Source: Oscillospiraceae bacterium (GTDB taxonomy: Bacteria; Bacillota; Clostridia; Oscillospirales; Oscillospiraceae). Taken from it: a DNA stretch of 64,000 bases. The stretch lies in NCBI GenBank assembly GCA_031261635.1, contig JAISJH010000018.1, positions 35,161 to 99,160 of the forward strand, read 5' to 3'. The position numbers were made by a program, and so were the translations under genes. The notes under the pieces were generated by a model that was not told where the DNA came from, did not search any database, and saw only the letters and a list, made by a program, of their open reading frames with translations. Of this stretch, positions 1-64,000 are shown in pieces (positions within the stretch are counted from its first letter, which is position 1; the number at the start of each line of letters is the position of its first letter).

Positions 1-1
1 C

Positions 2-1513
2 TCCGCGGTACTAATTCTTGCAATAGCGGCTGCTGCAATTCTTATTGGTGCGGGAAGCCTAAAAAACCCCGAGGACAGCTGGGAAAGCCCTCCCACACGC
101 GGCGACGGACCAAGCCCAAACGTCCCGCAGGAAGCGCAGGACGTACTAAATAACTACATCAAGGCAGTCAAAACCGGGGATATCAGCACAGCCATAGGCT
201 ATATGTATTACGAGGACGAGCGCGACTACCCGCAACCCGACGAAACACCCTGGTTCACAGATTACAATATCGTAAGCTACGGCTACATCAACGACGAACT
301 GTATTCTGTCACAATAACCGTTGACGCTGACACCCTTTCGCAGGGCTGGAATTTTTTAGGAAGCATAAACGGCGAATGGAAAGTGATTGCAAACGCGGGA
401 CAAATCCCCGCTGACATCGCTGAAAACATCGACTATAATAAATACGTCTACAGCGACCCTAATATTCTAAACCCGCGCCCCGGCGATACTGTTCAGAAAT
501 ATTTTGAACCCACACAGTGGATTGAATACTACCGCGACCAGGAGATTGTGGGCAATACCGCGCTCGAACTCGACGCGTACCCCGGCGTAGTCTTTAACTG
601 GACGCCCGAATCGATAACGGCAGTCACAGAGGACGGCGAAAAGCGGCTCTTTGGCGGTATGCCCGTCTGGGATACCTTCCTAACAGACCTGACGCAGGAC
701 GGACGGCCGGAAATCTGCGCCTCCGTAAGCTTTGGCTCGGGAATAGTCGATACCCGCGTCTGCGCCTACGACTACTACGAGGATACGCTCTATACCCTGT
801 CCGACCGCTTCTCCTACGACTATTGGCTCTCAATGAAGGGCGGAAATGTGTATGTCAGACAGACAAAATATATGGCAGACAATATGGATTTTTTAAGCGG
901 CGGCAACCTCGTAATCCGGGGCGGCGAACTCACGGGCTACAATCCCGATACCCGCAAATACCTCGACCGCACAGTCCCCGACGCGTCCCAATCGCCGCAG
1001 TATCAGCCAACGCAGTCGCCGCAGACAGGGCTAAAGCCGCTCGCGGAACTTCCCGCCGATTATGATTATTCACAGGCTCTGCGTGACAATTTGTTTATTC
1101 AAACCCTGAACGAGGTCTATAACCGTAATATAGTGGACAATTTCTACATAAACGCGCTGGCGGGAAAAGCCGCCTCTATGCGGACAATGCAGTACACGGT
1201 AGAAGGCGACCCTATTATAAAGGACTACGACTTTGACGGCAATATATACACCGTAACAAAGGATAACACCCGCGATAAATTCGGTCGCGGCGAAATAAAA
1301 AGCAAAACATACAAGTATCTAATAAAAATAGACCCGGCAAATTATAATACAATGCCGGATACAGTGCCGGAGGAATATAGCGAACCCGCGCAGATTGAAT
1401 ACTACCTAAGCAACGAAAAAGAAATAATGAAAACAGGAAGCAACGGCTACCCGGAATGGCTGACAGACGACGTAGAAAGCATACCGCCCCCAAACCCCGC
1501 CGCAGTGGCGTAG
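2..1513 (+). CDS. Truncated membrane-anchored protein with BlaR1-like C-terminal region and DUF4362 (5' partial)
   Basis: The reading frame is open to the left edge, so the true start lies outside the window; the first in-frame ATG (203) is internal. The visible product begins with one hydrophobic segment (about 18 residues, ILAIAAAAILIG), then a Pro/Gly-rich linker. A region follows that resembles the C-terminal domain of clostridial BlaR1/M56-type proteins (FNWTPESITAVTEDGEK, then LTQDGRPEICASVSFGSG and VCAYDYYEDTLYTLSDR). The last 150 or so residues, after a Pro/Gln linker, look like DUF4362 (MQYTVEGDPIIKDYDFDG, DNTRDKFGRGEIK). It is probably a single-pass protein with an extracytoplasmic sensory or binding part. 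The catalytic part of an M56 peptidase is not visible. The family match is from memory of motifs; the function is unknown. A family A repeat lies 67 bp after the stop. Confidence 0.7.
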   Translation, partial: SAVLILAIAAAAILIGAGSLKNPEDSWESPPTRGDGPSPNVPQEAQDVLNNYIKAVKTGDISTAIGYMYYEDERDYPQPDETPWFTDYNIVSYGYINDELYSVTITVDADTLSQGWNFLGSINGEWKVIANAGQIPADIAENIDYNKYVYSDPNILNPRPGDTVQKYFEPTQWIEYYRDQEIVGNTALELDAYPGVVFNWTPESITAVTEDGEKRLFGGMPVWDTFLTDLTQDGRPEICASVSFGSGIVDTRVCAYDYYEDTLYTLSDRFSYDYWLSMKGGNVYVRQTKYMADNMDFLSGGNLVIRGGELTGYNPDTRKYLDRTVPDASQSPQYQPTQSPQTGLKPLAELPADYDYSQALRDNLFIQTLNEVYNRNIVDNFYINALAGKAASMRTMQYTVEGDPIIKDYDFDGNIYTVTKDNTRDKFGRGEIKSKTYKYLIKIDPANYNTMPDTVPEEYSEPAQIEYYLSNEKEIMKTGSNGYPEWLTDDVESIPPPNPAAVA

Positions 1514-1579
1514 GGGGTTCATAAAGGTGAATAGGGGGGGGTCATAAAGTAAAAGAGCTTTTATAAAGTGAAAAGAGTT

Positions 1580-1740
1580 CGTCATTGCGAGCCGCGGAAA
1601 GCGTAAGATACGTACAACGTTTAGCGGCGAAGCAATCCAGTGCCGGGAGCCTCCGATACGTGTCTTTGGTCTCCGGCACTGGATTGCTTCGCGCCTAAAA
1701 CATAGTACGTATCTTAGGCTATCCGGCGCTCGCAATGACG
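1580..1740. repeat. Family A foldback element, copy 1
   Basis: The outer arms are CGTCATTGCGAGC and GCTCGCAATGACG. The inner arms are GCGAAGCAATCCAGTGCCGG and its complement CCGGCACTGGATTGCTTCGC. The element fills most of the 378 bp gap between the DUF4362 protein and the sigma factor gene. The rest of the gap is AT-rich, and no clear sigma-A promoter was found there. Confidence 0.9.
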
Positions 1741-1891
1741 GGGGAGGGACGGAGATGCGTCCCTAAAACTCACGTCCCTCCACCGTAATTATTCATTATT
1801 CCCTATTCATTGTTTTAAGTGCAATGCGCGCCGGAATTTCCCGTCTTTATAATTGAGGCGGGAAATCTCAATATTGAGGAGTGACAACCAT

Positions 1892-2434
1892 ATGGAAACT
1901 GAAATCATAGACTTATTCCTGAAACGTTCGGAGGACGCTCTTAGCGTTGCCACGGAAAAATTCGGCTCGTACTGCCGTAAAATCGCGGAGAACATACTAC
2001 ACAGCGGGGGCGACGCGGAGGAGTGCGTAAACGAAACCTGGCTGAAAGCGTGGAACAGTATCCCGCCGATGAAACCCCGCTCGCTTAAGGCCTTTCTGGG
2101 GAAAATCACGCGCAACATAGCCCTCGACCGCTGGGAAGCCGCGCATACTCAAAAACGCGGCGGCGGCGTAGTCGAGATAGCCCTTGACGAACTCGCGGAA
2201 TTTGCCTTACCCGAGGACGCCGACGGCGGCGAAATAACCCGCGTCATAAACGAATTTCTACACGCCGAGCCGCAGGAAAACTCTGACATTTTCGTAAAAC
2301 GCTACTGGTACCTGCAAAATATAAAGGCCATAGCCGCGGAGTACGGCTATGGCGAGAATAAAGTTACCTCTCTGCTGTTTCGTATGAGAGGGAGGCTGAA
2401 ACAAAAACTTGAAAGCGAGGATATAGTAATATGA
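1892..2434 (+). CDS. Sigma-70 family (ECF-like) RNA polymerase sigma factor
   Basis: This 180-residue protein has a region 2-like N-terminal half (GDAEECVNETWLKAWNSI, then FLGKITRNIALDRW) and a C-terminal region 4-like helix-turn-helix (IFVKRYWYLQNIKAIAAEYG, then SLLFRMRGRLKQKL). This is the pattern of short sigma-70/ECF factors. I chose ATG 1892 because GAGGAG lies about 10 bases upstream; an in-frame upstream extension lacks such a site. The stop codon overlaps the start of the next gene as ATGA, so the two are translationally coupled. The neighbour is a single-pass membrane protein, which fits a sigma/anti-sigma pair responding to an envelope signal. The target promoters are unknown. Confidence 0.85.
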   Translation: METEIIDLFLKRSEDALSVATEKFGSYCRKIAENILHSGGDAEECVNETWLKAWNSIPPMKPRSLKAFLGKITRNIALDRWEAAHTQKRGGGVVEIALDELAEFALPEDADGGEITRVINEFLHAEPQENSDIFVKRYWYLQNIKAIAAEYGYGENKVTSLLFRMRGRLKQKLESEDIVI

Positions 2435-3777
2435 AAATCCTAAAATCAATAGAAAACATCGACGACGAACTCATAACCCGCGCCGAACCTACCGGGCAAA
2501 CGCGTGTGCGCTTCACCGCGCGTCTGAAATGGGCGTTGCCGCTCGCGGCCTGTCTTGCCGTAGCGATTTATTTCGCAATGCCGCTGTTAAACACACAGCC
2601 CACGGACGGCGCAGCGGACACGGACGGCGCTTCGGACATTTTAGCAGGTCAGGCCGATAACGCAGCGGACAGTTTAGAGACCGAAGCCGGTACGGGTGGC
2701 GCACTAATCTCGGTGGGTACGGACGCTGAACCTGAAAATTGGCAGAAAATACCCTCGGACGAGCGCGTAATGCTTCCCGCGCCGCCGCTTAAAATCGACC
2801 CTTCGATAATGTACGAGGCCTGCTATATCGCGCTGGAGGACTGGCGCGGGCTACCCGCCTCCGGCAATGTTCTAAACGAAAAATGGGGCGATACAGGAAC
2901 CGCCGCCGCAGACAGGCTCGCGTTTACCGACCTCGACATTTTAATAAAGACCGCGGACGCGTTCGTGCTTACCGCGAACGTAATTGAAATTGCCGCCGAG
3001 GGCGATAATATGCAAACCGCGCTCGTGGAATATATTCCGCTTGCCGCAGGAAATTTAGACACAAGCGAGTGGAACGATATAACGGTATCTACAGGCAACC
3101 AAGTTCTTATCCGTCAGTACCTCATAGGCGGCTGTGCAATGGACGAGGCCAGTAACCTCCTGCGAGCGGGCGGTATATACGTCCTGCCGCTACGCTTCCA
3201 GCCGGGCTACTCGGCATATGAGGTTGTAGGCGATTTCGACGTACTGTTCGAGCTTGACGACGAGGGGAAAATGTTTTCACATTCGTCCTACCCGGAATTA
3301 AATAAATACGACGGCTATACTCTGCCGGAGTTTATAAGCACGCTCGAAGCGGCAACGGGGGAAAAACCGTCGCTACGCGCAACCCCGACCCCGATTAACG
3401 AGCCTGTAGAACCCGCCGCGGCGGCGTCGCCGAACGTCTTTGCGGCACCGAACAGACTACCGGGCGAGCCGCAGGAGCGTCTGGGCGAAACATACATCAG
3501 CATAATATCGCAGGAGGACGCGTATAACCTCTTAACGGAAACTTACGCGATACAGGGCTTAGGCGCGGTAAAAGCGGAGTTTAGGGCAATAACAACCCTA
3601 TGGGAAAAAATAGACGCGTACCTATTCGAGGTAACGCTCCCCGACGGAACCGACGAATACGGAGCGATAAGCGTAAACGCGGGAGCGTTTATAAGACTAA
3701 ACAAACTAGCTGACGGCGGCTTCGAGGCAATAGCAGGAATAGCGGCGGCAGAAGGCAGTGGGGAAGTGCGGGAATAA
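2431..3777 (+). CDS. Single-pass membrane protein, probable anti-sigma partner
   Basis: This 448-residue protein starts in an ATGA overlap with the sigma factor gene. The N-terminus (about residues 1-32) is a short cytoplasmic segment, MKILKSIENIDDELITRAEP. One membrane helix follows (about 33-53, LPLAACLAVAIYFAMPLL), then a long extracytoplasmic part. That part has a low-complexity Ala/Asp/Gly linker, a globular region of about 200 residues, a Pro/Ala-rich linker and a second small globular domain near the C-terminus. The layout and coupling fit clostridial regulators encoded downstream of ECF-like sigma factors, where the short cytoplasmic N-terminus binds sigma. No zinc-binding anti-sigma motif (HxxxCxxC) is visible, so the anti-sigma role is inferred from context only. 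Confidence 0.7.
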   Translation: MKILKSIENIDDELITRAEPTGQTRVRFTARLKWALPLAACLAVAIYFAMPLLNTQPTDGAADTDGASDILAGQADNAADSLETEAGTGGALISVGTDAEPENWQKIPSDERVMLPAPPLKIDPSIMYEACYIALEDWRGLPASGNVLNEKWGDTGTAAADRLAFTDLDILIKTADAFVLTANVIEIAAEGDNMQTALVEYIPLAAGNLDTSEWNDITVSTGNQVLIRQYLIGGCAMDEASNLLRAGGIYVLPLRFQPGYSAYEVVGDFDVLFELDDEGKMFSHSSYPELNKYDGYTLPEFISTLEAATGEKPSLRATPTPINEPVEPAAAASPNVFAAPNRLPGEPQERLGETYISIISQEDAYNLLTETYAIQGLGAVKAEFRAITTLWEKIDAYLFEVTLPDGTDEYGAISVNAGAFIRLNKLADGGFEAIAGIAAAEGSGEVRE

Positions 3778-3794
3778 ACCACTACAAACATAAA

Positions 3795-3824
3795 CGTAGG
3801 GGCGCGATAAATCGCGCCCCTACG
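3795..3824 (+). terminator. Perfect 14-bp palindrome after the sigma/anti-sigma operon
   Basis: The arms CGTAGGGGCGCGAT and ATCGCGCCCCTACG are separated by AA and lie 17 bp after the stop codon. This is a family C repeat variant. There is no T-tract, so intrinsic termination is possible but not certain. Confidence 0.45.
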
Positions 3825-3984
3825 CCGTGTCAATATACGTTGCGGCGTGTAGGGGCGGGTTTCAAACCCGCCCTCCCCCGTCCCACGCCGTGCGCGTGGT
3901 GCGCCGTCCCGGCGCCCCGTCATTGCGAGCCGCGCGAAGCAATCCAAGCCCAGTACCCCCGGCTTACCCAGCGTCCCGGCGCAC

Positions 3985-4146
3985 CGTCATTGCGAGCGCC
4001 GCCGCACTTGCGATACGTAGGACGTATAGGCGCGCGGCAATCCAGTGCCGGGAGTGTAACATACGTATGTTTTCCCCCCGGCACTGGATTGCTTCGCACC
4101 TGTAACTGGGTACGTATCGCACACTTACCGGTGCTTCGCAATGACG
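3985..4146. repeat. Family A foldback element, copy 2
   Basis: The outer arms CGTCATTGCGAG and CTTCGCAATGACG bracket the inner pair GGCAATCCAGTGCCGG and CCGGCACTGGATTGC. It is nearly the same sequence as the copy at 49476-49636. Confidence 0.9.
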
Positions 4147-4308
4147 GACTTTTGAATGGCTACCTTTTCAATACACGTACAAAACCCACGTCCCGCGTCC
4201 CCCCCGTCCAAACCTCCGTCTCTGATATCTGATATTTGCTAACTGTTAACTGAACTATCGTCTCTGATATTTGATATTTGATAACTGTTATCTGGAATAA
4301 CTGCTAAC

Positions 4309-4346
4309 TGTCAACAGTTGACACGGTTTGCTAAATATGGTATAAT
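4309..4346 (+). promoter_or_regulatory. Sigma-A promoter with a palindrome over the -35 box
   Basis: TTGACA (4318-4323) and TATAAT (4341-4346) are 17 bp apart, with TG one base upstream of the -10. A perfect 7-1-7 palindrome, TGTCAACAGTTGACA (4309-4323), covers the -35 box and could be a repressor operator. The promoter drives the FAD oxidoreductase gene at 4393. Confidence 0.8.
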
Positions 4347-4392
4347 AACAAAAATAACACGTGTATTCGTAACACACAGAAAGGCGGCGCGT

Positions 4393-5838
4393 ATGGCAAC
4401 GTATGGTTCGGAGGTATTCAGCGCTTACGATTCGGTTCACCAGTTTGACAGGAAGGGCAAAACCTCAAAAACGCTTGAGGAAGCGCGGAGGACTGTCGAG
4501 GTAATCCGCGAAACTGACGTTATAGTCGTCGGAGGCGGTCCCGGAGGCATCGCGGCGGCGGTATCGGCGGCGCGGGCGGGGGCTAAGACTATACTTATTG
4601 AACGCTACGGTCATCTCGGAGGTATGTCAACGGGAGGGCTTGTCAATATAATCCCTAATCTGGGGAGCATATACGGCGAGCGTTTAATAGGCGGCTTTTG
4701 CCAGGAACTGCTTGACAGGCTCGCGGCGCGGGACGCGGCGAGCGCGCCGGAGGCTCAATACTGGGGGAAGCCGAACGCCGCAGTAGTCGGCAAATACGTC
4801 AACGCGAATATGACGCACTTTTACGTAAGAAAAAACGCCGAGGGCGAGTACATAACGCTCTACACGGCGGTAATCGACCCGGAAGTCGCTAAGGACGAGA
4901 TAAACGCGATGGTTTACGAGTCCGGCTCGGAACTGCTCCTGCACACCTGGGTAACGGAGCCGATTATTGAGGACGGAGCGGTAAAGGGCGTTATAGTCGA
5001 GAGCAAATCCGGGCGGCAGGCGTTACTGGGTAAGGTTATAATCGACTGTTCCGGGGACGGCGACCTCCTGCCTAAAACGGGAGTTGAGACTACCGACTAT
5101 ATGGTTCCCGGCTCGCGTATAGCGCAGTTTGGCTGGGTGTACTGGATTTGCAACGTTGACCTTGCGAAATATGACGAGTTCGTTTCAAACGAGCCGGAGG
5201 CGTATAAACGCGTTAGCGAGGAGATTACAAAAGCCGGAGGCTCGGTGTTTTTTTCAAGGGGTCTGCTCGATAACCAGGAGGGCGTTGTGTGGGTTCACCG
5301 TCTTGTAGGTTCGCTTAACCAGACGGATATTGAGGAAATGACTTACATAGACGCAAAAACGCGCACAGAGCAGGTGCGCGGCTGGGAGCTTCTTAAAAAG
5401 CATATGCCGGGCTTTGAAAAGAGCTTTATAATGCTGAGTTCGCCGCAACTCGGAACCTCCGGCGGGCGCAGGATAATCGGCGAATATTATCTGACGGAAA
5501 AGGATATGGATACTGACACGCCCTTTGAGGATACTATAGCGATATTTGCCGATAACGACCGGGGCGAGCTGTCGCTTAAGTATCCGCGCACGTATATACC
5601 CTACCGTTCATTGATACCGAAGGGGATAGACGGACTGCTTGTAGCGTGCAGGGCGTTTTCCTCCGACCACGAGTTTCAGGAGTTTTTCAATCTTATACCG
5701 CACTGTATGTGCTTCGGACAGGCGGCGGGAGCCGCCGCGGCAATAGCCGTAAGCGACGGAGTAAGCGTCCGGGACGTTGACTTCACAAAACTGCGGAGCG
5801 AGCTGCTAAAACACGGCGCGATACTGCCGAATATATAG
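4393..5838 (+). CDS. FAD-dependent oxidoreductase (FAD_oxidored family)
   Basis: This 481-residue flavoprotein has a dinucleotide-binding motif near residue 46 (VVGGGPGGIAAAVSAARAG) and the family signature YGHLGGMSTGGLVN. The C-terminal half contains IPYRSLIPKGIDGLLVACR and FGQAAGAAAAIAVS, the conserved end of FAD-dependent oxidoreductases of the PF12831 type. ATG 4393 is chosen because AGAAAGGCGG lies just upstream; the frame extends further back but there overlaps the promoter. No signal peptide is visible. The substrate is unknown. It lies upstream of a second flavoprotein, a ferredoxin and a URO-D-like protein, separated from them by a family A repeat, and may act on the same substrate. 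Confidence 0.85.
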   Translation: MATYGSEVFSAYDSVHQFDRKGKTSKTLEEARRTVEVIRETDVIVVGGGPGGIAAAVSAARAGAKTILIERYGHLGGMSTGGLVNIIPNLGSIYGERLIGGFCQELLDRLAARDAASAPEAQYWGKPNAAVVGKYVNANMTHFYVRKNAEGEYITLYTAVIDPEVAKDEINAMVYESGSELLLHTWVTEPIIEDGAVKGVIVESKSGRQALLGKVIIDCSGDGDLLPKTGVETTDYMVPGSRIAQFGWVYWICNVDLAKYDEFVSNEPEAYKRVSEEITKAGGSVFFSRGLLDNQEGVVWVHRLVGSLNQTDIEEMTYIDAKTRTEQVRGWELLKKHMPGFEKSFIMLSSPQLGTSGGRRIIGEYYLTEKDMDTDTPFEDTIAIFADNDRGELSLKYPRTYIPYRSLIPKGIDGLLVACRAFSSDHEFQEFFNLIPHCMCFGQAAGAAAAIAVSDGVSVRDVDFTKLRSELLKHGAILPNI

Positions 5839-5877
5839 CGCGTAATTAGTAAAGAAAGTGCGGAAAACTCAAAAGTC

Positions 5878-6037
5878 CGTCATTGCGAAGCACCGGTAAG
5901 CTTAACATACAACGCGGTATAGGTGCGAAGCAATCCAGTAGTAAGAGCCACAGATACGTATGTTACGCCTCCGGCACTGGATTGCCGCGCCGGTCTCACT
6001 GGTACGTATCGCGAGCGTTCCGCGGCTCGCAATGACG
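5878..6037. repeat. Family A foldback element, copy 3
   Basis: The arms are CGTCATTGCGAAGCACCGG and GGCTCGCAATGACG around GCGAAGCAATCCAG. It separates the two flavoprotein genes within the presumed cluster. No promoter was recognised in the 311 bp gap (5839-6149). Confidence 0.9.
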
Positions 6038-6149
6038 GGCTTTTGACTCGCTACGTGATACTTAACCCGCTACTCCTTGAATACACGCTCAATTATAACA
6101 CATCACATCACATCAAAATCACCACATCAAACAGAAAGAGGGAGAACGT

Positions 6150-8111
6150 ATGGCAAAGCAGATTAACTATGGCAGCGAACCCGCTAAGTGGCCGTACCCG
6201 GTGCGGTACGATGTTGAGAACCGCGTAGAAACGGACGTGCTGATTATCGGCGCGGGCGTAGCGGGGGCAATGGCGGGGCTAAGGGCTGCGCGGCGCGGAG
6301 TAAAGGTCGCCGTAGTCGACAAGTCGCCCGTGGACACCAGCGGAAGCGGGGGAAGCGGGCTTGACCACTACCTCGACTGCTTCTCAAACCCCGACTGCGC
6401 GATAACGCCGGAGGAAGTTATGGACCTGCCCCACGAGGAAAATTACTTTATGCCGCGCCGTGACCACAGGTCGTACATACATATGAAAGGCTCCTGGGAA
6501 AACCTCCTCGAAATGGAAAAACTGGGGCTGCACTTCCGCGACGAGGAGGACGAATTTAAGGGCGCGCCGTTCCGCGACGATAAGACAAAGATTATGTACG
6601 CCTACGATTATAAAACCCGCTCGTCAATCCGTCTGCGCGGCGGCGCGGCGCTCAAAAAGCATATGCGTGACGGTCTCGCTAAGGAGGCGACCGTGGCGCT
6701 TTACGAGCGTGTTATGATTACGTCGCTTTTAACGGAAAACGGCAAGCCGGGGGCGCGGATAACGGGCGCAACGGGCTTTAACGAGGAAAGCGGCGAGTTC
6801 TACGTATTCAGCGCGAAGTGCGTTATTATCAGCACTGCCGGAGTATCAATGCAGGGTACGCAGACCTGGACGTTTAACTCTGAAATGTTCGCAAACGGCT
6901 ACAGGGCAGACCCGCGCAATACCGGGGACGGCGTGGCAATGGCGTGGAACGCGGGCGCGGAACTCTACAGCGAGGAATCCTTCGGGCAAAGTATGATGAC
7001 AGGTCCCTTCGGCTGGCCCTGGTACGGTATCGGCAACCCCGACAATACCTGGCACCCCTGTACTATTGTCGATAACAAGGGTACGGTAATACCGTGGATA
7101 GACTCGCAGGGCAATCCGATTACAACTGTTGAGGAGCGCACCTTACCCGCGCCCGGCGAGAGGTTTATGAGTATGAACCGCCCTACGCCCTATATCGACC
7201 CGGAGCTTATTCGCAACGGAACGTATGAGCTGCCGCTCTGGGCTGATTTATCGTCGCTTCCCGAACACGAGCGGCGCGGTATCTGGGGCTTGATGGTCGG
7301 CAACGAGGGACGGACGCGCTACGCGGTCTACGACTACTACAACAAGGCGGGTTTTAACCCCGACACGGATATGCTGCAATGCCCTGTTATGACGCCTGAA
7401 AACTTCGGGAACCGCTGGAAAGACTGGTTCCAGGGCGAACCCGATAACAATAAATTCTGGAAAGCCGACACGCTAAAGGGCATAGCGAGCGACTGGAAGC
7501 AGATGTCAAATGTCGAGGGTCTATTCGTATCCGGCTCGGAATCGGGGCAGGGCGGCGCGGTAGCGGGTTCCTCCGGCGGCTACGCGGGAAACCGCGCGGC
7601 AGAATACGCGCTAAAGGTAACGCGCGGGCAGATAAGCGAAGCGCAGGTTGCGGCAGAAAAAGAGCGCGTATACGCTCCCGTAAAACGCGCGGGAAACGAG
7701 GAAGCCTCCGTAAGCTGGAAAGAGCTGTGGATGGGCTTAAACCGCGTTATGCAGCAGGACTGCGGGGAGTTTCGCTCGGTTGCGCTCTGTAAGCACGGTC
7801 TGATGTGGCTTGACAGTATCAAGAAGCACGAAATGCGGCTCACTTACGCGCGAAATCCTCACGAACTGGCGCGTGTGCTTGAAGCGGAGAGCCGCGTTAC
7901 AGTCGCGGAGATTTATCTCTATCTCTGCCTCGCGAATTTTGAATCCGAAGCGGAGGGTATTGCGAAAGACAAGCTGATGTTTACAAAGCTTATAGACGGC
8001 GAAATGATACGCACATACAAGGAGGACGGCTGGTGGCTGAAGGCTCCCTACGCCCCTACCTACAAGGAAAACTACGACAATTGCCGCGCGCTTGAAAAGG
8101 AGGCACAGTGA
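6150..8111 (+). CDS. FAD-dependent oxidoreductase, succinate dehydrogenase/APS reductase-alpha-like
   Basis: This 653-residue flavoprotein has a glycine-rich FAD motif (VLIIGAGVAGAMAGLRAARR) near residue 34, followed by VVDKSPVDTSGSGGSGLDHY, where fumarate reductase, succinate dehydrogenase and APS reductase flavoproteins carry their FAD-contact serines. A later SGSESGQGGAVAGSSGGYAG segment matches the second FAD-contact region, and a helical C-terminal domain follows. The SD is AGAGGGAG before ATG 6150. The stop (TGA, 8109-8111) is followed after one base by the ferredoxin start, so the two are co-translated. This pairing resembles AprA/AprB of adenylylsulfate reductase, but no sulfate-activation gene is present. 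A generic flavoprotein/ferredoxin electron-transfer pair is the safer call. Confidence 0.8.
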   Translation: MAKQINYGSEPAKWPYPVRYDVENRVETDVLIIGAGVAGAMAGLRAARRGVKVAVVDKSPVDTSGSGGSGLDHYLDCFSNPDCAITPEEVMDLPHEENYFMPRRDHRSYIHMKGSWENLLEMEKLGLHFRDEEDEFKGAPFRDDKTKIMYAYDYKTRSSIRLRGGAALKKHMRDGLAKEATVALYERVMITSLLTENGKPGARITGATGFNEESGEFYVFSAKCVIISTAGVSMQGTQTWTFNSEMFANGYRADPRNTGDGVAMAWNAGAELYSEESFGQSMMTGPFGWPWYGIGNPDNTWHPCTIVDNKGTVIPWIDSQGNPITTVEERTLPAPGERFMSMNRPTPYIDPELIRNGTYELPLWADLSSLPEHERRGIWGLMVGNEGRTRYAVYDYYNKAGFNPDTDMLQCPVMTPENFGNRWKDWFQGEPDNNKFWKADTLKGIASDWKQMSNVEGLFVSGSESGQGGAVAGSSGGYAGNRAAEYALKVTRGQISEAQVAAEKERVYAPVKRAGNEEASVSWKELWMGLNRVMQQDCGEFRSVALCKHGLMWLDSIKKHEMRLTYARNPHELARVLEAESRVTVAEIYLYLCLANFESEAEGIAKDKLMFTKLIDGEMIRTYKEDGWWLKAPYAPTYKENYDNCRALEKEAQ

Positions 8112-8112
8112 T

Positions 8113-8445
8113 ATGGAAGCGTATTTAGTACCGAACCCGATTGCCCCGAACCAAACCGTATCGGTTGACTCGGAGAAATGTATAGCCTGCAACGAGTGTA
8201 CGCGCCATTGCAGGACGCAGACGCTTATGCCGAACCCCGAAGCGGGAAACCCGCCGATTGTAATTTACCCTGACGAATGTTGGTTCTGCGGCTGCTGTAT
8301 TGCCGCCTGTCCTAAAGGCGCGATAACTATGCGCTACCCGATTAACCAGCGCGTGTTTTTCAAGCGCAGGGAGAGCGGCGAGGTGTACCGTATAGGCGGC
8401 CCCGACGCTCCTCCGCAGACATATTTCAAACCGCCTGTCGGCTGA
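8113..8445 (+). CDS. 2x[4Fe-4S] ferredoxin subunit
   Basis: This 110-residue protein has two four-cysteine motifs: CIACNECTRHC, and CWFCGCCIAACP about 40 residues later. Each fits CxxCxxCxxxC and predicts two [4Fe-4S] clusters; the second has an extra cysteine. The start at 8113 has AAAAGGAGG just upstream, inside the end of the flavoprotein gene. The protein should carry electrons to or from the flavin of its upstream partner. The arrangement resembles AprB or a ferredoxin-like subunit of fumarate reductase-type complexes. It has no membrane segment, so a cytoplasmic complex is expected. Confidence 0.9.
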   Translation: MEAYLVPNPIAPNQTVSVDSEKCIACNECTRHCRTQTLMPNPEAGNPPIVIYPDECWFCGCCIAACPKGAITMRYPINQRVFFKRRESGEVYRIGGPDAPPQTYFKPPVG

Positions 8446-8458
8446 AAAGAGGTTTATT

Positions 8459-9448
8459 ATGACACCTAAAGAAAACTATCTGCGTATGTTAAACCACGAG
8501 AGCTACGAATACGTGCCGTCAATGCTCGAGCCGTATATGGCGGGAGTAACGGACGAGCTTCTAACGCCGCAAATGGCTCCCAACGGACCTATTGTAACAG
8601 GCCTCGGCGTGACCTACGTCGGAAGCCCGGATAACGGCTTCGGGGCTATGCCGAAGCCCGGCGAGGTTGTGCTTGACGATATAACAAAATGGCGCGACAT
8701 AATAAAACTCCCGGATTTATCGGGGCGCGATAAGGAGGCGTATTATAAGGCGCGTTCCGGGCAAATTGACCGCTCGCAAGTCGCGGTTGTTACGGACGGC
8801 GGCGACTACTTTCTAACGCTCGTCGCGCTTATGGGCTTTGAAAACGCTATGCTCGCGCTGTATGAGGAGCCGGAGGAAGTGCTTGCCCTGCTTGAACATA
8901 TCTCAAAGTTTTATATTGAAGTTACAAAGGATATTTTCCGCTATGTTAAGCCGGAGGTGTATATACTTATGGACGACGACGCGGCTTACCGCGCCCCGTT
9001 CTTTTCGCTTGAGATGTACCGTAAGTTTTTCAAGCCCTTTCATACGCTTCACTGCGACCTTGCGCGTGAGAACGGAGCGTTCATTAACCGCCACGACTGC
9101 GGCAAATCAGAGCAGTTTATAGACGACTGGCTCGAAATAGGCGTTCGCGAGTGGAACCCGATACAGATAACAAACGACTGCAAGGCGATAAAGCAAAAAT
9201 ACTGCGGCAAACTGGTAATGTCCGGCGGCTGGGACAGTCAGGGCGAACTGGGCGGCAAGACGGTTGACAAGCAAAAGCTTAAGGACGCGTTGGCGGAGTA
9301 CGTAGACAGCTACGCGCCGGGAGGCGATTTCACGTTCAGCGCAATGGTAGGAGGAATGGGCGACAACTCCCCCGAGGCAAACGAGCGCCGCGAGATAGTG
9401 CGAAGCTTCTTCTTCGACTACGCAAGGGATAAGGTAGGCGTAAAATAA
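8459..9448 (+). CDS. Uroporphyrinogen decarboxylase (URO-D)/MtaA-family protein
   Basis: This 329-residue protein starts MTPKENYLRMLNHE, typical of the URO-D/methylcobamide:CoM methyltransferase superfamily, and keeps the TIM-barrel patterns YILMDDDAAY, FINRHDCGKSEQFIDDW, VREWNPIQITND and LVMSGGWDSQGEL. True heme-pathway HemE proteins begin differently, and no heme gene is nearby. A methyltransferase or demethylase-associated role is therefore more likely, but the substrate cannot be read from sequence. The gene follows the ferredoxin after 13 bp, with AGAGG upstream, so it belongs to the same operon. The operon probably ends at the family C palindrome 21 bp downstream. Confidence 0.8.
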   Translation: MTPKENYLRMLNHESYEYVPSMLEPYMAGVTDELLTPQMAPNGPIVTGLGVTYVGSPDNGFGAMPKPGEVVLDDITKWRDIIKLPDLSGRDKEAYYKARSGQIDRSQVAVVTDGGDYFLTLVALMGFENAMLALYEEPEEVLALLEHISKFYIEVTKDIFRYVKPEVYILMDDDAAYRAPFFSLEMYRKFFKPFHTLHCDLARENGAFINRHDCGKSEQFIDDWLEIGVREWNPIQITNDCKAIKQKYCGKLVMSGGWDSQGELGGKTVDKQKLKDALAEYVDSYAPGGDFTFSAMVGGMGDNSPEANERREIVRSFFFDYARDKVGVK

Positions 9449-9468
9449 AATCACGTAACAGAACGAAC

Positions 9469-9491
9469 GGGGCGGGTTTCAAACCCGCCCC
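9469..9491. terminator. Family C palindrome between convergent genes
   Basis: GGGGCGGGTTT and AAACCCGCCCC, 11-bp arms around one base, lie in the 46 bp gap between the URO-D gene and the HD-GYP gene. The position suits a bidirectional terminator, although T-tracts are absent. Confidence 0.5.
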
Positions 9492-9494
9492 AGT

Positions 9495-10670
9495 TTACAC
9501 CGGCGCGGGGACTTCCTTCATCGAATACCGCGCCATAACCGTATCCATATCGCTTACTATATCCGCGTCAAGGCCGCCGTCCGCCGCCATTCTTTGTAAA
9601 ATCGCCATAGTTTCGCCGTGCGTCCGTTGCCCGTGGTACGGACGCGCTTCGCTTACCGCTTGATACACGTCGATACAGGCGATAAGCCTCGAGTTAAAAT
9701 CAAGTCGGGAGGCGTCCAAGCCCCGCGGATAGCCTTTGCCGTTCAGCTTTTCGTGATGGTTACCCGCCCATTCGCGTATTTCCTCTAAGCCCTCCACGCC
9801 TTTCAGCAGCTTTCGAGTTTGGGATACGTGGCTTTTTATTGTTATAAACTCCTCGTCCGTGAGTTTACCGGCTTTTTCGAGAACTTCGGGCGGTATGGCG
9901 AGTTTCCCTAGGTCGTGCAAAGCCGCCGCAAGAAACAGCCGCGCTTTTTCAGCGCGGCTGAAATCGTAAAACTCGCCCATAAGCCAGGAGCGGTTAGCAA
10001 TCTGCGAAGTATGGCGGCGCGTGAACTCCGATTTATAGTCGATAATATGAGCCGCGAGTTCCGCGATTTTCATTAAAGCCGCGTCGTCCGGCTGAATATT
10101 CCACGCGGGTATTAAAAGCTCGTCAGTAGCGGCGATATTCTCGTCGCGAAGTTTTTCAAGCAGTTCATCGCTCAATACGGAACAGAGCGCGTAGGCGGCG
10201 CGTTTAGTAAAGCGCGGGTCGCGCTCCGTCCTGCGAAGCAAAGCGTCTAAATCGCGCGTATTTTGAAAACGGTTTTCAACGTCCGATATATCGGCAATCG
10301 CGATAAGCTCCGCGCCTAGCGGGTACTCGCCCTCGCGTTTGCTGAAGACCCCGCTGCCGTCCGCGTGTTCGTGGTGATAGAGTATGTAGCCGCTGACGTC
10401 CGTACCGAGCGGTAGCAGCTCAATATTTCGCTGTCCGAGTTCGCAGTGCCTCGGCATTGCGGGAGCCTCCGAGAGCGCGGAATCGTGAAACAGAGCACAG
10501 GTAGCGAGCGCGGAAATCTCCGTCTCGGATAAACCAAAATCACGCGCCATAACAGCGCAGAGCGCGGCGATACGTCTGCCGTGGTTAGTAGTCGCGCCCA
10601 AAAGCTCGCTCTCGACAATGTCGAGAGCGTCTGCTATTGCGCGTATCAGTTGGTCTAAACGTAGTGACAT
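9495..10670 (-). CDS. HD-GYP domain protein, probable cyclic-di-GMP phosphodiesterase
   Basis: This 391-residue protein has two HD-type regions. The N-terminal one is partly degenerate (ATCALFHDSALSE, then ILYHHEHADGSGVF). The C-terminal one has the full pattern AALHDLGKLAIP, then GNHHEKLNGKGYPRGL, then IACIDVYQAVSEARPY, which is characteristic of HD-GYP domains. No membrane segment or receiver domain is seen, so it is probably cytoplasmic. The variant NGKGYP replaces the usual DGxGYP. It is the last gene of the rubrerythrin-hemerythrin operon, with GGAGG placed inside the end of the hemerythrin gene and a 6 bp gap. This suggests oxygen or redox signalling coupled to cyclic-di-GMP turnover (inference). 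Confidence 0.85.
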   Translation of the reverse strand: MSLRLDQLIRAIADALDIVESELLGATTNHGRRIAALCAVMARDFGLSETEISALATCALFHDSALSEAPAMPRHCELGQRNIELLPLGTDVSGYILYHHEHADGSGVFSKREGEYPLGAELIAIADISDVENRFQNTRDLDALLRRTERDPRFTKRAAYALCSVLSDELLEKLRDENIAATDELLIPAWNIQPDDAALMKIAELAAHIIDYKSEFTRRHTSQIANRSWLMGEFYDFSRAEKARLFLAAALHDLGKLAIPPEVLEKAGKLTDEEFITIKSHVSQTRKLLKGVEGLEEIREWAGNHHEKLNGKGYPRGLDASRLDFNSRLIACIDVYQAVSEARPYHGQRTHGETMAILQRMAADGGLDADIVSDMDTVMARYSMKEVPAPV

Positions 10671-10676
10671 AACTTT

Positions 10677-11084
10677 TCAGCCTCCGGCCGCCTTGACGTG
10701 CGCGGCGACTTTGACGTCCTCGCGCTTGATGTGCGTTATCAGCCAGCCGCCTATTTGGGCGTTTACTTTGCCGACCAGCGGAACCGTGGGACCGTCTTTG
10801 CGAAGCTCGTCGCCGAGTATTCTGACGCTCTGCTTGAAACCGTCGTGCAGTTTTTTGTGATTTACGCAATCGGGATATTTATACTGCTGCTGAAGTTTTT
10901 CCTCGTCTCCGAAGTGCTTATTAGTATAGTCGGAGAGGAATTTCAGCGTCGGTTCAAGCTGTGCGCGGCCTTTGCCGCCGTTGCAGGCGTTAAGTAGGTC
11001 GTCGATAGCCTTTATGAGTTCCTTGTGCTGGGAATCAATCATATTGTTTCCCGTAACTAAGTCCGGCGTAAAAGTATAGGCCAT
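10677..11084 (-). CDS. Bacteriohemerythrin
   Basis: This 135-residue four-helix protein keeps all seven expected diiron ligands: H20 (DSQHKEL), H57 and E61 (HFGDEE), H76 and H80 (NHKKLH), and H118 and D123 (HIKRED). It should bind oxygen or store iron in the cytoplasm. Its start codon overlaps the rubrerythrin stop as TAATG (11082-11086), so translation is coupled. The grouping rubrerythrin-hemerythrin-HD-GYP points to an oxygen-handling operon in an anaerobe. Confidence 0.92.
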   Translation of the reverse strand: MAYTFTPDLVTGNNMIDSQHKELIKAIDDLLNACNGGKGRAQLEPTLKFLSDYTNKHFGDEEKLQQQYKYPDCVNHKKLHDGFKQSVRILGDELRKDGPTVPLVGKVNAQIGGWLITHIKREDVKVAAHVKAAGG

Positions 11085-11641
11085 TAGTTAAAATACCTCG
11101 CAAGGAGGCCTTCAAACCCGCGCCCGTGCCGCGCTTCGTCTTTAGCCATTTCGTGAACGGTGTCGTGAATAGCGTCGTAGCCGAGTTCCTTGGCCTTTTT
11201 GGCAAGCTCGAATTTACCCGCCGTAGCGCCGTTTTCAGCCAAAGCGCGAAGCTCGATGTTTTTCTTAGTGTCCGGGTAGACAATCTCACCTAAGAGCTCG
11301 GCAAATCTCGACGCGTGGTCGGCTTCCTCCAGCGCGTAGCGTTTGAACGCTTCGGCGACTTCGGGATAGCCCTCGCGGTCAGCCTGACGGCTCATTGCGA
11401 TGTACATTCCGACTTCGGAACATTCGCCGTTGAAGTTGTCAACAAGACCCTGGTAAACCCAGTCGTCAATAGTACCCTTCTTGCCCGCGCCGATAACGTG
11501 TTCGGTAGCGTAGACTGTGGCACTGGCGGTTTCCTTGACTTCCTTGAACTTTTCAGCCCCCACCCCGCAGAGCGGACAAACATCGGGCGCGGAATTTCCC
11601 TCGTGAACATAGCCGCAAACTTCACAGATATACTTTTTCAT
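11084..11641 (-). CDS. Reverse rubrerythrin (NADH peroxidase-type), copy 1
   Basis: This 185-residue protein carries the rubredoxin domain at the N-terminus (C6, C9, C22, C25 in [12 protein letters not shown] and [11 protein letters not shown]). The ferritin-like diiron domain follows ([49 protein letters not shown]). This order is the reverse of classical rubrerythrin and matches clostridial oxygen-induced peroxidases. It should reduce hydrogen peroxide using electrons passed from NADH through partner proteins. A strong promoter (11703-11731) lies upstream, and the SD is GGAGG. A close paralogue is at 28866-29420. Confidence 0.93.
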
Positions 11642-11671
11642 AGTGATAATCCTCCAAAGATTTATTGATAT

Positions 11672-11731
11672 CTAAAACCTAATAGGAATTAGTATTGATA
11701 AGAGTATAACATATATTTACTCGTTTGTCAA
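11672..11731 (-). promoter_or_regulatory. Sigma-A promoter and inverted repeat upstream of reverse rubrerythrin 1
   Basis: On the minus strand TTGACA (11726-11731) and TATACT (11703-11708) are 17 bp apart. In the leader, CTAAT and ATTAG form an inverted repeat with a 4-base centre (about 11679-11692). It is AT-rich like Fur/PerR boxes, but it does not match the 7-1-7 consensus exactly. Confidence 0.8.
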
Positions 11732-11741
11732 GAGGTTTTTT

Positions 11742-12587
11742 TCAGTTAACAGTTATCAAATATCAAATATCAGAGACGATGGTTCAGTTAACAGTTAGCA
11801 AATATCAAATATCAGAGACGGGGGGCGCACACGGGGGTTGCGCCCTGCGGGGGACACCCCCCGCCTCTGCGGGCGGCACGTGCGCTCTCTAAAGAGGGGG
11901 GCTTTGGAGGGTGGGACGGGGGTTGCGGGGGACGCCCTGCGGGGGAACCACCCTGCCGCCTGCGGGCGGCACCCCTCCCAAGAGGGGAATGGGTTTGGAC
12001 GTGGGTTGCGGGGTTGCGGGTTGTTGCGGTTCGTAGGGGCGGGTTTGAAACCCGCCCTCTCCCGTAAATTCCCCTCCTGGGAGGGAACGCACCGCGTAGC
12101 GCCGGGGTGGTATCCCGCGCCGTGCGCGGACGTAACCCCGTCCAACGTCCCGGCGCATTGCGCCGGGACAGGGCAGGGCTTCGCCCTACCCGTCTTTGCG
12201 AAGCGCCACCGCACTTGCGATACGTACCGATGATATGCGGCGAAGCAATCCAGGGTTGACGTAGAACCTAGCGATACGTAGGCTGTATGTTATCCCCCCG
12301 GCACTGGATTGCTTCGCACCTGTAACGTCCTACGTATCGCAGGCCTACCGGTGCTTCGCAAAGACGGTGCGCCGGAGGGCGCACCACGGGCAGGGCGACG
12401 CCCTGTCCTGTCCCGGCGCAATGCGCCGGGACGGTGGACGTGAGTACGCCGCGCACGGCGCGGGGTGGGCGGGTTTGAAACCCGCCCCTACGTTTACGTT
12501 GTGCGTTCCCCGCAACCCCCGTCCAAACCCTCGTCTCTGATATTTGATATTTGATAACTGTTATCTGAATTATAACTGTTATCTGAA
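11742..12587. repeat. Intergenic repeat block bounded by inverted family B copies
   Basis: Two forward family B copies (11743-11778, 11785-11820) sit at one end and a reverse copy at the other (12532-12567, with a partial duplicate to 12586). Between them are family D modules (about 11880-12000 and 12060-12120), family C hairpins (about 12033-12060 and 12465-12492) and a family A element (12191-12366). No gene is supported here; open frames on both strands are translations of the repeats. Confidence 0.85.
12191..12366. repeat. Family A foldback element, copy 4
   Basis: It starts CGTCTTTGCGAAGCG and ends CTTCGCAAAGACG. The left inner arm is the variant GCGAAGCAATCCAGGGTTGA, also seen in the copies at 29915 and 62061, so it is a subfamily. 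Confidence 0.88.
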
Positions 12588-14432
12588 TTAAACGCGTTCA
12601 AAATCAGCCGCGCCGTGCTTACACAGGGGGCAGATTATATCCTCCGGCAATACGTCGCCCTCGTGGAAGTAGCCGCAGATTTTGCAGATGTAGCCGCGTT
12701 TCTTTTCCTTTTGCGGAGCGGGCTTAGGTTTAATGCGGTCGAAGTAGTAGGAGTACGTAACGGACGGAGCCGGCGACAGCACAGCCGCTTCCGTTACGTT
12801 CGCGATAAAGAGCGTATGCGTGCCGTAGTCGTAGCAGTCGATAACGTCGCAGGCGATGTACGCGTTCGAGCAAAACGGTATGTATACTAAGCCGCTCTGA
12901 CTGCGCGGCAAGGTTGTACCGGCAAATTTATCAACATCACGCCCGCTTTGGAAACCGTAGTGCTTGAAAACATCGAAGGGGGTATCCGTACTAAGCACGG
13001 AAACGCAGAATTTTTTAGAGTTCATAACCAAATCGTGAGTAAAGTTCGCCTTATTGACCGCGATAGTGATACGCTTGGGGTTGTCCGTAACCTGCAAGAC
13101 CGTGTTAATAACGCAGGCGTTGTCCCTGCCGCCGTCACGCGCGGACAGTATGAACAGCCCGTAGGAGAGCTTGAAAAACGTCGCCGGGTCAATCGCCGCG
13201 CTCTGCTCTGACGCCGGAGCGGCGGCCTTTGGCTTCGGAAACGTATCCGCTATAGCGTCGGCGAGTTTTTCAAGCTCGCCTAATTGCGCCGGTTTAAGTG
13301 AGGAGTTTATTGTAAGCGTATTCTCTAAAATAGTAAAACCTTTCAGCCCCGACAAAATCCCGCTCATAAGTTCCGCGGACTGCGCCGCCCAGGAACCGTT
13401 TTCAATCAGCGCGACGGTGCGGTTTTCAAGCTCGTGAGCGGCGATATCGCGAAGCAGGCTCTCCATAGGAGCGAAAATCCCGGCGTTATAGGTCGCGCTC
13501 GCGAATACAAGGTGCGAATACTTGAACGCGTCGGCAAGTATATAACTCGAATCCGATACGGAAACATCGTGCAGAACGGTTTTCAAGTCGCGCTCGTTTA
13601 GCTTGCTTGCTAAAATTTCCGCCGCGTTGCGCGTATTGCCGTAGACCGAGCCGTAGACAATCAGCACGGCGTTGACCTCCGGCGTGTAATTCGCCCAGAG
13701 ACGGTATTTTTCTATCAACCAACTTATATCGCGCCGCCAAATCGGACCGTGCAGCGGGCAAATCCGCGCTATATCAAGCGTTTCAAGTACGTCAAGCACC
13801 GCGTTAACCTGCGTGCTGTATTTCCCGACTATACCGCAGTAATATCGCCGCGCGTCGTCGAGATGTTCGTTTTCAAACTCCGCTTCGTCGGCAAAGATTG
13901 CGCCGTTTAACGCGCCGAAGGTTCCGAACGCGTCCGCTGAAAACAGCGTCTTGTCAAAGGTGTCATACGCGACCATAACCTCCGGCCAGTGTACCATAGG
14001 CGCCTCGGTAAAGACAAAACTGTGCCGCCCGGTTTCGAGCGTTCCGCCGTCTGTTACTATAAGCGTCTGAACATCGCGGTTAAAGCGGTTGAAATTCTGT
14101 ATCATCTCAAGCGACTTTTCGTTGACGACAAGCGTAACCTCCGGGTAGCGCAGAACGAGTTCCGCGAGCGTCCCCCCGTGGTCGGGTTCGGCGTGGCTCA
14201 CTACCGCGTAGTCAAGGCTTCGCCCGTTCAGCACCGCCGCCAGGTTTTCAAAAAACACTTCGGCGACAGAGCGGTCTACGGTATCGAAAAGCACGGTCTT
14301 ATCGTCCAGCACAACGTAGGAATTGTAGGACACGCCCTTCGGAACAGGGTAGACATTCTCAAAGAGCGCGATACGCCTGTCGCTCGCCCCGATATAGTAC
14401 AGGTCCTCCGAGATTTTTCGGTAATTAGTCAT
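12588..14432 (-). CDS. Flavodiiron protein with fused flavin reductase and rubredoxin domains
   Basis: This 614-residue protein has four parts. A metallo-beta-lactamase-like diiron domain (about 1-250) carries ligands H80, E82, D84, H148, D167 and H228 (SHAEPDHGG, MVHWPE, SADAFG, PLHGP). A flavodoxin domain follows (about 255-395, VYGSVYGNTRNAAE), then a flavin reductase-like domain (about 415-560), then a C-terminal rubredoxin (CKICGYFHEGD and CPLCKHGAADF). It should reduce oxygen to water, or nitric oxide, in the cytoplasm, with an internal electron chain that needs few partners. The SD is GAGGAG. It lies 30 bp after the Fur-family gene and is presumably controlled by it. The C-terminal stop abuts a family B repeat. 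Confidence 0.93.
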   Translation of the reverse strand: MTNYRKISEDLYYIGASDRRIALFENVYPVPKGVSYNSYVVLDDKTVLFDTVDRSVAEVFFENLAAVLNGRSLDYAVVSHAEPDHGGTLAELVLRYPEVTLVVNEKSLEMIQNFNRFNRDVQTLIVTDGGTLETGRHSFVFTEAPMVHWPEVMVAYDTFDKTLFSADAFGTFGALNGAIFADEAEFENEHLDDARRYYCGIVGKYSTQVNAVLDVLETLDIARICPLHGPIWRRDISWLIEKYRLWANYTPEVNAVLIVYGSVYGNTRNAAEILASKLNERDLKTVLHDVSVSDSSYILADAFKYSHLVFASATYNAGIFAPMESLLRDIAAHELENRTVALIENGSWAAQSAELMSGILSGLKGFTILENTLTINSSLKPAQLGELEKLADAIADTFPKPKAAAPASEQSAAIDPATFFKLSYGLFILSARDGGRDNACVINTVLQVTDNPKRITIAVNKANFTHDLVMNSKKFCVSVLSTDTPFDVFKHYGFQSGRDVDKFAGTTLPRSQSGLVYIPFCSNAYIACDVIDCYDYGTHTLFIANVTEAAVLSPAPSVTYSYYFDRIKPKPAPQKEKKRGYICKICGYFHEGDVLPEDIICPLCKHGAADFERV

Positions 14433-14462
14433 TTCTGAAACTCCTCATTATAGTTGATTGAT

Positions 14463-14846
14463 TTATTCAGCGGCACAGTCCGGGCAAAGCCCCAGAAACA
14501 GCAGCTCGAAACCCGTTATTCTACAGCCCGAAGATTCGGCCTGAGCGAGTTCGAGCGGATTAAAGCCCGGAACGCTTATATCGGTAACGCGCTTGCAGGA
14601 GCCGCAAAGCAAATGCAGGTGAGGTTCCGTATTGCCGTCATAATGGTCGCCGGAATCGGGAACGTGAAGCTGAAGCACCGTCCCCTGCCCGGCAAACTGG
14701 TTAAGGACACGGTAAACAGTGGCGCGGCTGATAGTGGGAATAAGCAGTGAAACGTGTTCGTACACATTTTCCGCGGTGGGGTGAGTACCGCTCAGAGCGT
14801 ATAGGGCGTTCAAAATGCTCTGCTTCTGATGAGTCTTGCGTTCCAT
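14463..14846 (-). CDS. Fur/PerR-family metalloregulator
   Basis: This 127-residue protein has a winged-helix DNA-binding half (HPTAENVYEHV and ISRATVYRVLNQF) and a dimerisation half with two CxxC zinc sites (C81/C84 in CGSC and C121/C124 in CPDC). The regulatory-metal region HYDGNTEPHLHLLC resembles PerR (Asp plus HxH). I chose ATG 14846: GGAGGG lies about 9 bases upstream, whereas the in-frame TTG two codons earlier is too close to it. It is the first gene of an operon with the flavodiiron protein, and its own promoter contains AT-rich sequence typical of PerR boxes. Peroxide or iron sensing is inferred. Confidence 0.9.
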   Translation of the reverse strand: MERKTHQKQSILNALYALSGTHPTAENVYEHVSLLIPTISRATVYRVLNQFAGQGTVLQLHVPDSGDHYDGNTEPHLHLLCGSCKRVTDISVPGFNPLELAQAESSGCRITGFELLFLGLCPDCAAE

Positions 14847-14861
14847 AGGCAATACCCTCCA

Positions 14862-14909
14862 ATATAATAATTACTCCTTAATGATAATACATCTCAATTG
14901 ATTTGTCAA
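14862..14909 (-). promoter_or_regulatory. Sigma-A promoter of the fur-like/flavodiiron operon
   Basis: On the minus strand TTGACA (14904-14909) and TATCAT (14881-14886) are 17 bp apart. Just downstream is TAATTATTATATT (about 14862-14874), a partial match to the PerR/Fur operator, so autoregulation is plausible. Confidence 0.78.
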
Positions 14910-14914
14910 GCGGT

Positions 14915-15345
14915 TTTTTTCAAATAACAGATATCAAATATCAGATGTCCGCGCACGGCGCGGGGACACCCCCCGCCTCTGCGGAGGCAGTGCGTCCTCT
15001 AAAGAGGGGGGCTTTGGAGGGTTAGGACGCGAGGGAGGGCTAAATATATGCTGCGACGTGTAGGGGCGGGGCTTGCCCCGCCCGGATTACCAATTTTCGC
15101 CGGTTGTCAATTTTATCCGCACAATCCGGGCGAGGCAAGCCTCGCCCCTACAAGCCACAGCGCAAAATGTCCAATCCCTTGAAAGGGAGTAGTCAAAAAC
15201 GTTGTACGCCCTGTAGGGGGCGATGCCCACATCGCCCCAAGAATTGCACAAGCGCACGTATTGCGCAGAATGTCAAAACCCGGCGGGACGATGTGGGCAT
15301 CGTCCCCTACATAGCCACAGCGTAAAATGTCCACTACCTTGAAAA
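14915..15345. repeat. Intergenic repeat block (families B, D, C)
   Basis: A short family B segment (14921-14947) is followed by a family D-like module with AAAGAGGGGGGCTTTGGAGG (to about 15022). Four family C hairpins follow (about 15060-15085, 15127-15152, 15211-15236 and 15282-15312). The last pair, with GGGCGATGCCCACATCGCCC and GACGATGTGGGCATCGTC, are inverted relative to each other. No gene is seen. Confidence 0.8.
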
Positions 15346-15351
15346 ACCCAC

Positions 15352-15380
15352 TTGACAAAGCAAAAACTATCTGTTATACT
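15352..15380 (+). promoter_or_regulatory. Sigma-A promoter of infC-rpmI-rplT
   Basis: TTGACA (15352-15357) and TATACT (15375-15380) have a 17 bp spacer and TG one base before the -10. Confidence 0.88.
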
Positions 15381-15498
15381 ATACAGCGAGAGTAAGAAGG
15401 GCTTGCGCCCTCGCCCGGTATCGCTGTGCGCGACATATGCGGTCGGAGCTAATATTTCGTTTACTTAGCCGTGTTTTTACAGCGGCTAAGGTGTACGT
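15381..15498 (+). promoter_or_regulatory. Structured infC leader, candidate L20-type autoregulatory leader
   Basis: The leader contains a GGGC-TTGC-GCCC hairpin inside an AGCGA...TCGCT closing stem, then TTAGCCG...CGGCTAA (about 15466-15490) with a U-rich loop. Leaders ahead of infC-rpmI-rplT in Firmicutes are often bound by ribosomal protein L20 and end transcription early. The position and folding fit, but the second stem lacks a following T-tract, so the mechanism is not shown here. Confidence 0.55.
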
Positions 15499-15630
15499 AT
15501 GTTAGCGCGGGGTGACTTGACACTCGCGCTTTTTTCATCGCAAAACGCAAAATCTGCCCCCCGCGCAGGGCGCGGAAAATTGTCAACTGTCAATTATCAA
15601 TTGTCAATTGTAAAGAGGAGGCGAAACACT

Positions 15631-16260
15631 ATCAGCAGTTTATCCCACCAAATTAACCGCGAGATTCGCGACCGCGAAGTCCGGCTAATCGGCGAGGAGG
15701 GCGAACAACTCGGAGTTATGCCCGTCCGCGAAGCTATGGACATTGCTATCGAGCGCAACCTTGACCTGGTTAAAATTTCACCGGGCGCAAACCCGCCCGT
15801 GTGCAAGCTTATGGACTACGGCAAGTTCCGCTTTGAACAGACTAAACGCGACAAGGAAACCAAGAAAAACCAAAAAATTGTCGAAATCAAGGAAATTCGT
15901 ATGACCCCCGGTATCGGTCAGCACGATTTTGACACGAAGCTCAAGGCTGCGCGGGGCTTCCTCGACGGCGGCGACAAGGTAAAGGTCGCGGTGCGTTTCA
16001 GAGGCCGCGAAATGACGCATACTGACATCGGCGCGGAACTGCTGAAAAAATTCGCCGCCGCCTTAGAGGACATTGCGACAGTCAACAAGGACGCAAAACT
16101 CGACGGCAGGCATATGGCAATGTTTATGGCACCCAAAGCCGCACCGGCGGTTAAGGCGGCTCCCGCTCCTGTAGTTCCGGCGGGACCTACAGTTGTCGCG
16201 ACAGCTCTGGCCGAAGCGACTAAGGCAGAGAACAAATTGCAAATATCAAATATCAGATAA
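15631..16260 (+). CDS. infC: Translation initiation factor IF-3, with a non-canonical ATC start
   Basis: The product from 15631 is 209 residues. SSLSHQINREIRDREVRLIG matches the canonical IF-3 N-terminus, and the rest aligns through RFRGREMTHTDIGAELL. The start is assigned to ATC 15631 because AGAGGAGG lies 9 bases upstream. Rare AUU/AUC starts are a known infC feature used for IF-3 autoregulation. An ATG at 15499 is in frame, but it would add a 44-residue tail that reads through a family E repeat. The C-terminus has an Ala/Pro-rich extension of about 35 residues, and its last seven residues, LQISNIR, plus the stop codon are encoded by a family B repeat. Confidence 0.9.
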   Translation: MSSLSHQINREIRDREVRLIGEEGEQLGVMPVREAMDIAIERNLDLVKISPGANPPVCKLMDYGKFRFEQTKRDKETKKNQKIVEIKEIRMTPGIGQHDFDTKLKAARGFLDGGDKVKVAVRFRGREMTHTDIGAELLKKFAAALEDIATVNKDAKLDGRHMAMFMAPKAAPAVKAAPAPVVPAGPTVVATALAEATKAENKLQISNIR

Positions 16261-16785
16261 CGCGCTCGGCGCGGGACGGGGAAACCACCCCGCCGCCTGC
16301 GGGCGGCACCCCTCCACAGAGGGGATAGGGGTTTGGACGTGGGGTTGCGTTTAACCTCGTCTAACCTCGCCTAAACCTCGTCTAAACCTCGTCCAACTCC
16401 CGTCCCGGCGCACCGTCTTTGCGAGCCGCGGAAATTGTAAGATACGTAGGAAGTATAGCGGCGAAGCAATCCAGTGCCGCAGTCCGCAGATACGTATGTT
16501 ACGCTCCCGGCACTGGATTGCTTCGCGCCTAAAACCTTGTGCGTATCGCAAGCCTTCCGGCGCTCGCAAAGACGGCGCGCCGTATGGCGCACCCCGCGCA
16601 CGGCGCGGTACGGTGGACAGCGCACGAGGGCGGGTTTGAAACCCGCCCCTACGTCCCACGCGTCCCCGTCCAAACCCCCGTCATTGACAATTGTCAATTA
16701 TCAATTGTCAATTGTCATAACCTCCGTCTCTGATATTTGATATTTGATAACTGCAAACTAAAAAAGAAAGGACGATTAACAAATT
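16261..16785. repeat. Intergenic repeat block between infC and rpmI
   Basis: The block is entered through the family B sequence that ends infC (16231-16260). It holds a family D module (about 16285-16330), a family A element (16414-16574), a family C hairpin (about 16626-16653), a family E stretch (about 16684-16717) and a reverse family B copy (16725-16754) just ahead of rpmI. No gene is supported. The conserved infC-rpmI-rplT operon is thus split by about 525 bp. Confidence 0.85.
16414..16574. repeat. Family A foldback element, copy 5
   Basis: The outer arms are CGTCTTTGCGAGC and GCTCGCAAAGACG. Its central part, about 80 bp from GCGGCGAAGCAATCCAGTGC, is the same as in the copy at 17526-17684. 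Confidence 0.9.
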
Positions 16786-16983
16786 ATGCCCAAGATGAAA
16801 ACCCACAGCGGCGCTAAGAAGCGCTTTAAGCTGACAAAATCCGGGCGCGTTAAACGCGCTCACGCGTATAAGCGTCATATCCTGTCTAAGAAAAGTCCTA
16901 AGCGTAAACGCGGTTTACGCGCCGGCGTGTATGCCGACGCTACCAACGAGGCTACTATCAAGAAGCTGATTCCCTATAAATAA
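16786..16983 (+). CDS. rpmI: 50S ribosomal protein L35
   Basis: The 65-residue sequence [20 protein letters not shown] and [15 protein letters not shown] is a full-length L35. It is preceded by GAAAGGACG and lies 71 bp ahead of rplT, its usual neighbour. Regulation is probably shared with infC through the L20 leader. Confidence 0.97.
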
Positions 16984-17054
16984 AGCGGGAGTTTGGCATA
17001 AAAATGAAAGGAGAGTAACATTTGCCTGTTCGGCAAGTGTTCAAAATAAATACT

Positions 17055-17414
17055 ATGGCACGCATTAAGGGCGCGTTGATGACGCGCAAACGCCGCAAGA
17101 AAATTATAGGACTGGCAAAAGGATACTGGGGCGCGAAATCGAAAAAGTTTAAGATGGCTAACCAGGCGGTAATGAAATCGCTCCGCTACGCCTATGTGGG
17201 ACGCAAACAGCGCAAGCGCGACTTCCGCAGGTTGTGGATTGTCCGCATAAACGCCGCCGCGAAGTTAAACGGGCTGAACTATTCTAACTTTATGCACGGC
17301 CTGAAGCTCGCGGGGATTGACCTCAACCGCAAATCCCTGTCGGAACTCGCGATACACGACGCCGCCGCGTTTACGGAACTGACCGTAGCGGCGAAAAACG
17401 CGCTCGCGAAATAA
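17055..17414 (+). CDS. rplT: 50S ribosomal protein L20 (start ambiguous)
   Basis: [20 protein letters not shown] begins canonical L20, and the 119-residue product is full length; the family autoregulates its operon. ATG 17055 has no SD in the usual place. The only SD, AAAGGAGAG (about 17009-17017), is followed at 17022 by an in-frame TTG that would add 11 residues ([11 protein letters not shown]). Between the SD and ATG 17055 is a TTGCC-TGTTC-GGCAA hairpin (17022-17036) that could bring the SD close to the ATG. I keep ATG 17055 because the L20 N-terminus is buried in the ribosome, but the TTG start is a real alternative. Confidence 0.9.
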
Positions 17415-17758
17415 GAATCTGCGTAGGGGCGGGTTTCAAACCCGCCCTTATAGTAGCGTGTGCGATAATTTCAGAACACGCTATATAATTACCACTTCTA
17501 AAACCGACGTCCCGGCGCAGTGCGCCGTCTTTGCGAGCCGCGGTAAGGTCAAGATATATCAATGTTTAGCGGCGAAGCAATCCAGTGCCGCAGTCCGCAG
17601 ATACGTATGTTACGCTCCCGGCACTGGATTGCTTCGCGCCTAAACATTGTACGTATCTTGCGCTTCCCGGCGCTCGCAATGACGGGGGAGGGCGCGGGTT
17701 TTCAAATAAACTTAATACAAGTCAAATACACATTTCAACATTCATCGAGGAATTGTCA
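17415..17758. repeat. Intergenic repeat block between rplT and yebC
   Basis: A family C hairpin (about 17424-17449) and a family A element (17526-17684) fill the gap. The last 70 bp are AT-rich, with no clear promoter. No gene is seen. Confidence 0.8.
17526..17684. repeat. Family A foldback element, copy 6
   Basis: The outer arms are CGTCTTTGCGAGC and GCTCGCAATGACG. Its core matches the copy at 16414, so these two copies either duplicated recently or exchanged sequence. Confidence 0.9.
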
Positions 17759-18505
17759 ATGTCAGGACACTCAAAATGGAACAATATACGCGAAAAGAAG
17801 GGTAAGACCGACGCTCAGAAGGCTAAGGTGGTTACTAAGATTTCGCGCGAGATTCTTGTTGCCGCGAAAGAGGGCGGCGGGGCTAATCCCGATACTAACG
17901 GCAAGCTCCGCGACGTAATCGCCAAGGCGCGGGCTAACAACGTACCTAACGATAACATCAAGCGTCTGCTTGACAAGGCGGCGGGCGCAAATAACGCAGA
18001 GAACTACGAGGCCAATATATACGAGGGCTACGGACCCGCCGGCGTAGCGGTTATGGTTGAGACTATGACCGATAACAGGAACCGCACGGCCAGCGAAATG
18101 CGCCACCTGTTCGACAAATACGGTAGCGGTATGGGAGCGCAGAACAGCGTGTCCTGGGGCTTCGAGCGCAAAGGTTTTCTGGCGGTTACGGCGGAGGGAA
18201 CGAGCGAGGACGCTCTTATGGAACACGCCCTCGACGCGGGAGCGGACGACATAGGCGTATCGGACGGCTACGGCGAGGACGGCGACGAAACTGCTTTTGA
18301 AATTCTCACATCAGTGGAAAATTTCAGCGCGGTGCGCGACGAACTAAGCTCCAAGGGCTACAGCTTCCTAAGAGCGGAACTGGTCTACCTCCCGGGAACA
18401 ACGGTAGAAATAACCGACGACGCTGACGCGGAACGTTTCAGAAAGCTAATAGACGCGCTAGAGGACAACGACGACGTACAAAACGTGTGGGCTAACGACA
18501 GATAA
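17759..18505 (+). CDS. yebC: YebC/TACO1-family protein
   Basis: The 248-residue product begins MSGHSKWNNIREKKGKTDAQ, the family signature, and continues with GGGANPDTNGKLRDVIAKAR and YEGYGPAGVAVMVE. This family was first annotated as transcriptional regulators and later linked to translation of proline-rich stretches by ribosomes. ATG 17759 is preceded by GAGG 8 bases upstream. An upstream in-frame extension would read through a family A repeat and is rejected. The stop codon TAA begins a run of AACAAAT repeats that merges into family B. Confidence 0.95.
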   Translation: MSGHSKWNNIREKKGKTDAQKAKVVTKISREILVAAKEGGGANPDTNGKLRDVIAKARANNVPNDNIKRLLDKAAGANNAENYEANIYEGYGPAGVAVMVETMTDNRNRTASEMRHLFDKYGSGMGAQNSVSWGFERKGFLAVTAEGTSEDALMEHALDAGADDIGVSDGYGEDGDETAFEILTSVENFSAVRDELSSKGYSFLRAELVYLPGTTVEITDDADAERFRKLIDALEDNDDVQNVWANDR

Positions 18506-18690
18506 CAAATAACAAATAACAAATAACAAATAACAGATATCAAATATCAAATATCAGATGTCCGCGCGGCGGGGACGGAGGGTAGGAAGTTATGCTATAA
18601 CGCCCCCCCGCAGGGCGCAACCCCCGTCCAAACCTTCGTCTCTGATATTTGATATTTGATAACTGTTATCTGCGCTGTTATTTGCGTGCG
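18506..18690. repeat. Short B-bounded intergenic segment
   Basis: Tandem AACAAAT units lead into forward family B (to 18559). About 75 bp of GC-rich family D-like sequence follow, then reverse family B (18637-18672). The segment separates two convergent genes. Confidence 0.8.
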
Positions 18691-20304
18691 CTACCGCGCA
18701 CGTGTAACTATGAGCATACCGTTTGCGGCGGTGTCCGCGTCGTCGGAGAGGCCGTTTGCGGCTCTTATTAGGGTTTGGGTTGAGCTGTATTTTTTTGCTA
18801 TTGACCAGAGCGTGTTTTCCGGTGATACTCTTGCTAATACTAAGGACGGTACGCCCTCGAAGCTTTTTGCTTCGCCTACTGTTACCTCGGTTACAGGTTC
18901 CGCAGTTGCCGCTTCAAACCCGCGTACTTGTAGCTCTACAGGGACGCGGATTTCTATAGCGCCCGCTATCGGCGCGGCAAAGGCTTCGCCCAGTACGAGC
19001 TTGCCTGTGGCCTCGCTGTCCGCTTCAAACTCGGGGGTTTTGAAATCGACCTCTACGCGCCCCTGTATGCTTAGGCAGCGGTCGTCCTCGCCTACGTAGA
19101 GGATATCCGCCGTGAGCGTTGCTGAAAAGCCGTCATTATCGCGGCGAACGCGCCCCGGATATACGCGCACGCAGGTAACGGCGCGGGCAGGGTCGGGAAT
19201 AGGCAGCGAGGCGCGGATTGAATCCCTGTAGACCTGCTCTTTACCTAAGCCGCTGATTGTATAGCGCTCGGTTTTGCAGTCGGTTTCGTGCGAGGTGGAA
19301 TAAGCGTCCGCTATGTAGGGCGCGGCGATTTTCTGCCACACTACGGCCTGCGCCAGAATTGGTATTTCTATCAGAACTCTCGAGGCTCCGTAGCTGTCCT
19401 CGCTGGCTTCCTGAACGTAGCTTCCCGTAGGAACGAGCGTTACGTCAAAGGAGCGGTTATCGTCCTCCGCTGAAACGTCAATAATCTCTGAAAACGGCAC
19501 GGCGAAATCAGCCGACTGCAAGTCTGACGTATCTGTCGAGAGATAAACAATGCCGATGTTAGCCGTACCCTTGACGACCGCCTTAGCTCCCGCCGGCTTC
19601 GTTTCCTCGGGCGTTAGGGTAACGTTTGATTTAACAATCGAGCTGATAGGCGCTTTGCCGCTCGGCAGGGTGAGTTCCTCGGAAACGGTAAAAGGCTTTT
19701 CGCCTATATCGACGACGGGGTTAATCTCTAGGAAACCGTTTCGCACTTCGGGTTTTAGCGTTGTGCCTTTAGCGTCCGCTTTCGCGGCTTCGGGATTGTA
19801 AATGACGGCTTCGGGTCTGCCCTTAGCGTCCGCTTTTGCCGTTGCGGGGGCGGGCTTATCCTCCGGGACAGACGTTAGCGGTATCGTTCCGTTGCCGTAG
19901 GCGTCAACCTCAAACAGCAAATCCGCGCGGAACAGGAGTTTGCGCGAGTTCAGCAAACGCGCCTCAATCCCGGAGAGTTTTACAGTCGCTACAAGCCTGC
20001 TGCCGGGCGAAATTTCGCTGTTTTCGAGCGTAATCGAAAAGGGAATTTGCGTTGACAGTCCGCGCGGCTTCGCCGAACCCTCCGGCATATAAATAGCGTG
20101 AGCGCGGATAAGCCCCGAGAGCGTGACGGAACCGTCTCCCGCCTCCTTGCTTTTGAGAATTGCCGTACCGTCTGAATTGACGATAGAGAGCGCGTCCGGC
20201 AGGGAATCGGGGACAATAAGCTCCTGCGTTTCCTCCTGCGTGGCGGTCAGGTGCGCCAGTTTGCGGTAGTAATTGATATTGTTGGTTTTGAGTTTCATTT
20301 CCAT
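18691..20304 (-). CDS. SipL-like spore morphogenetic protein (DUF3794 repeats plus LysM)
   Basis: This 537-residue protein lacks a signal peptide. It contains DUF3794-type beta domains (ALSIVNSDGTAILKS; IPFSITLENSEISPGSRLVA; VTCVRVYPGRVRRDNDGFSA) and a C-terminal LysM-like motif (LARVSPENTLWSIAKKYSST and LIRAANGL). This is the layout of clostridial SipL, which binds SpoIVA and is needed for spore coat assembly. A linker around residues 150-185 carries two KADAKG units. The SD AGGAGA supports ATG 20304. It lies 66 bp after a small membrane protein gene on the same strand. It is the only sporulation-type gene in the window. Confidence 0.85.
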   Translation of the reverse strand: MEMKLKTNNINYYRKLAHLTATQEETQELIVPDSLPDALSIVNSDGTAILKSKEAGDGSVTLSGLIRAHAIYMPEGSAKPRGLSTQIPFSITLENSEISPGSRLVATVKLSGIEARLLNSRKLLFRADLLFEVDAYGNGTIPLTSVPEDKPAPATAKADAKGRPEAVIYNPEAAKADAKGTTLKPEVRNGFLEINPVVDIGEKPFTVSEELTLPSGKAPISSIVKSNVTLTPEETKPAGAKAVVKGTANIGIVYLSTDTSDLQSADFAVPFSEIIDVSAEDDNRSFDVTLVPTGSYVQEASEDSYGASRVLIEIPILAQAVVWQKIAAPYIADAYSTSHETDCKTERYTISGLGKEQVYRDSIRASLPIPDPARAVTCVRVYPGRVRRDNDGFSATLTADILYVGEDDRCLSIQGRVEVDFKTPEFEADSEATGKLVLGEAFAAPIAGAIEIRVPVELQVRGFEAATAEPVTEVTVGEAKSFEGVPSLVLARVSPENTLWSIAKKYSSTQTLIRAANGLSDDADTAANGMLIVTRAR

Positions 20305-20370
20305 AGTGTTTATTCTCCTAATCGGCGTTATATGTTAGTACAGCATACGCGCCGCTATTCGGGAGTAGAA

Positions 20371-20541
20371 CTATTTAATAAGCACAATCCCGCCGAATAC
20401 CAAGGCCGCGCCAAGCATAAACACCCACACAACAGGCGGGAGTATCAAAGCGGCGATTATAAACAGCCCTATGGCAATAATGATTATTCCGATTTTTTTG
20501 AACGGCTTACGAGGCCTGCCGCCCTTGCAGTTTCTATTCAT
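20371..20541 (-). CDS. Small membrane protein, function unknown
   Basis: This 56-residue product has a basic N-terminus (MNRNCKGGRPRKPFKKIG) followed by two closely spaced hydrophobic stretches (IIIIAIGLFIIAALILP and VFMLGAALVFGGIVLI), so it is a two-helix or hairpin membrane peptide. The start is set by AAGGAGAATAACG directly upstream. A longer in-frame version would read through a family C repeat and is rejected. It precedes the SipL-like gene, so a spore-envelope association is possible but unproven. Confidence 0.7.
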   Translation of the reverse strand: MNRNCKGGRPRKPFKKIGIIIIAIGLFIIAALILPPVVWVFMLGAALVFGGIVLIK

Positions 20542-20588
20542 CGTTATTCTCCTTATACGGTGAGTGTCAGATATGTGTTGCACACACT

Positions 20589-20662
20589 TGTAGGGGCAAC
20601 GCACCTTGCCTCGCCCGGCGGATTGCAAGGCAACCGGGCGAGGCAAGCCTCGCCCCTACAAG
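20589..20662. repeat. Family C inverted repeat pair
   Basis: GTAGGGGCAACGCACC...TGCCTCGCCCGG is followed by CCGGGCGAGGCAAGCCTCGC and CCCCTACA. It lies between the divergent small membrane protein and yggS genes. No clear sigma-A promoter for either gene was found here. Confidence 0.75.
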
Positions 20663-20715
20663 CTTGCTATGTCCCTACGCTATTATATGCCCACATAACC
20701 AAACAGGTGAACAGT

Positions 20716-21402
20716 ATGAACAATAACATCGCAGCCAACATATTACGCGTTCGCGAGAATATCGCGAACGCCGCGCTCCGCTCGGGGCGCGACCCCGCTT
20801 CCGTTAGCCTAATCGCCGCTAGTAAGACGCAGAGCGCGGAGAGCTGCCGCGAGGCTATCCTCGGCGGCGTTGACGGTTTAGGCGAAAACAGAGCGCAGGA
20901 GCTTACGGCGAAATACGCTGAGGGAGCCTACAGCGGTACGGAACTGCACTTTATCGGAAGTTTACAGCGCAATAAGGTCAACGCGCTCGTAGGCAAGGCG
21001 ACGCTTATACAGTCTGTTTCAAGCCTTTCAATAGCGGAGGCTATATCAAAGCGCGCCGCAACGCTCGGGATAATACAGCGCGTACTGCTCGAGGTCAACG
21101 TAAGCGGCGAAGCGTCCAAGAGCGGCGCGGACTACTACGCCGCGCGGGATATTTCAGAGGAAATCTCAACCTTAAAGGGGCTTCAACTTGACGGTTTTAT
21201 GGCTCTGGCGAGCCAAAACGGTAATATTTCGCAACAATTTGAAAAAATGTGTAAGATATGCCTTGACTTTAGCGCAAAAGAGGGTTATAATAGTAGATGT
21301 ATTGTGCTATCAATGGGTATGAGCGGAGATTACGAGCTTGCCGTAGAGTGCGGAGCGACAATGGTTCGCGTAGGTTCCGCGATATTCGGGAGCCGGATAT
21401 AA
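20716..21402 (+). CDS. YggS/YlmE-family pyridoxal phosphate homeostasis protein
   Basis: This 228-residue single-domain PLP-barrel protein has IAASKTQ, whose lysine is the expected PLP anchor. Other family signatures are GLGENRAQEL, LHFIGSLQRNK, VLLEVNVSGEASKSG and SMGMSGDYELAVECGATMVRVGSAIFG. The family binds PLP without a known enzymatic reaction and buffers the cofactor. ATG 20716 has AGGTGA upstream. In many Firmicutes this gene (ylmE) precedes sepF, as here, so it is part of the division-gene cluster. Confidence 0.94.
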   Translation: MNNNIAANILRVRENIANAALRSGRDPASVSLIAASKTQSAESCREAILGGVDGLGENRAQELTAKYAEGAYSGTELHFIGSLQRNKVNALVGKATLIQSVSSLSIAEAISKRAATLGIIQRVLLEVNVSGEASKSGADYYAARDISEEISTLKGLQLDGFMALASQNGNISQQFEKMCKICLDFSAKEGYNSRCIVLSMGMSGDYELAVECGATMVRVGSAIFGSRI

Positions 21403-21480
21403 ACAGGCTTCGACAAAAAACCCGCTAAACCGGCAAATTGAGAGCCAGTGAAAATTCTGAAACCTGTTAACGTAGTAAAA

Positions 21481-21497
21481 GTCAACCGTTGGTTGAC
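21481..21497 (+). promoter_or_regulatory. GTCAACC-GTT-GGTTGAC hairpin ahead of sepF
   Basis: A perfect 7-bp stem with a 3-base loop ends 21 bases before the sepF start, close to its SD (GGAGA). It could be an operator or could affect ribosome binding. A similar GTTGAC palindrome covers the -35 box at 4318. Confidence 0.4.
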
Positions 21498-21518
21498 TGA
21501 CGAATGGAGAATACAGCT

Positions 21519-22013
21519 ATGGCCGCTTGGTACGACGGAGCGCGTGATTTTATAGGGGCTTTCCTCGACCCTAAAGACAATGACGGCAGTGATGAATACG
21601 AATCGTTTTCGTCAGAGCCCGCGCGCACTCGCTCAAATATACCCGACAACATCGCGCGTGACCCGATTCAGCCGAAGCGCAATAACGAGTCGCGGGCTGT
21701 GGTGCGCGATATGCAGGTTTCGACAAGCATTAAGGTCTCGTGGTACCGTCCGACCTCGTATAACAATAACGGCGAGGTTACGGAAATCGCCGACCAGCTT
21801 CGCGAAAAACGCACGGTAATACTAAACCTCGAGGACATCAACCGCAAAGAGGACTCGCGGCGACTTTTGGACTTCCTCTGCGGGGTAGTCTACGCGCAGC
21901 AGGGCATAGTGCGTAAAATAGCCATCAACGCCTACCTCTTCGGCCCGTATAATCTCGACTTCCAGGGTAACGATATACTTACAATGATAGACGACAGCTC
22001 GAATTTTAACTAA
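21519..22013 (+). CDS. sepF: Cell division protein SepF
   Basis: This 164-residue protein has a short amphipathic N-terminus (MAAWYDGARDFIGAFLD) that would bind membrane, a variable charged linker, and the SepF beta-alpha domain (VSWYRPTSYNNNGEVTEIAD, LREKRTVILNLEDINRKED, RRLLDFLCGVVYAQQGIVRK). SepF tethers FtsZ to the membrane and shapes the septum. ATG 21519 is preferred over ATG 21504 because GGAGA sits 9 bases upstream of it. The usual neighbours ylmG and ylmH, expected between sepF and divIVA, are absent and are replaced by a repeat block. Confidence 0.93.
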   Translation: MAAWYDGARDFIGAFLDPKDNDGSDEYESFSSEPARTRSNIPDNIARDPIQPKRNNESRAVVRDMQVSTSIKVSWYRPTSYNNNGEVTEIADQLREKRTVILNLEDINRKEDSRRLLDFLCGVVYAQQGIVRKIAINAYLFGPYNLDFQGNDILTMIDDSSNFN

Positions 22014-22512
22014 GGCCTTGTACCATTGCGTATGGCAACCTGCGGCGCGTCCTTGCCCTGTCCCCGCGCACCGTATTCGTCCCGCGCAGTGTAATTCGTC
22101 CCGGCGCACCGTAACAACCGTAACAGCGGAGCGTCCTCTCCGTATCAGCGGAGCGCCCTCCCCCGTCATTGCGAAGCACCGGTAAGCTCGCGATACGTAG
22201 GGCGTTACAGGTGCGAAGCAATCCAGTGCCGGGGGGAAAACTTACTTATCTGCGGACTGCGGCACTGGATTGCTTCGCCGCTATACGTCCTACGTATCGC
22301 GGGCTTACCGCGGCTCGCAAAGACGGCGCACGGCGCCGGGACGTGGGACGGTGGACGTGGGACGTAGGACGCGGGACGTGGGACGTGGGACGCGATAACG
22401 GGCGGGACGCGTGACGGCGCAACGCGCCGGGACGATGTGGTGTCCCCTACAGAGATTGCAAAACAAATATATAACACGCGCTAACAAAACGCTGTAACGG
22501 AGGGAAGTCTAA
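22014..22512. repeat. Intergenic repeat block between sepF and divIVA
   Basis: The block contains GC-rich CGTCCCGGCGCACCGT fragments, a family A element (22164-22325), a run of short GGGACGTGGGACG units (about 22340-22390) and a short AT-rich approach to divIVA with SD GGAGGGAAG. No gene is supported. Confidence 0.8.
22164..22325. repeat. Family A foldback element, copy 7
   Basis: The outer arms are CGTCATTGCGAAGCACCGG and GGCTCGCAAAGACG. The inner arms are GCGAAGCAATCCAGTGCCGG and GGCACTGGATTGCTTCGC. Confidence 0.9.
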
Positions 22513-23295
22513 ATGCTGACACCGCAGGAAGTTCGCGACCGACAGTTTAATACGGTTCTGTTCAAAGGTTATGACGCGGGAGAAGTGAGCGAATTTCTCA
22601 AAGCCGTTTCAGAGGATTACAGCGCGTTATACAAAGACAACCAGGCCTTGAAAAGTAAACTGAAAGTCCTTGCCGATAAAGTTGAGGAATACCGCACGAC
22701 GGAGGAGCCTATGCATAAGGCTCTGCTCGCGGCGCAGAAAATCGCGGACGACCTCGAACTTTCCGCTAAGGAAAAGTACGATGAAATAGTCGAAGCCGCC
22801 GAATCGGCCGCGCGTGAGCGTATTGAAAACCTCAAACTCGACGTTCGCGACCAGGAACTTCGTTTGGACGCGGCAAAGAAAGAGACCGCCGAGTTCACTT
22901 TCGCGGCGGGGCAAATGGTATCGAAGCTTGACAGCTTCCTTAAAAACATCAATAATCTGACCTTCGTAACGGCGCAGTTCCCGCGCCCCTCCGACGAAGC
23001 CGCCGCAAAGCGCGATACTGCGAGGATAGTAGCCGCCGCCGCAACGGCGCAAATAGCAAAAGCCGAGCAGGAGGCGCACATAAAAACCGCCGAAGTCCCG
23101 GTAGTAACAAAGCCGGAACCCCCCGCACAACCCCCGGAGCCTCCCGCGCCGCCTCCACCTCCGGCACAGCCCCAAGCTGAACCTCCCGCCGCTCCCGCAC
23201 CCGCTCCCGCAGAGGTCAGCGAAGCCGCCGAGTCGCAGCCGCTTGTGGAGAACACTCGAAAATTTATCACAAGTATCCAAATAGACACGGAATGA
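22513..23295 (+). CDS. divIVA: DivIVA-domain protein
   Basis: The 260-residue protein starts MLTPQEVRDRQFNTVLFKGYDAGEV, the DivIVA lipid-binding and early coiled-coil region. A long coiled coil follows to about residue 150. The C-terminal third is rich in Pro and Ala (about 195-240), then QPLVENTRKFITSIQIDTE. DivIVA marks negatively curved membrane at division sites and poles. The Pro/Ala tail is longer than in Bacillus DivIVA. It follows sepF and precedes ileS, the conserved Firmicutes order, although large repeat blocks separate the genes. SD GGAGGG supports ATG 22513. Confidence 0.9.
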   Translation: MLTPQEVRDRQFNTVLFKGYDAGEVSEFLKAVSEDYSALYKDNQALKSKLKVLADKVEEYRTTEEPMHKALLAAQKIADDLELSAKEKYDEIVEAAESAARERIENLKLDVRDQELRLDAAKKETAEFTFAAGQMVSKLDSFLKNINNLTFVTAQFPRPSDEAAAKRDTARIVAAAATAQIAKAEQEAHIKTAEVPVVTKPEPPAQPPEPPAPPPPPAQPQAEPPAAPAPAPAEVSEAAESQPLVENTRKFITSIQIDTE

Positions 23296-23510
23296 GTTGC
23301 AGATAGCAGATAACAGATAACAGTTATCAAATATCAAATATCAGAGACGAAGGTTTGGACGTGGGTACGGCACCCCCCGCGCCTGCGGGCGCACCCCCCT
23401 CTAAAGAGGGGGGCTTTGGAGGGTTTGGTCGTGGGTCGCGGGTTTTGGACGTGGGACGTGTATTCACAAGGTAGCCATTCAAAAGTCCGTCATTGCGAAG
23501 CACCCTCCCC

Positions 23511-23690
23511 CGTCATTGCGAAGCACCGGTGAGCTTGCGATACGTACAATGTTACAGGTGCGAAGCAATCCAGTGCCGGGAGGGAAACATACGTCCTTAC
23601 GTATCGTAGAGTTTGTACGTCAACCCTGGATTGCTTCGCCGCATATCATCGGTACGTATCGCAAGTGCGGTGGCGGCTTCGCAATGACGG
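23511..23690. repeat. Family A foldback element, copy 8
   Basis: It starts CGTCATTGCGAAGCACCGG and ends GCTTCGCAATGACG. The right inner arm is the variant TCAACCCTGGATTGCTTCGC, the reverse complement of the GGGTTGA subfamily arm. Confidence 0.88.
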
Positions 23691-23718
23691 GCAGGGGCAA
23701 GCCCTGCCCTGTCCCGGC

Positions 23719-23838
23719 GCATTGCGCCGGGACGGTGGACGGGGTTACGTCGCGCACGGCGCGGGAAACCACCCCGCCGCAATGCGCCGGGACGGTGGAC
23801 GGAGTTACGTCGCGCACGGCGCGGGAAACCACCCCGCC
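23719..23838. repeat. Tandem 60-bp duplication
   Basis: Two 60-bp units (23719-23778 and 23779-23838) begin GCATTGCGCCGGGACGG and GCAATGCGCCGGGACGG and differ at only a few bases. Each contains a junction between CGCGCACGGCGCGG and family D CCACCCCGCC. Confidence 0.85.
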
Positions 23839-24191
23839 GCTACGCGGCACCCCTCCCAAGAGGGGAATTTACGGGGGAGGCTTCCGCAAGCCTACAAGCC
23901 GCAAGCCTGCAAGCCTGTAAGCCCGCAAGCCCGCAAGCCACGTGTGCGCCCCTATTCCCCTCTTGGGAGGGGTGCCGCCGCAGCGGCGGGGTGGTTCCCC
24001 CGCAGGGCGTAGCCAACGTCCAAACCCTCCAAAGCCCCCCTCTTTAGAGGGGCGGGGGGTGTCCCCCGCCCCTACGCAACCCACGTCCAAACCATCGTCT
24101 CTGATATCTGATATTTGCTAACTGTTAACTGTAATATCGTCTCTGATATTTGATATTTGCTAACTGTTATTTGAAACAACGAGGTATTGCA

Positions 24192-26855
24192 ATGGACTAC
24201 AACGCTACGCTTTGTCTGCCTAAGACTGATTTTCCTATGCGCGCCGGGTTGCCCGCGCGTGAGCCGGGTATGCTTGACGCCTGGGACGGGCTTTATGAAA
24301 AGATTATAGCGGCTAACGAGGGGAAGCCTCGTTTTGTTTTACACGACGGACCGCCGTTTTCTAACGGCGAAATTCATATGGGTCACGCGCTGAATAAGCT
24401 GACGAAAGATTTTATCGTGCGCTATAAAAACATTTCAGGCTTTCAGGCACCGTATATCCCCGGTTGGGATAACCACGGTATGCCTATTGAAAGCGCGATT
24501 ATCAAGCAGAACAAGCTTGACCGCAAAAAGATGAGCGTAGCGGAGTTCCGCGCGGCCTGTCACGAGTTCGCGCAGGGCTGGATTGACAAACAACGCGAGG
24601 GTTTCAAGCGGCTCGGGATACTCGGGGAGTGGGACGCGCCGTATATGACTATGGCGAAATCGTTCGAGGCGCTCGAGGTCAAGGTCTTTGGCGCGATGTT
24701 TGAAAAGGGCTACATCTATAAAGGTTTGAAGCCGGTGTACTGGTGTCCTAAAGACGAAACGAGCCTTGCGGAGGCTGAAATCGAATACAAGGACGACCCC
24801 TGCACGTCTATCTACGTAAAATTCGCGGAGAACGGGCGCGATAAGGTCTACTTCGTAGCGTGGACTACTACGCCCTGGACGCTGCCGGGGAATCTGGCTC
24901 TCTGCCTCAACGCGGAGTTTGACTATGCCGAACTGAAACTTGAAAACGGCGATGTTTATATTGTTGCCAGCGATTTAATAGAAGCGTTTGCTAAAGATAT
25001 CGGTTTAGAGAATTATATTGTAGCGGAAACTCACAAGGGTAGCCACTACGAAAACAGAACTTTCCGGCACCCGTTTTTAGAGCGTGACGGCCTCGTTATT
25101 TTGGGCGAGCACGTAACGCTCGAAGCCGGGACGGGAGTAGTACACACCGCGCCCGGTCACGGTATGGAGGATTTTATAGCTTGTAAAGCCTATAAGCTTG
25201 ACGTGGTTGTCCCCGTTGACGCTCGCGGGATTATGACTGATGAAGCCGGTATCTACGGCGGTATGCATTACTCTAAGGCCAACGAGCAGATAGTCACAGA
25301 CCTTGAAGCCGCCGGGAAACTCGCGGGTGTAAAGTCATTTACTCACCAGTACCCGCACTGCTGGCGTTGCGGTAATCCTATAATCTATCGCGCTACCGAA
25401 CAGTGGTTTTGCTCTGTTGACAGTTTTAAGGAGCAGGCGGCGGAGGCCTGTAACGACGTCGAATGGCTGAACTCTTGGGGCGAGGGGCGTATGCTCTCAA
25501 TGCTTCGCGACCGCGCCGACTGGTGCATATCGCGTCAGCGCCGCTGGGGCTTGCCTATTCCCGTTTTCTACTGCGACGACTGCGGCAAGCCTGTTTGCAA
25601 CGATGAAACTATCGAATACACCTCGATTGCCTTTGAGGAGTTCGGCTCAAACGCGTGGTTTGACGATACGACGATACTGCCGGAGGGCTATAAATGCCCA
25701 CACTGCGGCGGTACGCATTTAACGCGCGAGGAGGATACGCTCGACTGCTGGTTTGACAGCGGCTCGTCGCATATCGCCGCGCTTGAAGCCCGCGACGGCA
25801 CCTGGCCTGCCGATATCTACTTAGAGGGCGGCGACCAGTATCGCGGTTGGTTCCAGAGTTCGCTATTGACAAGCGTCGCGCTTCGCGGCCGCGCACCGTA
25901 CCGCGCTGTTCTGACAAACGGTTGGGTGCTTGACGGCAAGGGTCACCCTATGCACAAGTCCGCCGGAAACGTTATAAGCCCCGCCGATTTGATTACAAAA
26001 TACGGCGCGGAGATAATGCGCCTCTGGGCGGCAAGCTCGGACTATCGCAACGACGTGTGGGTTACGGACAACACCTTTAAGCAGCTGTCCGAAGTGTATA
26101 TGAAAATTCGCAATACCGCCCGCTATATCCTCGGCAACCTATATGATTTCACGCCGGAAACGGATTTAATCGCCGTTGAAAAATTGGAGTTCGCGGACGC
26201 CTGGGCAATCAGCAAGCTAAACGAGTTAATAGCGAAATGCCGCGAGGCCTATGAAAAATACGAGTTCCACATTATCTATCACGCGGTTCATAATTTCTGC
26301 GTTATAGAGCTGTCAAATTTCTACTTTATGATACTAAAAGACACGCTCTATTGCGAGGCGGCGGCGGGGCAGAAGCGCCGCTCGGCTCAGACCGCTATTT
26401 GGCATATCCTGCACGCGCTGTCGCGGATACTCTCGCCGCTTTTAAGTTTCACCTCGGAGGAGATTTGGAAAGAGCTTCCGCATTTGTCAAGTGATAAACT
26501 TGACAGCGTTATGTTAAACGATTACCCTACGGAACTGCCCGTTCCCGAGGTTGACGCCGCAAAATGGGAGAACTTCTTTACAATCCGCGAACAGGTCAAT
26601 AAGAAGCTAGAGGAAGCCCGCGCGGACAAGGCAATCGGCAAATCCCTCGAAGCGGAAGTTACAATTCCCGCGCAAGCCGATAGCTTTACAACGACTGATT
26701 TAGCCTATCTGCTGAATGTTTCAAGTGTAAAGGTTAAAACTGAACTCGCCGTCGCCGCAAGCACGGCTGAAAAATGCCCGCGCTGCTGGACGCATACCTA
26801 CGAGCCTGCCGCAGACGGACTTTGCCCGAGGTGCGCCTCGGTCGTGGCGGGCTAG
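24192..26855 (+). CDS. ileS: Isoleucyl-tRNA synthetase
   Basis: The 887-residue class I synthetase has the HIGH-type motif in FSNGEIHMGHALNKLTKDF, editing-domain features (TTPWTLPGNLAL, GTGVVHTAPGHG), the WCISRQRRWGLPIPVF segment and a C-terminal zinc-binding CPRCW...CPRC. The KMSKS loop reads GKGHPMHKSAGNVISP, keeping the second lysine but not the first. ATG 24192 has CGAGG upstream; the extension to 24150 lies in a family B repeat. It charges tRNA-Ile in the cytoplasm. It is followed after 5 bp by the lspA-rluD fusion gene, whose start probably depends on coupling. Confidence 0.97.
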   Translation: MDYNATLCLPKTDFPMRAGLPAREPGMLDAWDGLYEKIIAANEGKPRFVLHDGPPFSNGEIHMGHALNKLTKDFIVRYKNISGFQAPYIPGWDNHGMPIESAIIKQNKLDRKKMSVAEFRAACHEFAQGWIDKQREGFKRLGILGEWDAPYMTMAKSFEALEVKVFGAMFEKGYIYKGLKPVYWCPKDETSLAEAEIEYKDDPCTSIYVKFAENGRDKVYFVAWTTTPWTLPGNLALCLNAEFDYAELKLENGDVYIVASDLIEAFAKDIGLENYIVAETHKGSHYENRTFRHPFLERDGLVILGEHVTLEAGTGVVHTAPGHGMEDFIACKAYKLDVVVPVDARGIMTDEAGIYGGMHYSKANEQIVTDLEAAGKLAGVKSFTHQYPHCWRCGNPIIYRATEQWFCSVDSFKEQAAEACNDVEWLNSWGEGRMLSMLRDRADWCISRQRRWGLPIPVFYCDDCGKPVCNDETIEYTSIAFEEFGSNAWFDDTTILPEGYKCPHCGGTHLTREEDTLDCWFDSGSSHIAALEARDGTWPADIYLEGGDQYRGWFQSSLLTSVALRGRAPYRAVLTNGWVLDGKGHPMHKSAGNVISPADLITKYGAEIMRLWAASSDYRNDVWVTDNTFKQLSEVYMKIRNTARYILGNLYDFTPETDLIAVEKLEFADAWAISKLNELIAKCREAYEKYEFHIIYHAVHNFCVIELSNFYFMILKDTLYCEAAAGQKRRSAQTAIWHILHALSRILSPLLSFTSEEIWKELPHLSSDKLDSVMLNDYPTELPVPEVDAAKWENFFTIREQVNKKLEEARADKAIGKSLEAEVTIPAQADSFTTTDLAYLLNVSSVKVKTELAVAASTAEKCPRCWTHTYEPAADGLCPRCASVVAG

Positions 26856-26860
26856 CCGCT

Positions 26861-28642
26861 ATGCAGTATTTCATTATATCGCTGCTGACAGTAATCCTCG
26901 ACCAGTGGCTGAAAATTGAGGTTTCAAAGCACCTTGCGCTCGGCGCGGTTAGGGAGCTTATCCCGGGGCTTATCAGTCTTACTCACGCTGAAAATCGCGG
27001 CGTGTCCTTCGGTTTTTTAAGTGATTCGCCGAATTTGCTCGTTATAATTTCCGGGCTTACTGTCGTGGTCTGCCTCGCGCTTATCTTCGCGCAGCTTTTT
27101 GCGGAGCGTCTGGATTTCGATACTTTTCCGCGCAGGTTGTCGCTGTCGCTTCTGCTCGGCGGGGCGTTCGGGAATTTTATCGACCGCACGGCCTTTTCGC
27201 AGGTCACGGATATGCTGCAATTCGACTTCGTGAACTTCGCGATTTTTAATCTGGCAGACGTGTTCTTGACCTGCGGAACGGCCTTATTGATAATTGTGCT
27301 TATTAAGGAAGTACGCGACCACCGCGTGGCAGCTACGCCGAAGCTTGCGCTTGCAACGGAAACGGTAGCGATTGAGCCTGTTGAAACACCGTTGGTAATT
27401 GAGCCGCCGAAAACTGACGCGCCAAACATCGAATTAGCAGAAACAGAAACGGCAACGGAAGTTGAAGCGATTGCCGAAGCGGAACCGCCGGAGCCAATCG
27501 AGCCGGAGCCTGCAATTCCCGAAGCGATTGAGCCGGAGCCTGCAACTCCCGAAGTCGCAGAAGTCGCAGAAGCTCCCGAACCGCTTGAACTTGAAAAACA
27601 AACGCCGGACGCAAGGTTTGACTGGCGTATGGCGATTGCGCTGGCCTCGCTCTCGGCACAGCCCAAAGAGGTCGCCGCGCGGGTACGTCCCGAAGTTCGC
27701 GCCGCGGTGCCGCCGGGGAGGTCTGAATTGATACTGACAGTAGGCACGGAGAACGCCGGAGAGCGGCTTGACGTGTTCCTCGCGCGCTTCCTCGGTTCGC
27801 GTAGCGCGGCGGTTCGCGCCGCCGGGTCTTTGAGCTTCGCAAAAAGCTACCGCGTTCAGCCGGGCGACGCGTTTAACCTCACGGAGTTTATAGCGACGGC
27901 TCCCGAGCCGTATTCTGCCGAAGCGGAGGATATCCCGCTCGACATCATTTACGAGGACGAGGATTTAATAGTCGTCAACAAGGCAAAGGGCATAGTCGTT
28001 CACCCCGCGCCCGGTCACTACGGCGGGACGCTTGTTAACGCGCTTCTGCACCACTGCGCCGGCTCGCTAAGCGGTATCGGCGGCGAGCTTCGCCCCGGGA
28101 TTGTTCACAGGATTGACAAGGACACCTCCGGGCTTCTGATTGTCGCAAAAAACGACTTCGCGCACCGCGAACTTGCCGCGCAGTTAGTCGACCACAGCCT
28201 TTCGCGTACATATGAGGCCGTTATTCGCGGAAGCTTCGCGGAGGATTTTGGGACAATCAGTCAACCGCTCGGACGCGCGGCGGGTTCCTCCCCGAACGAT
28301 AGAAAACGTATGGCGGTGCGGAGCGACGGGAAACCCGCCATTACGCATTGGGAGCGCATAGCGGGCTACAGCGGCTACACACATATCCGCTGCAAACTCG
28401 AAACCGGGCGAACGCACCAAATCCGCGTACACCTCGCGTATACCGGCCACCCGGTACTTGGCGACGTACTCTACGGCGCGGGCAATAAGTTGGGCAAAAC
28501 GCCGTTGCCCTTCGAGGGACAGTGCCTCCACGCAAAAGAGTTAACCTTCGTCCACCCGAGGACAAAGGAAACGGTACACCTCGAAAGCGACCTGCCGGAG
28601 TATTTCAAGTGGGTGCTTGATATTTTGAGCGATGACGGATAA
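26861..28642 (+). CDS. In-frame fusion of lipoprotein signal peptidase LspA and pseudouridine synthase RluD
   Basis: The single 593-residue frame has no stop between its two enzymes. Residues 1-155 form LspA, with four hydrophobic segments and all motifs (ILDQWLK, NRGVSFG, GGAFGNFIDRT, FNLADVF); D108 and D133 are the expected catalytic aspartates. Residues about 160-285 are a Pro/Glu/Ala-rich linker with a repeated AIPEAIEPEP-type unit. Residues about 289-593 form an RluD-type synthase, with the S4-like RLDVFLARFLG start and HRIDKDTSGLLIVAKN (D419 catalytic) and GRTHQIRVH. The S4 region looks shortened in its middle. In other Firmicutes lspA and rluD are adjacent separate genes. The fusion would tether an rRNA-modifying enzyme to the membrane. 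ATG 26861 is 5 bp after the ileS stop. Confidence 0.9.
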   Translation: MQYFIISLLTVILDQWLKIEVSKHLALGAVRELIPGLISLTHAENRGVSFGFLSDSPNLLVIISGLTVVVCLALIFAQLFAERLDFDTFPRRLSLSLLLGGAFGNFIDRTAFSQVTDMLQFDFVNFAIFNLADVFLTCGTALLIIVLIKEVRDHRVAATPKLALATETVAIEPVETPLVIEPPKTDAPNIELAETETATEVEAIAEAEPPEPIEPEPAIPEAIEPEPATPEVAEVAEAPEPLELEKQTPDARFDWRMAIALASLSAQPKEVAARVRPEVRAAVPPGRSELILTVGTENAGERLDVFLARFLGSRSAAVRAAGSLSFAKSYRVQPGDAFNLTEFIATAPEPYSAEAEDIPLDIIYEDEDLIVVNKAKGIVVHPAPGHYGGTLVNALLHHCAGSLSGIGGELRPGIVHRIDKDTSGLLIVAKNDFAHRELAAQLVDHSLSRTYEAVIRGSFAEDFGTISQPLGRAAGSSPNDRKRMAVRSDGKPAITHWERIAGYSGYTHIRCKLETGRTHQIRVHLAYTGHPVLGDVLYGAGNKLGKTPLPFEGQCLHAKELTFVHPRTKETVHLESDLPEYFKWVLDILSDDG

Positions 28643-28690
28643 TACGTTTCCTACAACCCTCTTGGCTCAACCCCCGCCGCTTCGGCGGCA

Positions 28691-28719
28691 CCCCCTTCGT
28701 GCGCGAAGGGGGCTTTTTT
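28691..28719 (+). terminator. Intrinsic terminator of the ileS-lspA/rluD operon
   Basis: CCCCCTTCG-TGCG-CGAAGGGGG, a 9-bp stem, is followed by CTTTTTT. Confidence 0.88.
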
Positions 28720-28771
28720 GGTTTGGACGGTGGTTACGGAGTGCCGTCCTATCGCAACCTTCGTCTAAACC

Positions 28772-28797
28772 AAAAAGCCCCCTTCCGTAGAAGGGGG
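28772..28797 (-). terminator. Intrinsic terminator of reverse rubrerythrin 2
   Basis: On the minus strand CCCCCTTC-TACG-GAAGGGGG is followed by CTTTTT. It is a near copy of the opposite-facing terminator 60 bp away. Confidence 0.85.
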
Positions 28798-28865
28798 TGC
28801 CGTCCGCAGACGGCGGGGGTTGTCCCCGCGAATTACGGTGGTATATGTCCGAGCCACCGTTCCCT

Positions 28866-29420
28866 CTACTTAAAATACCGCGCGAGCAGTCCCTCGAAGC
28901 CGCGTCCGTGGCGTGCCTCGTCCTTTGCCATTTCGTGAACCGTGTCGTGTATCGCGTCGTAGTCGAGCTGTTTCGCCTTTTTCGCAATCTCGAATTTGCC
29001 CGCCGTTGCCCCGTTTTCCGCCAGAGCGCGGAGTTCGAGGTTCTTTTTCGTGTCGGGATAGACAATCTCGCCCAAAAGCTCCGCGAATTTCGCGGCGTGT
29101 TCGGCTTCCTCGAGCGCGTAACGCTTGAACGCCTCGGCGATTTCAGGATAGCCCTCGCGGTCGGCCTGACGGCTCATCGCGAGATACATTCCGACTTCCT
29201 TACATTCGCCGTCGAAATTCTCAACAAGTCCCTGGTACACCCAGTCGTCGATAGTACCCTTCGCGCCCGCGCCGATAATGTGTTCCGTAGCGTAGGCGGT
29301 AGTCCCGGCGGCGGCGACTTCGTTGAACTTCGCGGCACCCGCGCCGCAAAGCGGGCATTTATCGGGCGGCGCGTCGCCCTCGTGAACATAACCGCAGACC
29401 GCGCAGACATACTTTTTCAT
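28866..29420 (-). CDS. Reverse rubrerythrin (NADH peroxidase-type), copy 2
   Basis: The 184-residue protein has the same layout as copy 1: N-terminal rubredoxin ([23 protein letters not shown]), then the diiron domain ([38 protein letters not shown]). It is very similar to copy 1 along its whole length, so it is a paralogue within 18 kb. This copy is transcribed alone. It has its own strong promoter with a perfect palindrome at the transcription start and its own terminator, so the two copies are probably regulated differently. SD AGGAGG supports the start. Confidence 0.93.
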
Positions 29421-29441
29421 CGTGTTTCCTCCTGTAAAAAT

Positions 29442-29496
29442 AATGGACAGGCTTTCACCTGTCCATTATTATACAGTATTCTACTAGATTTTGCAA
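29442..29496 (-). promoter_or_regulatory. Sigma-A promoter with a perfect 10-6-10 palindrome at the start site
   Basis: On the minus strand TTGCAA (29491-29496) and TATAAT (29468-29473) are 17 bp apart. Directly after the -10 is AATGGACAGG-TGAAAG-CCTGTCCATT (29442-29467), a perfect inverted repeat. It could be an operator covering +1 or a 5'-end hairpin that protects the mRNA. Confidence 0.85.
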
Positions 29497-29499
29497 GAG

Positions 29500-30267
29500 G
29501 GAGTTTATTCAGTTGACAGATATCAAATATCAAATATCAGAGGGTTATGACAATTGATAATTGATAATGTATAATTGATAATTACGATGGATTGGACGTT
29601 GGTTGCGGCACCCCCCGCCTCTGCGGAGGCACCCCCCTCTAAAGAGGGGGGCTTTGGAGGGTTTGGACGTGGTTACGCCGCGCACGGCGCGGGAACCACC
29701 CCGCCGCCTGCGGGCGGCACCCCTCCCAAGAGGGGAATGGGTTTGGACGGGGATACGTAGGGGCGGGTTTCAAACCCGCCCTCCCCCGTAAATTCCCCTC
29801 TTGGGAGGGAACGCACCGCGAAGCGCCGGGGTGGTTCCCCGCGCCGTGCGCGGACGTAACTCCGTCCAACGTCCCGGCGCATTGCGCCGGGACAGGGCAG
29901 GGCTTCGCCCTGCCCGTCTTTGCGAAGCCGCCACCGCACTTGCGATACGTACCTATGAAACGCGGCGAAGCAATCCAGGGTTGACGTAGTAGTCCTACGA
30001 TACGTAGTCCGTATGTTATCCCCCCGGCACTGGATTGCTTCGCACCTGTAACATTGTACGTATCGCGTGCTTACCGGTGCTTCGCAATGACGGGCAGGGC
30101 GAAGCCCTGCCCCCGCACAATCCGGGCGAGGCAAGCCTCGCCCCTACAAGCGTAACGGTATTTGTATACGCGCACTGCGCGGAAAGGGCGGGTTTGAAAC
30201 CCGCCCCTACGTATATTTTGCGGAAAAGGGGCGGGTTTGAAACCCGCCCCTACGAAGCATTATCTAA
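29500..30267. repeat. Intergenic repeat block between reverse rubrerythrin 2 and the Mo hydroxylase operon
   Basis: The contents in order are family B (29510-29543), family E (29551-29583), family D modules (about 29605-29740), family C (about 29757-29784), another family D segment (about 29790-29890), family A (29915-30092) and three family C hairpins (about 30125-30152, 30187-30212, 30228-30254). The last hairpin ends 13 bp from the operon's stop codon and may terminate it. No gene is supported. Confidence 0.85.
29915..30092. repeat. Family A foldback element, copy 9
   Basis: It starts CGTCTTTGCGAAGCCGCC and ends GCTTCGCAATGACG. The left inner arm is of the GGGTTGA subfamily. Confidence 0.88.
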
Positions 30268-32619
30268 TTATTTCAAGCTCAGAAGCGCGCGTTTTACTAG
30301 CGTTTTCGCTATTTGCACCTTGTACTTTGTTGCCTCGAACGGTACTGCTTCGGTAACCGCCGCTTCTCCGGCGGCCGCGGCTGTGGCTTCGTCGATTGCT
30401 TTTCCGGCTAGAACTTCCTCCGCCGCGTAGGCGCGGTAGGGCTTCGGAGCTACCGCGTTCAGGCAGATACGCGGGGCTTTGCCGCCGTAGCTTATCGCGA
30501 CGTTCACAAGCGGAAAGTCGATGGATTTACGAAGCGCCATCTTGACGAAAGTGCTTTTCTGACCGGGAAGAGGCGCGGGGAGGCGAATTTCCGTGATAAT
30601 CTCGTCCTCTGAAAGGATAGTGTTGCTCCAGCCGTTGTTGGCGGCGAACAAATCCTCCGCGTCGATAGTCCGCGCGGTCGTAACGATTTTAGCTCCCAAA
30701 GCAATCAGCGCGGGCGCGGTATCGCTCGGGTTGACCGTGTAGCAGCCGCAGTTGAGGCAGCGCTCGGCTTCGATAGCCGCGGCTTCTCTTGTCGGCGTGA
30801 GTGAATCTTCTGTAACGAGGTCGCGCACATTCGCGGGGTTTTCCGCAAGTCTTAAAGCGCATTTATTGGCCAAGCCCGAGGGGCAGATTGTTGTGTACCG
30901 CTCCGCGCGGTTTGCCTTCGGCGTGATTTGCTGATAGCTCACTCCGAGGTAACGGTTGATACCGTTTGAAGCGCGGTGTCCGGCGGCTATGCCTCCGATT
31001 ACGGTAGCTGTCCCGGTGGTTACGTCGCCCGCCGCGAATACGCCCTCGCGCGAAGTCGCCTGTTCCTCCTCGTCGGCTTCGATGCGGCCGCGATTTAGCT
31101 GAACGGTGTACTTGTCGCCGAGGAACGAGGTGTCAACGCCCTGTCCCGTAGCCATCAGCACGTTCTGCGCCGCGACTACCTGCTTGTCGTTCTCGTCATA
31201 CTGCGGGTTGAAGCGTCCCGTTTCGTCCCAGGGTGAGAGGCAACGCTTAATTTCAAGACCCTTGACGACGCCCGATTCCTCGACTACTTTAGAAAGCCCC
31301 CAACCGGGAAGTATTTTAATGCCTTCCTCTAAGGCGCGTCCGATTTCCTCCTCGCTTGCCGGCATACGGTCGCGCGGTTCAAGGCAGGCGAGAGTTACGT
31401 TTTTCGCGCCAAGGCGTTTCGCCGTTACGGCTACGTCCATAGCAACGTTACCGCCGCCGGAAATCATTACGTCCGTACCGACTTTGCCGTCCATCCACTT
31501 TTCAATGTCGGAGAGGAAGTCAAGCCCGAATACGGTCAGTTCCTCACCCGCAAGCCCGAGAACCGGGCGTTTCCAAGCACCCGTCGTATACAGTACGCTG
31601 TCAAATTTCCGCTCAAGGTCAACAGGGTCAACGTCCTTGCCGAGCGTGGTATTGAGCTTGAACTCAATGCCCATACCTTCAAGCAGTTTAATGAAATTGC
31701 GAACGATATCTTTAGGCAGACGGTACGCCGGGATTGCGTACATCAACATTCCCCCGGCCTCCGGCTTAGTCTCGTAAACGGTGACTTTATTCCCGGCGAC
31801 GCGCTGATAATATGCCGCCGCAAGTCCCGCCGGGCCGCCGCCGATTATCGCGACGGTTTTGCCGGTTTCTTTTTCCGGCGCTTTATAGAATTTATCGGCG
31901 TTCTCAACGATATAGTCCGCAAGCGTGCGCTCAACCGCGTTAACGTTCACGGCCTCGTCGTGCGAACAGCGGTTACAGCCGTCCTGACAGAAGTGAGCGC
32001 AGATACGCCCCGTCATCATCGGCATAGGATTGTGCTTAAGAATGAGCCGCGCCGCGCCGTCCCAGTCGCCCTTGCGAATAAGTTCAAGGTAGCCCGGGAT
32101 ATCGGTACCCGCCGGGCATTTATTGGCGCACTGCGCCTGCGGAGCCTGAACGCCGCCGAAGATTGAGTGGTAGCGATTGTCGCCGGTTTCCGCAAAGCAA
32201 CCGGGACCGCCCTTACGAATACAGTCGAAGCGGTTATTCAGCTTTCGGAAGTACCAGCAACGCGGCTGCTGCGCGAGGTTGCCGCCGATTGTTCCCATAT
32301 TGCGGATATTCGGCGTAGCCACGGCCTTTGCGGCCTCCGCGAGCGCGGTATAGCGGTCGCGGATTACTTCGCTCTCGGCAATGTCGGCGAGGCGGGTTGT
32401 TGCTCCGATACGGAGCGTTCCGTTTTCCTCGCGGATATAGTCAAGCCCGAGCTTTTTAATGTCAACTACGGTATTCGTATAGTCGCTGTCGCGGATTACC
32501 GCGTCCTTAAGCGTTCCGAGGAGGTCTGTGCCGCCCGCGATAATCTCCGTACCGGGGATTTGGAGCGCGGCTACCGCGTCGTCAAGCGTCTTTGCTGTTT
32601 TATGGTTAAAAGGTTTCAT
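30268..32619 (-). CDS. Mo hydroxylase FAD subunit with an inserted GltD-like NAD(P)H oxidoreductase module
   Basis: In this 783-residue protein, residues 1-155 and 626-783 together form one CoxM/XdhB-type FAD subunit (IIAGGTDLLGTLKD, NIRNMGTIGGNLAQQPRC, then VNPSDTAPALIALGAKIV and a C-terminal CO dehydrogenase flavoprotein-like part). Cys 121, 133 and 141 resemble the extra [4Fe-4S] loop of 4-hydroxybenzoyl-CoA reductase beta subunits. Placed exactly at the FGG/C junction is a GltD-like module of about 465 residues. It has an N-terminal cysteine domain (C164, C168, C207, C211, C215, C218), an FAD motif GGGPAGLAAAYY (260) and an NAD(P) motif GGGNVAMDVAV (388). It would let NAD(P)H feed the Mo enzyme directly, or let electrons bifurcate. 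It is the last gene of a three-gene operon. Confidence 0.9.
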   Translation of the reverse strand: MKPFNHKTAKTLDDAVAALQIPGTEIIAGGTDLLGTLKDAVIRDSDYTNTVVDIKKLGLDYIREENGTLRIGATTRLADIAESEVIRDRYTALAEAAKAVATPNIRNMGTIGGNLAQQPRCWYFRKLNNRFDCIRKGGPGCFAETGDNRYHSIFGGVQAPQAQCANKCPAGTDIPGYLELIRKGDWDGAARLILKHNPMPMMTGRICAHFCQDGCNRCSHDEAVNVNAVERTLADYIVENADKFYKAPEKETGKTVAIIGGGPAGLAAAYYQRVAGNKVTVYETKPEAGGMLMYAIPAYRLPKDIVRNFIKLLEGMGIEFKLNTTLGKDVDPVDLERKFDSVLYTTGAWKRPVLGLAGEELTVFGLDFLSDIEKWMDGKVGTDVMISGGGNVAMDVAVTAKRLGAKNVTLACLEPRDRMPASEEEIGRALEEGIKILPGWGLSKVVEESGVVKGLEIKRCLSPWDETGRFNPQYDENDKQVVAAQNVLMATGQGVDTSFLGDKYTVQLNRGRIEADEEEQATSREGVFAAGDVTTGTATVIGGIAAGHRASNGINRYLGVSYQQITPKANRAERYTTICPSGLANKCALRLAENPANVRDLVTEDSLTPTREAAAIEAERCLNCGCYTVNPSDTAPALIALGAKIVTTARTIDAEDLFAANNGWSNTILSEDEIITEIRLPAPLPGQKSTFVKMALRKSIDFPLVNVAISYGGKAPRICLNAVAPKPYRAYAAEEVLAGKAIDEATAAAAGEAAVTEAVPFEATKYKVQIAKTLVKRALLSLK

Positions 32620-32637
32620 TTATAATATATCCTCCCC

Positions 32638-35019
32638 TTATATTTTTCCGAGAGCTTTGAGAACTTTATCCGGCGTGGCGGGGGGCTGAACCCATACGCC
32701 TGTCGCGTTATGAATAGCGCACATTATTAAATGTGTATTTGAAAGGCTGTGGCTTATTCCGCTCGCGCCGTAGGCCGCGTTGCCGGAGCGCGTTTCGAGC
32801 GCGACTTTGAGGCTCGGGGGAACGTCCAGAACTCCGGGGTGCTTGTAGTCTATCATATTTTTATTCAGCTGAACTCCGGTTTCCTGGTCGAAGTAATAGT
32901 CCTCCGTAAGCTGACAACCGACCGAGAAGTAAACGCTCTGGTCAAGCTGGCTCTCGAGCGAAGTAGAACGCAGAACCTTGCCCGGGTCAATCGCCGTGCC
33001 GTATTTGGTGACCTCGACAATGCCGGTCTCCTCGTCAACCGCGACTTCCGCGTACACTGTGTTCATAGTGTCAAACTTCTTGCCCATATGCCCCCAGATT
33101 GCCGCGGGGGGACGACCCTCAAAGGTCGAAACAAGCGTTTTCTTAACTGCAAGCCCGAGCGGGTGACTGATTTGCGGGTCGGCTTTAACAACAATTTTGC
33201 CGTCCACAAGGTCAAGGTCCTCCGGCTTATAGCCCTTTAAGGGGTTCGGAGTGGGAGGGCCAAACGAGAACATACCGCCGGCGGGGGGATTTTCAGCCTC
33301 CTCAACGGCCTGTTTCAGTATCATATTTTTCAAAAGCACGGCGTTTTCTTTAGTCGCCCAGCTCGAAGCCGAGGAACCGTCGGAACCGCCGCCGACAGGG
33401 GTAAAGGTATGGCGATAGTCAAAATCAATAACTACATCGTCATAGTCAACGCCGACTTCCTCGGCGACTACAAGCGCGTTGCACTCAACCGCGAAGATGC
33501 CCGTACAGGGACCCTGCGTCGGGAGGTGAACCTTGCCGCCTTTGTACTCGAGCTTCGACTCGTAGCCGGAGAACGCGTGGCGCGGACACATCTGATAGCG
33601 GAACGCCGCGCCGTGCTTGCGCCCGTCGGGAAGCGTTTTAGCTCCCGTAGCGTGCCAGTCCCAGTCCATCATCTCTTTGCCCGCTTCGATACAGGCTTCA
33701 AACGACAGGACTTCGTTCGGGTCCTCCTGGCTCTCGGGGCCGTGCAGGTTGCGTTTAGCTATTTCGATAACGTCAGTGTTGAGTTTATCAGCGATAATGT
33801 GCAGGGCGACGGTAACGCTGTCCCAGTTAAACGGGCAGTGCTGACCGGAGAGGTACATCATTCCGCGGTTAGTATCAATAATCTCCATACGCTGGCGAAT
33901 ATCAAGACAGCGCAGGGTGTAGTACGGACCGTAGCCCTGGTCGTTAGCCGTACCGAAGCTCGAGTTGCTGAACGTCCCGCCGTCCGCTACCGAATAATCG
34001 TCAACGGCGGTGATAACGCCTCTGTCGTCAAAGGCAACCTTTATCGACATATGACGCTGGTTCATTAAAAATCCAAAAGTTTCCTCACGCGTATCGACAC
34101 AGCGTACCGGGCGTCCGACGCGCTTTGCGAGAAACGGCGTAATTTCCTGCGCCTTACGCATACCCCAGTCGCAGTATTTACCGCCCTGGAATAAGCCCTC
34201 CTGAACCGTGCGCTCATCGGGAACGCCGTACATCTGACCTACGCTCGTTCTGCGCTGTACCGCGCCCTCTACGTGAAGCGCGGGTCCCTCGGGGTGATAG
34301 GGGTCGTCAAACCACCACGCTATAGAGCCGACCTGGTTAGGAATATGGCTCGCGAAAGCGGGAAGCTCGACGGTGTATTCAAATATATGGTCAGCGTCGG
34401 TTTTCGCGAATACAGCGTCAACGTCGCCCTGTATCGTATCTGCGTAGCTTACGTTCGCGGCCTTGGGCTTCGCCGGCTGAGGTCCGAACATATCCATTTT
34501 TGTGTAATTAAGTTGACGGATAACGGGGTGTTCGGTGTCGCGTCCTTTTTCGATGTCAACGATAAAGGGCAGAACTTCCCACTGCGGGTCAAGCGCTTTG
34601 AGCGCGAGCTCACAGATATCCTCGTTTTCAGCGACGACTATAACGCCGACTTCGGCGGTATCCTGCTCGGCGTATTCGTCGAGATAGGGGCGTCCCGGAG
34701 GTCCGAAGGGCTGTGCGCCGATTTTTTTGAGTTCCTCGTCCTCCCAGGTGATTATATCAATAACGCCGGGAACGGCAAGCCCCGCCTCGAGGTCAACGGA
34801 AAGTAACTTGGCGTTAGCGTGGGGCGAGCGCAGGAAGCGCGCTTCGCACATATTCGGCACTACATAGTCAGAGCCGAACTTCGCCGTGCCGGTTGCGAGC
34901 GCGTAGGACAGCTTGCCCGGAACGTTCGGCTTGCCGACCCACTTGAAATCCATACGCTTATCGTTCGTGCCGATAAGCTGGTCCATTGAGGATATTCTCT
35001 CTTTTAACTGTAAAGCCAT
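32638..35019 (-). CDS. Molybdenum hydroxylase large subunit (xanthine dehydrogenase family), divergent active site
   Basis: The 793-residue protein begins MALQLKERISSMDQLIGTND and shows the aldehyde oxidase/xanthine dehydrogenase fold (KWVGKPNVPGKLSYALATG, ARFLRSPHANAKL, LFQGGKYCDWGMRKAQEI, PTQGPCTGIFAVECNALVVA, ATGTAIDPGKVL-like AIDPGKVLRSTSLESQ). In typical members a GxGE motif near the C-terminus supplies the catalytic glutamate; here the region reads GNAAYGASGISHSLSNTH and no such Glu is visible. The usual GGGFGGK is also replaced by GLFQGGK. ATG 35019 has GGGAGG upstream; the frame's upstream extension overlaps the small subunit. The substrate is unknown. Confidence 0.85.
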   Translation of the reverse strand: MALQLKERISSMDQLIGTNDKRMDFKWVGKPNVPGKLSYALATGTAKFGSDYVVPNMCEARFLRSPHANAKLLSVDLEAGLAVPGVIDIITWEDEELKKIGAQPFGPPGRPYLDEYAEQDTAEVGVIVVAENEDICELALKALDPQWEVLPFIVDIEKGRDTEHPVIRQLNYTKMDMFGPQPAKPKAANVSYADTIQGDVDAVFAKTDADHIFEYTVELPAFASHIPNQVGSIAWWFDDPYHPEGPALHVEGAVQRRTSVGQMYGVPDERTVQEGLFQGGKYCDWGMRKAQEITPFLAKRVGRPVRCVDTREETFGFLMNQRHMSIKVAFDDRGVITAVDDYSVADGGTFSNSSFGTANDQGYGPYYTLRCLDIRQRMEIIDTNRGMMYLSGQHCPFNWDSVTVALHIIADKLNTDVIEIAKRNLHGPESQEDPNEVLSFEACIEAGKEMMDWDWHATGAKTLPDGRKHGAAFRYQMCPRHAFSGYESKLEYKGGKVHLPTQGPCTGIFAVECNALVVAEEVGVDYDDVVIDFDYRHTFTPVGGGSDGSSASSWATKENAVLLKNMILKQAVEEAENPPAGGMFSFGPPTPNPLKGYKPEDLDLVDGKIVVKADPQISHPLGLAVKKTLVSTFEGRPPAAIWGHMGKKFDTMNTVYAEVAVDEETGIVEVTKYGTAIDPGKVLRSTSLESQLDQSVYFSVGCQLTEDYYFDQETGVQLNKNMIDYKHPGVLDVPPSLKVALETRSGNAAYGASGISHSLSNTHLIMCAIHNATGVWVQPPATPDKVLKALGKI

Positions 35020-35033
35020 TATTATGTTCCCTC

Positions 35034-35681
35034 CTATGCTATTTTCAGCGCGGCTTCGAGGATAGCCTGCGAGTGACGCGGATACGTCCCGCAAATACAG
35101 ATATTACCCGCGAGCGCTTCCTTGCAGTCCTGCTCCGTAGGATTAGGATTGCGGTCAAGCAGCGCCTTCGCGGCAACTAGGAAGCCCGGAGTGCAGTAGC
35201 CGCACTGCATCGCGTCCCATTTACAGTACGCGTCAATGAGCGGTTTCCACTTCGGGTCGGCGGCGATACCCTCAACAGTCTGGATTTTGGTATCTTCAAG
35301 CTCGATTGTGAGGATTTGGCAGGCGAGAATGGGACGGTTGTCCACAATTACGGTACACGAACCGCAAACTCCGCGGTCGCACATATGCTTTGCGCCCGTA
35401 AGCCCCAGACGGAACTGCAAGGTGCGCTGTAGCGTCCAGTGCGGCTCAATGAGCAGGTCGCAGAGTTTACCGTTGAGGTCGAGCGTGACTGTAACGGGGA
35501 GAACCGAAGCGGGGTGTTCGTCGCCGTAGTGAGCGACAAGGGCGTCATACGAGCCGAAATCGCGGTTGCAGAGCGGACAGCGGTACGCCGCCAGAGAGGA
35601 CGGTACCGCCGCAATCAGGTCAGCGGCGCGCTGATGAGCGGCTTCCGCGGTGACTGAAGTGCTGATTTTGTCGTTTGCCAT
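35034..35681 (-). CDS. Mo hydroxylase [2Fe-2S] subunit with an N-terminal C2H2 zinc finger
   Basis: This 215-residue protein has the two expected [2Fe-2S] sites: plant-type C101, C106, C109 and C121 (CDRGVCGSC...LAC), and C160, C163, C195 and C197 (CGYCTPGF...GNICICGTY). Ahead of them, residues 35-56 form CPLCNRDFGSYDALVAHYGD plus EH, an exact C-x2-C-x12-H-x4-H zinc finger (C35, C38, H51, H56). That is unusual for this family, whose members are about 155-165 residues. SD AAGGAG before ATG 35681 shows that the finger is translated. It is first in the operon and would pass electrons from the Mo site to the FAD/GltD subunit. Confidence 0.92.
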   Translation of the reverse strand: MANDKISTSVTAEAAHQRAADLIAAVPSSLAAYRCPLCNRDFGSYDALVAHYGDEHPASVLPVTVTLDLNGKLCDLLIEPHWTLQRTLQFRLGLTGAKHMCDRGVCGSCTVIVDNRPILACQILTIELEDTKIQTVEGIAADPKWKPLIDAYCKWDAMQCGYCTPGFLVAAKALLDRNPNPTEQDCKEALAGNICICGTYPRHSQAILEAALKIA

Positions 35682-35738
35682 ATTATTTACTCCTTCTTAG
35701 AAGATGGTTTTGTGGTCGTGAACTATTCTTTTGCCACC

Positions 35739-35768
35739 ATTCTACCATATAAGAACGCACCGTGTCAA
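35739..35768 (-). promoter_or_regulatory. Sigma-A promoter of the Mo hydroxylase operon
   Basis: On the minus strand TTGACA (35763-35768) and TAGAAT (35739-35744) are separated by 18 bp, with TG one base before the -10. A second TTGACA lies 12 bp further upstream. Confidence 0.8.
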
Positions 35769-35789
35769 GTGCTTTGTCAATAATACTCG

Positions 35790-36301
35790 AAGGGGTACCC
35801 CCCAATCGCGCGCGATTGGGGGTCAGTTAACAGTTAGCAAATATCAAATATCAGAGACGGAGGTTCAGTTAACAGTTAGCAAATATCAGATATCAGAGAC
35901 GATTGGTTTGGACGGGGGTTGCGCCCTGCGGGGGAAACCACCCCGCCCCTGCGGGGGCACCCCTCCACAGAGGGGATGGGGGTTAGGACGTGGGATGCGG
36001 CGCGCACGGTGCGGATTACACAATCCCGTCCCCCGCAACTCTCGTCCAAACCCCCGTCCAAACCCCCGTCCAAACCCCCGTCCAAACCCCCGTCCAAACT
36101 CTCGTCCAAACCCGCGTCCTCATCCCCTCTGTGGAGGGGTGCCGCCCGCAGGCGGCGGGGTGGTTTCCACCGTCCCTCGTCCCGGCGCCGTGCGCCGTCT
36201 TTGCGAAGCGCCGTACGGCGCACCCCGCGCACTGCGCGTAGGACGGGAGAGGGCGGGTTTGAAACCCGCCCCTACGTTTGTTATGCTTATTAGGCTGTTC
36301 T
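35790..36301. repeat. Intergenic repeat block with a 12-bp tandem array
   Basis: Two forward family B copies (35824-35859, 35865-35901) lead into family D (about 35935-35980), the GTCCAAACCCCC tandem array (36044-36115), another family D module in inverse order (about 36120-36170) and a family C hairpin (36249-36275). No gene is supported. Confidence 0.85.
36044..36115. repeat. Six tandem 12-bp units of GTCCAAACCCCC
   Basis: Four units are exact and the last two vary (GTCCAAACTCTC, GTCCAAACCCGC). The unit is the same GTCCAAAC sequence that borders family B elsewhere, so this looks like local amplification of an element end. There are no spacers, so it is not CRISPR. Confidence 0.9.
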
Positions 36302-36482
36302 AACTATCAAAAGGTGTACCTTTTGATAGTTGGGGACAGCAGAGCGATTCTACCAGGTTTTTACAAATTACCCTGCATTTTCTACCCCTTTAGCTCAATT
36401 ATAACATCTTTTATACACCTGCCAGCCCCCTTTTTCGTCAAAAGTGACAACTATCAAAAGGTACACCTTTTGATAGTTGTCA
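36302..36482. repeat. Two long perfect palindromes in inverted orientation bordering about 113 bp
   Basis: 36302-36331 is AACTATCAAAAGGT-GT-ACCTTTTGATAGTT (14-bp arms). 36445-36482 is TGACAACTATCAAAAGGT-AC and its complement (18-bp arms). The centres, GT against AC, show the second is the inverse of the first. A weaker related inverted repeat (AACTATAAAA...TTTATAGTT) lies at about 36627-36668 in the mRNA leader. They may be termini of a small element or binding sites for a regulator of the chemoreceptor gene. Confidence 0.75.
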
Positions 36483-36511
36483 ATTTTATTAAGAAATTGT
36501 TAAATCGGGGG

Positions 36512-36540
36512 TTGACAGTTATGACAGAATGTGCTATAAT
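36512..36540 (+). promoter_or_regulatory. Sigma-A promoter of the MCP gene
   Basis: TTGACA (36512-36517) and TATAAT (36535-36540) have a 17 bp spacer and TG one base before the -10. The leader to the start codon is about 165 bases and contains the imperfect inverted repeat at about 36627-36668. Confidence 0.88.
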
Positions 36541-36712
36541 ACCAAGTATCTAACATATATATACGGAAAATGTAAACCTTGACGTGCGCTATGATGTTAA
36601 TATCCGGCAAACTTCTCTATGGCAGTCAACTATAAAAAAATGTACACATATGTACGCATTTTATAGTTATTATAAACCGTCAACCAACCATATTAAGAAG
36701 GAGAGCCTCAAA

Positions 36713-38554
36713 ATGAAGAACCTCAAAATCGCGCAAAAGCTCATCGTCAGTTTCCTTATTATCGCGGTGCTTGCCGCTGTTGTCGGGATAGTCGGGATTG
36801 TTTCCGCAAGGTCCCTGTCCACGAGCGGTAATTTGCTTAATACCAGAGCCAATACCGGCATCTTAACCGGTGACCTGCTGGCGTCGGCCTACCATCAGCG
36901 CGCGACTATTACCGCTATATCCTTATACACCGCGACGTTTAACCCTGATATGGTGGAGCAGCAGAAAACGTCACTCCAGCATTATATCAGCGACGGTTCC
37001 GCTCTGTTTAACAAAATCAATGACCTTATTACGACGACTGAAGCGCGAAAGCTCTTTGATACGATTTCGTCGAGGCGGCAGGTGTACAGCGGCGGGATTG
37101 ATACCTTCCTAAAGGATATAGCCCACGCCGCGACGCTTGAGTCCGATATGGACGTAGGCAGGGGCAACGGTATGGAATCGGCCGCTGAAAAGTCGCTGGA
37201 GGATTTCAAAGCCGGAATGGACGATTACTTAAACGCTATTTCAGCCTTATCAGACTTTATGGAGGAAGCGACGGACACGCAGGCGGCGGAAATGAATACG
37301 CTGGCGACTTTCGTGCTGATTTTGCTTATTGTCATTCTTCTCGCCGCGGTTGTAGCCGCGATATTCCTCGCGGTTTACATATCCGGGCTAATCGGTAAGC
37401 CGATTAACTTAATGCAGCGGTTCATTGTGCAGGTCGGCAGAACCGGCAACCTTAACTTTAGCGACAGCGACAAGGCCGCGCTCCAAAAGGAAGCGGAGGG
37501 TAAAGACGAAATCGGGCAGAGCCTCGGGGCGTTCAGCGAAATGCTCACGCAGTTCATATATTACGGCGATATGCTTAATACGATAGCGGGACAGGACCTC
37601 ACCGCGAATATAAAGGTTCTCGGCGACCAGGACACTATCGGCAACGCGCTCGCGGAAATGCTGAACGATTTGAACGAGATGTTCGCGGAAATCAACAGCG
37701 CGACTGAAAAAGTAGCCGACGAAGCGAAACAAATTTCCGACAGTTCGCAAACTATGGCGCAGGGCGCGACCGAGCAGGCGGCGTCCGTTGAGGAACTCTC
37801 GTCCTCAATCGCGGAGGTCGCGGGGACAATCAGTTCAGCCGCCCAGAGCGCAAGCAACGCGGCGACGCTCTCCGATTCAATCAGGGATAAAGCGCTCCAG
37901 GGCGCGGGACAAATGGGTCAGATGATGGACGCGGTTCGCGAAATCGGCGAAGCGTCGGCGAACATCTCAAAAGTTATCTCCGTTATAGACAATATCGCGT
38001 TCCAGACGAATATTCTGGCGCTGAACGCGGCGGTCGAAGCGGCGCGCGCGGGTTCTGCCGGAAAAGGCTTCGCGGTCGTCGCGGAGGAAGTTCGGAGTTT
38101 GGCGTCTAAATCAGCGGAAGCCGCCAAAGAAACCAGCGGGCTTATTGAAAACTCGACCCAAAAAGCGGAACTCGGTATCCGCATAGCGAACGAAACCAAC
38201 GCGAGCTTGCAGGAGATTGTTGAGGGTATCGCCCAAACGTCCTCGATTGTAAATGAAATCGCCGAGAGCAGTCAGTCCGAAGCGGAGGCAATACGCCAAA
38301 TCAACCTGGGCGTTGACCAGGTGGCGCAGGTGGTTCAGCAGAACAGCGCGATAAGCGAGGAATCGGCGGCAACAGCGTCAGAACTGTCCTCACAGGCAAG
38401 CGTACTGGAGGGCTTAGTAGGTGAGTTCAAGCTAACGGGCAATCAAAACAAGCGCATATCAACGGCAAGCCCCAAAAAGCTCAAACCGGCACCCAAGGCA
38501 ACCGCCGGAGGCAGTTCCCCAATAAGCACCGACGACTCTTTTGGCAAATATTGA
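36713..38554 (+). CDS. Methyl-accepting chemotaxis protein
   Basis: This 613-residue receptor has membrane helices at about 11-31 and 198-223, enclosing an extracytoplasmic four-helix-bundle-type sensor domain. A HAMP region follows ([10 protein letters not shown] onward), then a long cytoplasmic coiled coil. The conserved signalling tip is [20 protein letters not shown], followed by [20 protein letters not shown]. It should control CheA activity in response to an unknown ligand. ATG 36713 is chosen for the AAGGAGAG upstream. No other chemotaxis or flagellar gene is in the window. The stop codon TGA is followed directly by TTCAGATAGCAGATATC, the start of a family B copy. Confidence 0.95.
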
Positions 38555-38580
38555 TTCAGATAGCAGATATCAAATATCAA

Positions 38581-38623
38581 ATATCAGCTAGCAGGTATCT
38601 ATAATCTGCTAGCTGATATTTTA
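38581..38623. terminator. 14-bp stem terminator between convergent genes, embedded in family B
   Basis: ATATCAGCTAGCAG and CTGCTAGCTGATAT enclose an 11-base loop and are followed by TTTTAA. The arms are continuous with forward and reverse family B sequence, so this is the smallest B-bounded unit in the window. Confidence 0.75.
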
Positions 38624-38657
38624 ATATATCTGATATTTGATAACTGTTAACTGCAAT

Positions 38658-39494
38658 CTAACTATGTACCCAGTAGCGGACGTTTGGCATTGCCGCTTGC
38701 GTGTATGTTTCGTTTACGGTGCTGTAGGCGTAGTTGTTTCGTCCCGCCTGGGATATTGCCGCGCCGGTTTGGGGGTTGTAGTTGCCGTCTTTTGAGGGGA
38801 TAACCATTTGGACGTGACCAATCGCGCCGGAGCTTGTAATCGCGGGTAGTCCGGCGTTTGCGGCGTACTGCGCCTGTTCGGCGGTTGTTTCGAGCCAGCC
38901 GTAGTCTGAGCCCGTGGTTTCGAGCCAGGTTTCAGTGGCTATCGCGCCGAGTTCCCTCGCGCCCTCGGTGTCGGGGTACTTGCGCGGCTCGCCCGTCGCG
39001 GGGTCGACGTAGTGCGGGATTTCCGCGCCCATTGCGGAGGTGACGTCCCAGACGTAGATATTGCACCAGGTGGAGTCGAGCTTCCCGGGGGTATAGCGCG
39101 GATTGCTCTCAACCGCGAACTGGTTGATAACCGCGTTATAACGCTCGGCGCTGCGGTTCGTTTCGTCGCCCGTGAGCGGAGGATTAGCCGGAACGCCGCC
39201 GTTTGCCGGGATTCCCGCCGCCGTGAAATTTGCGCTTGTAAGCCCCAGCGCGACATTCGGCGGGGCGACGCTCCTGAACAGCCCCGAAGCCGTGTTGTCG
39301 TTAGCAAGCGCCATAAGCACGGGATTTGCGAACTCCTCCGGCATTTCTTTCAGCAGCATCTGCGCGAGCAAAAGCGCGAAAGTCTCCTGCGTAACGGCCT
39401 TATCGTCCCCGGCGGTCGCGGCCGCCATACTGTTCTGAACCCGCTCGAGCAAAGCGTCCGAGGAGTAGTTTTTCATAAATTCCAGTTCGGTCAT
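38658..39494 (-). CDS. Protein with a candidate papain-like (CHAP/NlpC-type) peptidoglycan hydrolase fold
   Basis: I do not recognise this 278-residue protein with certainty. The N-terminal 60 residues are helical (TQETFALLLAQMLLKEMPEE) and recall rod-binding or scaffold segments. A Pro/Gly-rich linker follows, then a domain with a Cys in STWCNIYVWDVTSAMG and a His in SGAIGHVQMVIPS. This Cys-before-His order, with a GHV motif, is that of papain-like cell-wall hydrolases. No signal peptide is visible, so secretion is unclear. It lies 40 bp after a lipoprotein gene on the same strand and is probably co-transcribed with it. Confidence 0.6.
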   Translation of the reverse strand: MTELEFMKNYSSDALLERVQNSMAAATAGDDKAVTQETFALLLAQMLLKEMPEEFANPVLMALANDNTASGLFRSVAPPNVALGLTSANFTAAGIPANGGVPANPPLTGDETNRSAERYNAVINQFAVESNPRYTPGKLDSTWCNIYVWDVTSAMGAEIPHYVDPATGEPRKYPDTEGARELGAIATETWLETTGSDYGWLETTAEQAQYAANAGLPAITSSGAIGHVQMVIPSKDGNYNPQTGAAISQAGRNNYAYSTVNETYTQAAMPNVRYWVHS

Positions 39495-39534
39495 AGTTAT
39501 GTACCTATCAATAATTTATTTGTTTGCACAAGGT

Positions 39535-39960
39535 TCAACTCTCCGCTATAACCCGCTTCAAAATCGTCAAATCAAGTTCCTGTTCAGTTGCCGTTTTCAG
39601 ACCTTGTTCAAATTCCGCTGTCAAACCCCAGGCGTTTGCGGAGTTGTATATGGCTTTGTACAGCGCCGTCTGCCCGGCGATATCGAGTTCCGCTATAGCC
39701 GCCGCGAGTTCGCCCGGCGCGGCGCTCCAGCGCGTTATAAGTTCTGAAAACGCGGCTTCGGAGTAGCCTCCGTCTGATAAACTTGCATATTTTACCAGTT
39801 CGTCGCAGGAAATTTCTGTCAGCTCGTCGAATTTATCGCGCAGATAGTCCATACGTTCGTCGGGTGTTGCGGTATCCGGCGTAGGCGCGGGAGCGGGATT
39901 TGCTGCGTTACAAGAGGCAAGCAAAGTCAAAATAATCGCTAAAAAAAGTATTTTTTTCAT
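39535..39960 (-). CDS. Small lipoprotein, function unknown
   Basis: This 141-residue protein has a type II signal peptide (MKKILFLAIILTLLASC, lipobox LASC), then a Pro/Thr linker and a helical acidic domain. Two adjacent ATG codons (39963, 39960) exist; 39960 gives the better spacing from AAGGGG. No known domain is recognised. It would be processed by signal peptidase II and anchored outside the membrane. It is probably in an operon with the downstream papain-like protein. Confidence 0.75.
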   Translation of the reverse strand: MKKILFLAIILTLLASCNAANPAPAPTPDTATPDERMDYLRDKFDELTEISCDELVKYASLSDGGYSEAAFSELITRWSAAPGELAAAIAELDIAGQTALYKAIYNSANAWGLTAEFEQGLKTATEQELDLTILKRVIAES

Positions 39961-39963
39961 CAT

Positions 39964-40216
39964 AGCCCCTTGTGTGTAAATATCAGTTATCAAATATCAA
40001 ATATCAAATAACGATTAGCAGAACGCGTATTCAAACAGTAAAGACGCAAGAGTTCGTCATTGCGAGCCTGCGGCACTGGATTGCTTCGCGCCTAGACCGC
40101 GTTGTATGTTGAGATTTCCGGCGCTCGCAATGACGGACTTTTTAATTTTTCACGTTTTCAATGTGGCTTGCAAGCAGTTATTAAATATTTGATATTTGAT
40201 ATTTGATAACTGTTAA
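39964..40216. repeat. B-bounded intergenic segment with a shortened family A element
   Basis: Forward family B (about 39978-40012), a deleted family A copy (40055-40135) and reverse family B (about 40176-40216) fill the gap. Confidence 0.82.
40055..40135. repeat. Family A element, copy 10, internally deleted
   Basis: The outer arms CGTCATTGCGAGCC and CGCTCGCAATGACG are intact, but one inner arm is missing. The left outer arm runs straight into GCGGCACTGGATTGCTTCGC, giving 81 bp instead of about 160. Confidence 0.88.
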
Positions 40217-40636
40217 CTATACCATAGGTTTTACCTGTATTGAGATTGAGTTTCGTGCCGCCATATCGCCGTTTTGCCCTAGGGTGTATTCGAGTTCGAG
40301 CTTGCCGCCGTTTTTTCCGAAGCCTGTCTTGGCCTTTAGCGTGTCGATGTGGATTGACATAGCGCCCATAGGCGTTTCGTAGACGACGACCTGCTTGTGA
40401 CCCTGCTCGAAGGGCATAGTGGCGTTGACCGTCCCGGCGCGTGTGAGAACGACCCTCTGATTAGAAACGCTGATGGTGGTTTCCGTGCCTTCCATACCAG
40501 TGATTGCGCTCTCGCTGTATTTAAGTACGCTGAAGCCCCTGTCGTAGGAATATTTGCCGTCCGTGATAAGCGTAAAAGATTCGGGGCTGTTATCCTCAAC
40601 CTGAGTGGCGTTAATGGTAACGGTTACATTTCGCAT
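40217..40636 (-). CDS. DUF1934 (YwiB-like) beta-barrel protein
   Basis: This 139-residue protein matches the calycin-like DUF1934 family in length and pattern: VTVTINATQVEDNSPESFTL, YSESAITGMEGTETTISV, VVLTRAGTVNATMPFEQG and a C-terminal LELEYTLGQNGDMAARNSIS. The family is common in Firmicutes, with unknown ligand and function. It has its own promoter (40678-40706). The stop TAG is followed immediately by TTAACAG of a family B copy. Confidence 0.85.
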   Translation of the reverse strand: MRNVTVTINATQVEDNSPESFTLITDGKYSYDRGFSVLKYSESAITGMEGTETTISVSNQRVVLTRAGTVNATMPFEQGHKQVVVYETPMGAMSIHIDTLKAKTGFGKNGGKLELEYTLGQNGDMAARNSISIQVKPMV

Positions 40637-40677
40637 TTGTTGCTCCTCTGTTAGTGTTATGTACGGGTTAATGTCTT

Positions 40678-40706
40678 ATTGTATCACAATATTGTTTGCT
40701 TGTCAA
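40678..40706 (-). promoter_or_regulatory. Sigma-A promoter of the DUF1934 gene
   Basis: On the minus strand TTGACA (40701-40706) and TACAAT (40678-40683) have a 17 bp spacer, with TTGTGA ahead of the -10 (extended -10). Confidence 0.85.
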
Positions 40707-40709
40707 TTG

Positions 40710-41300
40710 GTTTATTTGGGTCAAATATCAGTTATCAAATATCAAATATCAGAGACGTGGGGTTTTGGACGGGGGTTGCGCCCTGCGGGGGAAACCACCC
40801 CGCCGCCTGCGGGCGGCACCCCTCCACAGAGGGGATGAGGACGGGGGCTTGGACGGACGGTGGTGTTAAATTATAATTGTGACTTGTAGGGGCGAGGCTG
40901 GCCTCGCCCGGATAATCACTTTCCGCCGGTTGTCAATTTTACCTCGCATCATCCGGGCGAGGCTCGCCTCGCCCCTACACGCCGCAAAGCACATTTACGC
41001 GCTCGTAACCCACGTCCAAACCCTCGTCCCCTATCCCCTCTGTGGAGGGGTGCCGCCCGCAGGCGGCGGGGTGGTTTCCCCGCGCCGTGCGCGGTAGGGA
41101 TAGCAACGCAAGCAAAACAAGACGTGCGTCAGTGGTTTCCCCGCGCCGTGCGCGGGAAGGGCGGGTTTGAAACCCGCCCTTGCGTAGCCCCCCGCAACCA
41201 ACGTCCAATCCATCGTAATTATCAATTATACATTATCAATTATCAATTGTCATAACGTCTCTGATATTTGATATTTGCTAACTGTTAACTCAAAACTAAA
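40710..41300. repeat. B-bounded intergenic repeat block before rpoB
   Basis: Forward family B (40721-40757), family D (about 40785-40840), an inverted pair of family C hairpins (about 40886-40912 and 40952-40980), inverse family D (about 41030-41085), family C (about 41157-41185), family E (about 41214-41253) and reverse family B (41256-41290) fill it. The halves are roughly mirror images, so the whole block could fold on itself. No gene is supported. Confidence 0.85.
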
Positions 41301-41337
41301 AAAGGGGCTTGACAAGCCCCTTTGATTGTGATATACT
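41301..41337 (+). promoter_or_regulatory. rpoBC promoter with the -35 box inside a 10-bp palindrome
   Basis: TTGACA (41309-41314) and TATACT (41332-41337) have a 17 bp spacer and TTGTGA ahead of the -10. AAAGGGGCTT-GAC-AAGCCCCTTT (41301-41323) is a perfect inverted repeat covering the -35 box. The leader to rpoB is about 150 bases, with no further strong hairpin seen. Confidence 0.88.
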
Positions 41338-41494
41338 GGTAGACCCTGTAAGATTTAACTTACACGCATTAGTTTCCACTTTAATTTAATTATACTCCAT
41401 ACCCGCGCAAATGTCAAGCGTTTTACCTGCAAAATAAAACAACGCACCCGGGTGTTTCGTGTTCGCCCGTCATTTCGTTTTGATAGGAGAAAGT

Positions 41495-44400
41495 ATGGCT
41501 AACGTTAAAGACGTTTACTACGGCAAAACTCAGCGGAAGTCTTTCGCTAAGATGACTGAAATCCAGGATACTCCACCGCTGCTCGGTATCCAGAAGGCCT
41601 CGTACAGGTGGTTTCTGGACAGAGGGCTGCGCGATGTTTTCCGCGATGTTTCAGCTATTTCAGACTACGCGCAAAACCTTGAACTTACCTTTATTGATTA
41701 CTCTATGGACCCGGCAAAGGCTAAGTACGACTTGCGCGAATGCGCCCGGCGGGACGCTACCTACGCCGCGCCTATGAGGGTCAGCGTCCGGCTTCGCAAC
41801 CGCGATACCGGCGAGCTTAAAGAGCAGGAAATCTTTATGGGCGACTTCCCGCTTATGACGCCCGGCGCGACTTTTGTCATCAACGGCGCGGAGCGCGTCG
41901 TCGTATCGCAGATTATCCGCTCGCCCGGCGTGTATTTTGAAAAGCGCACGGACAAGAGCGCGATTAGCCTTTACGGAGCTACGCTAATACCGTACCGCGG
42001 CGCGTGGCTTGAATACGAGACCGACACCTCAGACCTCTTTTTCGTGCGTATAGACAAAAACCGCAAGCTTCCCGTATCGCTCCTGCTTCGGGCGATGGGC
42101 GGCGAGCTTGACGTCAAGGCTAACCCCTGGGCTGAAATCTCTATCGCGCAGGGCTTGGGCGGCGCGACCTCAAACGAGCAGCTGATAGAAATATTCGGCG
42201 GCGACACGCGCATTGTAAATACAGTCGAGCGCGACACCTGCCGGGGGCGCGAGGACGCTGTACAGGAAATTTACCACCGCCTGCGGCCGGGCGACCCTGC
42301 AAACCTTGAGAGTTCGGAAGCGCTGTTGAATAATTTGTTCTTTGAGCCGCGCCGCTACGACCTGTCTAATGTGGGACGCTATAAAATAAATAAGAAGCTG
42401 GCACTCGGAGCTAGGATACTCGGGCGCACGCTCGCGGACGCTGTGGCTGACCCGCGCACAGGCGAAATCATCGCGGACGCGGGGACGCTGATAACTGGCG
42501 GCATCGCGGAGGCCATCGAAAGCGCGGGTGTTTTGAGCGTATTCTTATCGGCCTCGTCTGTCGAGGAGACCCCGGTTAAAGTGTTTTCTAATGGTATGGT
42601 GGATATACGCAACTTCGTCGATTTAACGCCGGAGGATATAACGGAACTCGGCATAACCGAGCGCGTGCGTTTTATACTGCTTATTCGCCTGATTGACGAA
42701 TACGGCGACGATTTGGGCGTTCTGAAAAAGGCTATTAAAAATAATATCGAGGAGCTTATTCCGAAGCATATTATCCCCGACGACGTATTCGCAAGCGTGA
42801 ATTACCTCAACTGCCTCGCGCACGATATAGGCTCGCCGGACGATATCGACCACCTCGGCAACCGCCGTATGAGAAGCGTGGGCGAGCTTCTGCAAAACCA
42901 GTTCCGCGTGGGTTTTGCGCGAATGGAGCGCGTTATTAAAGAGCGTATGACCTTGCAGGATTTGTCAATGATAACACCGCAGACGCTCATTAACATTCGC
43001 CCCGTAACCGCCGCTATAAAAGAGTTCTTTGGTTCCTCGCCCCTGTCGCAGTTTATGGACCAGACTAACCCGCTTGCGGAACTTACGCATAAGCGGCGTA
43101 TGTCCGCGCTCGGCCCCGGAGGTTTATCGCGGGAACGGGCTAACTTCGACGTTCGCGACGTTCACTATACCCACTACGGGCGTATGTGTCCGATTGAAAC
43201 GCCGGAGGGTCCTAATATCGGGCTGATTTCATACTTAGCGGGCTACGCGCAGGTCAACGAATACGGCTTTATTGTCACGCCCTACAGAAAGATTGATAAA
43301 ATAGGCGAGGACAAGTTTTTCGTCACGGACAGGGTGGAGTATCTGACCGCCGATATGGAGGACGCGTATATAGTCTGCCAGGCTACGGAACCGCTTGACG
43401 CGGACGGCTGCCTTGTAAACAAGCGTATCACCTGCCGCCACAGAGAGGATATTATCGAGGTCGACAGGAGCCGCGTTGATTATATTGACATTTCGCCGCG
43501 AATGATGGTTTCAATGGCAACCGCTATGATACCGTTTCTTGAAAACGACGCGGCAAACCGCGCTCTAATGGGCGCGAATATGCAGCGGCAGGCCGTTCCG
43601 CTTCTTAAAACCGAAGCTCCCGTTGTAGCCACAGGTATAGAATACAAATGCGCGGTGGATTCGGGCGTTGTGGAAGTCACGGAGGAAGCGGGAGAGGTTA
43701 TCTCGGTTTCAGCTGACGAGATTGTTGTTGATACTAAAGAGAACGGCATACAGACGCACAGTTTATTAAAATTCGTGCGCTCAAACCAAGGGACTTGCAT
43801 AAACCAGCGTCCTATTGTCGAGGCGGGGGAAACCGTCAGCGCGGGGCAGGTACTCGCGGACGGTCCGTCTACCGCTAACGGCGAGCTGTCGCTCGGTAAA
43901 AACGTTTTAGTCGGCTTTATGAACTGGGAGGGCTATAACTACGAGGACGCTATTCTTATAAATGAACGTTTGTGTCAGGACGATGTGTTTACCTCTATCC
44001 ATATAGAGGAATACGAGCTTGACTCACGCGATACGAAGCTTGGTCCCGAGGACATTACGCGCGATATACCGGGCGTAGGCGACGACGCTTTGAAATACCT
44101 TGACGAGCGCGGAGTAATCACAATCGGCGCGGAAGTCCACGCCGGCGATATCTTAGTCGGTAAAGTCACGCCCAAGGGCGAGAGCGACCTCACGGCCGAG
44201 GAGCGGCTGCTTCGCGCAATCTTCGGCGACAAGGCGCGCGAAGTCCGTGACACTTCATTGAAAGTGCCTCACGGAGAGAGCGGCATAATCGTAGACGTTA
44301 ACGTATTTTCAAGAGAAGCGGGCGACGAGCTTTCGCCGGGTGTTAATCAGGTTGTGCGCGTTTATATAGCGCAGAAGCGCAAAATAAGCGTTGGCGACAA

Positions 44401-45340
44401 AATGGCGGGGCGGCACGGTAACAAGGGCGTTGTATCGCGCATTTTGCCGCGTGAGGATATGCCCTATCTGCCGGACGGCACTCCGCTTGATATTGTTTTG
44501 AACCCGCTCGGCGTTCCGTCTCGTATGAATATCGGACAGGTTTTAGAGGTTCACTTAGGCTACGCGGCGAGGACACTAGGCTGGAAAGTGGCTACACCGA
44601 TTTTCAACGGAGCTAAGGAAAACGAAATCGGCGAACTGCTAGAGAGCGCGGGACTGCGCCGCGACGGTAAGAGTACGCTCTATGACGGACGCACGGGAGT
44701 GCCGTTTGATAACGCCGTTACGGTCGGTTATGTATACTTCTTAAAACTTCACCATTTGGTCGATGATAAAATACACGCGCGAAGCACAGGACCGTACAGT
44801 CTCGTTACTCAGCAGCCGCTTGGCGGCAAGGCGCAGTTCGGCGGTCAGCGCTTCGGCGAAATGGAGGTTTGGGCGCTCGAAGCCTACGGCGCGGCCTATA
44901 CCCTACAGGAAATTTTAACCGTTAAATCGGACGATGTTACCGGGCGCGTTAAGACCTACGAGAGCATTGTCAAGGGGCATAACGTTCCCACGCCGGGCGT
45001 GCCGGAGTCGTTTAAGGTGCTTGTAAAAGAGCTTCAGTCGCTCTGCCTTGATTTGCGCGTACTTGACGCGGAGGGCGGCGAAGTTGACCTGCGCGGTGAG
45101 GAGGAGCAGTTTACCCCGCCGCCGGACGATTACTTTATCCCCGACGAGTTTGATACCGATACTAAAGACAGCGAATTTGAAAAGGCAGGTTACGAGATAG
45201 AGGACGTTCCCGAGGACGAAATAGGCATCGAGGACCTCCTCGGTGAGGTTTCAAGGGACGACGATTTCGATTTGAGTATGGACGAACTGGACGACGATAC
45301 GGATATAATTATTGATATTGACGAAAGCGAGGAAGAATAA
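41495..45340 (+). CDS. rpoB: RNA polymerase beta subunit
   Basis: The 1281-residue protein starts [20 protein letters not shown] and contains the family landmarks: [20 protein letters not shown] in the rifampicin region, [50 protein letters not shown] and the C-terminal [20 protein letters not shown]. The C-terminus carries an extra acidic tail of about 75 residues ([39 protein letters not shown]). ATG 41495 has TAGGAGAAAG upstream. rplL and rplJ, the usual upstream genes, are absent, and a repeat block sits there instead. rpoC follows after one base. Confidence 0.98.
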
Positions 45341-45341
45341 T

Positions 45342-48300
45342 ATGGTGCAGTTTGACGCTATCAAAATAGGTATCGCCTCGCCGGAATCCATTCTCGAGTG
45401 GTCAAGGGGCGAGGTAACGAAGCCGGAGACAATTAACTACCGCACGTTAAAGCCCGAGAAGGACGGTCTGTTCTGCGAAAAAATATTCGGACCCACTAAA
45501 GACTGGGAATGTCACTGCGGAAAATATAAAAAAATCCGCTTTCGCGGCAAGGTCTGCGAACGCTGCGGCGTGGAAGTTACGAGCCAGAAAGTTCGCCGCG
45601 AGCGTATGGGGCATATCGCCCTTGCCGCGCCTGTTAGCCATATATGGTATTTTAAGGGGATACCGTCCCGAATGGGCTTAATCCTCGATATATCGCCGCG
45701 AACTCTTGAAAAGCTTTTGTATTTCGCCTGCTATGTTGTTATCGAACCCGGCTCCACGCCGCTTTTGCGTAATCAGATTTTAACTGAAAAAGAGTTCCAC
45801 GAGTTCCGCGAAAAATACGGCGGGGATTTTAAGGCGGGAATGGGCGCGGAGGCTGTTAAGGAACTGCTCTCAAACCTCGACCTTGACGCGCTGTCGTTCG
45901 AGCTTCGCTCACAGCTGACGGACGCGCAGGGGCAGAAGAAAGCTAAGATTGTCAAGCGTTTAGAGGTTGTCGAGGCGTTCAGACTTAGCGGCAATAAGCC
46001 GGAGTGGATGATAATAGACAACCTCCCGGTTATACCGCCGGAGCTTCGCCCTATGGTTCAGCTGGACGGCGGACGCTTTGCCACGAGCGACTTGAATGAC
46101 CTCTACAGGCGGGTTATCAATCGTAACAACCGTCTGCGGCGTTTGTATAAATTATCCGCGCCGGACATAATCGTTCGCAACGAGAAGCGTATGTTACAGG
46201 AGGCCGTTGACGCGCTGATTGACAACGGCAAGCGCGGCCGCGCCGTAACGGGTATGAACTCGCGCGTGTTAAAATCCTTATCGGATATGCTGAAAGGCAA
46301 GCAGGGGCGTTTCCGCCAGAACCTTTTGGGTAAGCGCGTTGACTATTCCGGGCGTTCGGTTATAGTCGTAGGACCCGATTTGAAACTTTATCAGTGCGGT
46401 TTGCCCAAGGAAATGGCTATAGAGCTGTTCCGCCCCTTTGTAATGAAAAAGCTCGTGAGTGACGGCTTTGCTAATAATATTAAATCGGCAAAGAAAATGG
46501 TTGACCGGGGCAAGACGGAGGTTTGGGACGCGCTTGACGATATTATCAAAGAACACCCTGTGCTACTGAACCGCGCTCCTACGCTTCACAGGCTCGGTAT
46601 ACAGGCCTTTGAACCCGTACTGGTTGAGGGGCGGGCTTTGAAACTGCACCCGCTTGTTTGTACTGCCTATAACGCCGACTTCGACGGCGACCAAATGGCG
46701 GTACACGTCCCGCTCTCCGCTGAAGCGCAGGCTGAGGCGCGTATCCTTATGCTGTCTGCTAATAACCTACTGCGGCCGCAGGACGGTAAGCCTGTAACCG
46801 TTTTGTCGCAGGATATGATACTCGGCGCGTATTACCTCACTAACGAAACTAAAATCCCGGAGGGTACGGTTCTCCGCGTTTTCCGCGACGTCGCCGAGGC
46901 GCAAATGGCCTATGACAACGGCGATATTAAAATCCACGACCCGATTCGCGTTAGGCGCGTAAAGGGCGATATTTCAGCGATTGTAACTACCACAATCGGG
47001 CGCATTATCTTTAACGAATCGGTGCCGCAGGATTTAGGCTTTGTTGACAGAACTATCCCCGGCAACGAACTTGTGTTTGAGATTGGCTTCCTCACTAAAA
47101 AGAAGCACCTCAACGATATTATTGACCGCTGTATCTCACAGCACGGTTTTACGAAATCGACCGAAGTGCTTGACGCCTTGAAAAACCTCGGCTTCAAGTA
47201 TTCGACGCTCGGCGCGATAACTATTTCAATCTCCGATATGACGGTTCCGAGCAAGAAGCAGGAGCTTATTGAGGCGACTAACGGCAAGGTTATAGAGATT
47301 GAATCGCTCTACCGCGAGGGCGAGATAACAAACGACGAACGCGCCCGCCTTGTTATAGCGGAGTGGGAGCGCACTACTACGGAAGTCACGGCGGCGCTTG
47401 AGGGTACGCTTGACGAGTTTAACCCGATATATATGATGGCGGACTCCGGGGCGCGCGGAAGTATGGCGCAGATACGCCAGCTCGCGGGTATGCTCGGCCT
47501 GATGTCCTCAACCTCCGGCAAAACCATTGAAATTCCGATTAAGGCTAATTACCGTGAGGGCTTGACGGTTCTTGACTACTTCATTAACTCACGCGGGGCG
47601 CGTAAGGGGCTTGCCGATACCGCGCTTCGGACGGCCGACTCGGGTTATCTTACCCGCCGCCTTGTCGATGTTTCGCAGGACGTTATAATCCGCGAGCCCG
47701 ACTGCGGAACGCGCCAGGGCGTTACGGCAAACGAAATACGCGAAAACGGTCAGGCGGTACGCACCTTTGCCGACAGCATACACGGGCGTTTCCCGCTCGA
47801 CGATATCGCAGACCCCGCTACCGGCGAGCTTCTCTTTAGCCATACCACTATGCTTAAATCAAAGGACGCTAAGGTTTTAGAGGCCGCGGGGATTCACGAA
47901 ATACAAATCCGCTCGGTGCTTGCCTGCGAGGCAAAGCGCGGCGTTTGCGCGAAGTGCTACGGAATGAACCTCGCTACAGGCGGTCCCGTTTCAGAGGGCG
48001 AAGCCGTCGGGGTTATCGCCGCGCAGTCTATCGGCGAACCCGGTACTCAGCTTACAATGAGAACCTTCCACACGGGCGGCGTTGCCGGCGACGATATTAC
48101 GCAGGGTCTGCCCCGCGTTGAGGAGCTGTTTGAAGCGCGTAAGCCTAAGAAAATGGCGATACTGGCGGAGATTTCCGGCAAAATCGCGGCGGATACCGAG
48201 AAAACTAAAAAAGGCAATATCATTGTCTACAACATTATCAACGAGGAGGCCGGGGAAGTCTGGAGCTTCCAAACCTCGGCGGCCGCGCTCAAAGCCAAAG

Positions 48301-49313
48301 AGGGCGACTACGTTGGTAAAGGGCAGAAGCTTACGGACGGCGCGCTCTATCCCGCCGATGTCCTGCGTATCAACGGCATTGAGGCCTGCCAGAATTATCT
48401 TATACAGGAAGTTCAGAAAGTGTACCGCCAGCAGGGCGTTGATATTAACGATAAGCATATCGAGGTCATAGTGCGCCAGATGATGCGTAAGGTTCGCGTT
48501 GACGATTCGGCCTCCTCCGAGTTCCTCTCCGGCTCAACTGTCGATATGGGCGACGTGGTCAGGACGAATATTGAAACTACGCTGAACCTCTCTGACGACA
48601 GCTTTGACGTATTCGGCGAGGTTGAGCTTGACGCGGACGCGGACTTCACGCTTGACGCTGACGATACGGATATCCTGCCGGAGGGCGAGCGCGATACTGT
48701 GATAAGCGTCCCGGACACTATCGAGGACGGACAGGTGACGTTCACGCGCCTGCTGATGGGTATAACAAAGGCGTCGCTCGCGACTGAAAGCTGGCTATCT
48801 GCGGCGAGTTTCCAGGAAACGACAAAGGTACTGACGGACGCGGCAATCCGCGCTAAGGTTGACCATTTGGTCGGCTTGAAAGAAAACGTAATAATCGGAA
48901 AACTAATCCCGGCGGGCAGCGGGCTTGAAGTATACCGCGAGTTTGAGGACGTACTGGTAAACCGCTACGCCGAGGACGCGCTGCCGGAAACGGCCTACAC
49001 GGAATTTGACGCCTACGAAAAAGCCCTGGCGGAGGCGGAGATAGACGCGTACCTGGACGCCCAAGAGAAGCCGGAAATTGAAGCCGAAGCGGAAATCGAA
49101 GCGGAGATTGAAGCCGAAGCCGAAATTGAGGCCGAAGCGGAAATCGAAGCCGAAGCGGAGATTGAAGCCGAAGCGGAGATTGAGGCCGAAGCGGAGATTG
49201 AGGCTGAAGCGGAGATTGAAGCCGAAGCAGAAATTGAGGCCGAAGCGGAGATTGAGGCCGAAGCGGAAGAAGTAGCCGAACAAAAACAGGAAACAGAACC
49301 TATAACCGAATAA
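45342..49313 (+). CDS. rpoC: RNA polymerase beta' subunit with an acidic insertion and an EIEAEA-repeat tail
   Basis: The 1323-residue protein keeps the zinc-binding start ([20 protein letters not shown]), the catalytic [20 protein letters not shown] and the trigger-loop region ([18 protein letters not shown]). Before the conserved [20 protein letters not shown] it has an enlarged acidic stretch (about 60 residues, [16 protein letters not shown]). After the usual end, residues 1245-1308 are ten EIEAEA units plus one EIEA unit, followed by [15 protein letters not shown]. The tail has no basic residue. Start 45342 has GAGGAAG upstream, inside the end of rpoB. The terminator hairpin follows at 49316. 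Confidence 0.97.
49074..49265 (+). repeat. Coding tandem repeat (18-bp unit) in rpoC
   Basis: The unit is GAA-ATT-GAA-GCC-GAA-GCG with synonymous changes (GAG, ATC, GAG, GCT, GCA). It occurs ten times, with one 12-bp short unit in second place. Every change keeps the EIEAEA protein pattern. Confidence 0.95.
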
Positions 49314-49315
49314 AT

Positions 49316-49344
49316 AAAGTGCGGAGTTTTTAACTCCGCACTTT
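49316..49344 (+). terminator. rpoBC terminator hairpin
   Basis: AAAGTGCGGAGT and ACTCCGCACTTT form a 12-bp stem around TTTTA, 3 bp after the rpoC stop. No T-run follows beyond the TTT of the stem. Confidence 0.7.
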
Positions 49345-49646
49345 GTGCAATTGGAAAAGCTGTGTTTATATTTTAGCGCAATTATGCGGTTTTGTATAGG
49401 GTGAACGCTGTCGGTTGTTGGGAAGTTTCGTCGGGTTATCGGGGAACGCGGCAGGGGCGAGGGCGAAGCCCCGCCCGTCATTGCGAGCGCCGCCGCACTT
49501 GCGATACGTAGGACGTATAGGCGCGCGGCAATCCAGTGCCGGGAGAGTAACATACGTATGTTCCCCCCCGGCACTGGATTGCTTCGCACCTGTAACATTG
49601 TACGTATCGTGGGCTTATCGGTGCTTCGCAATGACGGGGGGAACCC
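49345..49646. repeat. Gap between rpoC and the fumarase gene
   Basis: About 130 bp of unremarkable sequence are followed by a family A element (49476-49636), which ends 10 bp from the fumarase stop codon. No fumarase beta-subunit gene is present where it would be expected. Confidence 0.8.
49476..49636. repeat. Family A foldback element, copy 11
   Basis: It is nearly identical to the copy at 3985-4146, including CGAGCGCCGCCGCACTTGCG and GGCGCGCGGCAATCCAG. Confidence 0.9.
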
Positions 49647-50489
49647 CTACAACGACGCGGAGGCGTGGCGTAGTACGTGGCAGCACATATTTATCGCTAC
49701 GGGGAGGCCGGCTATGTGTGTCGGGAGCGCGTTTACGTTTACCGCGAGGGCGGTTGTGCGGCCTCCGAAGCCCTGCGCGCCTATTCCCGTTGCGTTTATT
49801 TTTTGAAGCAGGCGCGTTTCCATTTCAGCGTAAAAAGGGTCGGAGTTCAGCGTATCGACCGGGCGGAGTAGGGCGCGTTTAGCGGCCAGCGCCACGCCCT
49901 CGAACGTGCCTCCTACCCCTATTCCGAGGATTATCGGCGGGCAGGGTTTTGAACCCGCGTGAATAACCGCGTCAATGATAAAATCCTCGATAAACTCAAC
50001 GCTGTCGGTAGGGTTAAACATTCGCAGAGCCGACATATTTTCGCTTCCAAAACCCTTTGGGGCTACGGTTAGACTTAGAGTATCGCCGGAAACGAGCCGC
50101 GTATGTATAACCGCCGGGGTATTGTCGTCAGTATTGACGCGCCTGAAAGGGTCAGCCACGACCGAGCAGCGCAGACCGCCGGTAGTGTACGCTAGGCGTA
50201 TGCCCTCGTTTACCGCCGCCTCGAAATTTCCGCCGCTGATGTGAACGTCCTGCCCGATGTCGGCGAATACGACAGCCATTCCGGTATCCTGGCAAATCGG
50301 CAGGCCGGATTCCGCGGCGTATTTGAAGTTGTCGTTTAAGTCCTCGAGCGCGGCGCGTGCCGTGGCGTTGGCTTCAACCTCGGACGCGCACTCGAGCGCC
50401 ATAGCAACGTCCGGCGGCAGGAAGCAGTTAGCCCTGACAGCGAGGGAGCGCACCGCTTCGGTAATCTGCCCGGTAGTGATTTGTTTCAT
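49647..50489 (-). CDS. Class I (Fe-S) fumarate hydratase/tartrate dehydratase alpha subunit, without its beta partner
   Basis: The 280-residue protein matches the alpha subunit or N-terminal domain of class I fumarases: LPICQDTGMAVVFADIGQDV, cluster cysteines in PICQDTG and GSKPCPP, GIGVGGTFEGVALAAKRALL and IGAQGFGGRTTALAVNVNA. It hydrates fumarate or a related dicarboxylate using a [4Fe-4S] cluster, together with a beta subunit. SD GGGGGAGG supports ATG 50489. In most Clostridia the beta gene follows directly; here a family A repeat and the end of rpoC follow instead. The beta subunit must therefore be encoded elsewhere, or have been lost. Confidence 0.9.
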   Translation of the reverse strand: MKQITTGQITEAVRSLAVRANCFLPPDVAMALECASEVEANATARAALEDLNDNFKYAAESGLPICQDTGMAVVFADIGQDVHISGGNFEAAVNEGIRLAYTTGGLRCSVVADPFRRVNTDDNTPAVIHTRLVSGDTLSLTVAPKGFGSENMSALRMFNPTDSVEFIEDFIIDAVIHAGSKPCPPIILGIGVGGTFEGVALAAKRALLRPVDTLNSDPFYAEMETRLLQKINATGIGAQGFGGRTTALAVNVNALPTHIAGLPVAINMCCHVLRHASASL

Positions 50490-50587
50490 TTTGTGCTACG
50501 CCTCCCCCGGTTAAAGTTTACAAAACACGCCGTTTGACCGCGTTCGCCGCGCCTCGAAAACTTTTTTGGCTTTTTTGTAAAAACCGC

Positions 50588-50617
50588 TTGCAATTTGTAG
50601 AATGATTGTGCTATAAT
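50588..50617 (+). promoter_or_regulatory. Sigma-A promoter for the small coiled-coil gene leader
   Basis: TTGCAA (50588-50593) and TATAAT (50612-50617) have an 18 bp spacer and TTGTGC ahead of the -10. It faces the fumarase promoter, so the two transcripts overlap over about 115 bp. Confidence 0.75.
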
Positions 50618-50643
50618 AATCATTGCCGACATCTAACATATCG

Positions 50644-50675
50644 GCCACCGTAGAGGTGGTAGCACACCTCCACGG
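50644..50675 (+). promoter_or_regulatory. Leader hairpin 1
   Basis: CCGTAGAGGTG and CACCTCCACGG form a stem with one A-C mismatch and a short GTAGCA loop. It is transcribed from both facing promoters. Confidence 0.5.
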
Positions 50676-50731
50676 TTATGCAGGATAAAGTGAGTGTCCC
50701 ACAAAGCAGTCTTGTCTCTGCACCGCCGACT

Positions 50732-50760
50732 ATTATACTCGTTTTTCCCCAATTTTTCAA
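50732..50760 (-). promoter_or_regulatory. Sigma-A promoter of the fumarase alpha gene
   Basis: On the minus strand TTGAAA (50755-50760) and TATAAT (50732-50737) have a 17 bp spacer. The leader to the gene is about 235 bases. Confidence 0.75.
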
Positions 50761-50839
50761 GTGGGATTTATTGGTCGGTCGGCGGCTGTGGAATAAGGCG
50801 GTGCGGGGGGTTCTCCCTGCGCCGCCATTGTTATATGCT

Positions 50840-50904
50840 CGGTATGCGGGTATCTTACGCGGAGGGCGGGAATTGACCCGCCCCCGCAGGCGAGCCGCAT
50901 ACCG
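50840..50904 (+). promoter_or_regulatory. Large two-tier leader hairpin 2
   Basis: The outer stem is CGGTATGCGG with CCGCATACCG (10 bp). The inner stem is GCGGAGGGCGGG with CCCGCCCCCGC (one bulged A) around AATTGA. It ends 33 bases before a tiny ORF with a strong SD. No known riboswitch class was recognised. Confidence 0.65.
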
Positions 50905-50937
50905 GGGGATAAATCAACATTTAGGAGGAACCCGGCA

Positions 50938-51003
50938 ATGTTCTCTGCGGGCAACAGGCACAGGGCAAAACCAGAATATCTTCTATTGAAAGGGGCTGAA
51001 TAA
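50938..51003 (+). CDS. 21-codon leader peptide ORF
   Basis: ATG 50938 has a near-ideal SD (TTAGGAGG, then 9 bases). It encodes MFSAGNRHRAKPEYLLLKGA plus a final Glu and stops with TAA two bases before the next start codon. The SD of the next gene (AAAGGGG) lies inside its end. This is the arrangement of a coupled leader peptide or a real micro-protein. The sequence has no run of a single regulatory amino acid, so attenuation by starvation is not evident. Confidence 0.6.
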   Translation: MFSAGNRHRAKPEYLLLKGAE

Positions 51004-51005
51004 AT

Positions 51006-51248
51006 ATGGGCGAAGTCGATAAAAACGGTGTCGAAAAGCAACAGGATTTAGCCGGGAAAGATAAAAGCATCGAAACAAAGGCAAAAATATCAGAGGAAAT
51101 TCACACGATAAACGCGACGATAAAAGGCATAGAATACAAAATATATATGAGCGAAAGCGAGGAGGAAAAGGAAAGCCTGAAAATCCGCAAAGCCGAGCTG
51201 ATTGCAAGGAGAACAGAACTGCACCTGGCGGTACAGGATATAAGGTAG
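51006..51248 (+). CDS. Small charged coiled-coil protein, function unknown
   Basis: The 80-residue product (MGEVDKNGVEKQQDLAGKDK onward) is almost entirely predicted helical. It is rich in Lys, Glu and Ile, with heptad-like spacing in EIHTINATIKGIEYKIYMSE and KIRKAELIARRTELHLAVQD. There is no signal peptide and no known domain. It is translated directly after the 21-codon leader ORF and preceded by a long structured leader, so expression is probably controlled after transcription starts. A family C hairpin lies just after the stop. Confidence 0.65.
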   Translation: MGEVDKNGVEKQQDLAGKDKSIETKAKISEEIHTINATIKGIEYKIYMSESEEEKESLKIRKAELIARRTELHLAVQDIR

Positions 51249-51629
51249 CGGCGGGTTATAACGTTGGGGCGGGTTTCAAACCCGCCCGCCGGAGGCTTGC
51301 TCAATCACCGTGTTTGTTTCCGCGCCATTTTGTAGGGGCAGGGTACGCCCTGCCCGTCATTGCGAAGCGCCGGTAAACTTGCGATACGTAGGACGTTACA
51401 GGCGCGAAGCAATCCAGTGCCGGGGGCGTAACATACGTATCTGAGGACTGCGGCACTGGATTGCCGCGCGCCTAAACCGGGTTATATGTTTAGCTTCCCG
51501 GCGCTCGCAATGACGGACTTTTTAGTCTTACGCGTTTTGAATATAGCTTTACATATTAAATATCAGATATCAAATATCGAATATCAGATATCAGATACTA
51601 AATATTTGTTATTTGTTATTTGTTATTTG
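51249..51629. repeat. Intergenic repeat block
   Basis: Family C (about 51264-51289), family A (51355-51515) and an extended family B tract (51555-51645) fill the gap. The last 16 bp of family B lie inside the 3' end of the glycosidase gene on the minus strand. Confidence 0.85.
51355..51515. repeat. Family A foldback element, copy 12
   Basis: The outer arms are CGTCATTGCGAAGCGCCGG and GGCGCTCGCAATGACG. The inner arms are GCGAAGCAATCCAGTGCCGG and GGCACTGGATTGC. Confidence 0.9.
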
Positions 51630-53345
51630 TCAACTGTTATCTGTCAAAAGTTCCGCTAGCAGTAGGTACACGCTCGCGGGCCAGGCGGAGAACGGGTATG
51701 TTACGCTGCCGCCGCCCTTAAATTCGGGGACGGGGGAGTGGTCGCGCGGCTCGAAGCGGTAGGGGTTTATCGCGAGCGCCAAGCCCTCTTTGTTTAGAGC
51801 GTTCAGGTACCTTGCGGCTATTAGTTTAGCCGCTTCTTTTTCGCCCGCGTCGTACAGGCCGTAGACTATTAACGCCTGCGCGGGAGCCATTACGGGGCCG
51901 CGCGAAAAGCTTAGGGCGCGGTAGTCGGGGCTTTGCAGGTTTTCGCCAGTTATGCCGTAGGCTGAAAAAAACTCGTTAGGGTCGGTCAGGCGTTTAGCTA
52001 GAGTTTTAACAATGCTGCCCGGCAACCTGTGACCGAGGCAGACCGCCTGTAACTGCGCCACGGAGCCGCATTTGTGCTTTTCTTTTGTAAGGGGCGCGTA
52101 GGCGAGGAACTGTTCGCCGTCCCATAATTCGTTTACCAAATACTCTAAGGTGTGCTTACTTAGGGAAGTAAAAAAGCCGAAGTCGTCCCTGCGCCCGAGT
52201 ATGTCCGCGATTTTGGCACAGGCTTCGCAGAGGCAGGCGGCGTAGGCAAGCAAATCCGGCGATACCAGCGGCAAACCCTTGTCGAACAGCGTTGATTCGT
52301 CGTAGCCGGATTCGTCGATATGATAATACTGCGGCACGCCTATTTTAGCGTGGTCGTGATGAGTGTACCAATAGCGCGTATAGCTTGAAAGTTTTTCATA
52401 GATGTTGCGATAATCGGCGGTAGTGAGCGCGGAGAGGTCGAAATTTTCTAAGATATAGCACGCGCTCCAGCCAAAAATAGGCGGCTTGCTTGATATCCAC
52501 GTCTCCTGGTGAAGGTCAGAGAGGTTATCGGGGAAGATGCCGTATTCGTTCTGATAATCAAACATAGCGAGCAGGGTTTCAAAGGCTTTTTTAGCGTCAT
52601 TTCGCATAGCCATAGCGTGAAAACCGTGGTGCCAGCCAAAGGCGCGGTCAAACCAAATCTTCTGCATATAGATAACGCGCGAAGTGAGCGCGCCGCGCGG
52701 TCCGAGCTGACTGTGCCACACGACCCACTTAGCCCGCTCCGCCATCTCCGCGTAGGCGGGGGCTACGGCGGGGTAACGCCTTGAAAAGGCCGTATAATCC
52801 GCGCCCGTTTCGCGAACGCAGACCTCGAAGGGTTTATACACCTCCGGCGTTGGGAGGTTTGAGTAATACTCGTGTATCGCAAGTTCTCCGGCGGCGGTAA
52901 TCCCGTCGCCGTTGTAGGTCATTTCGCCTGTTAGATTGCGAAACAGCAGTTTCCCGATAAAATTAAACGTGACCTCTACGGCTTCTAAAGAGCGCACACG
53001 CGTACTCTCGCCCTCCTGCGCGACGTATGTGAAGCGCAGGGTTACGCCGTTTGTACGTATTCTGAGCGTTTGAGCGTTTTCGTAGGTAATCTCTATCGTC
53101 CCTTTTGCCGTGGTAATAGTCAGCAAGCTCTCGTCGCAACTGTAGGAAAAATCAAGTTCTAAGCCGTCCGCGACGGGCGTTAGTTTTACTAAGTTAGGAC
53201 GCTCGTTGATAACCTGCACCGAGCGGCACATATTCAAATATAAGCCGCCGTCCGAATACTCCTGATAGACATTGAGAAACGCCCTCGCGCGTGAAAAGGG
53301 TACGCGCTCTAAGGTGAATTGTTCGTCCGTTCCGAATAGTTTCAT
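51630..53345 (-). CDS. Glycoside hydrolase-like protein, (alpha/alpha)6 barrel (GH63/MGH1-like)
   Basis: In this 571-residue protein, the N-terminal 190 or so residues look like a beta-sandwich (LELDFSYSCDESLLTITTAK). The rest fits an (alpha/alpha)6 catalytic barrel (WFDRAFGWHHGFHAMAMRND, YQNEYGIFPDNLSDLHQETW, KPPIFGWSACYILE, FSRGPVMAPAQALIVYGLYD, PFSAWPASVYLLLAELL). This resembles GH63 or MGH1-type glucosidases. No signal peptide is visible, so it acts in the cytoplasm. It overlaps the upstream related gene by 4 bp (ATGA). The last residues, LTDNS, and the stop codon are encoded by a family B repeat, so the original C-terminus has been replaced or trimmed. Confidence 0.78.
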   Translation of the reverse strand: MKLFGTDEQFTLERVPFSRARAFLNVYQEYSDGGLYLNMCRSVQVINERPNLVKLTPVADGLELDFSYSCDESLLTITTAKGTIEITYENAQTLRIRTNGVTLRFTYVAQEGESTRVRSLEAVEVTFNFIGKLLFRNLTGEMTYNGDGITAAGELAIHEYYSNLPTPEVYKPFEVCVRETGADYTAFSRRYPAVAPAYAEMAERAKWVVWHSQLGPRGALTSRVIYMQKIWFDRAFGWHHGFHAMAMRNDAKKAFETLLAMFDYQNEYGIFPDNLSDLHQETWISSKPPIFGWSACYILENFDLSALTTADYRNIYEKLSSYTRYWYTHHDHAKIGVPQYYHIDESGYDESTLFDKGLPLVSPDLLAYAACLCEACAKIADILGRRDDFGFFTSLSKHTLEYLVNELWDGEQFLAYAPLTKEKHKCGSVAQLQAVCLGHRLPGSIVKTLAKRLTDPNEFFSAYGITGENLQSPDYRALSFSRGPVMAPAQALIVYGLYDAGEKEAAKLIAARYLNALNKEGLALAINPYRFEPRDHSPVPEFKGGGSVTYPFSAWPASVYLLLAELLTDNS

Positions 53346-54523
53346 TTTGCACCCCGTTTCTCACTGTAGAAATCGTATTTTTTTTGGAGGCTGTCGGCCT
53401 CGGCGGTTTTGCCGAGTACGAGCGCGAGTTTTGAAGCGGCGAGTATGCAGTCGCCTAATTCGTCGCAGGCGAGTATTTCCGCTTCGTCCGGCCGGAAGTT
53501 AAACCACCACTCAATCCAGCGTTTGAAAGGCTCGTATAAAAGCTCCGCGTGGGTGCGCGTTATAGCCGATAACCCGGCCTTTTCGATTATCCCGAGTAGC
53601 GCGCTTCCCTGCCCCGGGTGTGCGGGCTTCGCGTATTCAACTCCCCAGGGCGTAGCGTCAACGGGGATTTGCCCGTATTCGTCCTGCAAGCTGAACGCCG
53701 AATATACGAGTTTTACAGCGAGGTCAATATCCTGCCACAGTTCCGCGGCGTAGAGGCTTTGCATAGCCGTGTCGCCGCCGATTTTTATATAATCACCCTC
53801 GGGAGGGTTGCGGAAGCCTATGCCGATAATAGTGTCGGTTTTGAGGTAGCCTTTGGGGTACATACAGCCTATCCAGGTTGCGTAGGGCGTGCTTATCGGG
53901 CAGTCGGTATCCTCCGGGTACTTGGCGCACCACTGGCGGTAATCGCTGTAATTCGCCCCGGCGTGAGCGTCGAAGTCGCCGAGCGGCGCGGCGGGGCGGT
54001 TGACGCAGTAGTCGGCGTGATGTATGTAACCATATACCTCGCCGCCGTTTTGAGGTTCCCAGGTGAGTTCGAGCGGTTCCGGCTTCATAGCAAACGCGAC
54101 CCAGCGGTAATTGTGGGTCTGAACGCCCGTTACCGCTTCAAAGAGAAATTCGCCGAGCATTGAAAAGCCGGCATAGACTGTTCCGTCCAAGCGGTCCATA
54201 AACTGCTCGTGAGCATTGAACTCAATGCAGAAGCGTAAACCCAAGCCGCCAAAAGCGCGAATCAGAAGCGTTTCGCCGTTGCCGTAGACAAATTCGAGCC
54301 CCCCCTCCCCGCGCTCCTCTGAAAGGGTAAGCTTCCCGGCGGTGCAGACCGCGCTATAGCGCACGGCGCAACCGTTCCGCGTGGGAACAAGCCGTATAAG
54401 CTCGGGGCGCTCATCAGCCCCGGTGTAATTCAGCCACAGCGAGCCGCCCCGCGAGGCAATCAGCAACCGGGTATACCGCCGCCCAAAAGGCAGAACGGTG
54501 AAGTCGATGTTTGTAGTCAGCAT
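53342..54523 (-). CDS. Shorter paralogue of the adjacent glycoside hydrolase-like protein
   Basis: The 393-residue product has the same order of parts as its neighbour: a beta-sandwich of about 190 residues (LIRLVPTRNGCAVRYSAV), then the first part of the helical barrel (DLAVKLVYSAFSLQDEYGQI matches FETLLAMFDYQNEYGIFPDN). It ends near residue 410 of the longer protein and so lacks the last third of the barrel. It is probably inactive alone, or works as a partner subunit. The coupling through ATGA supports a stoichiometric pair. The SD is GAGG before ATG 54523. Confidence 0.7.
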   Translation of the reverse strand: MLTTNIDFTVLPFGRRYTRLLIASRGGSLWLNYTGADERPELIRLVPTRNGCAVRYSAVCTAGKLTLSEERGEGGLEFVYGNGETLLIRAFGGLGLRFCIEFNAHEQFMDRLDGTVYAGFSMLGEFLFEAVTGVQTHNYRWVAFAMKPEPLELTWEPQNGGEVYGYIHHADYCVNRPAAPLGDFDAHAGANYSDYRQWCAKYPEDTDCPISTPYATWIGCMYPKGYLKTDTIIGIGFRNPPEGDYIKIGGDTAMQSLYAAELWQDIDLAVKLVYSAFSLQDEYGQIPVDATPWGVEYAKPAHPGQGSALLGIIEKAGLSAITRTHAELLYEPFKRWIEWWFNFRPDEAEILACDELGDCILAASKLALVLGKTAEADSLQKKYDFYSEKRGAK

Positions 54524-54560
54524 AAAAAACCTCGCAACAAATAAATTTTGAAAGCGGAAA

Positions 54561-54603
54561 GGTTACATATGTATAGTGTAACACATTTAGAGGGAAACGT
54601 CAA
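54561..54603 (-). promoter_or_regulatory. Sigma-A promoter and inverted repeat for the glycosidase pair
   Basis: On the minus strand TTGACG (54598-54603) and TACACT (54575-54580) are 17 bp apart, with TG one base before the -10. GTTACA and TGTAAC (about 54561-54582) form an inverted repeat overlapping the -10, a possible sugar-responsive operator. Confidence 0.72.
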
Positions 54604-55230
54604 GCGATAACAGATAACAGATATCAAATATCAAATATCAGAGACGTTGGTTTGGACGGAGGTTGCGTAGGGGCGGGTTTCAAACCCGCCCCGTTGGTTT
54701 GAACCAGTATGTAGGGGCAACGCACCTCGCCTCGCCCGGATTGCGTAACCCACGTCCCCTGTCCCGGCGCACCGCGCCGGGACAGGGCAGGGCTTCGCCC
54801 TGCCCCGTCATTGCGAGCCGCGCGAAGCAATCCAAGCCCAGTCCCCCCGTCCAACTCCGCGCAGTGCGCGGGGTGCGCCGTGACGGCGCACCGTCATTGC
54901 GAAGCACCGGTACGCCTGCGATACGTAGGACGTTACAGGTGCGAAGCAATCCAGTGCCGGGGGACAACATACGTATGTTACGCTCCCGGCACTGGATTGC
55001 CGCGCGCCTGTAACGCCCTACGTATCGCAAGTGCGGCGGCGCTCGCAAAGACGGCGCACGGCGCCGGGACGTGGGACGCGGGACGGGGGAGGGCGGGTTT
55101 GAAACCCGCCCCTACGTTTTATTGTGCAACCCGCAACCCCGTCCCCGTAACCCTCGTCCTAACCCCCGTCTCTGATATTTGATAACTGTTATTTGCTATA
55201 TTGCTAACTGTTATTTATTTGAAGTTTTCT
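54604..55230. repeat. B-bounded intergenic repeat block before livK
   Basis: Forward family B (54605-54646), family C (54667-54692 and about 54712-54745), a partial family A end (about 54806-54843, same breakpoint as the partial copy at 3918), a full family A element (54892-55053), family C (about 55090-55118) and reverse family B (55167-55219) fill the block. No gene is supported. Confidence 0.85.
54892..55053. repeat. Family A foldback element, copy 13
   Basis: The outer arms are CGTCATTGCGAAGCACCGG and GGCGCTCGCAAAGACG. The inner arms are GCGAAGCAATCCAGTGCCGG and CCGGCACTGGATTGC. Confidence 0.9.
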
Positions 55231-55280
55231 TAACATTTTGTTAAAAAGCTGTTGACAAATAGTTAATATTGTGATATAGT
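55230..55280 (+). promoter_or_regulatory. livK promoter with an upstream TTAACA-TTT-TGTTAA inverted repeat
   Basis: TTGACA (55252-55257) and TATAGT (55275-55280) have a 17 bp spacer and TTGTGA ahead of the -10. The 6-3-6 inverted repeat (55230-55244) ends 7 bp upstream of the -35 and may be an activator or repressor site. Confidence 0.85.
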
Positions 55281-55366
55281 ATTCGTTGATTGAATTAGCG
55301 CGGAGTGCGCCGGTTCGATACATACTTTGCATATCAACACACTAAACAAACGGAGGACAAACCACT

Positions 55367-56575
55367 ATGAAACGTATTCTCGCACTCTCCCTCGCGCTCG
55401 TGATGACTTTCGCAATGTTCGCGGGCTGTTCGTCTAACGATAACGCCGCGGGAACGGCCGCTTCGGGCGGTGATACCGCAAGCAGCGGCAAAATTATTAA
55501 ACTCGGCATTTTCGAGTCGCTTTCAGGCGATAACGGCGCCGGAGGCAAGCAGGAAGCCCTCGGTTACGTTTACGCGAACTACGTTCAGCCGACTGTCGAA
55601 ATCGGCGGCGAAACGTACACAATAGTTCTCGAAACGGTTGACAACGAAAGTTCGACCGACAAAGCCCCCTCGGCGGCTCAGAAGCTCGTTTCGCTCGGAG
55701 TGAGCGCGGTTCTCGGCTCCTACGGTTCGGGCGTGTGTCTTGCTTCCTACAGCGTTTTTGAAGCGGCGGGTCTGCCAATGCTGACCGTTTCCGCGACTAA
55801 CCCGCAGGTTACGGCTGATAACGATACCGTTTTCAGACTGTGTTTCCTTGACCCGTTCCAGTCAACGGTGCTTGCGAACTACGCCTTTACCTCGCTGAAC
55901 GCGACTAACGCCTACGTGCTTTCAAAGCAGGGCGACGACTACAGCGCGGGGCTTGCGAACTACTTCAAAGAGGAATTTGAAAAACTCGGCGGCACGGTAA
56001 CCGACGAGCAGTTCCCGCAGGGCAACACCGATTTCTCAAGCTACGTCGCAAACGCCAAAAAAGCCGGGGCGCAGGTTTTCTTCAGCCCGGTAAGCACCGA
56101 AGCCGCATCGAACATAATCGACCAGGCGGACGCTCAGGCGCTCGGTATTCCTATCCTCGCCGGCGATACCTGGGACAGCAACGTTATCACGCAGTCCGCG
56201 AAAGGCAAGAATGTTGAGATAAATATTGACACATTCTACCAGGAGAGCGGCACTCCCTTCGACTTAGCGTTCAAAGAGTGGATTTCAGAGGATTCCCGCC
56301 GTCTGGCCGACAATAACGGCGACGACACGCTCGCGGCATTCTCCGTAATGGCCTACGACGGCTACTTCACAATGCTCGAGGCGATAAAAGCCGCCGACAG
56401 CGCCGACGCGGGAGCGATAAAAGCGGCTCTCTCCGGAGTAAACTATAACGGCGAAACCGGCGCGATAGCTTTCGACGACACAGGCGACGCGTTCCGCGAC
56501 AGCGCCTACATAAAAACAGTAGACACAGAAGCCGGAGCCTGGAGGTTCCTTGAAGTCGCAACGGTAAACAGTTAG
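55367..56575 (+). CDS. livK: Branched-chain amino acid ABC transporter substrate-binding lipoprotein
   Basis: The 402-residue protein has a lipoprotein signal (MKRILALSLALVMTFAMFAG, then C21), a Ser/Gly/Ala linker, and a periplasmic-binding-protein fold of the Leu/Ile/Val type: KLGIFESLSGDNGAGGKQE, VSLGVSAVLGSYGSGVCLAS, VSATNPQVTADNDTVFRLCF. It captures branched-chain amino acids or related ligands outside the membrane for LivHMGF. SD CGGAGG supports the start. The final residues NS and the TAG stop come from AACAGTTAG, the first unit of a family B tract. A 1.1 kb B-bounded cassette separates it from livH. Confidence 0.93.
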   Translation: MKRILALSLALVMTFAMFAGCSSNDNAAGTAASGGDTASSGKIIKLGIFESLSGDNGAGGKQEALGYVYANYVQPTVEIGGETYTIVLETVDNESSTDKAPSAAQKLVSLGVSAVLGSYGSGVCLASYSVFEAAGLPMLTVSATNPQVTADNDTVFRLCFLDPFQSTVLANYAFTSLNATNAYVLSKQGDDYSAGLANYFKEEFEKLGGTVTDEQFPQGNTDFSSYVANAKKAGAQVFFSPVSTEAASNIIDQADAQALGIPILAGDTWDSNVITQSAKGKNVEINIDTFYQESGTPFDLAFKEWISEDSRRLADNNGDDTLAAFSVMAYDGYFTMLEAIKAADSADAGAIKAALSGVNYNGETGAIAFDDTGDAFRDSAYIKTVDTEAGAWRFLEVATVNS

Positions 56576-56674
56576 TCCAGTTAACAGTTAGGACAGTTAA
56601 CAGTTATCAAATATCAAATATCAGAGACGATAACAGGACGTAGGGGCGGGTTTCAAACCCGCCCTTTTGGTGGC

Positions 56675-56703
56675 TTGACAACCGCGCGCGCTTATTGTAT
56701 AAT
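56675..56703 (+). promoter_or_regulatory. Promoter placed for a leaderless transcript
   Basis: TTGACA (56675-56680) and TATAAT (56698-56703) have a 17 bp spacer. The expected start site, about 7 bases after the -10, falls at the ATG of the next gene (56711). Confidence 0.85.
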
Positions 56704-56710
56704 ACATAGT

Positions 56711-57070
56711 ATGAATATACTACCGAGAGCCGATGAGGCCGTTATACCTTTTGAGAAGTTTACAAAATACGCGCTGAACCCTGACGGCGACGCTAATAAA
56801 GCCGAGGCGTTTCTTATGGCGTTGGAGTATGACTTGACCAATTATGAAATGCTGATTGAGGATATCAAGCTCAATATCACAAACTATAACGCGGTGCCTA
56901 AACCGGACTTGGGTCACGGACAGAGATACGAAATCATTATGGAACTTACCGGACCAAACGGCAAAACCGCAAACGTCTTAACGGCGTGGATTGACGACAA
57001 GGAAACAGGCGAGATGCGTTTAATCAACGCATATATAGACAGGAAAAAAGGAGGAACCGGCAATGATTAA
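56711..57070 (+). CDS. DUF6883-like protein
   Basis: The 119-residue product (MNILPRADEAVIPFEKFTKY, then GHGQRYEIIMELTGPNGKTA and NVLTAWIDDKETGEMRLINA) resembles the DUF6883 family. That family occurs as a stand-alone small protein next to a DUF4926-type partner, and also as a toxin-associated domain; this recall is moderate. The start codon has no SD and lies 8 bases after the -10 box, so the mRNA is probably leaderless. The gene overlaps the next one by 8 bp. A toxin-immunity or toxin-antitoxin role is possible but not shown. Confidence 0.75.
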   Translation: MNILPRADEAVIPFEKFTKYALNPDGDANKAEAFLMALEYDLTNYEMLIEDIKLNITNYNAVPKPDLGHGQRYEIIMELTGPNGKTANVLTAWIDDKETGEMRLINAYIDRKKGGTGND

Positions 57071-57278
57071 AGAATACGCCAAAATACGGCTCACGACCGG
57101 GGAAATCGCCAGAATCCTCGAAATATTCAAAGACGGAGGTTATATTGCGGAGATTTTCCGTAAAAAAGGCGGTCTTGAAACAACCGAGATACGACAAAGC
57201 GACATAGCCAGCGTCTTTGTCGAGAACGAAATCCCGCTACGCTACGAGAACAATAAGCTGACTGCGGTGTACGGTTGA
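57063..57278 (+). CDS. Small DUF4926-like partner protein
   Basis: The 71-residue product (YAKIRLTTGEIARILEIFKD, then TTEIRQSDIASVFVENEIP) has the short beta-rich, SH3-like pattern of DUF4926 proteins, which are often encoded next to DUF6883. The SD is AAGGAGGAACCGG just before ATG 57063. The 8 bp overlap with the upstream gene suggests that the two proteins act together. The -35 box of the next promoter overlaps its stop codon. Confidence 0.65.
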   Translation: MIKEYAKIRLTTGEIARILEIFKDGGYIAEIFRKKGGLETTEIRQSDIASVFVENEIPLRYENNKLTAVYG

Positions 57279-57303
57279 CAACGCGCTTGTTTTGTGGTAT
57301 TAT
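57275..57303 (+). promoter_or_regulatory. Sigma-A promoter of the 59-residue ORF
   Basis: TTGACA (57275-57280) and TATTAT (57298-57303) have a 17 bp spacer. TTTGTGGTATTAT is identical to the -10 region of the livH promoter 400 bp downstream. Confidence 0.85.
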
Positions 57304-57337
57304 GTAGGTATCAAACAATAACTTTAGGAGGTGGCTT

Positions 57338-57517
57338 ATGCCTACAATCGGTGAAATTGCGATTCGGCTTGCGCGCGCTGAGAGCTATCGTCAGGCCATA
57401 ACGCGTATTGATGAGGAAATCAACTCAAAACCCGCGCCCAGCGAAGCTACGCTGAAATCTCTTAACGATATCAGAGATTGGCTGAAAGTAAGAGCTGACA
57501 AAGACTCGGCTGTGTAA
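57338..57517 (+). CDS. Small helical protein, function unknown (59 residues)
   Basis: ATG 57338 follows TTTAGGAGGTGG, one of the best SDs in the window. The product starts MPTIGEIAIRLARAESYRQA and continues ITRIDEEINSKPAPSEATLK; it is soluble and mostly helical, with no known domain. It has its own promoter (57275-57303) and a terminator (57537-57567), so it is a complete small transcription unit inside the B-bounded cassette. Confidence 0.75.
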   Translation: MPTIGEIAIRLARAESYRQAITRIDEEINSKPAPSEATLKSLNDIRDWLKVRADKDSAV

Positions 57518-57536
57518 ATTACGCGAAAAACGTCCT

Positions 57537-57567
57537 GAGAGGCGGTCTGTCGACCGTCTCTTATTTT
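57537..57567 (+). terminator. Intrinsic terminator of the small-gene cassette
   Basis: GAGA(GG)CGGTC and GACCGTCTC form a stem with a two-base bulge, followed by TTATTTT. Confidence 0.78.
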
Positions 57568-57681
57568 GTCCCCGTGTTCCCCCGCAACCACCGTCCTAAC
57601 CTCCGTCCAATCCACCGTCTCTGATATTTGATATTTGATAACTGTTATTTGAATTTGCTAACTGTTAACTGTTATTTGTGG

Positions 57682-57710
57682 TTGACAAGGCGGGCGGTTT
57701 GTGGTATTAT
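57682..57710 (+). promoter_or_regulatory. Sigma-A promoter of livH
   Basis: TTGACA (57682-57687) and TATTAT (57705-57710) have a 17 bp spacer and TTTGTGG ahead of the -10. It allows livHMGF to be transcribed independently of livK, immediately after the reverse family B copies. Confidence 0.85.
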
Positions 57711-57782
57711 AGAGAAGCAAGTGTTGATTTCAGTCGCTTCATAAAATTAAAGCTTAGTCGGCAAAGGAGTTACAATCGCCAT

Positions 57783-58661
57783 ATGGATTATTTGCCCTAC
57801 CTATTAGCCGGAGTATCGGTCGGCGGACAATACGCCCTCATCGCCATAGGCTACACGATGGTCTACGGTATCTTGCGGTTGATTAACTTCGCTCACGGCG
57901 ACATTTTTATGGCGGCGGGGCTTATTATGGTCTACCTCTGTACCGCGCTTCCGCTCGCTGTTTCTATACCGCTTGTGCTTGTTATTACCGTCGCGATTGG
58001 CTTTATTGTCGAACGCGCCGCGTATATGCCGCTTCGCGAGGCTCCGCGTATGAGCGTTATGATTAGCGCAATCGGCGTGAGCTATCTTATTCAGAACCTC
58101 GCGTTATACTTAACCGGGGGGCTTGCGAAGCCCTATGTGTCTATTCCGTGGATTAGCGATACGATAACGGTTTTTGGCGCGGCCACACGCCGGGTCACCG
58201 TTATCACGCCTATCCTCACTATCGCGCTTATGGTTGCGCTTATACTCTTAATCAAGAAAACCAAAATCGGTATGGCTATGAGGGCGGTATCGCGCGATTT
58301 CGATACGAGCCGCCTAATGGGCATACGCGTCAATAACGTTATAAGCGTTACGTTCGTAATAGGCTCGCTGCTCGCCGCTATCGGGAGCATTCTGTATTTC
58401 ACGAACTACACGGCCGTAGTGCCGAACTCGGGGCAAATGCCGGGCTTAAAAGCCTTCGTGGCGGCGGTATTCGGAGGCATAGGCTCAATACCCGGCGCGG
58501 TTCTGGGAGCCTTCCTAATAGGCATATGCGAAAACCTCATAAAAAGCGGAGGCGGCGCGTGGACAAACTTCAGCGACGCGTTCACATTCGTGCTGCTGAT
58601 AGGGGTTTTGCTTGTGCGTCCTACGGGCTTATTCGCGGAAAAGAAAATAGACAAAGTTTAG
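57783..58661 (+). CDS. livH: Branched-chain amino acid ABC transporter permease LivH
   Basis: The 292-residue integral membrane protein has about eight hydrophobic segments and the family signatures GGQYALIAIGYTMVYGILRL, INFAHGDIFMAAG, RAVSRDFDTSRLMGIRVN (cytoplasmic loop contacting the ATPase) and FGGIGSIPGAVLGAFLIGIC. ATG 57783 has AAAGGAG upstream; the frame extends back through the promoter and is not used. It forms the membrane channel with LivM. A family B repeat begins 8 bp after its stop. Confidence 0.95.
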   Translation: MDYLPYLLAGVSVGGQYALIAIGYTMVYGILRLINFAHGDIFMAAGLIMVYLCTALPLAVSIPLVLVITVAIGFIVERAAYMPLREAPRMSVMISAIGVSYLIQNLALYLTGGLAKPYVSIPWISDTITVFGAATRRVTVITPILTIALMVALILLIKKTKIGMAMRAVSRDFDTSRLMGIRVNNVISVTFVIGSLLAAIGSILYFTNYTAVVPNSGQMPGLKAFVAAVFGGIGSIPGAVLGAFLIGICENLIKSGGGAWTNFSDAFTFVLLIGVLLVRPTGLFAEKKIDKV

Positions 58662-58969
58662 TTATAGTTCAGTTAACAGTTATCAAATATCAAATATCAA
58701 ATGACGCGCGCGGCGCGGGACGGGGGAGACCACCCCGCCGTCTGCGGACGGCACCCCTCCACAGAGGGGATGAGGACGGGGAATTAGACGAGGGTTACGA
58801 AAACCGTCGTTCCCCGCCTCCCACGTCTAACCCCTATCCCCTCTTGGGAGGGGTGCCGCCCGCAGGCGGCGGGGTGGTTCCCCCGCAGGGCGCACCTCCG
58901 TCCAAACCCTCGTCTCTGATATTTGATATTTAATACCTGTTATCTGAAAATATGAGAGGTAACAACCGA
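58662..58969. repeat. B-bounded repeat segment inside the liv operon
   Basis: Forward family B (58669-58703), a family D module (about 58725-58775), an inverse family D module (about 58830-58890) and reverse family B (58911-58946) lie between livH and livM. No promoter or gene is seen. Confidence 0.85.
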
Positions 58970-60127
58970 GTGAACAACATCAAACACCGCAGGCAGAAGC
59001 GTATTCTTACAATAGTCAACGCCGCGCTGGTACTTGCGATTTTCGTCGCGGTTTTCATTGCGGAACAGGTACTGCCGCAGACCAGTATGCTTTTTGTCGT
59101 GCTTAAAAAAGGCTCTATCTACGCGCTGATTGCCGTTTCTATGAACCTCTTAAACGGTTTTACGGGGCTGTTCAGTCTCGGGCAGGCGGGCTTTATGCTT
59201 ATCGGAGCCTACGTTTACGGGATATTCACTATTCCGGAGGAATTTAGGCAGAGCGTTTACCAGTATTTCGACGGCGGGCTGATACATTTCACCGTGCCTA
59301 TAGTAATCGCGCTCGTAATGGCGGGAGCCGCCGCGGCGATTTTCGCGGCTCTTATAGGCCTCCCGGTACTGCGGCTTAAGAGCGACTACCTCGCAATCGC
59401 TACGCTCGGGTTTGCGGAAATTCTGCGCGCGCTGTTCCAGTGGAAAATTATCGGTCCCGTTACTAACGGCTCAAACCTTTTGCGGAAATTCCCGAATTTT
59501 AACGATTTCAATATTAAAAACGCGGACGGGCAGGTTGTGCTGTACTTATCCACGCTCGTGCCGTTTATAGTCGCGGGAGTGTGTATACTGCTGATTGTCC
59601 TGCTGATACGTTCAAGCTACGGCAGGGCGTTCCGCGCAATCCGCGACGACGAGATTGCCGCCGAAGCTATGGGGGTAAACCTTTTCAAGCATAAACAGCT
59701 CGCGTTCGTTATAAGCTCGTTTTTCGCGGGCGTAGGTGGCGCGTTGCTCGCGATGTACCAAATGGCGATACAGGCAAACGCCTTTACAAGCGCGATGACC
59801 TACGAAATACTGCTGATAGTCGTAATTGGCGGCTTAGGCTCCGTAACCGGCAGTTGCTTCGGGTCGTTCCTGTTTATCGCGGCGTCCGAATGGTGGCTTC
59901 GCGGGCTTGACAGCGGAGCTTTCCTCGGGATTAACGCGCCGGGGGTTTTCCGCGCGGGTTTCAGAAAGGTCGTATTCGCCGTGATAATTATGGCGGTGGT
60001 GCTATTCTACCGCAAGGGCATAATGGGCGACAGCGAGTTCTCGGCAAAACGCATAGCTGAAAGATTCCGAAGGATTTTTATGAAGCGAAAGTCAAAAATT
60101 GAAGCGGTTGATTCAATTGACAATTGA
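58970..60127 (+). CDS. livM: Branched-chain amino acid ABC transporter permease LivM
   Basis: The 385-residue membrane protein has the signatures SMNLLNGFTGLFSLGQAGFM, SDYLAIATLGFAEILRA, AFRAIRDDEIAAEAMGVNLF and VIGGLGSVTGSCFGSFLFI. GTG 58970 is preferred as the start because AGAGG (58955-58959) sits 10 bases upstream, whereas ATG 58952 has no SD. The C-terminal residues SIDN and the TGA stop are encoded by a family E repeat (TCAATTGACAATTGATAATT), so the tail has been altered by the insertion. Confidence 0.93.
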   Translation: MNNIKHRRQKRILTIVNAALVLAIFVAVFIAEQVLPQTSMLFVVLKKGSIYALIAVSMNLLNGFTGLFSLGQAGFMLIGAYVYGIFTIPEEFRQSVYQYFDGGLIHFTVPIVIALVMAGAAAAIFAALIGLPVLRLKSDYLAIATLGFAEILRALFQWKIIGPVTNGSNLLRKFPNFNDFNIKNADGQVVLYLSTLVPFIVAGVCILLIVLLIRSSYGRAFRAIRDDEIAAEAMGVNLFKHKQLAFVISSFFAGVGGALLAMYQMAIQANAFTSAMTYEILLIVVIGGLGSVTGSCFGSFLFIAASEWWLRGLDSGAFLGINAPGVFRAGFRKVVFAVIIMAVVLFYRKGIMGDSEFSAKRIAERFRRIFMKRKSKIEAVDSIDN

Positions 60128-60403
60128 TAATTGATAATTGACAATTCAGGTTGCTTTTTTGACTAAGGTAGTTCTAAGTATCGTAACCCCCGTCCCTCCC
60201 CCGTCATTGCGAAGCCGCCACCGCACTTGCGATACGTAACATTGAAACGCGGCGAAGCAATCCACGGTTGACGTAGTATCCTACGATACGTTAGGTTAGG
60301 ACGAGGGAACTGGGCTTGGAAAGCTTGGCGCGGCTCGCAATGACGGCGCACTGCGCCGGGACGTAGGACGAGGTTTTTCATCACAACTAGGAGAGATAAC
60401 ACG
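60128..60403. repeat. Repeat segment between livM and livG
   Basis: The family E tract continues from the livM stop (to about 60147) and is followed by a partly degraded family A element (60202-60345). It ends about 35 bp before the livG SD. Confidence 0.82.
60202..60345. repeat. Family A foldback element, copy 14, degraded
   Basis: The outer arms CGTCATTGCGAAGCCGCC and GGCTCGCAATGACG are intact, but the right inner arm is lost. GCGAAGCAATCCACGGTTGA is of the GGTTGA subfamily. Confidence 0.82.
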
Positions 60404-61213
60404 ATGGCAAATAAAAACACGGTTCTGGCTATTGATAATCTGACTATGAAATTCGGCGGTGTTACGGCTATCGACGATTTATCTCTGCACGTCGACGAGG
60501 GCGAGATTGTCGCGCTTATCGGCCCTAACGGAGCGGGTAAGACCACCGCGTTCAACGTCATAACCGGGGTGTACGAAGCGACCTCCGGGCTTGTGAGCTT
60601 CGACGGCTCGCCTATACAGAAGGGCGTTACGCCGGATAAGATTACGAAGCTCGGCATTGCGCGGACGTTTCAGAATATCCGCATATTCGGCTCAATGACG
60701 GTGCTTGAAAACATACTCGTGGCAAAACATATGCGGACTAAACAAAACGTCTTTACGGCAACATTTCGCCTAAGCCGCGCGGAGGAGCGCAGAGTGCGCC
60801 GCGAGGCAGAGGAACTCCTCGACGACCAGGGCTTGCTGCAAATGAAAGACGAAACAGCCTCCTCCCTGCCCTACGGCTTGCAGCGGCATCTGGAGATTGC
60901 CCGCGCCCTCGCTACCGACCCTAAGGTTATACTCCTAGACGAGCCGGCGGCGGGTATGAACCCGCAGGAAACTCTGGAGCTTGCGGCCTTCGTAAAACGT
61001 ATACGCGAAAAGCACGGACTGACCGTGTTTATCATAGAACATCATATGGACCTGGTTATGCAGATTTCCGACAGGATTTACGTTCTGGACTTCGGAAAAC
61101 TTATCGCTAACGGTACTCCGAAGCAGATACAGACTAACAAAAAAGTCATTGACGCGTATCTCGGCTCAATCGAAGAAGACGAACTGGAGGAAACCGCCGA
61201 TGTTAAAAGTTGA
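60404..61213 (+). CDS. livG: Branched-chain amino acid ABC transporter ATP-binding protein LivG
   Basis: The 269-residue ATPase has Walker A (ALIGPNGAGKTTAFN), the LivG-specific ARTFQNIRIFGSMTVLENI, a degenerate signature (SSLPYGLQRHLEIARALA), Walker B (PKVILLDEPAAGMNPQE) and the switch histidine (FIIEHHMD). SD AGGAGAG is upstream. It overlaps livF by 14 bp, which fits equal production of the two ATPases. Confidence 0.96.
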   Translation: MANKNTVLAIDNLTMKFGGVTAIDDLSLHVDEGEIVALIGPNGAGKTTAFNVITGVYEATSGLVSFDGSPIQKGVTPDKITKLGIARTFQNIRIFGSMTVLENILVAKHMRTKQNVFTATFRLSRAEERRVRREAEELLDDQGLLQMKDETASSLPYGLQRHLEIARALATDPKVILLDEPAAGMNPQETLELAAFVKRIREKHGLTVFIIEHHMDLVMQISDRIYVLDFGKLIANGTPKQIQTNKKVIDAYLGSIEEDELEETADVKS

Positions 61214-61913
61214 AAATCTACAGGTAAGCTACGGCGGTATAGAAGCGCTCAAAGGCATATCATTCGAGGTGCCTACGGGCAAAATCGTCACGCTGATAGG
61301 CGCGAACGGAGCGGGGAAAACAACAACCCTGCGGACAATTTCAGGTCTTATAAAACCAAAAAACGGCGCGATAACTTTCGAGGACGTTAGCATAGCGGGA
61401 AATGACGCGGCGGCAATAGTCGGGCGCGGAATAACGCTCGTCCCCGAGGGTCGCAGAATTTTCCCGGATATGACGGTACTCGAAAACCTCCGCATTGGCG
61501 CGTATCTGCGAAAAGATAAGCTCGATAATGACATCGAGCGTGTGTACGCGCTGTTCCCGCGCCTAAAAGAGCGCTCGTGGCAACTCGGGGGAACGCTCTC
61601 AGGCGGCGAACAGCAAATGCTTGCCGTAGGCCGCGCCCTTATGGCTAACCCGAAGCTACTGATGATGGACGAACCCTCGCTGGGGCTTGCGCCGATTATA
61701 GTGCGCGAGATTTTCGACATCATAAGAGAAGTAAATAAACAGGGCGTGACCGTCCTGCTGATAGAACAAAACGCGAATATGGCGCTCAAAACCGCCGACT
61801 ACGCCTACGTAATGGAAACAGGCAGAATAACAAGAAGCGGCTCCGGCAACGAACTACTAAACGACCCGACGATTAAAGAAGCCTATCTGGGAACAATGAA
61901 CGAGGAGGAATAG
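61200..61913 (+). CDS. livF: Branched-chain amino acid ABC transporter ATP-binding protein LivF
   Basis: The 237-residue ATPase has Walker A (LIGANGAGKTTTLRTISG), signature LSGGEQQMLAVGRALM, Walker B (PKLLMMDEPSLGLAP) and switch LLIEQNAN. MLKVENLQVSYGGIEALKG is the typical LivF start. ATG 61200 has CTGGAGG upstream inside livG. It ends the liv operon; family B begins directly after its TAG. Confidence 0.96.
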   Translation: MLKVENLQVSYGGIEALKGISFEVPTGKIVTLIGANGAGKTTTLRTISGLIKPKNGAITFEDVSIAGNDAAAIVGRGITLVPEGRRIFPDMTVLENLRIGAYLRKDKLDNDIERVYALFPRLKERSWQLGGTLSGGEQQMLAVGRALMANPKLLMMDEPSLGLAPIIVREIFDIIREVNKQGVTVLLIEQNANMALKTADYAYVMETGRITRSGSGNELLNDPTIKEAYLGTMNEEE

Positions 61914-61972
61914 GTCAGATAATAGTTATCAAATATTAAATATCAGATTTATCCTCCTGAAGCGGGGGAGTG

Positions 61973-62001
61973 TTGACATTTGCCCAAATATATGCTAGAA
62001 T
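61973..62001 (+). promoter_or_regulatory. Sigma-A promoter, probably for the ABC exporter
   Basis: TTGACA (61973-61978) and TAGAAT (61996-62001) have a 17 bp spacer and TG one base before the -10. The leader would be about 400 bases and includes a foldback repeat. Confidence 0.75.
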
Positions 62002-62060
62002 TACAACATCGCGGGGAGTGAAGCCGTTGCACGTCCCCATAACAGCGAAGCGCCCGCTCC

Positions 62061-62245
62061 CGTCATTGCGAAGCCGCCGCCGCACTTGCGATACGTACTA
62101 TTGATATGCGGCGAAGCAATCCAGGGTTGACGTAGAACCCTGCGATACGTAGGCACGTAGGCTGTATATTGTCCCCCCGGCACTGGATTGCTTCGCACCT
62201 GTAACGTCCTACGTATCGCAAGCGTACCGGTGCTTCGCAATGACG
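62061..62245. repeat. Family A foldback element, copy 15
   Basis: It starts CGTCATTGCGAAGCCGCC and ends GCTTCGCAATGACG. The left inner arm is of the GGGTTGA subfamily, closest to the copy at 12191. Confidence 0.88.
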
Positions 62246-62405
62246 AACTCTTTAACTATCAGCAAAATGTGAGCCGTACACACGCTCCGCGCAACCAAAC
62301 GTCCAAGCCCCCGCAACTGTTCACTGTTCATTGTTAACTGAATAACCCCCGTATTTGATATTTGATATTTGATAACTGTTATTTGCAACAAAGAGGATTT
62401 TTACC

Positions 62406-64000
62406 GTGAAACTCAAACAAAATTTACGCTCCTTATGGGGCTACACTAAGGGGTTCAGACCCCTTTTTCTGTTCAGCTTTTTGCTTATTGTCGCGGAAAT
62501 GCTGTTGTCGTTTATCGCGCCGCTTGTTATGTCGGTTACTATCGACAGTGTGCTTGACGGCAAACCGTTGAATGTTCCGGGCTATTTTTCCTGGTACATT
62601 GAGGCCCTGGGAGGGCCGGAGGCTATCGCGCCTAAGATTTGGCTAATGGGCTTGACTATGGTCGCGCTGACCGTGCTTACGGGTCTGTGCCAGTTCGCGC
62701 GGGCAAAGTTCAACGCCACAGCAAGCGAGGGCGCGGTTAAGCGGCTTCGGGACAAGCTCTACGCTCACATTCAGCGGCTTCCCTACGCCTGGCACGCCGG
62801 GGCGCAGACCGGCGATATTATCCAGCGCGCCACGAACGACGTGACGCAGATACAACGCTTCCTCAACGGCACCTGTCTGCAATTCCTGCGGATTATCCTG
62901 CTGTTGACCGTCGGCATATTCGTTATGCTGTCGGTCAATGTTACGCTCGCGGTGGTGTCGATTGCGGTCGTAATCCCCGTCGCGCTCGTGTCAATCCTGT
63001 TTTCGCGGCATCTCGATAAGCTAATGAAAGACCAGGAGAACACCGAGGGCAAGCTCTTTGCGGTAATACAGGAAAACCTGACCGGAACGCGAGTGGTACG
63101 AGCCTTCGGGCGGCAGAAATTCGAGATGGATAAATTCGACGGCGAGAACGAGCTCAACCGTCGAAAGCTCGTAAAACTGAATAACTCCTTCGCGCTGTTG
63201 TGGACGATGCTCGATTTACTGATGTGCGCCGAGCAGGTGCTTGTGGTAGTAATCGGAGTGCTACTGGTGGTTCGCGGCGAGATGTCGATAGGGCAGTTCA
63301 CGGCGTTTAACGCCTACGTGTTCCTGTTCTTTTGGCCGCTGCGGGAATTTGGGCGCGTGCTGAACGGCTTTATACATACGCTCGTAGCCGTAGGGCGCGT
63401 CAAGGAAGTGCTTGACGAAGCGCCGGAGGAGGGGCTTACGAGCGGAAGCACCTCCGTAGACCTCGCGGGTGATATAGTTTTCAAAAATGTAAACTTCGAC
63501 TACGGCGACGGCAAAACCGTTCTGAAAAATCTGAATCTCACAATCCCCGGCGGTAAGACTGCGGCGTTTCTCGGAGGAACGGGTAGCGGCAAATCGACGC
63601 TCGCGCTGCTATTAATGCGGCTCTACGAGCCTACGGGCGGCACAATTACTATCGGCGGCGTGCCGATAACGGAACTGAGCAAGCGGTATCTGCGCTCAAA
63701 GCTCGGGATAGTCTTGCAGGAGCCGTTCCTATACAGCAAAACCCTGCGTGAAAATATAGGTATACGCGAAAAGAACCCGGATATAGAAACGGTTCGCAAA
63801 GCCGCGCTGGCGGCGTCGATTGACGAGGATATAGCGGAGTTTGCCGAGGGCTACGAAACGGTAGTAGGCGAGCGCGGAGTAACGCTCTCCGGCGGTCAGA
63901 AACAGCGCGTAGCCATAGCCCGCGCGCTTCTAGGCGACCCTAAAGTGCTTATTTTCGACGATTCCCTCTCCGCCGTCGACACTAAAACCGACGCGGCGAT
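62406..64000 (+). CDS. ABC exporter half-transporter with a degenerate ATP site (3' partial)
   Basis: GTG 62406 has AGAGG upstream. The frame is open to the window edge (531 codons). A six-helix membrane domain fills about residues 1-320, followed by a nucleotide-binding domain with Walker A GGTGSGKSTLALLLMRLYEP, Q-loop VLQEPFLYSKTLREN, signature LSGGQKQRVAIARALL and Walker B VLIFDDSLSAVDTKTD. The residue after the Walker B Asp is Asp, not the catalytic Glu. This is typical of one half of heterodimeric exporters such as BmrC/BmrD or TM287/288. The partner gene is expected just downstream, outside the window. The substrate is unknown. Confidence 0.93.
   Translation, partial: MKLKQNLRSLWGYTKGFRPLFLFSFLLIVAEMLLSFIAPLVMSVTIDSVLDGKPLNVPGYFSWYIEALGGPEAIAPKIWLMGLTMVALTVLTGLCQFARAKFNATASEGAVKRLRDKLYAHIQRLPYAWHAGAQTGDIIQRATNDVTQIQRFLNGTCLQFLRIILLLTVGIFVMLSVNVTLAVVSIAVVIPVALVSILFSRHLDKLMKDQENTEGKLFAVIQENLTGTRVVRAFGRQKFEMDKFDGENELNRRKLVKLNNSFALLWTMLDLLMCAEQVLVVVIGVLLVVRGEMSIGQFTAFNAYVFLFFWPLREFGRVLNGFIHTLVAVGRVKEVLDEAPEEGLTSGSTSVDLAGDIVFKNVNFDYGDGKTVLKNLNLTIPGGKTAAFLGGTGSGKSTLALLLMRLYEPTGGTITIGGVPITELSKRYLRSKLGIVLQEPFLYSKTLRENIGIREKNPDIETVRKAALAASIDEDIAEFAEGYETVVGERGVTLSGGQKQRVAIARALLGDPKVLIFDDSLSAVDTKTDAA

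Follow-up and report, generated by a model that had tools for sequence, protein, structure and literature searches.

In a 64,000-nucleotide stretch of Oscillospiraceae bacterium DNA, here called the window, several genes stop within or directly beside tandem repeats of 7-bp units, and the locus raises the question of whether such repeats are aimed at stop codons or come to end there for another reason. A sequence-only reading of the window had proposed that the products of a glycosidase gene, livK, livM and infC take their C-termini from repeat DNA, and that the repeats insert at or very near stop codons. We followed these proposals across 942 kb of the genome (G000, 88.9% complete) and in its nearest relative, Oscillospiraceae assembly JAISLB (82% protein identity), which matches a same-genus sister genome (G001); both are fragmented metagenome assemblies. 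The pattern is better explained by repeat filling that is limited by what selection protects than by any aiming at stops. In this gut bacterium palindromic repeat islands fill nearly all the spare intergenic DNA, and their 7-base edges press against stop codons, so that in a small number of proteins the last residue, or the last few, is encoded by repeat.

The glycosidase (51630-53345, minus strand) ends LLTDNS-stop, encoded by TTGACAGATAACAGTTGA, and had been read as taking LTDNS from the repeat. Its sister ends LLTAG-stop, encoded by GAACTGCTGACAGCGGGCTAG, so that TTGACAG is ancestral coding DNA merely resembling the repeat; LT is thus ancestral, and the repeat-borne part is limited to DNS and the stop, GATAACAGTTGA (51630-51641, minus strand). 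The B-family heptad array that overlaps this stop (51602-51643, minus strand) is the right arm of a palindrome whose left arm lies at 51564-51598 on the plus strand. The other three proposals stood. LivK reads VNS-stop from GTAAACAGTTAG, with its stop at 56573-56575; it ends VATVNS-stop where the sister ends VATVG-stop, the NS-stop being AACAGTTAG (56567-56575, plus strand), and a B array begins 2 nt past the stop (56578-56621, plus strand). The LivM end SIDN, encoded by TCAATTGACAATTGA, draws IDN and the TGA stop (60125-60127) from a family E array of ATTGAYA heptads (60116-60143, plus strand) that is missing from the sister; LivM ends VDSIDN-stop here and VENE-stop there, and no heptads follow the livM stop in the sister or in two further relatives. 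The end of infC is encoded by a B array (16240-16260, plus strand), and the sister infC also ends in heptads, of different sequence. Judged against the sister, the repeat appears to have swapped only the last few codons of the glycosidase, livK and livM. An outgroup distinguishes insertion from loss at a minority of sites; at livM, further relatives likewise lack repeats past the stop.

The same reading had noted other stop codons abutting repeats, and these were borne out by the array finder and by stop distances. B arrays lie 2 nt past the MCP stop (38557-38584, plus strand), with another 4 nt from the stop of the gene convergent with MCP (38626-38653, minus strand); 2 nt from the stop of the flavodiiron-like FDP gene (12540-12585, minus strand); and at +4 nt, flush with the DUF1934 stop (40185-40212, minus strand). 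The yebC stop is supplied by an array starting at -7 nt (18499-18554, plus strand), whose convergent partner (18645-18672, minus strand) is separated by 18 nt from the stop of gene 18691-20304. Further arrays on the plus strand lie 4 nt past the stop of a DivIVA-like gene (23300-23341; its partner arrays, 24104-24173, leave 18 nt to the following start), 8 nt past that of livH (58670-58697; partner 58919-58946) and 2 nt past that of livF (61916-61936; partner 62351-62385, which leaves 20 nt to the following start). The window matched nothing in Rfam or in a tRNA scan, and a plasmid search with a stitched repeat query was likewise empty.

The reading had also proposed measuring the distance from stop codons to the nearest repeat throughout the genome, with a flat distribution counting against it. 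We ran this measurement on 942 kb, or 41% of the genome. Genes were called with a simple caller of our own, which is approximate and gives too low a coding coverage for the sister; the period-7 array finder detected 0 arrays in composition-shuffled sequence. Period 7 stands out against periods 5-13, with 462 arrays of tandem 7-bp units at many intergenic sites; 15 of the 462 sit more than 40 nt inside a called coding sequence, which is otherwise nearly free of arrays. Distances proved very unevenly distributed, and that objection falls. Among 201 stops that face an array-bearing gap, 112 have the nearest array within 10 nt: the array starts before the stop's end at 31, at 0-5 nt at 66 and at 6-10 nt at 15, so repeat-supplied C-termini are the minority. 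Placing arrays independently within the same gaps gave 14.5 within 10 nt of a stop (sd 3.5, maximum 27 in 1000 runs), and moving all arrays of a gap together as one rigid unit gave 36.9 (sd 3.4, maximum 48). In a 681-kb subset, 79 of 85 near-stop arrays share a single orientation, reading away from the stop. That AT-rich, low-complexity repeats containing TAA and TGA only seem to overlap stops is scarcely credible: stop trinucleotides do occur in the heptads, but the two placement nulls exclude this account, and the shuffled sequence, which yielded no arrays, and the sister genome also speak against it.

The arrays are the outer layer of larger palindromic islands. Reading inward from either gene, an island consists of 7-bp heptads (CAAATAT, CAGTTAT, CAAATAA, CAGTTAA and similar units, as in CAGTTAA CAGTTAT CAAATAT CAAATAT CAGAGAC), then 12-mers (CGTCCAAAC...), then REP-like hairpins in mid-island, followed by the mirror image; relative depths within the island are 0.20 for B heptads, 0.48 for 12-mers and 0.58-0.75 for REP-like motifs. 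The mid-island motifs are CGTCATTGCGAG (55 copies) and CGTCTTTGCGAG (30 copies). The two arms of an island resemble each other (0.874) no more closely than arms taken from different islands do (0.870; p = 0.27), so that entry as a single palindrome with matching arms is unsupported. Composite REP-like units of the form CGTCATTGCGAG...GCAATCCAGTGCCG were observed in the window at 1579-1741, 3984-4147, 16413-16576, 51353-51477, 54890-55055, 60194-60291 and 62053-62246. They resemble REPs of the CGTC type, and the host lineage is outside the five phyla given for these in PMC3733652.

What happens on the other side of genes bears directly on whether stops are preferred. An array lies within 10 nt of only 1 start codon, against 16 expected and the 112 cases on the stop side. 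Start-side arrays, which have the same orientation relative to the gene, instead adjoin the Shine-Dalgarno site or lie upstream of the promoter. A promoter scoring at least 9/12 is found in 59 of 93 start-side spacers of 45-250 nt (19 expected in shuffles); it lies outside the array in 52 of these, and in 38 of the 52 the -35 box (TTGACA) is 2-27 nt downstream of the array edge. As a separate observation, the promoters abutting arrays in start-side spacers are very regular (TTGACA-N17-TATAAT, for example at window 4311-4392), and they should be useful for promoter mapping in this lineage. Among gaps of at least 100 nt, arrays occur at similar rates whether the flanking genes are divergent (28 of 63), tandem (130 of 255) or convergent (32 of 49). 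Repeat coverage defined independently of heptads, as 14-mers with at least five occurrences, is 0.5% of coding DNA and 35% outside it; it rises from near 0 inside coding sequences to an interior plateau of about 0.48, which is reached 15-20 nt beyond the stop and never exceeded. The arrays do crowd stops, as the sequence-only reading had supposed, but start-side edges, divergent gaps and coverage together show no preference for stops as such.

Islands thus occupy otherwise functionless spacer up to the nearest functional boundary, which at the 3' end of a gene is the stop codon and at the 5' end the Shine-Dalgarno site or the -35 box. Since the same arrays are found at -35 and Shine-Dalgarno edges and in divergent gaps, and coverage only reaches its plateau, the stop is a functional boundary with almost no margin. 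We infer that palindromic islands probably entered short spacers and that selection then purged the damaging ones, leaving survivors whose ends are flush. Palindromic repeats would enter the short spacers of a compact genome, and selection would remove those that disrupt a gene, a promoter or a ribosome site. If an island cut into the end of a gene, translation could still terminate within a few codons, at a stop provided by the heptads or by the junction, and the protein would differ only in one to a few residues, gained or exchanged; the heptads might afterwards be replaced where they stand, species by species. This account needs no function at the stop codon.

The exact register of the arrays speaks for insertion targeted to stops. 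Stop distances peak exactly at -14/-7/0, +2 and +4 nt; the +2 and +4 classes hold 26 and 15 stops, whereas neighbouring distances are nearly empty (2, 4 and 4). The stop is TAG at 17 of the 26 stops of the +2 class and at 81 of 392 array-free stops (p = 3e-6 for a class picked post hoc). An element could prefer the stop, for example the TA of TAA or TAG, with its own first base (G or A) rebuilding the codon (TA-GTTCAG or TA-GTTAACAG, the hyphen marking the junction), and several +3 cases reading TGA-GTTCAG or TGA-GTCCAG are consistent with a terminal G. We nevertheless regard such targeting as unlikely. Stop-free divergent gaps carry islands about as often, TAGNN does not precede CAG at start-side edges, and three of five sister orthologs of the +2/TAG class are already TAG; the heptads themselves contain TA, making registers 0 and 4 partly definitional, and no TA duplication is demonstrated. 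Equally doubtful is a form of the idea in which the stop sets the register of a heptad-ended palindromic element that enters at the stop or 2 nt beyond it, leaving the stop preserved or rebuilt, and whose heptads are later replaced in place; were it true, such replacement would leave shared gene ends with a different repeat in each sister species. The peaks at 0, +2 and +4 and the TAG excess at +2 are unexplained by neutral insertion and selection, and this residual effect could hold a real insertion preference.

Across 90 syntenic gene pairs, the sister often has almost no spacer where an island of 200-650 bp stands here; spacer lengths in the sister and here are, for instance, -1 and 595, -8 and 399, 4 and 652, 31 and 239, and 38 and 362 nt. 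The sister gaps are too diverged for a clean reading of junctions. Period-7 tracts are equally dense in the two genomes (9.6 per 100 kb), and the sister has one at 18 of 42 orthologous array-flush stops compared with 7 of 78 other stops (Fisher p = 3e-5). Its heptads are mostly different (CAGTGGT, CAGTGAA, CAGATAG and also GTTAGTG), and an exact core, CAAATATCAAATATCAGA, occurs in 553 copies here, in 3 in the sister and in none among 78 other relatives. Shared tracts at orthologous stops combined with different heptads indicate that the location is common to both species and that the sequence has turned over. In the sister itself (loci L065-L144), 20 of the 33 tracts with a stop within 400 nt lie within 10 nt of it. 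Repeat-encoded ends do not amount to widespread protein change, as 31 of 42 array-flush orthologs keep their end residue.

Conserved position with different sequence at orthologous stops, together with the single orientation, might be taken to mean that arrays are retained past stops as terminators, as protectors of mRNA 3' ends or as backstop codons. We consider such a function very unlikely, since the arrays are AT-rich and not terminator-like, the same arrays lie upstream of promoters and ribosome sites, and period-7 tracts number zero in 118 kb from seven other relatives. Within 45 nt the arrays close 1.64 of three reading frames, compared with 2.14 in their own shuffles, and a role as backstops is contradicted by these counts.

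Somewhat more room is left for outward growth, in which slippage would lengthen the heptad array and deletion would shorten the spacer, until array and functional boundary touch. Heptad number is variable and heptad type turns over between the sisters. Growth may contribute, because convergent islands with both arms found mostly abut each of the two stops even though the median array-free convergent gap measures 117 nt. Slippage by itself adds DNA and leaves the spacer in place, and many syntenic sister spacers are already very short; we hold outward growth to be possible and rather less probable than not. The readings overlap, and confidence in island entry with selection does not exclude some growth or some targeting. 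As to a mobiliser, three transposase families were searched for and none was identified as the enzyme: the Y1 (RAYT) transposase PF01797 was absent from both genomes, the IS630-type PF13358 was absent, and IS110 appeared only as a fragment below the cut-off. RAYT and IS630 are thus unsupported as candidates.

Tandem 7-bp units between genes are familiar from the STRR heptanucleotide repeats of filamentous cyanobacteria, which have other units and another host. Correia and ERIC elements are short palindromic intergenic insertions (small palindromic MITEs), some of them TA-targeting; for the islands described here neither target-site duplication nor a cognate transposase is demonstrated. The GTAG/CGTC-tagged REPs are intergenic palindromes: between convergent ORFs the distance to the 3' ends is mostly below 20 bp, and in tandem pairs they lie close to the upstream ORF's end. 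They form mosaics with other repeats, and their GTAG termini often supply a TAG stop (PMC3733652). Island cores carry CGTCATTGCGAG...GCAATCCAGTG, a likeness to CGTC REPs at the level of motifs. The flush edge here is an AT-rich heptad array with the REP in mid-island, the nearest relatives are Oscillospiraceae/Clostridiales, outside the five phyla reported for CGTC repeats (PMC3733652), and the Y1/RAYT transposase of the GTAG system was not found in either genome. The TAACTGA heptads of Beggiatoaceae, Cyanobacteria and Bacteroidetes are 7-bp direct repeats, mostly intergenic and strain-specific, the majority of sets being placed in one orientation shortly before a start codon; 13 sets overlap the upstream ORF's stop, and stops within the repeat limit overlap into the gene (PMC4679880). 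Read on the opposite strand, the heptads here (TAACTGT...) come close to TAACTGA, but the units are mixed, AT-richer and not TAACTGA, they edge palindromic islands at both gene ends flush with stops, Shine-Dalgarno sites or -35 boxes, and only 1 start-side array falls within 10 nt compared with 112 on the stop side.

The genome-wide pattern is strong and partly known in kind, as both REP proximity to 3' ends and overlap of heptads with stops are published; what is added here is the nested palindromic island with heptad edges, the way these edges abut functional boundaries of three kinds, and heptad turnover at gene ends shared by the sisters. With different heptads at shared gene ends in the two species, and with -35 boxes and ribosome sites outlined by array edges as well, the repeats show where intergenic DNA comes under purifying selection in an uncultured lineage. 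The recurring puzzle of short bacterial repeats that hug stop codons becomes testable, and a mobile or expanding repeat can nibble at protein C-termini while barely altering their length.

Other repeats were also observed in the window. A 12-bp tandem array, AACCCCCGTCCA, at 36037-36132 is the second layer of the islands grown to about eight units. An 18-bp tandem repeat (49008-49295, about 11 overlapping registers) lies near the 3' end of the ORF at 45342-49313, which encodes a protein of 1323 aa, and corresponds to a C-terminal hexapeptide-repeat region. Finally, positions 11085-11384 and 28867-29166 form a 300-nt duplication between two genes, 82% identical, and both proteins end in a common 10-residue stretch plus one residue.
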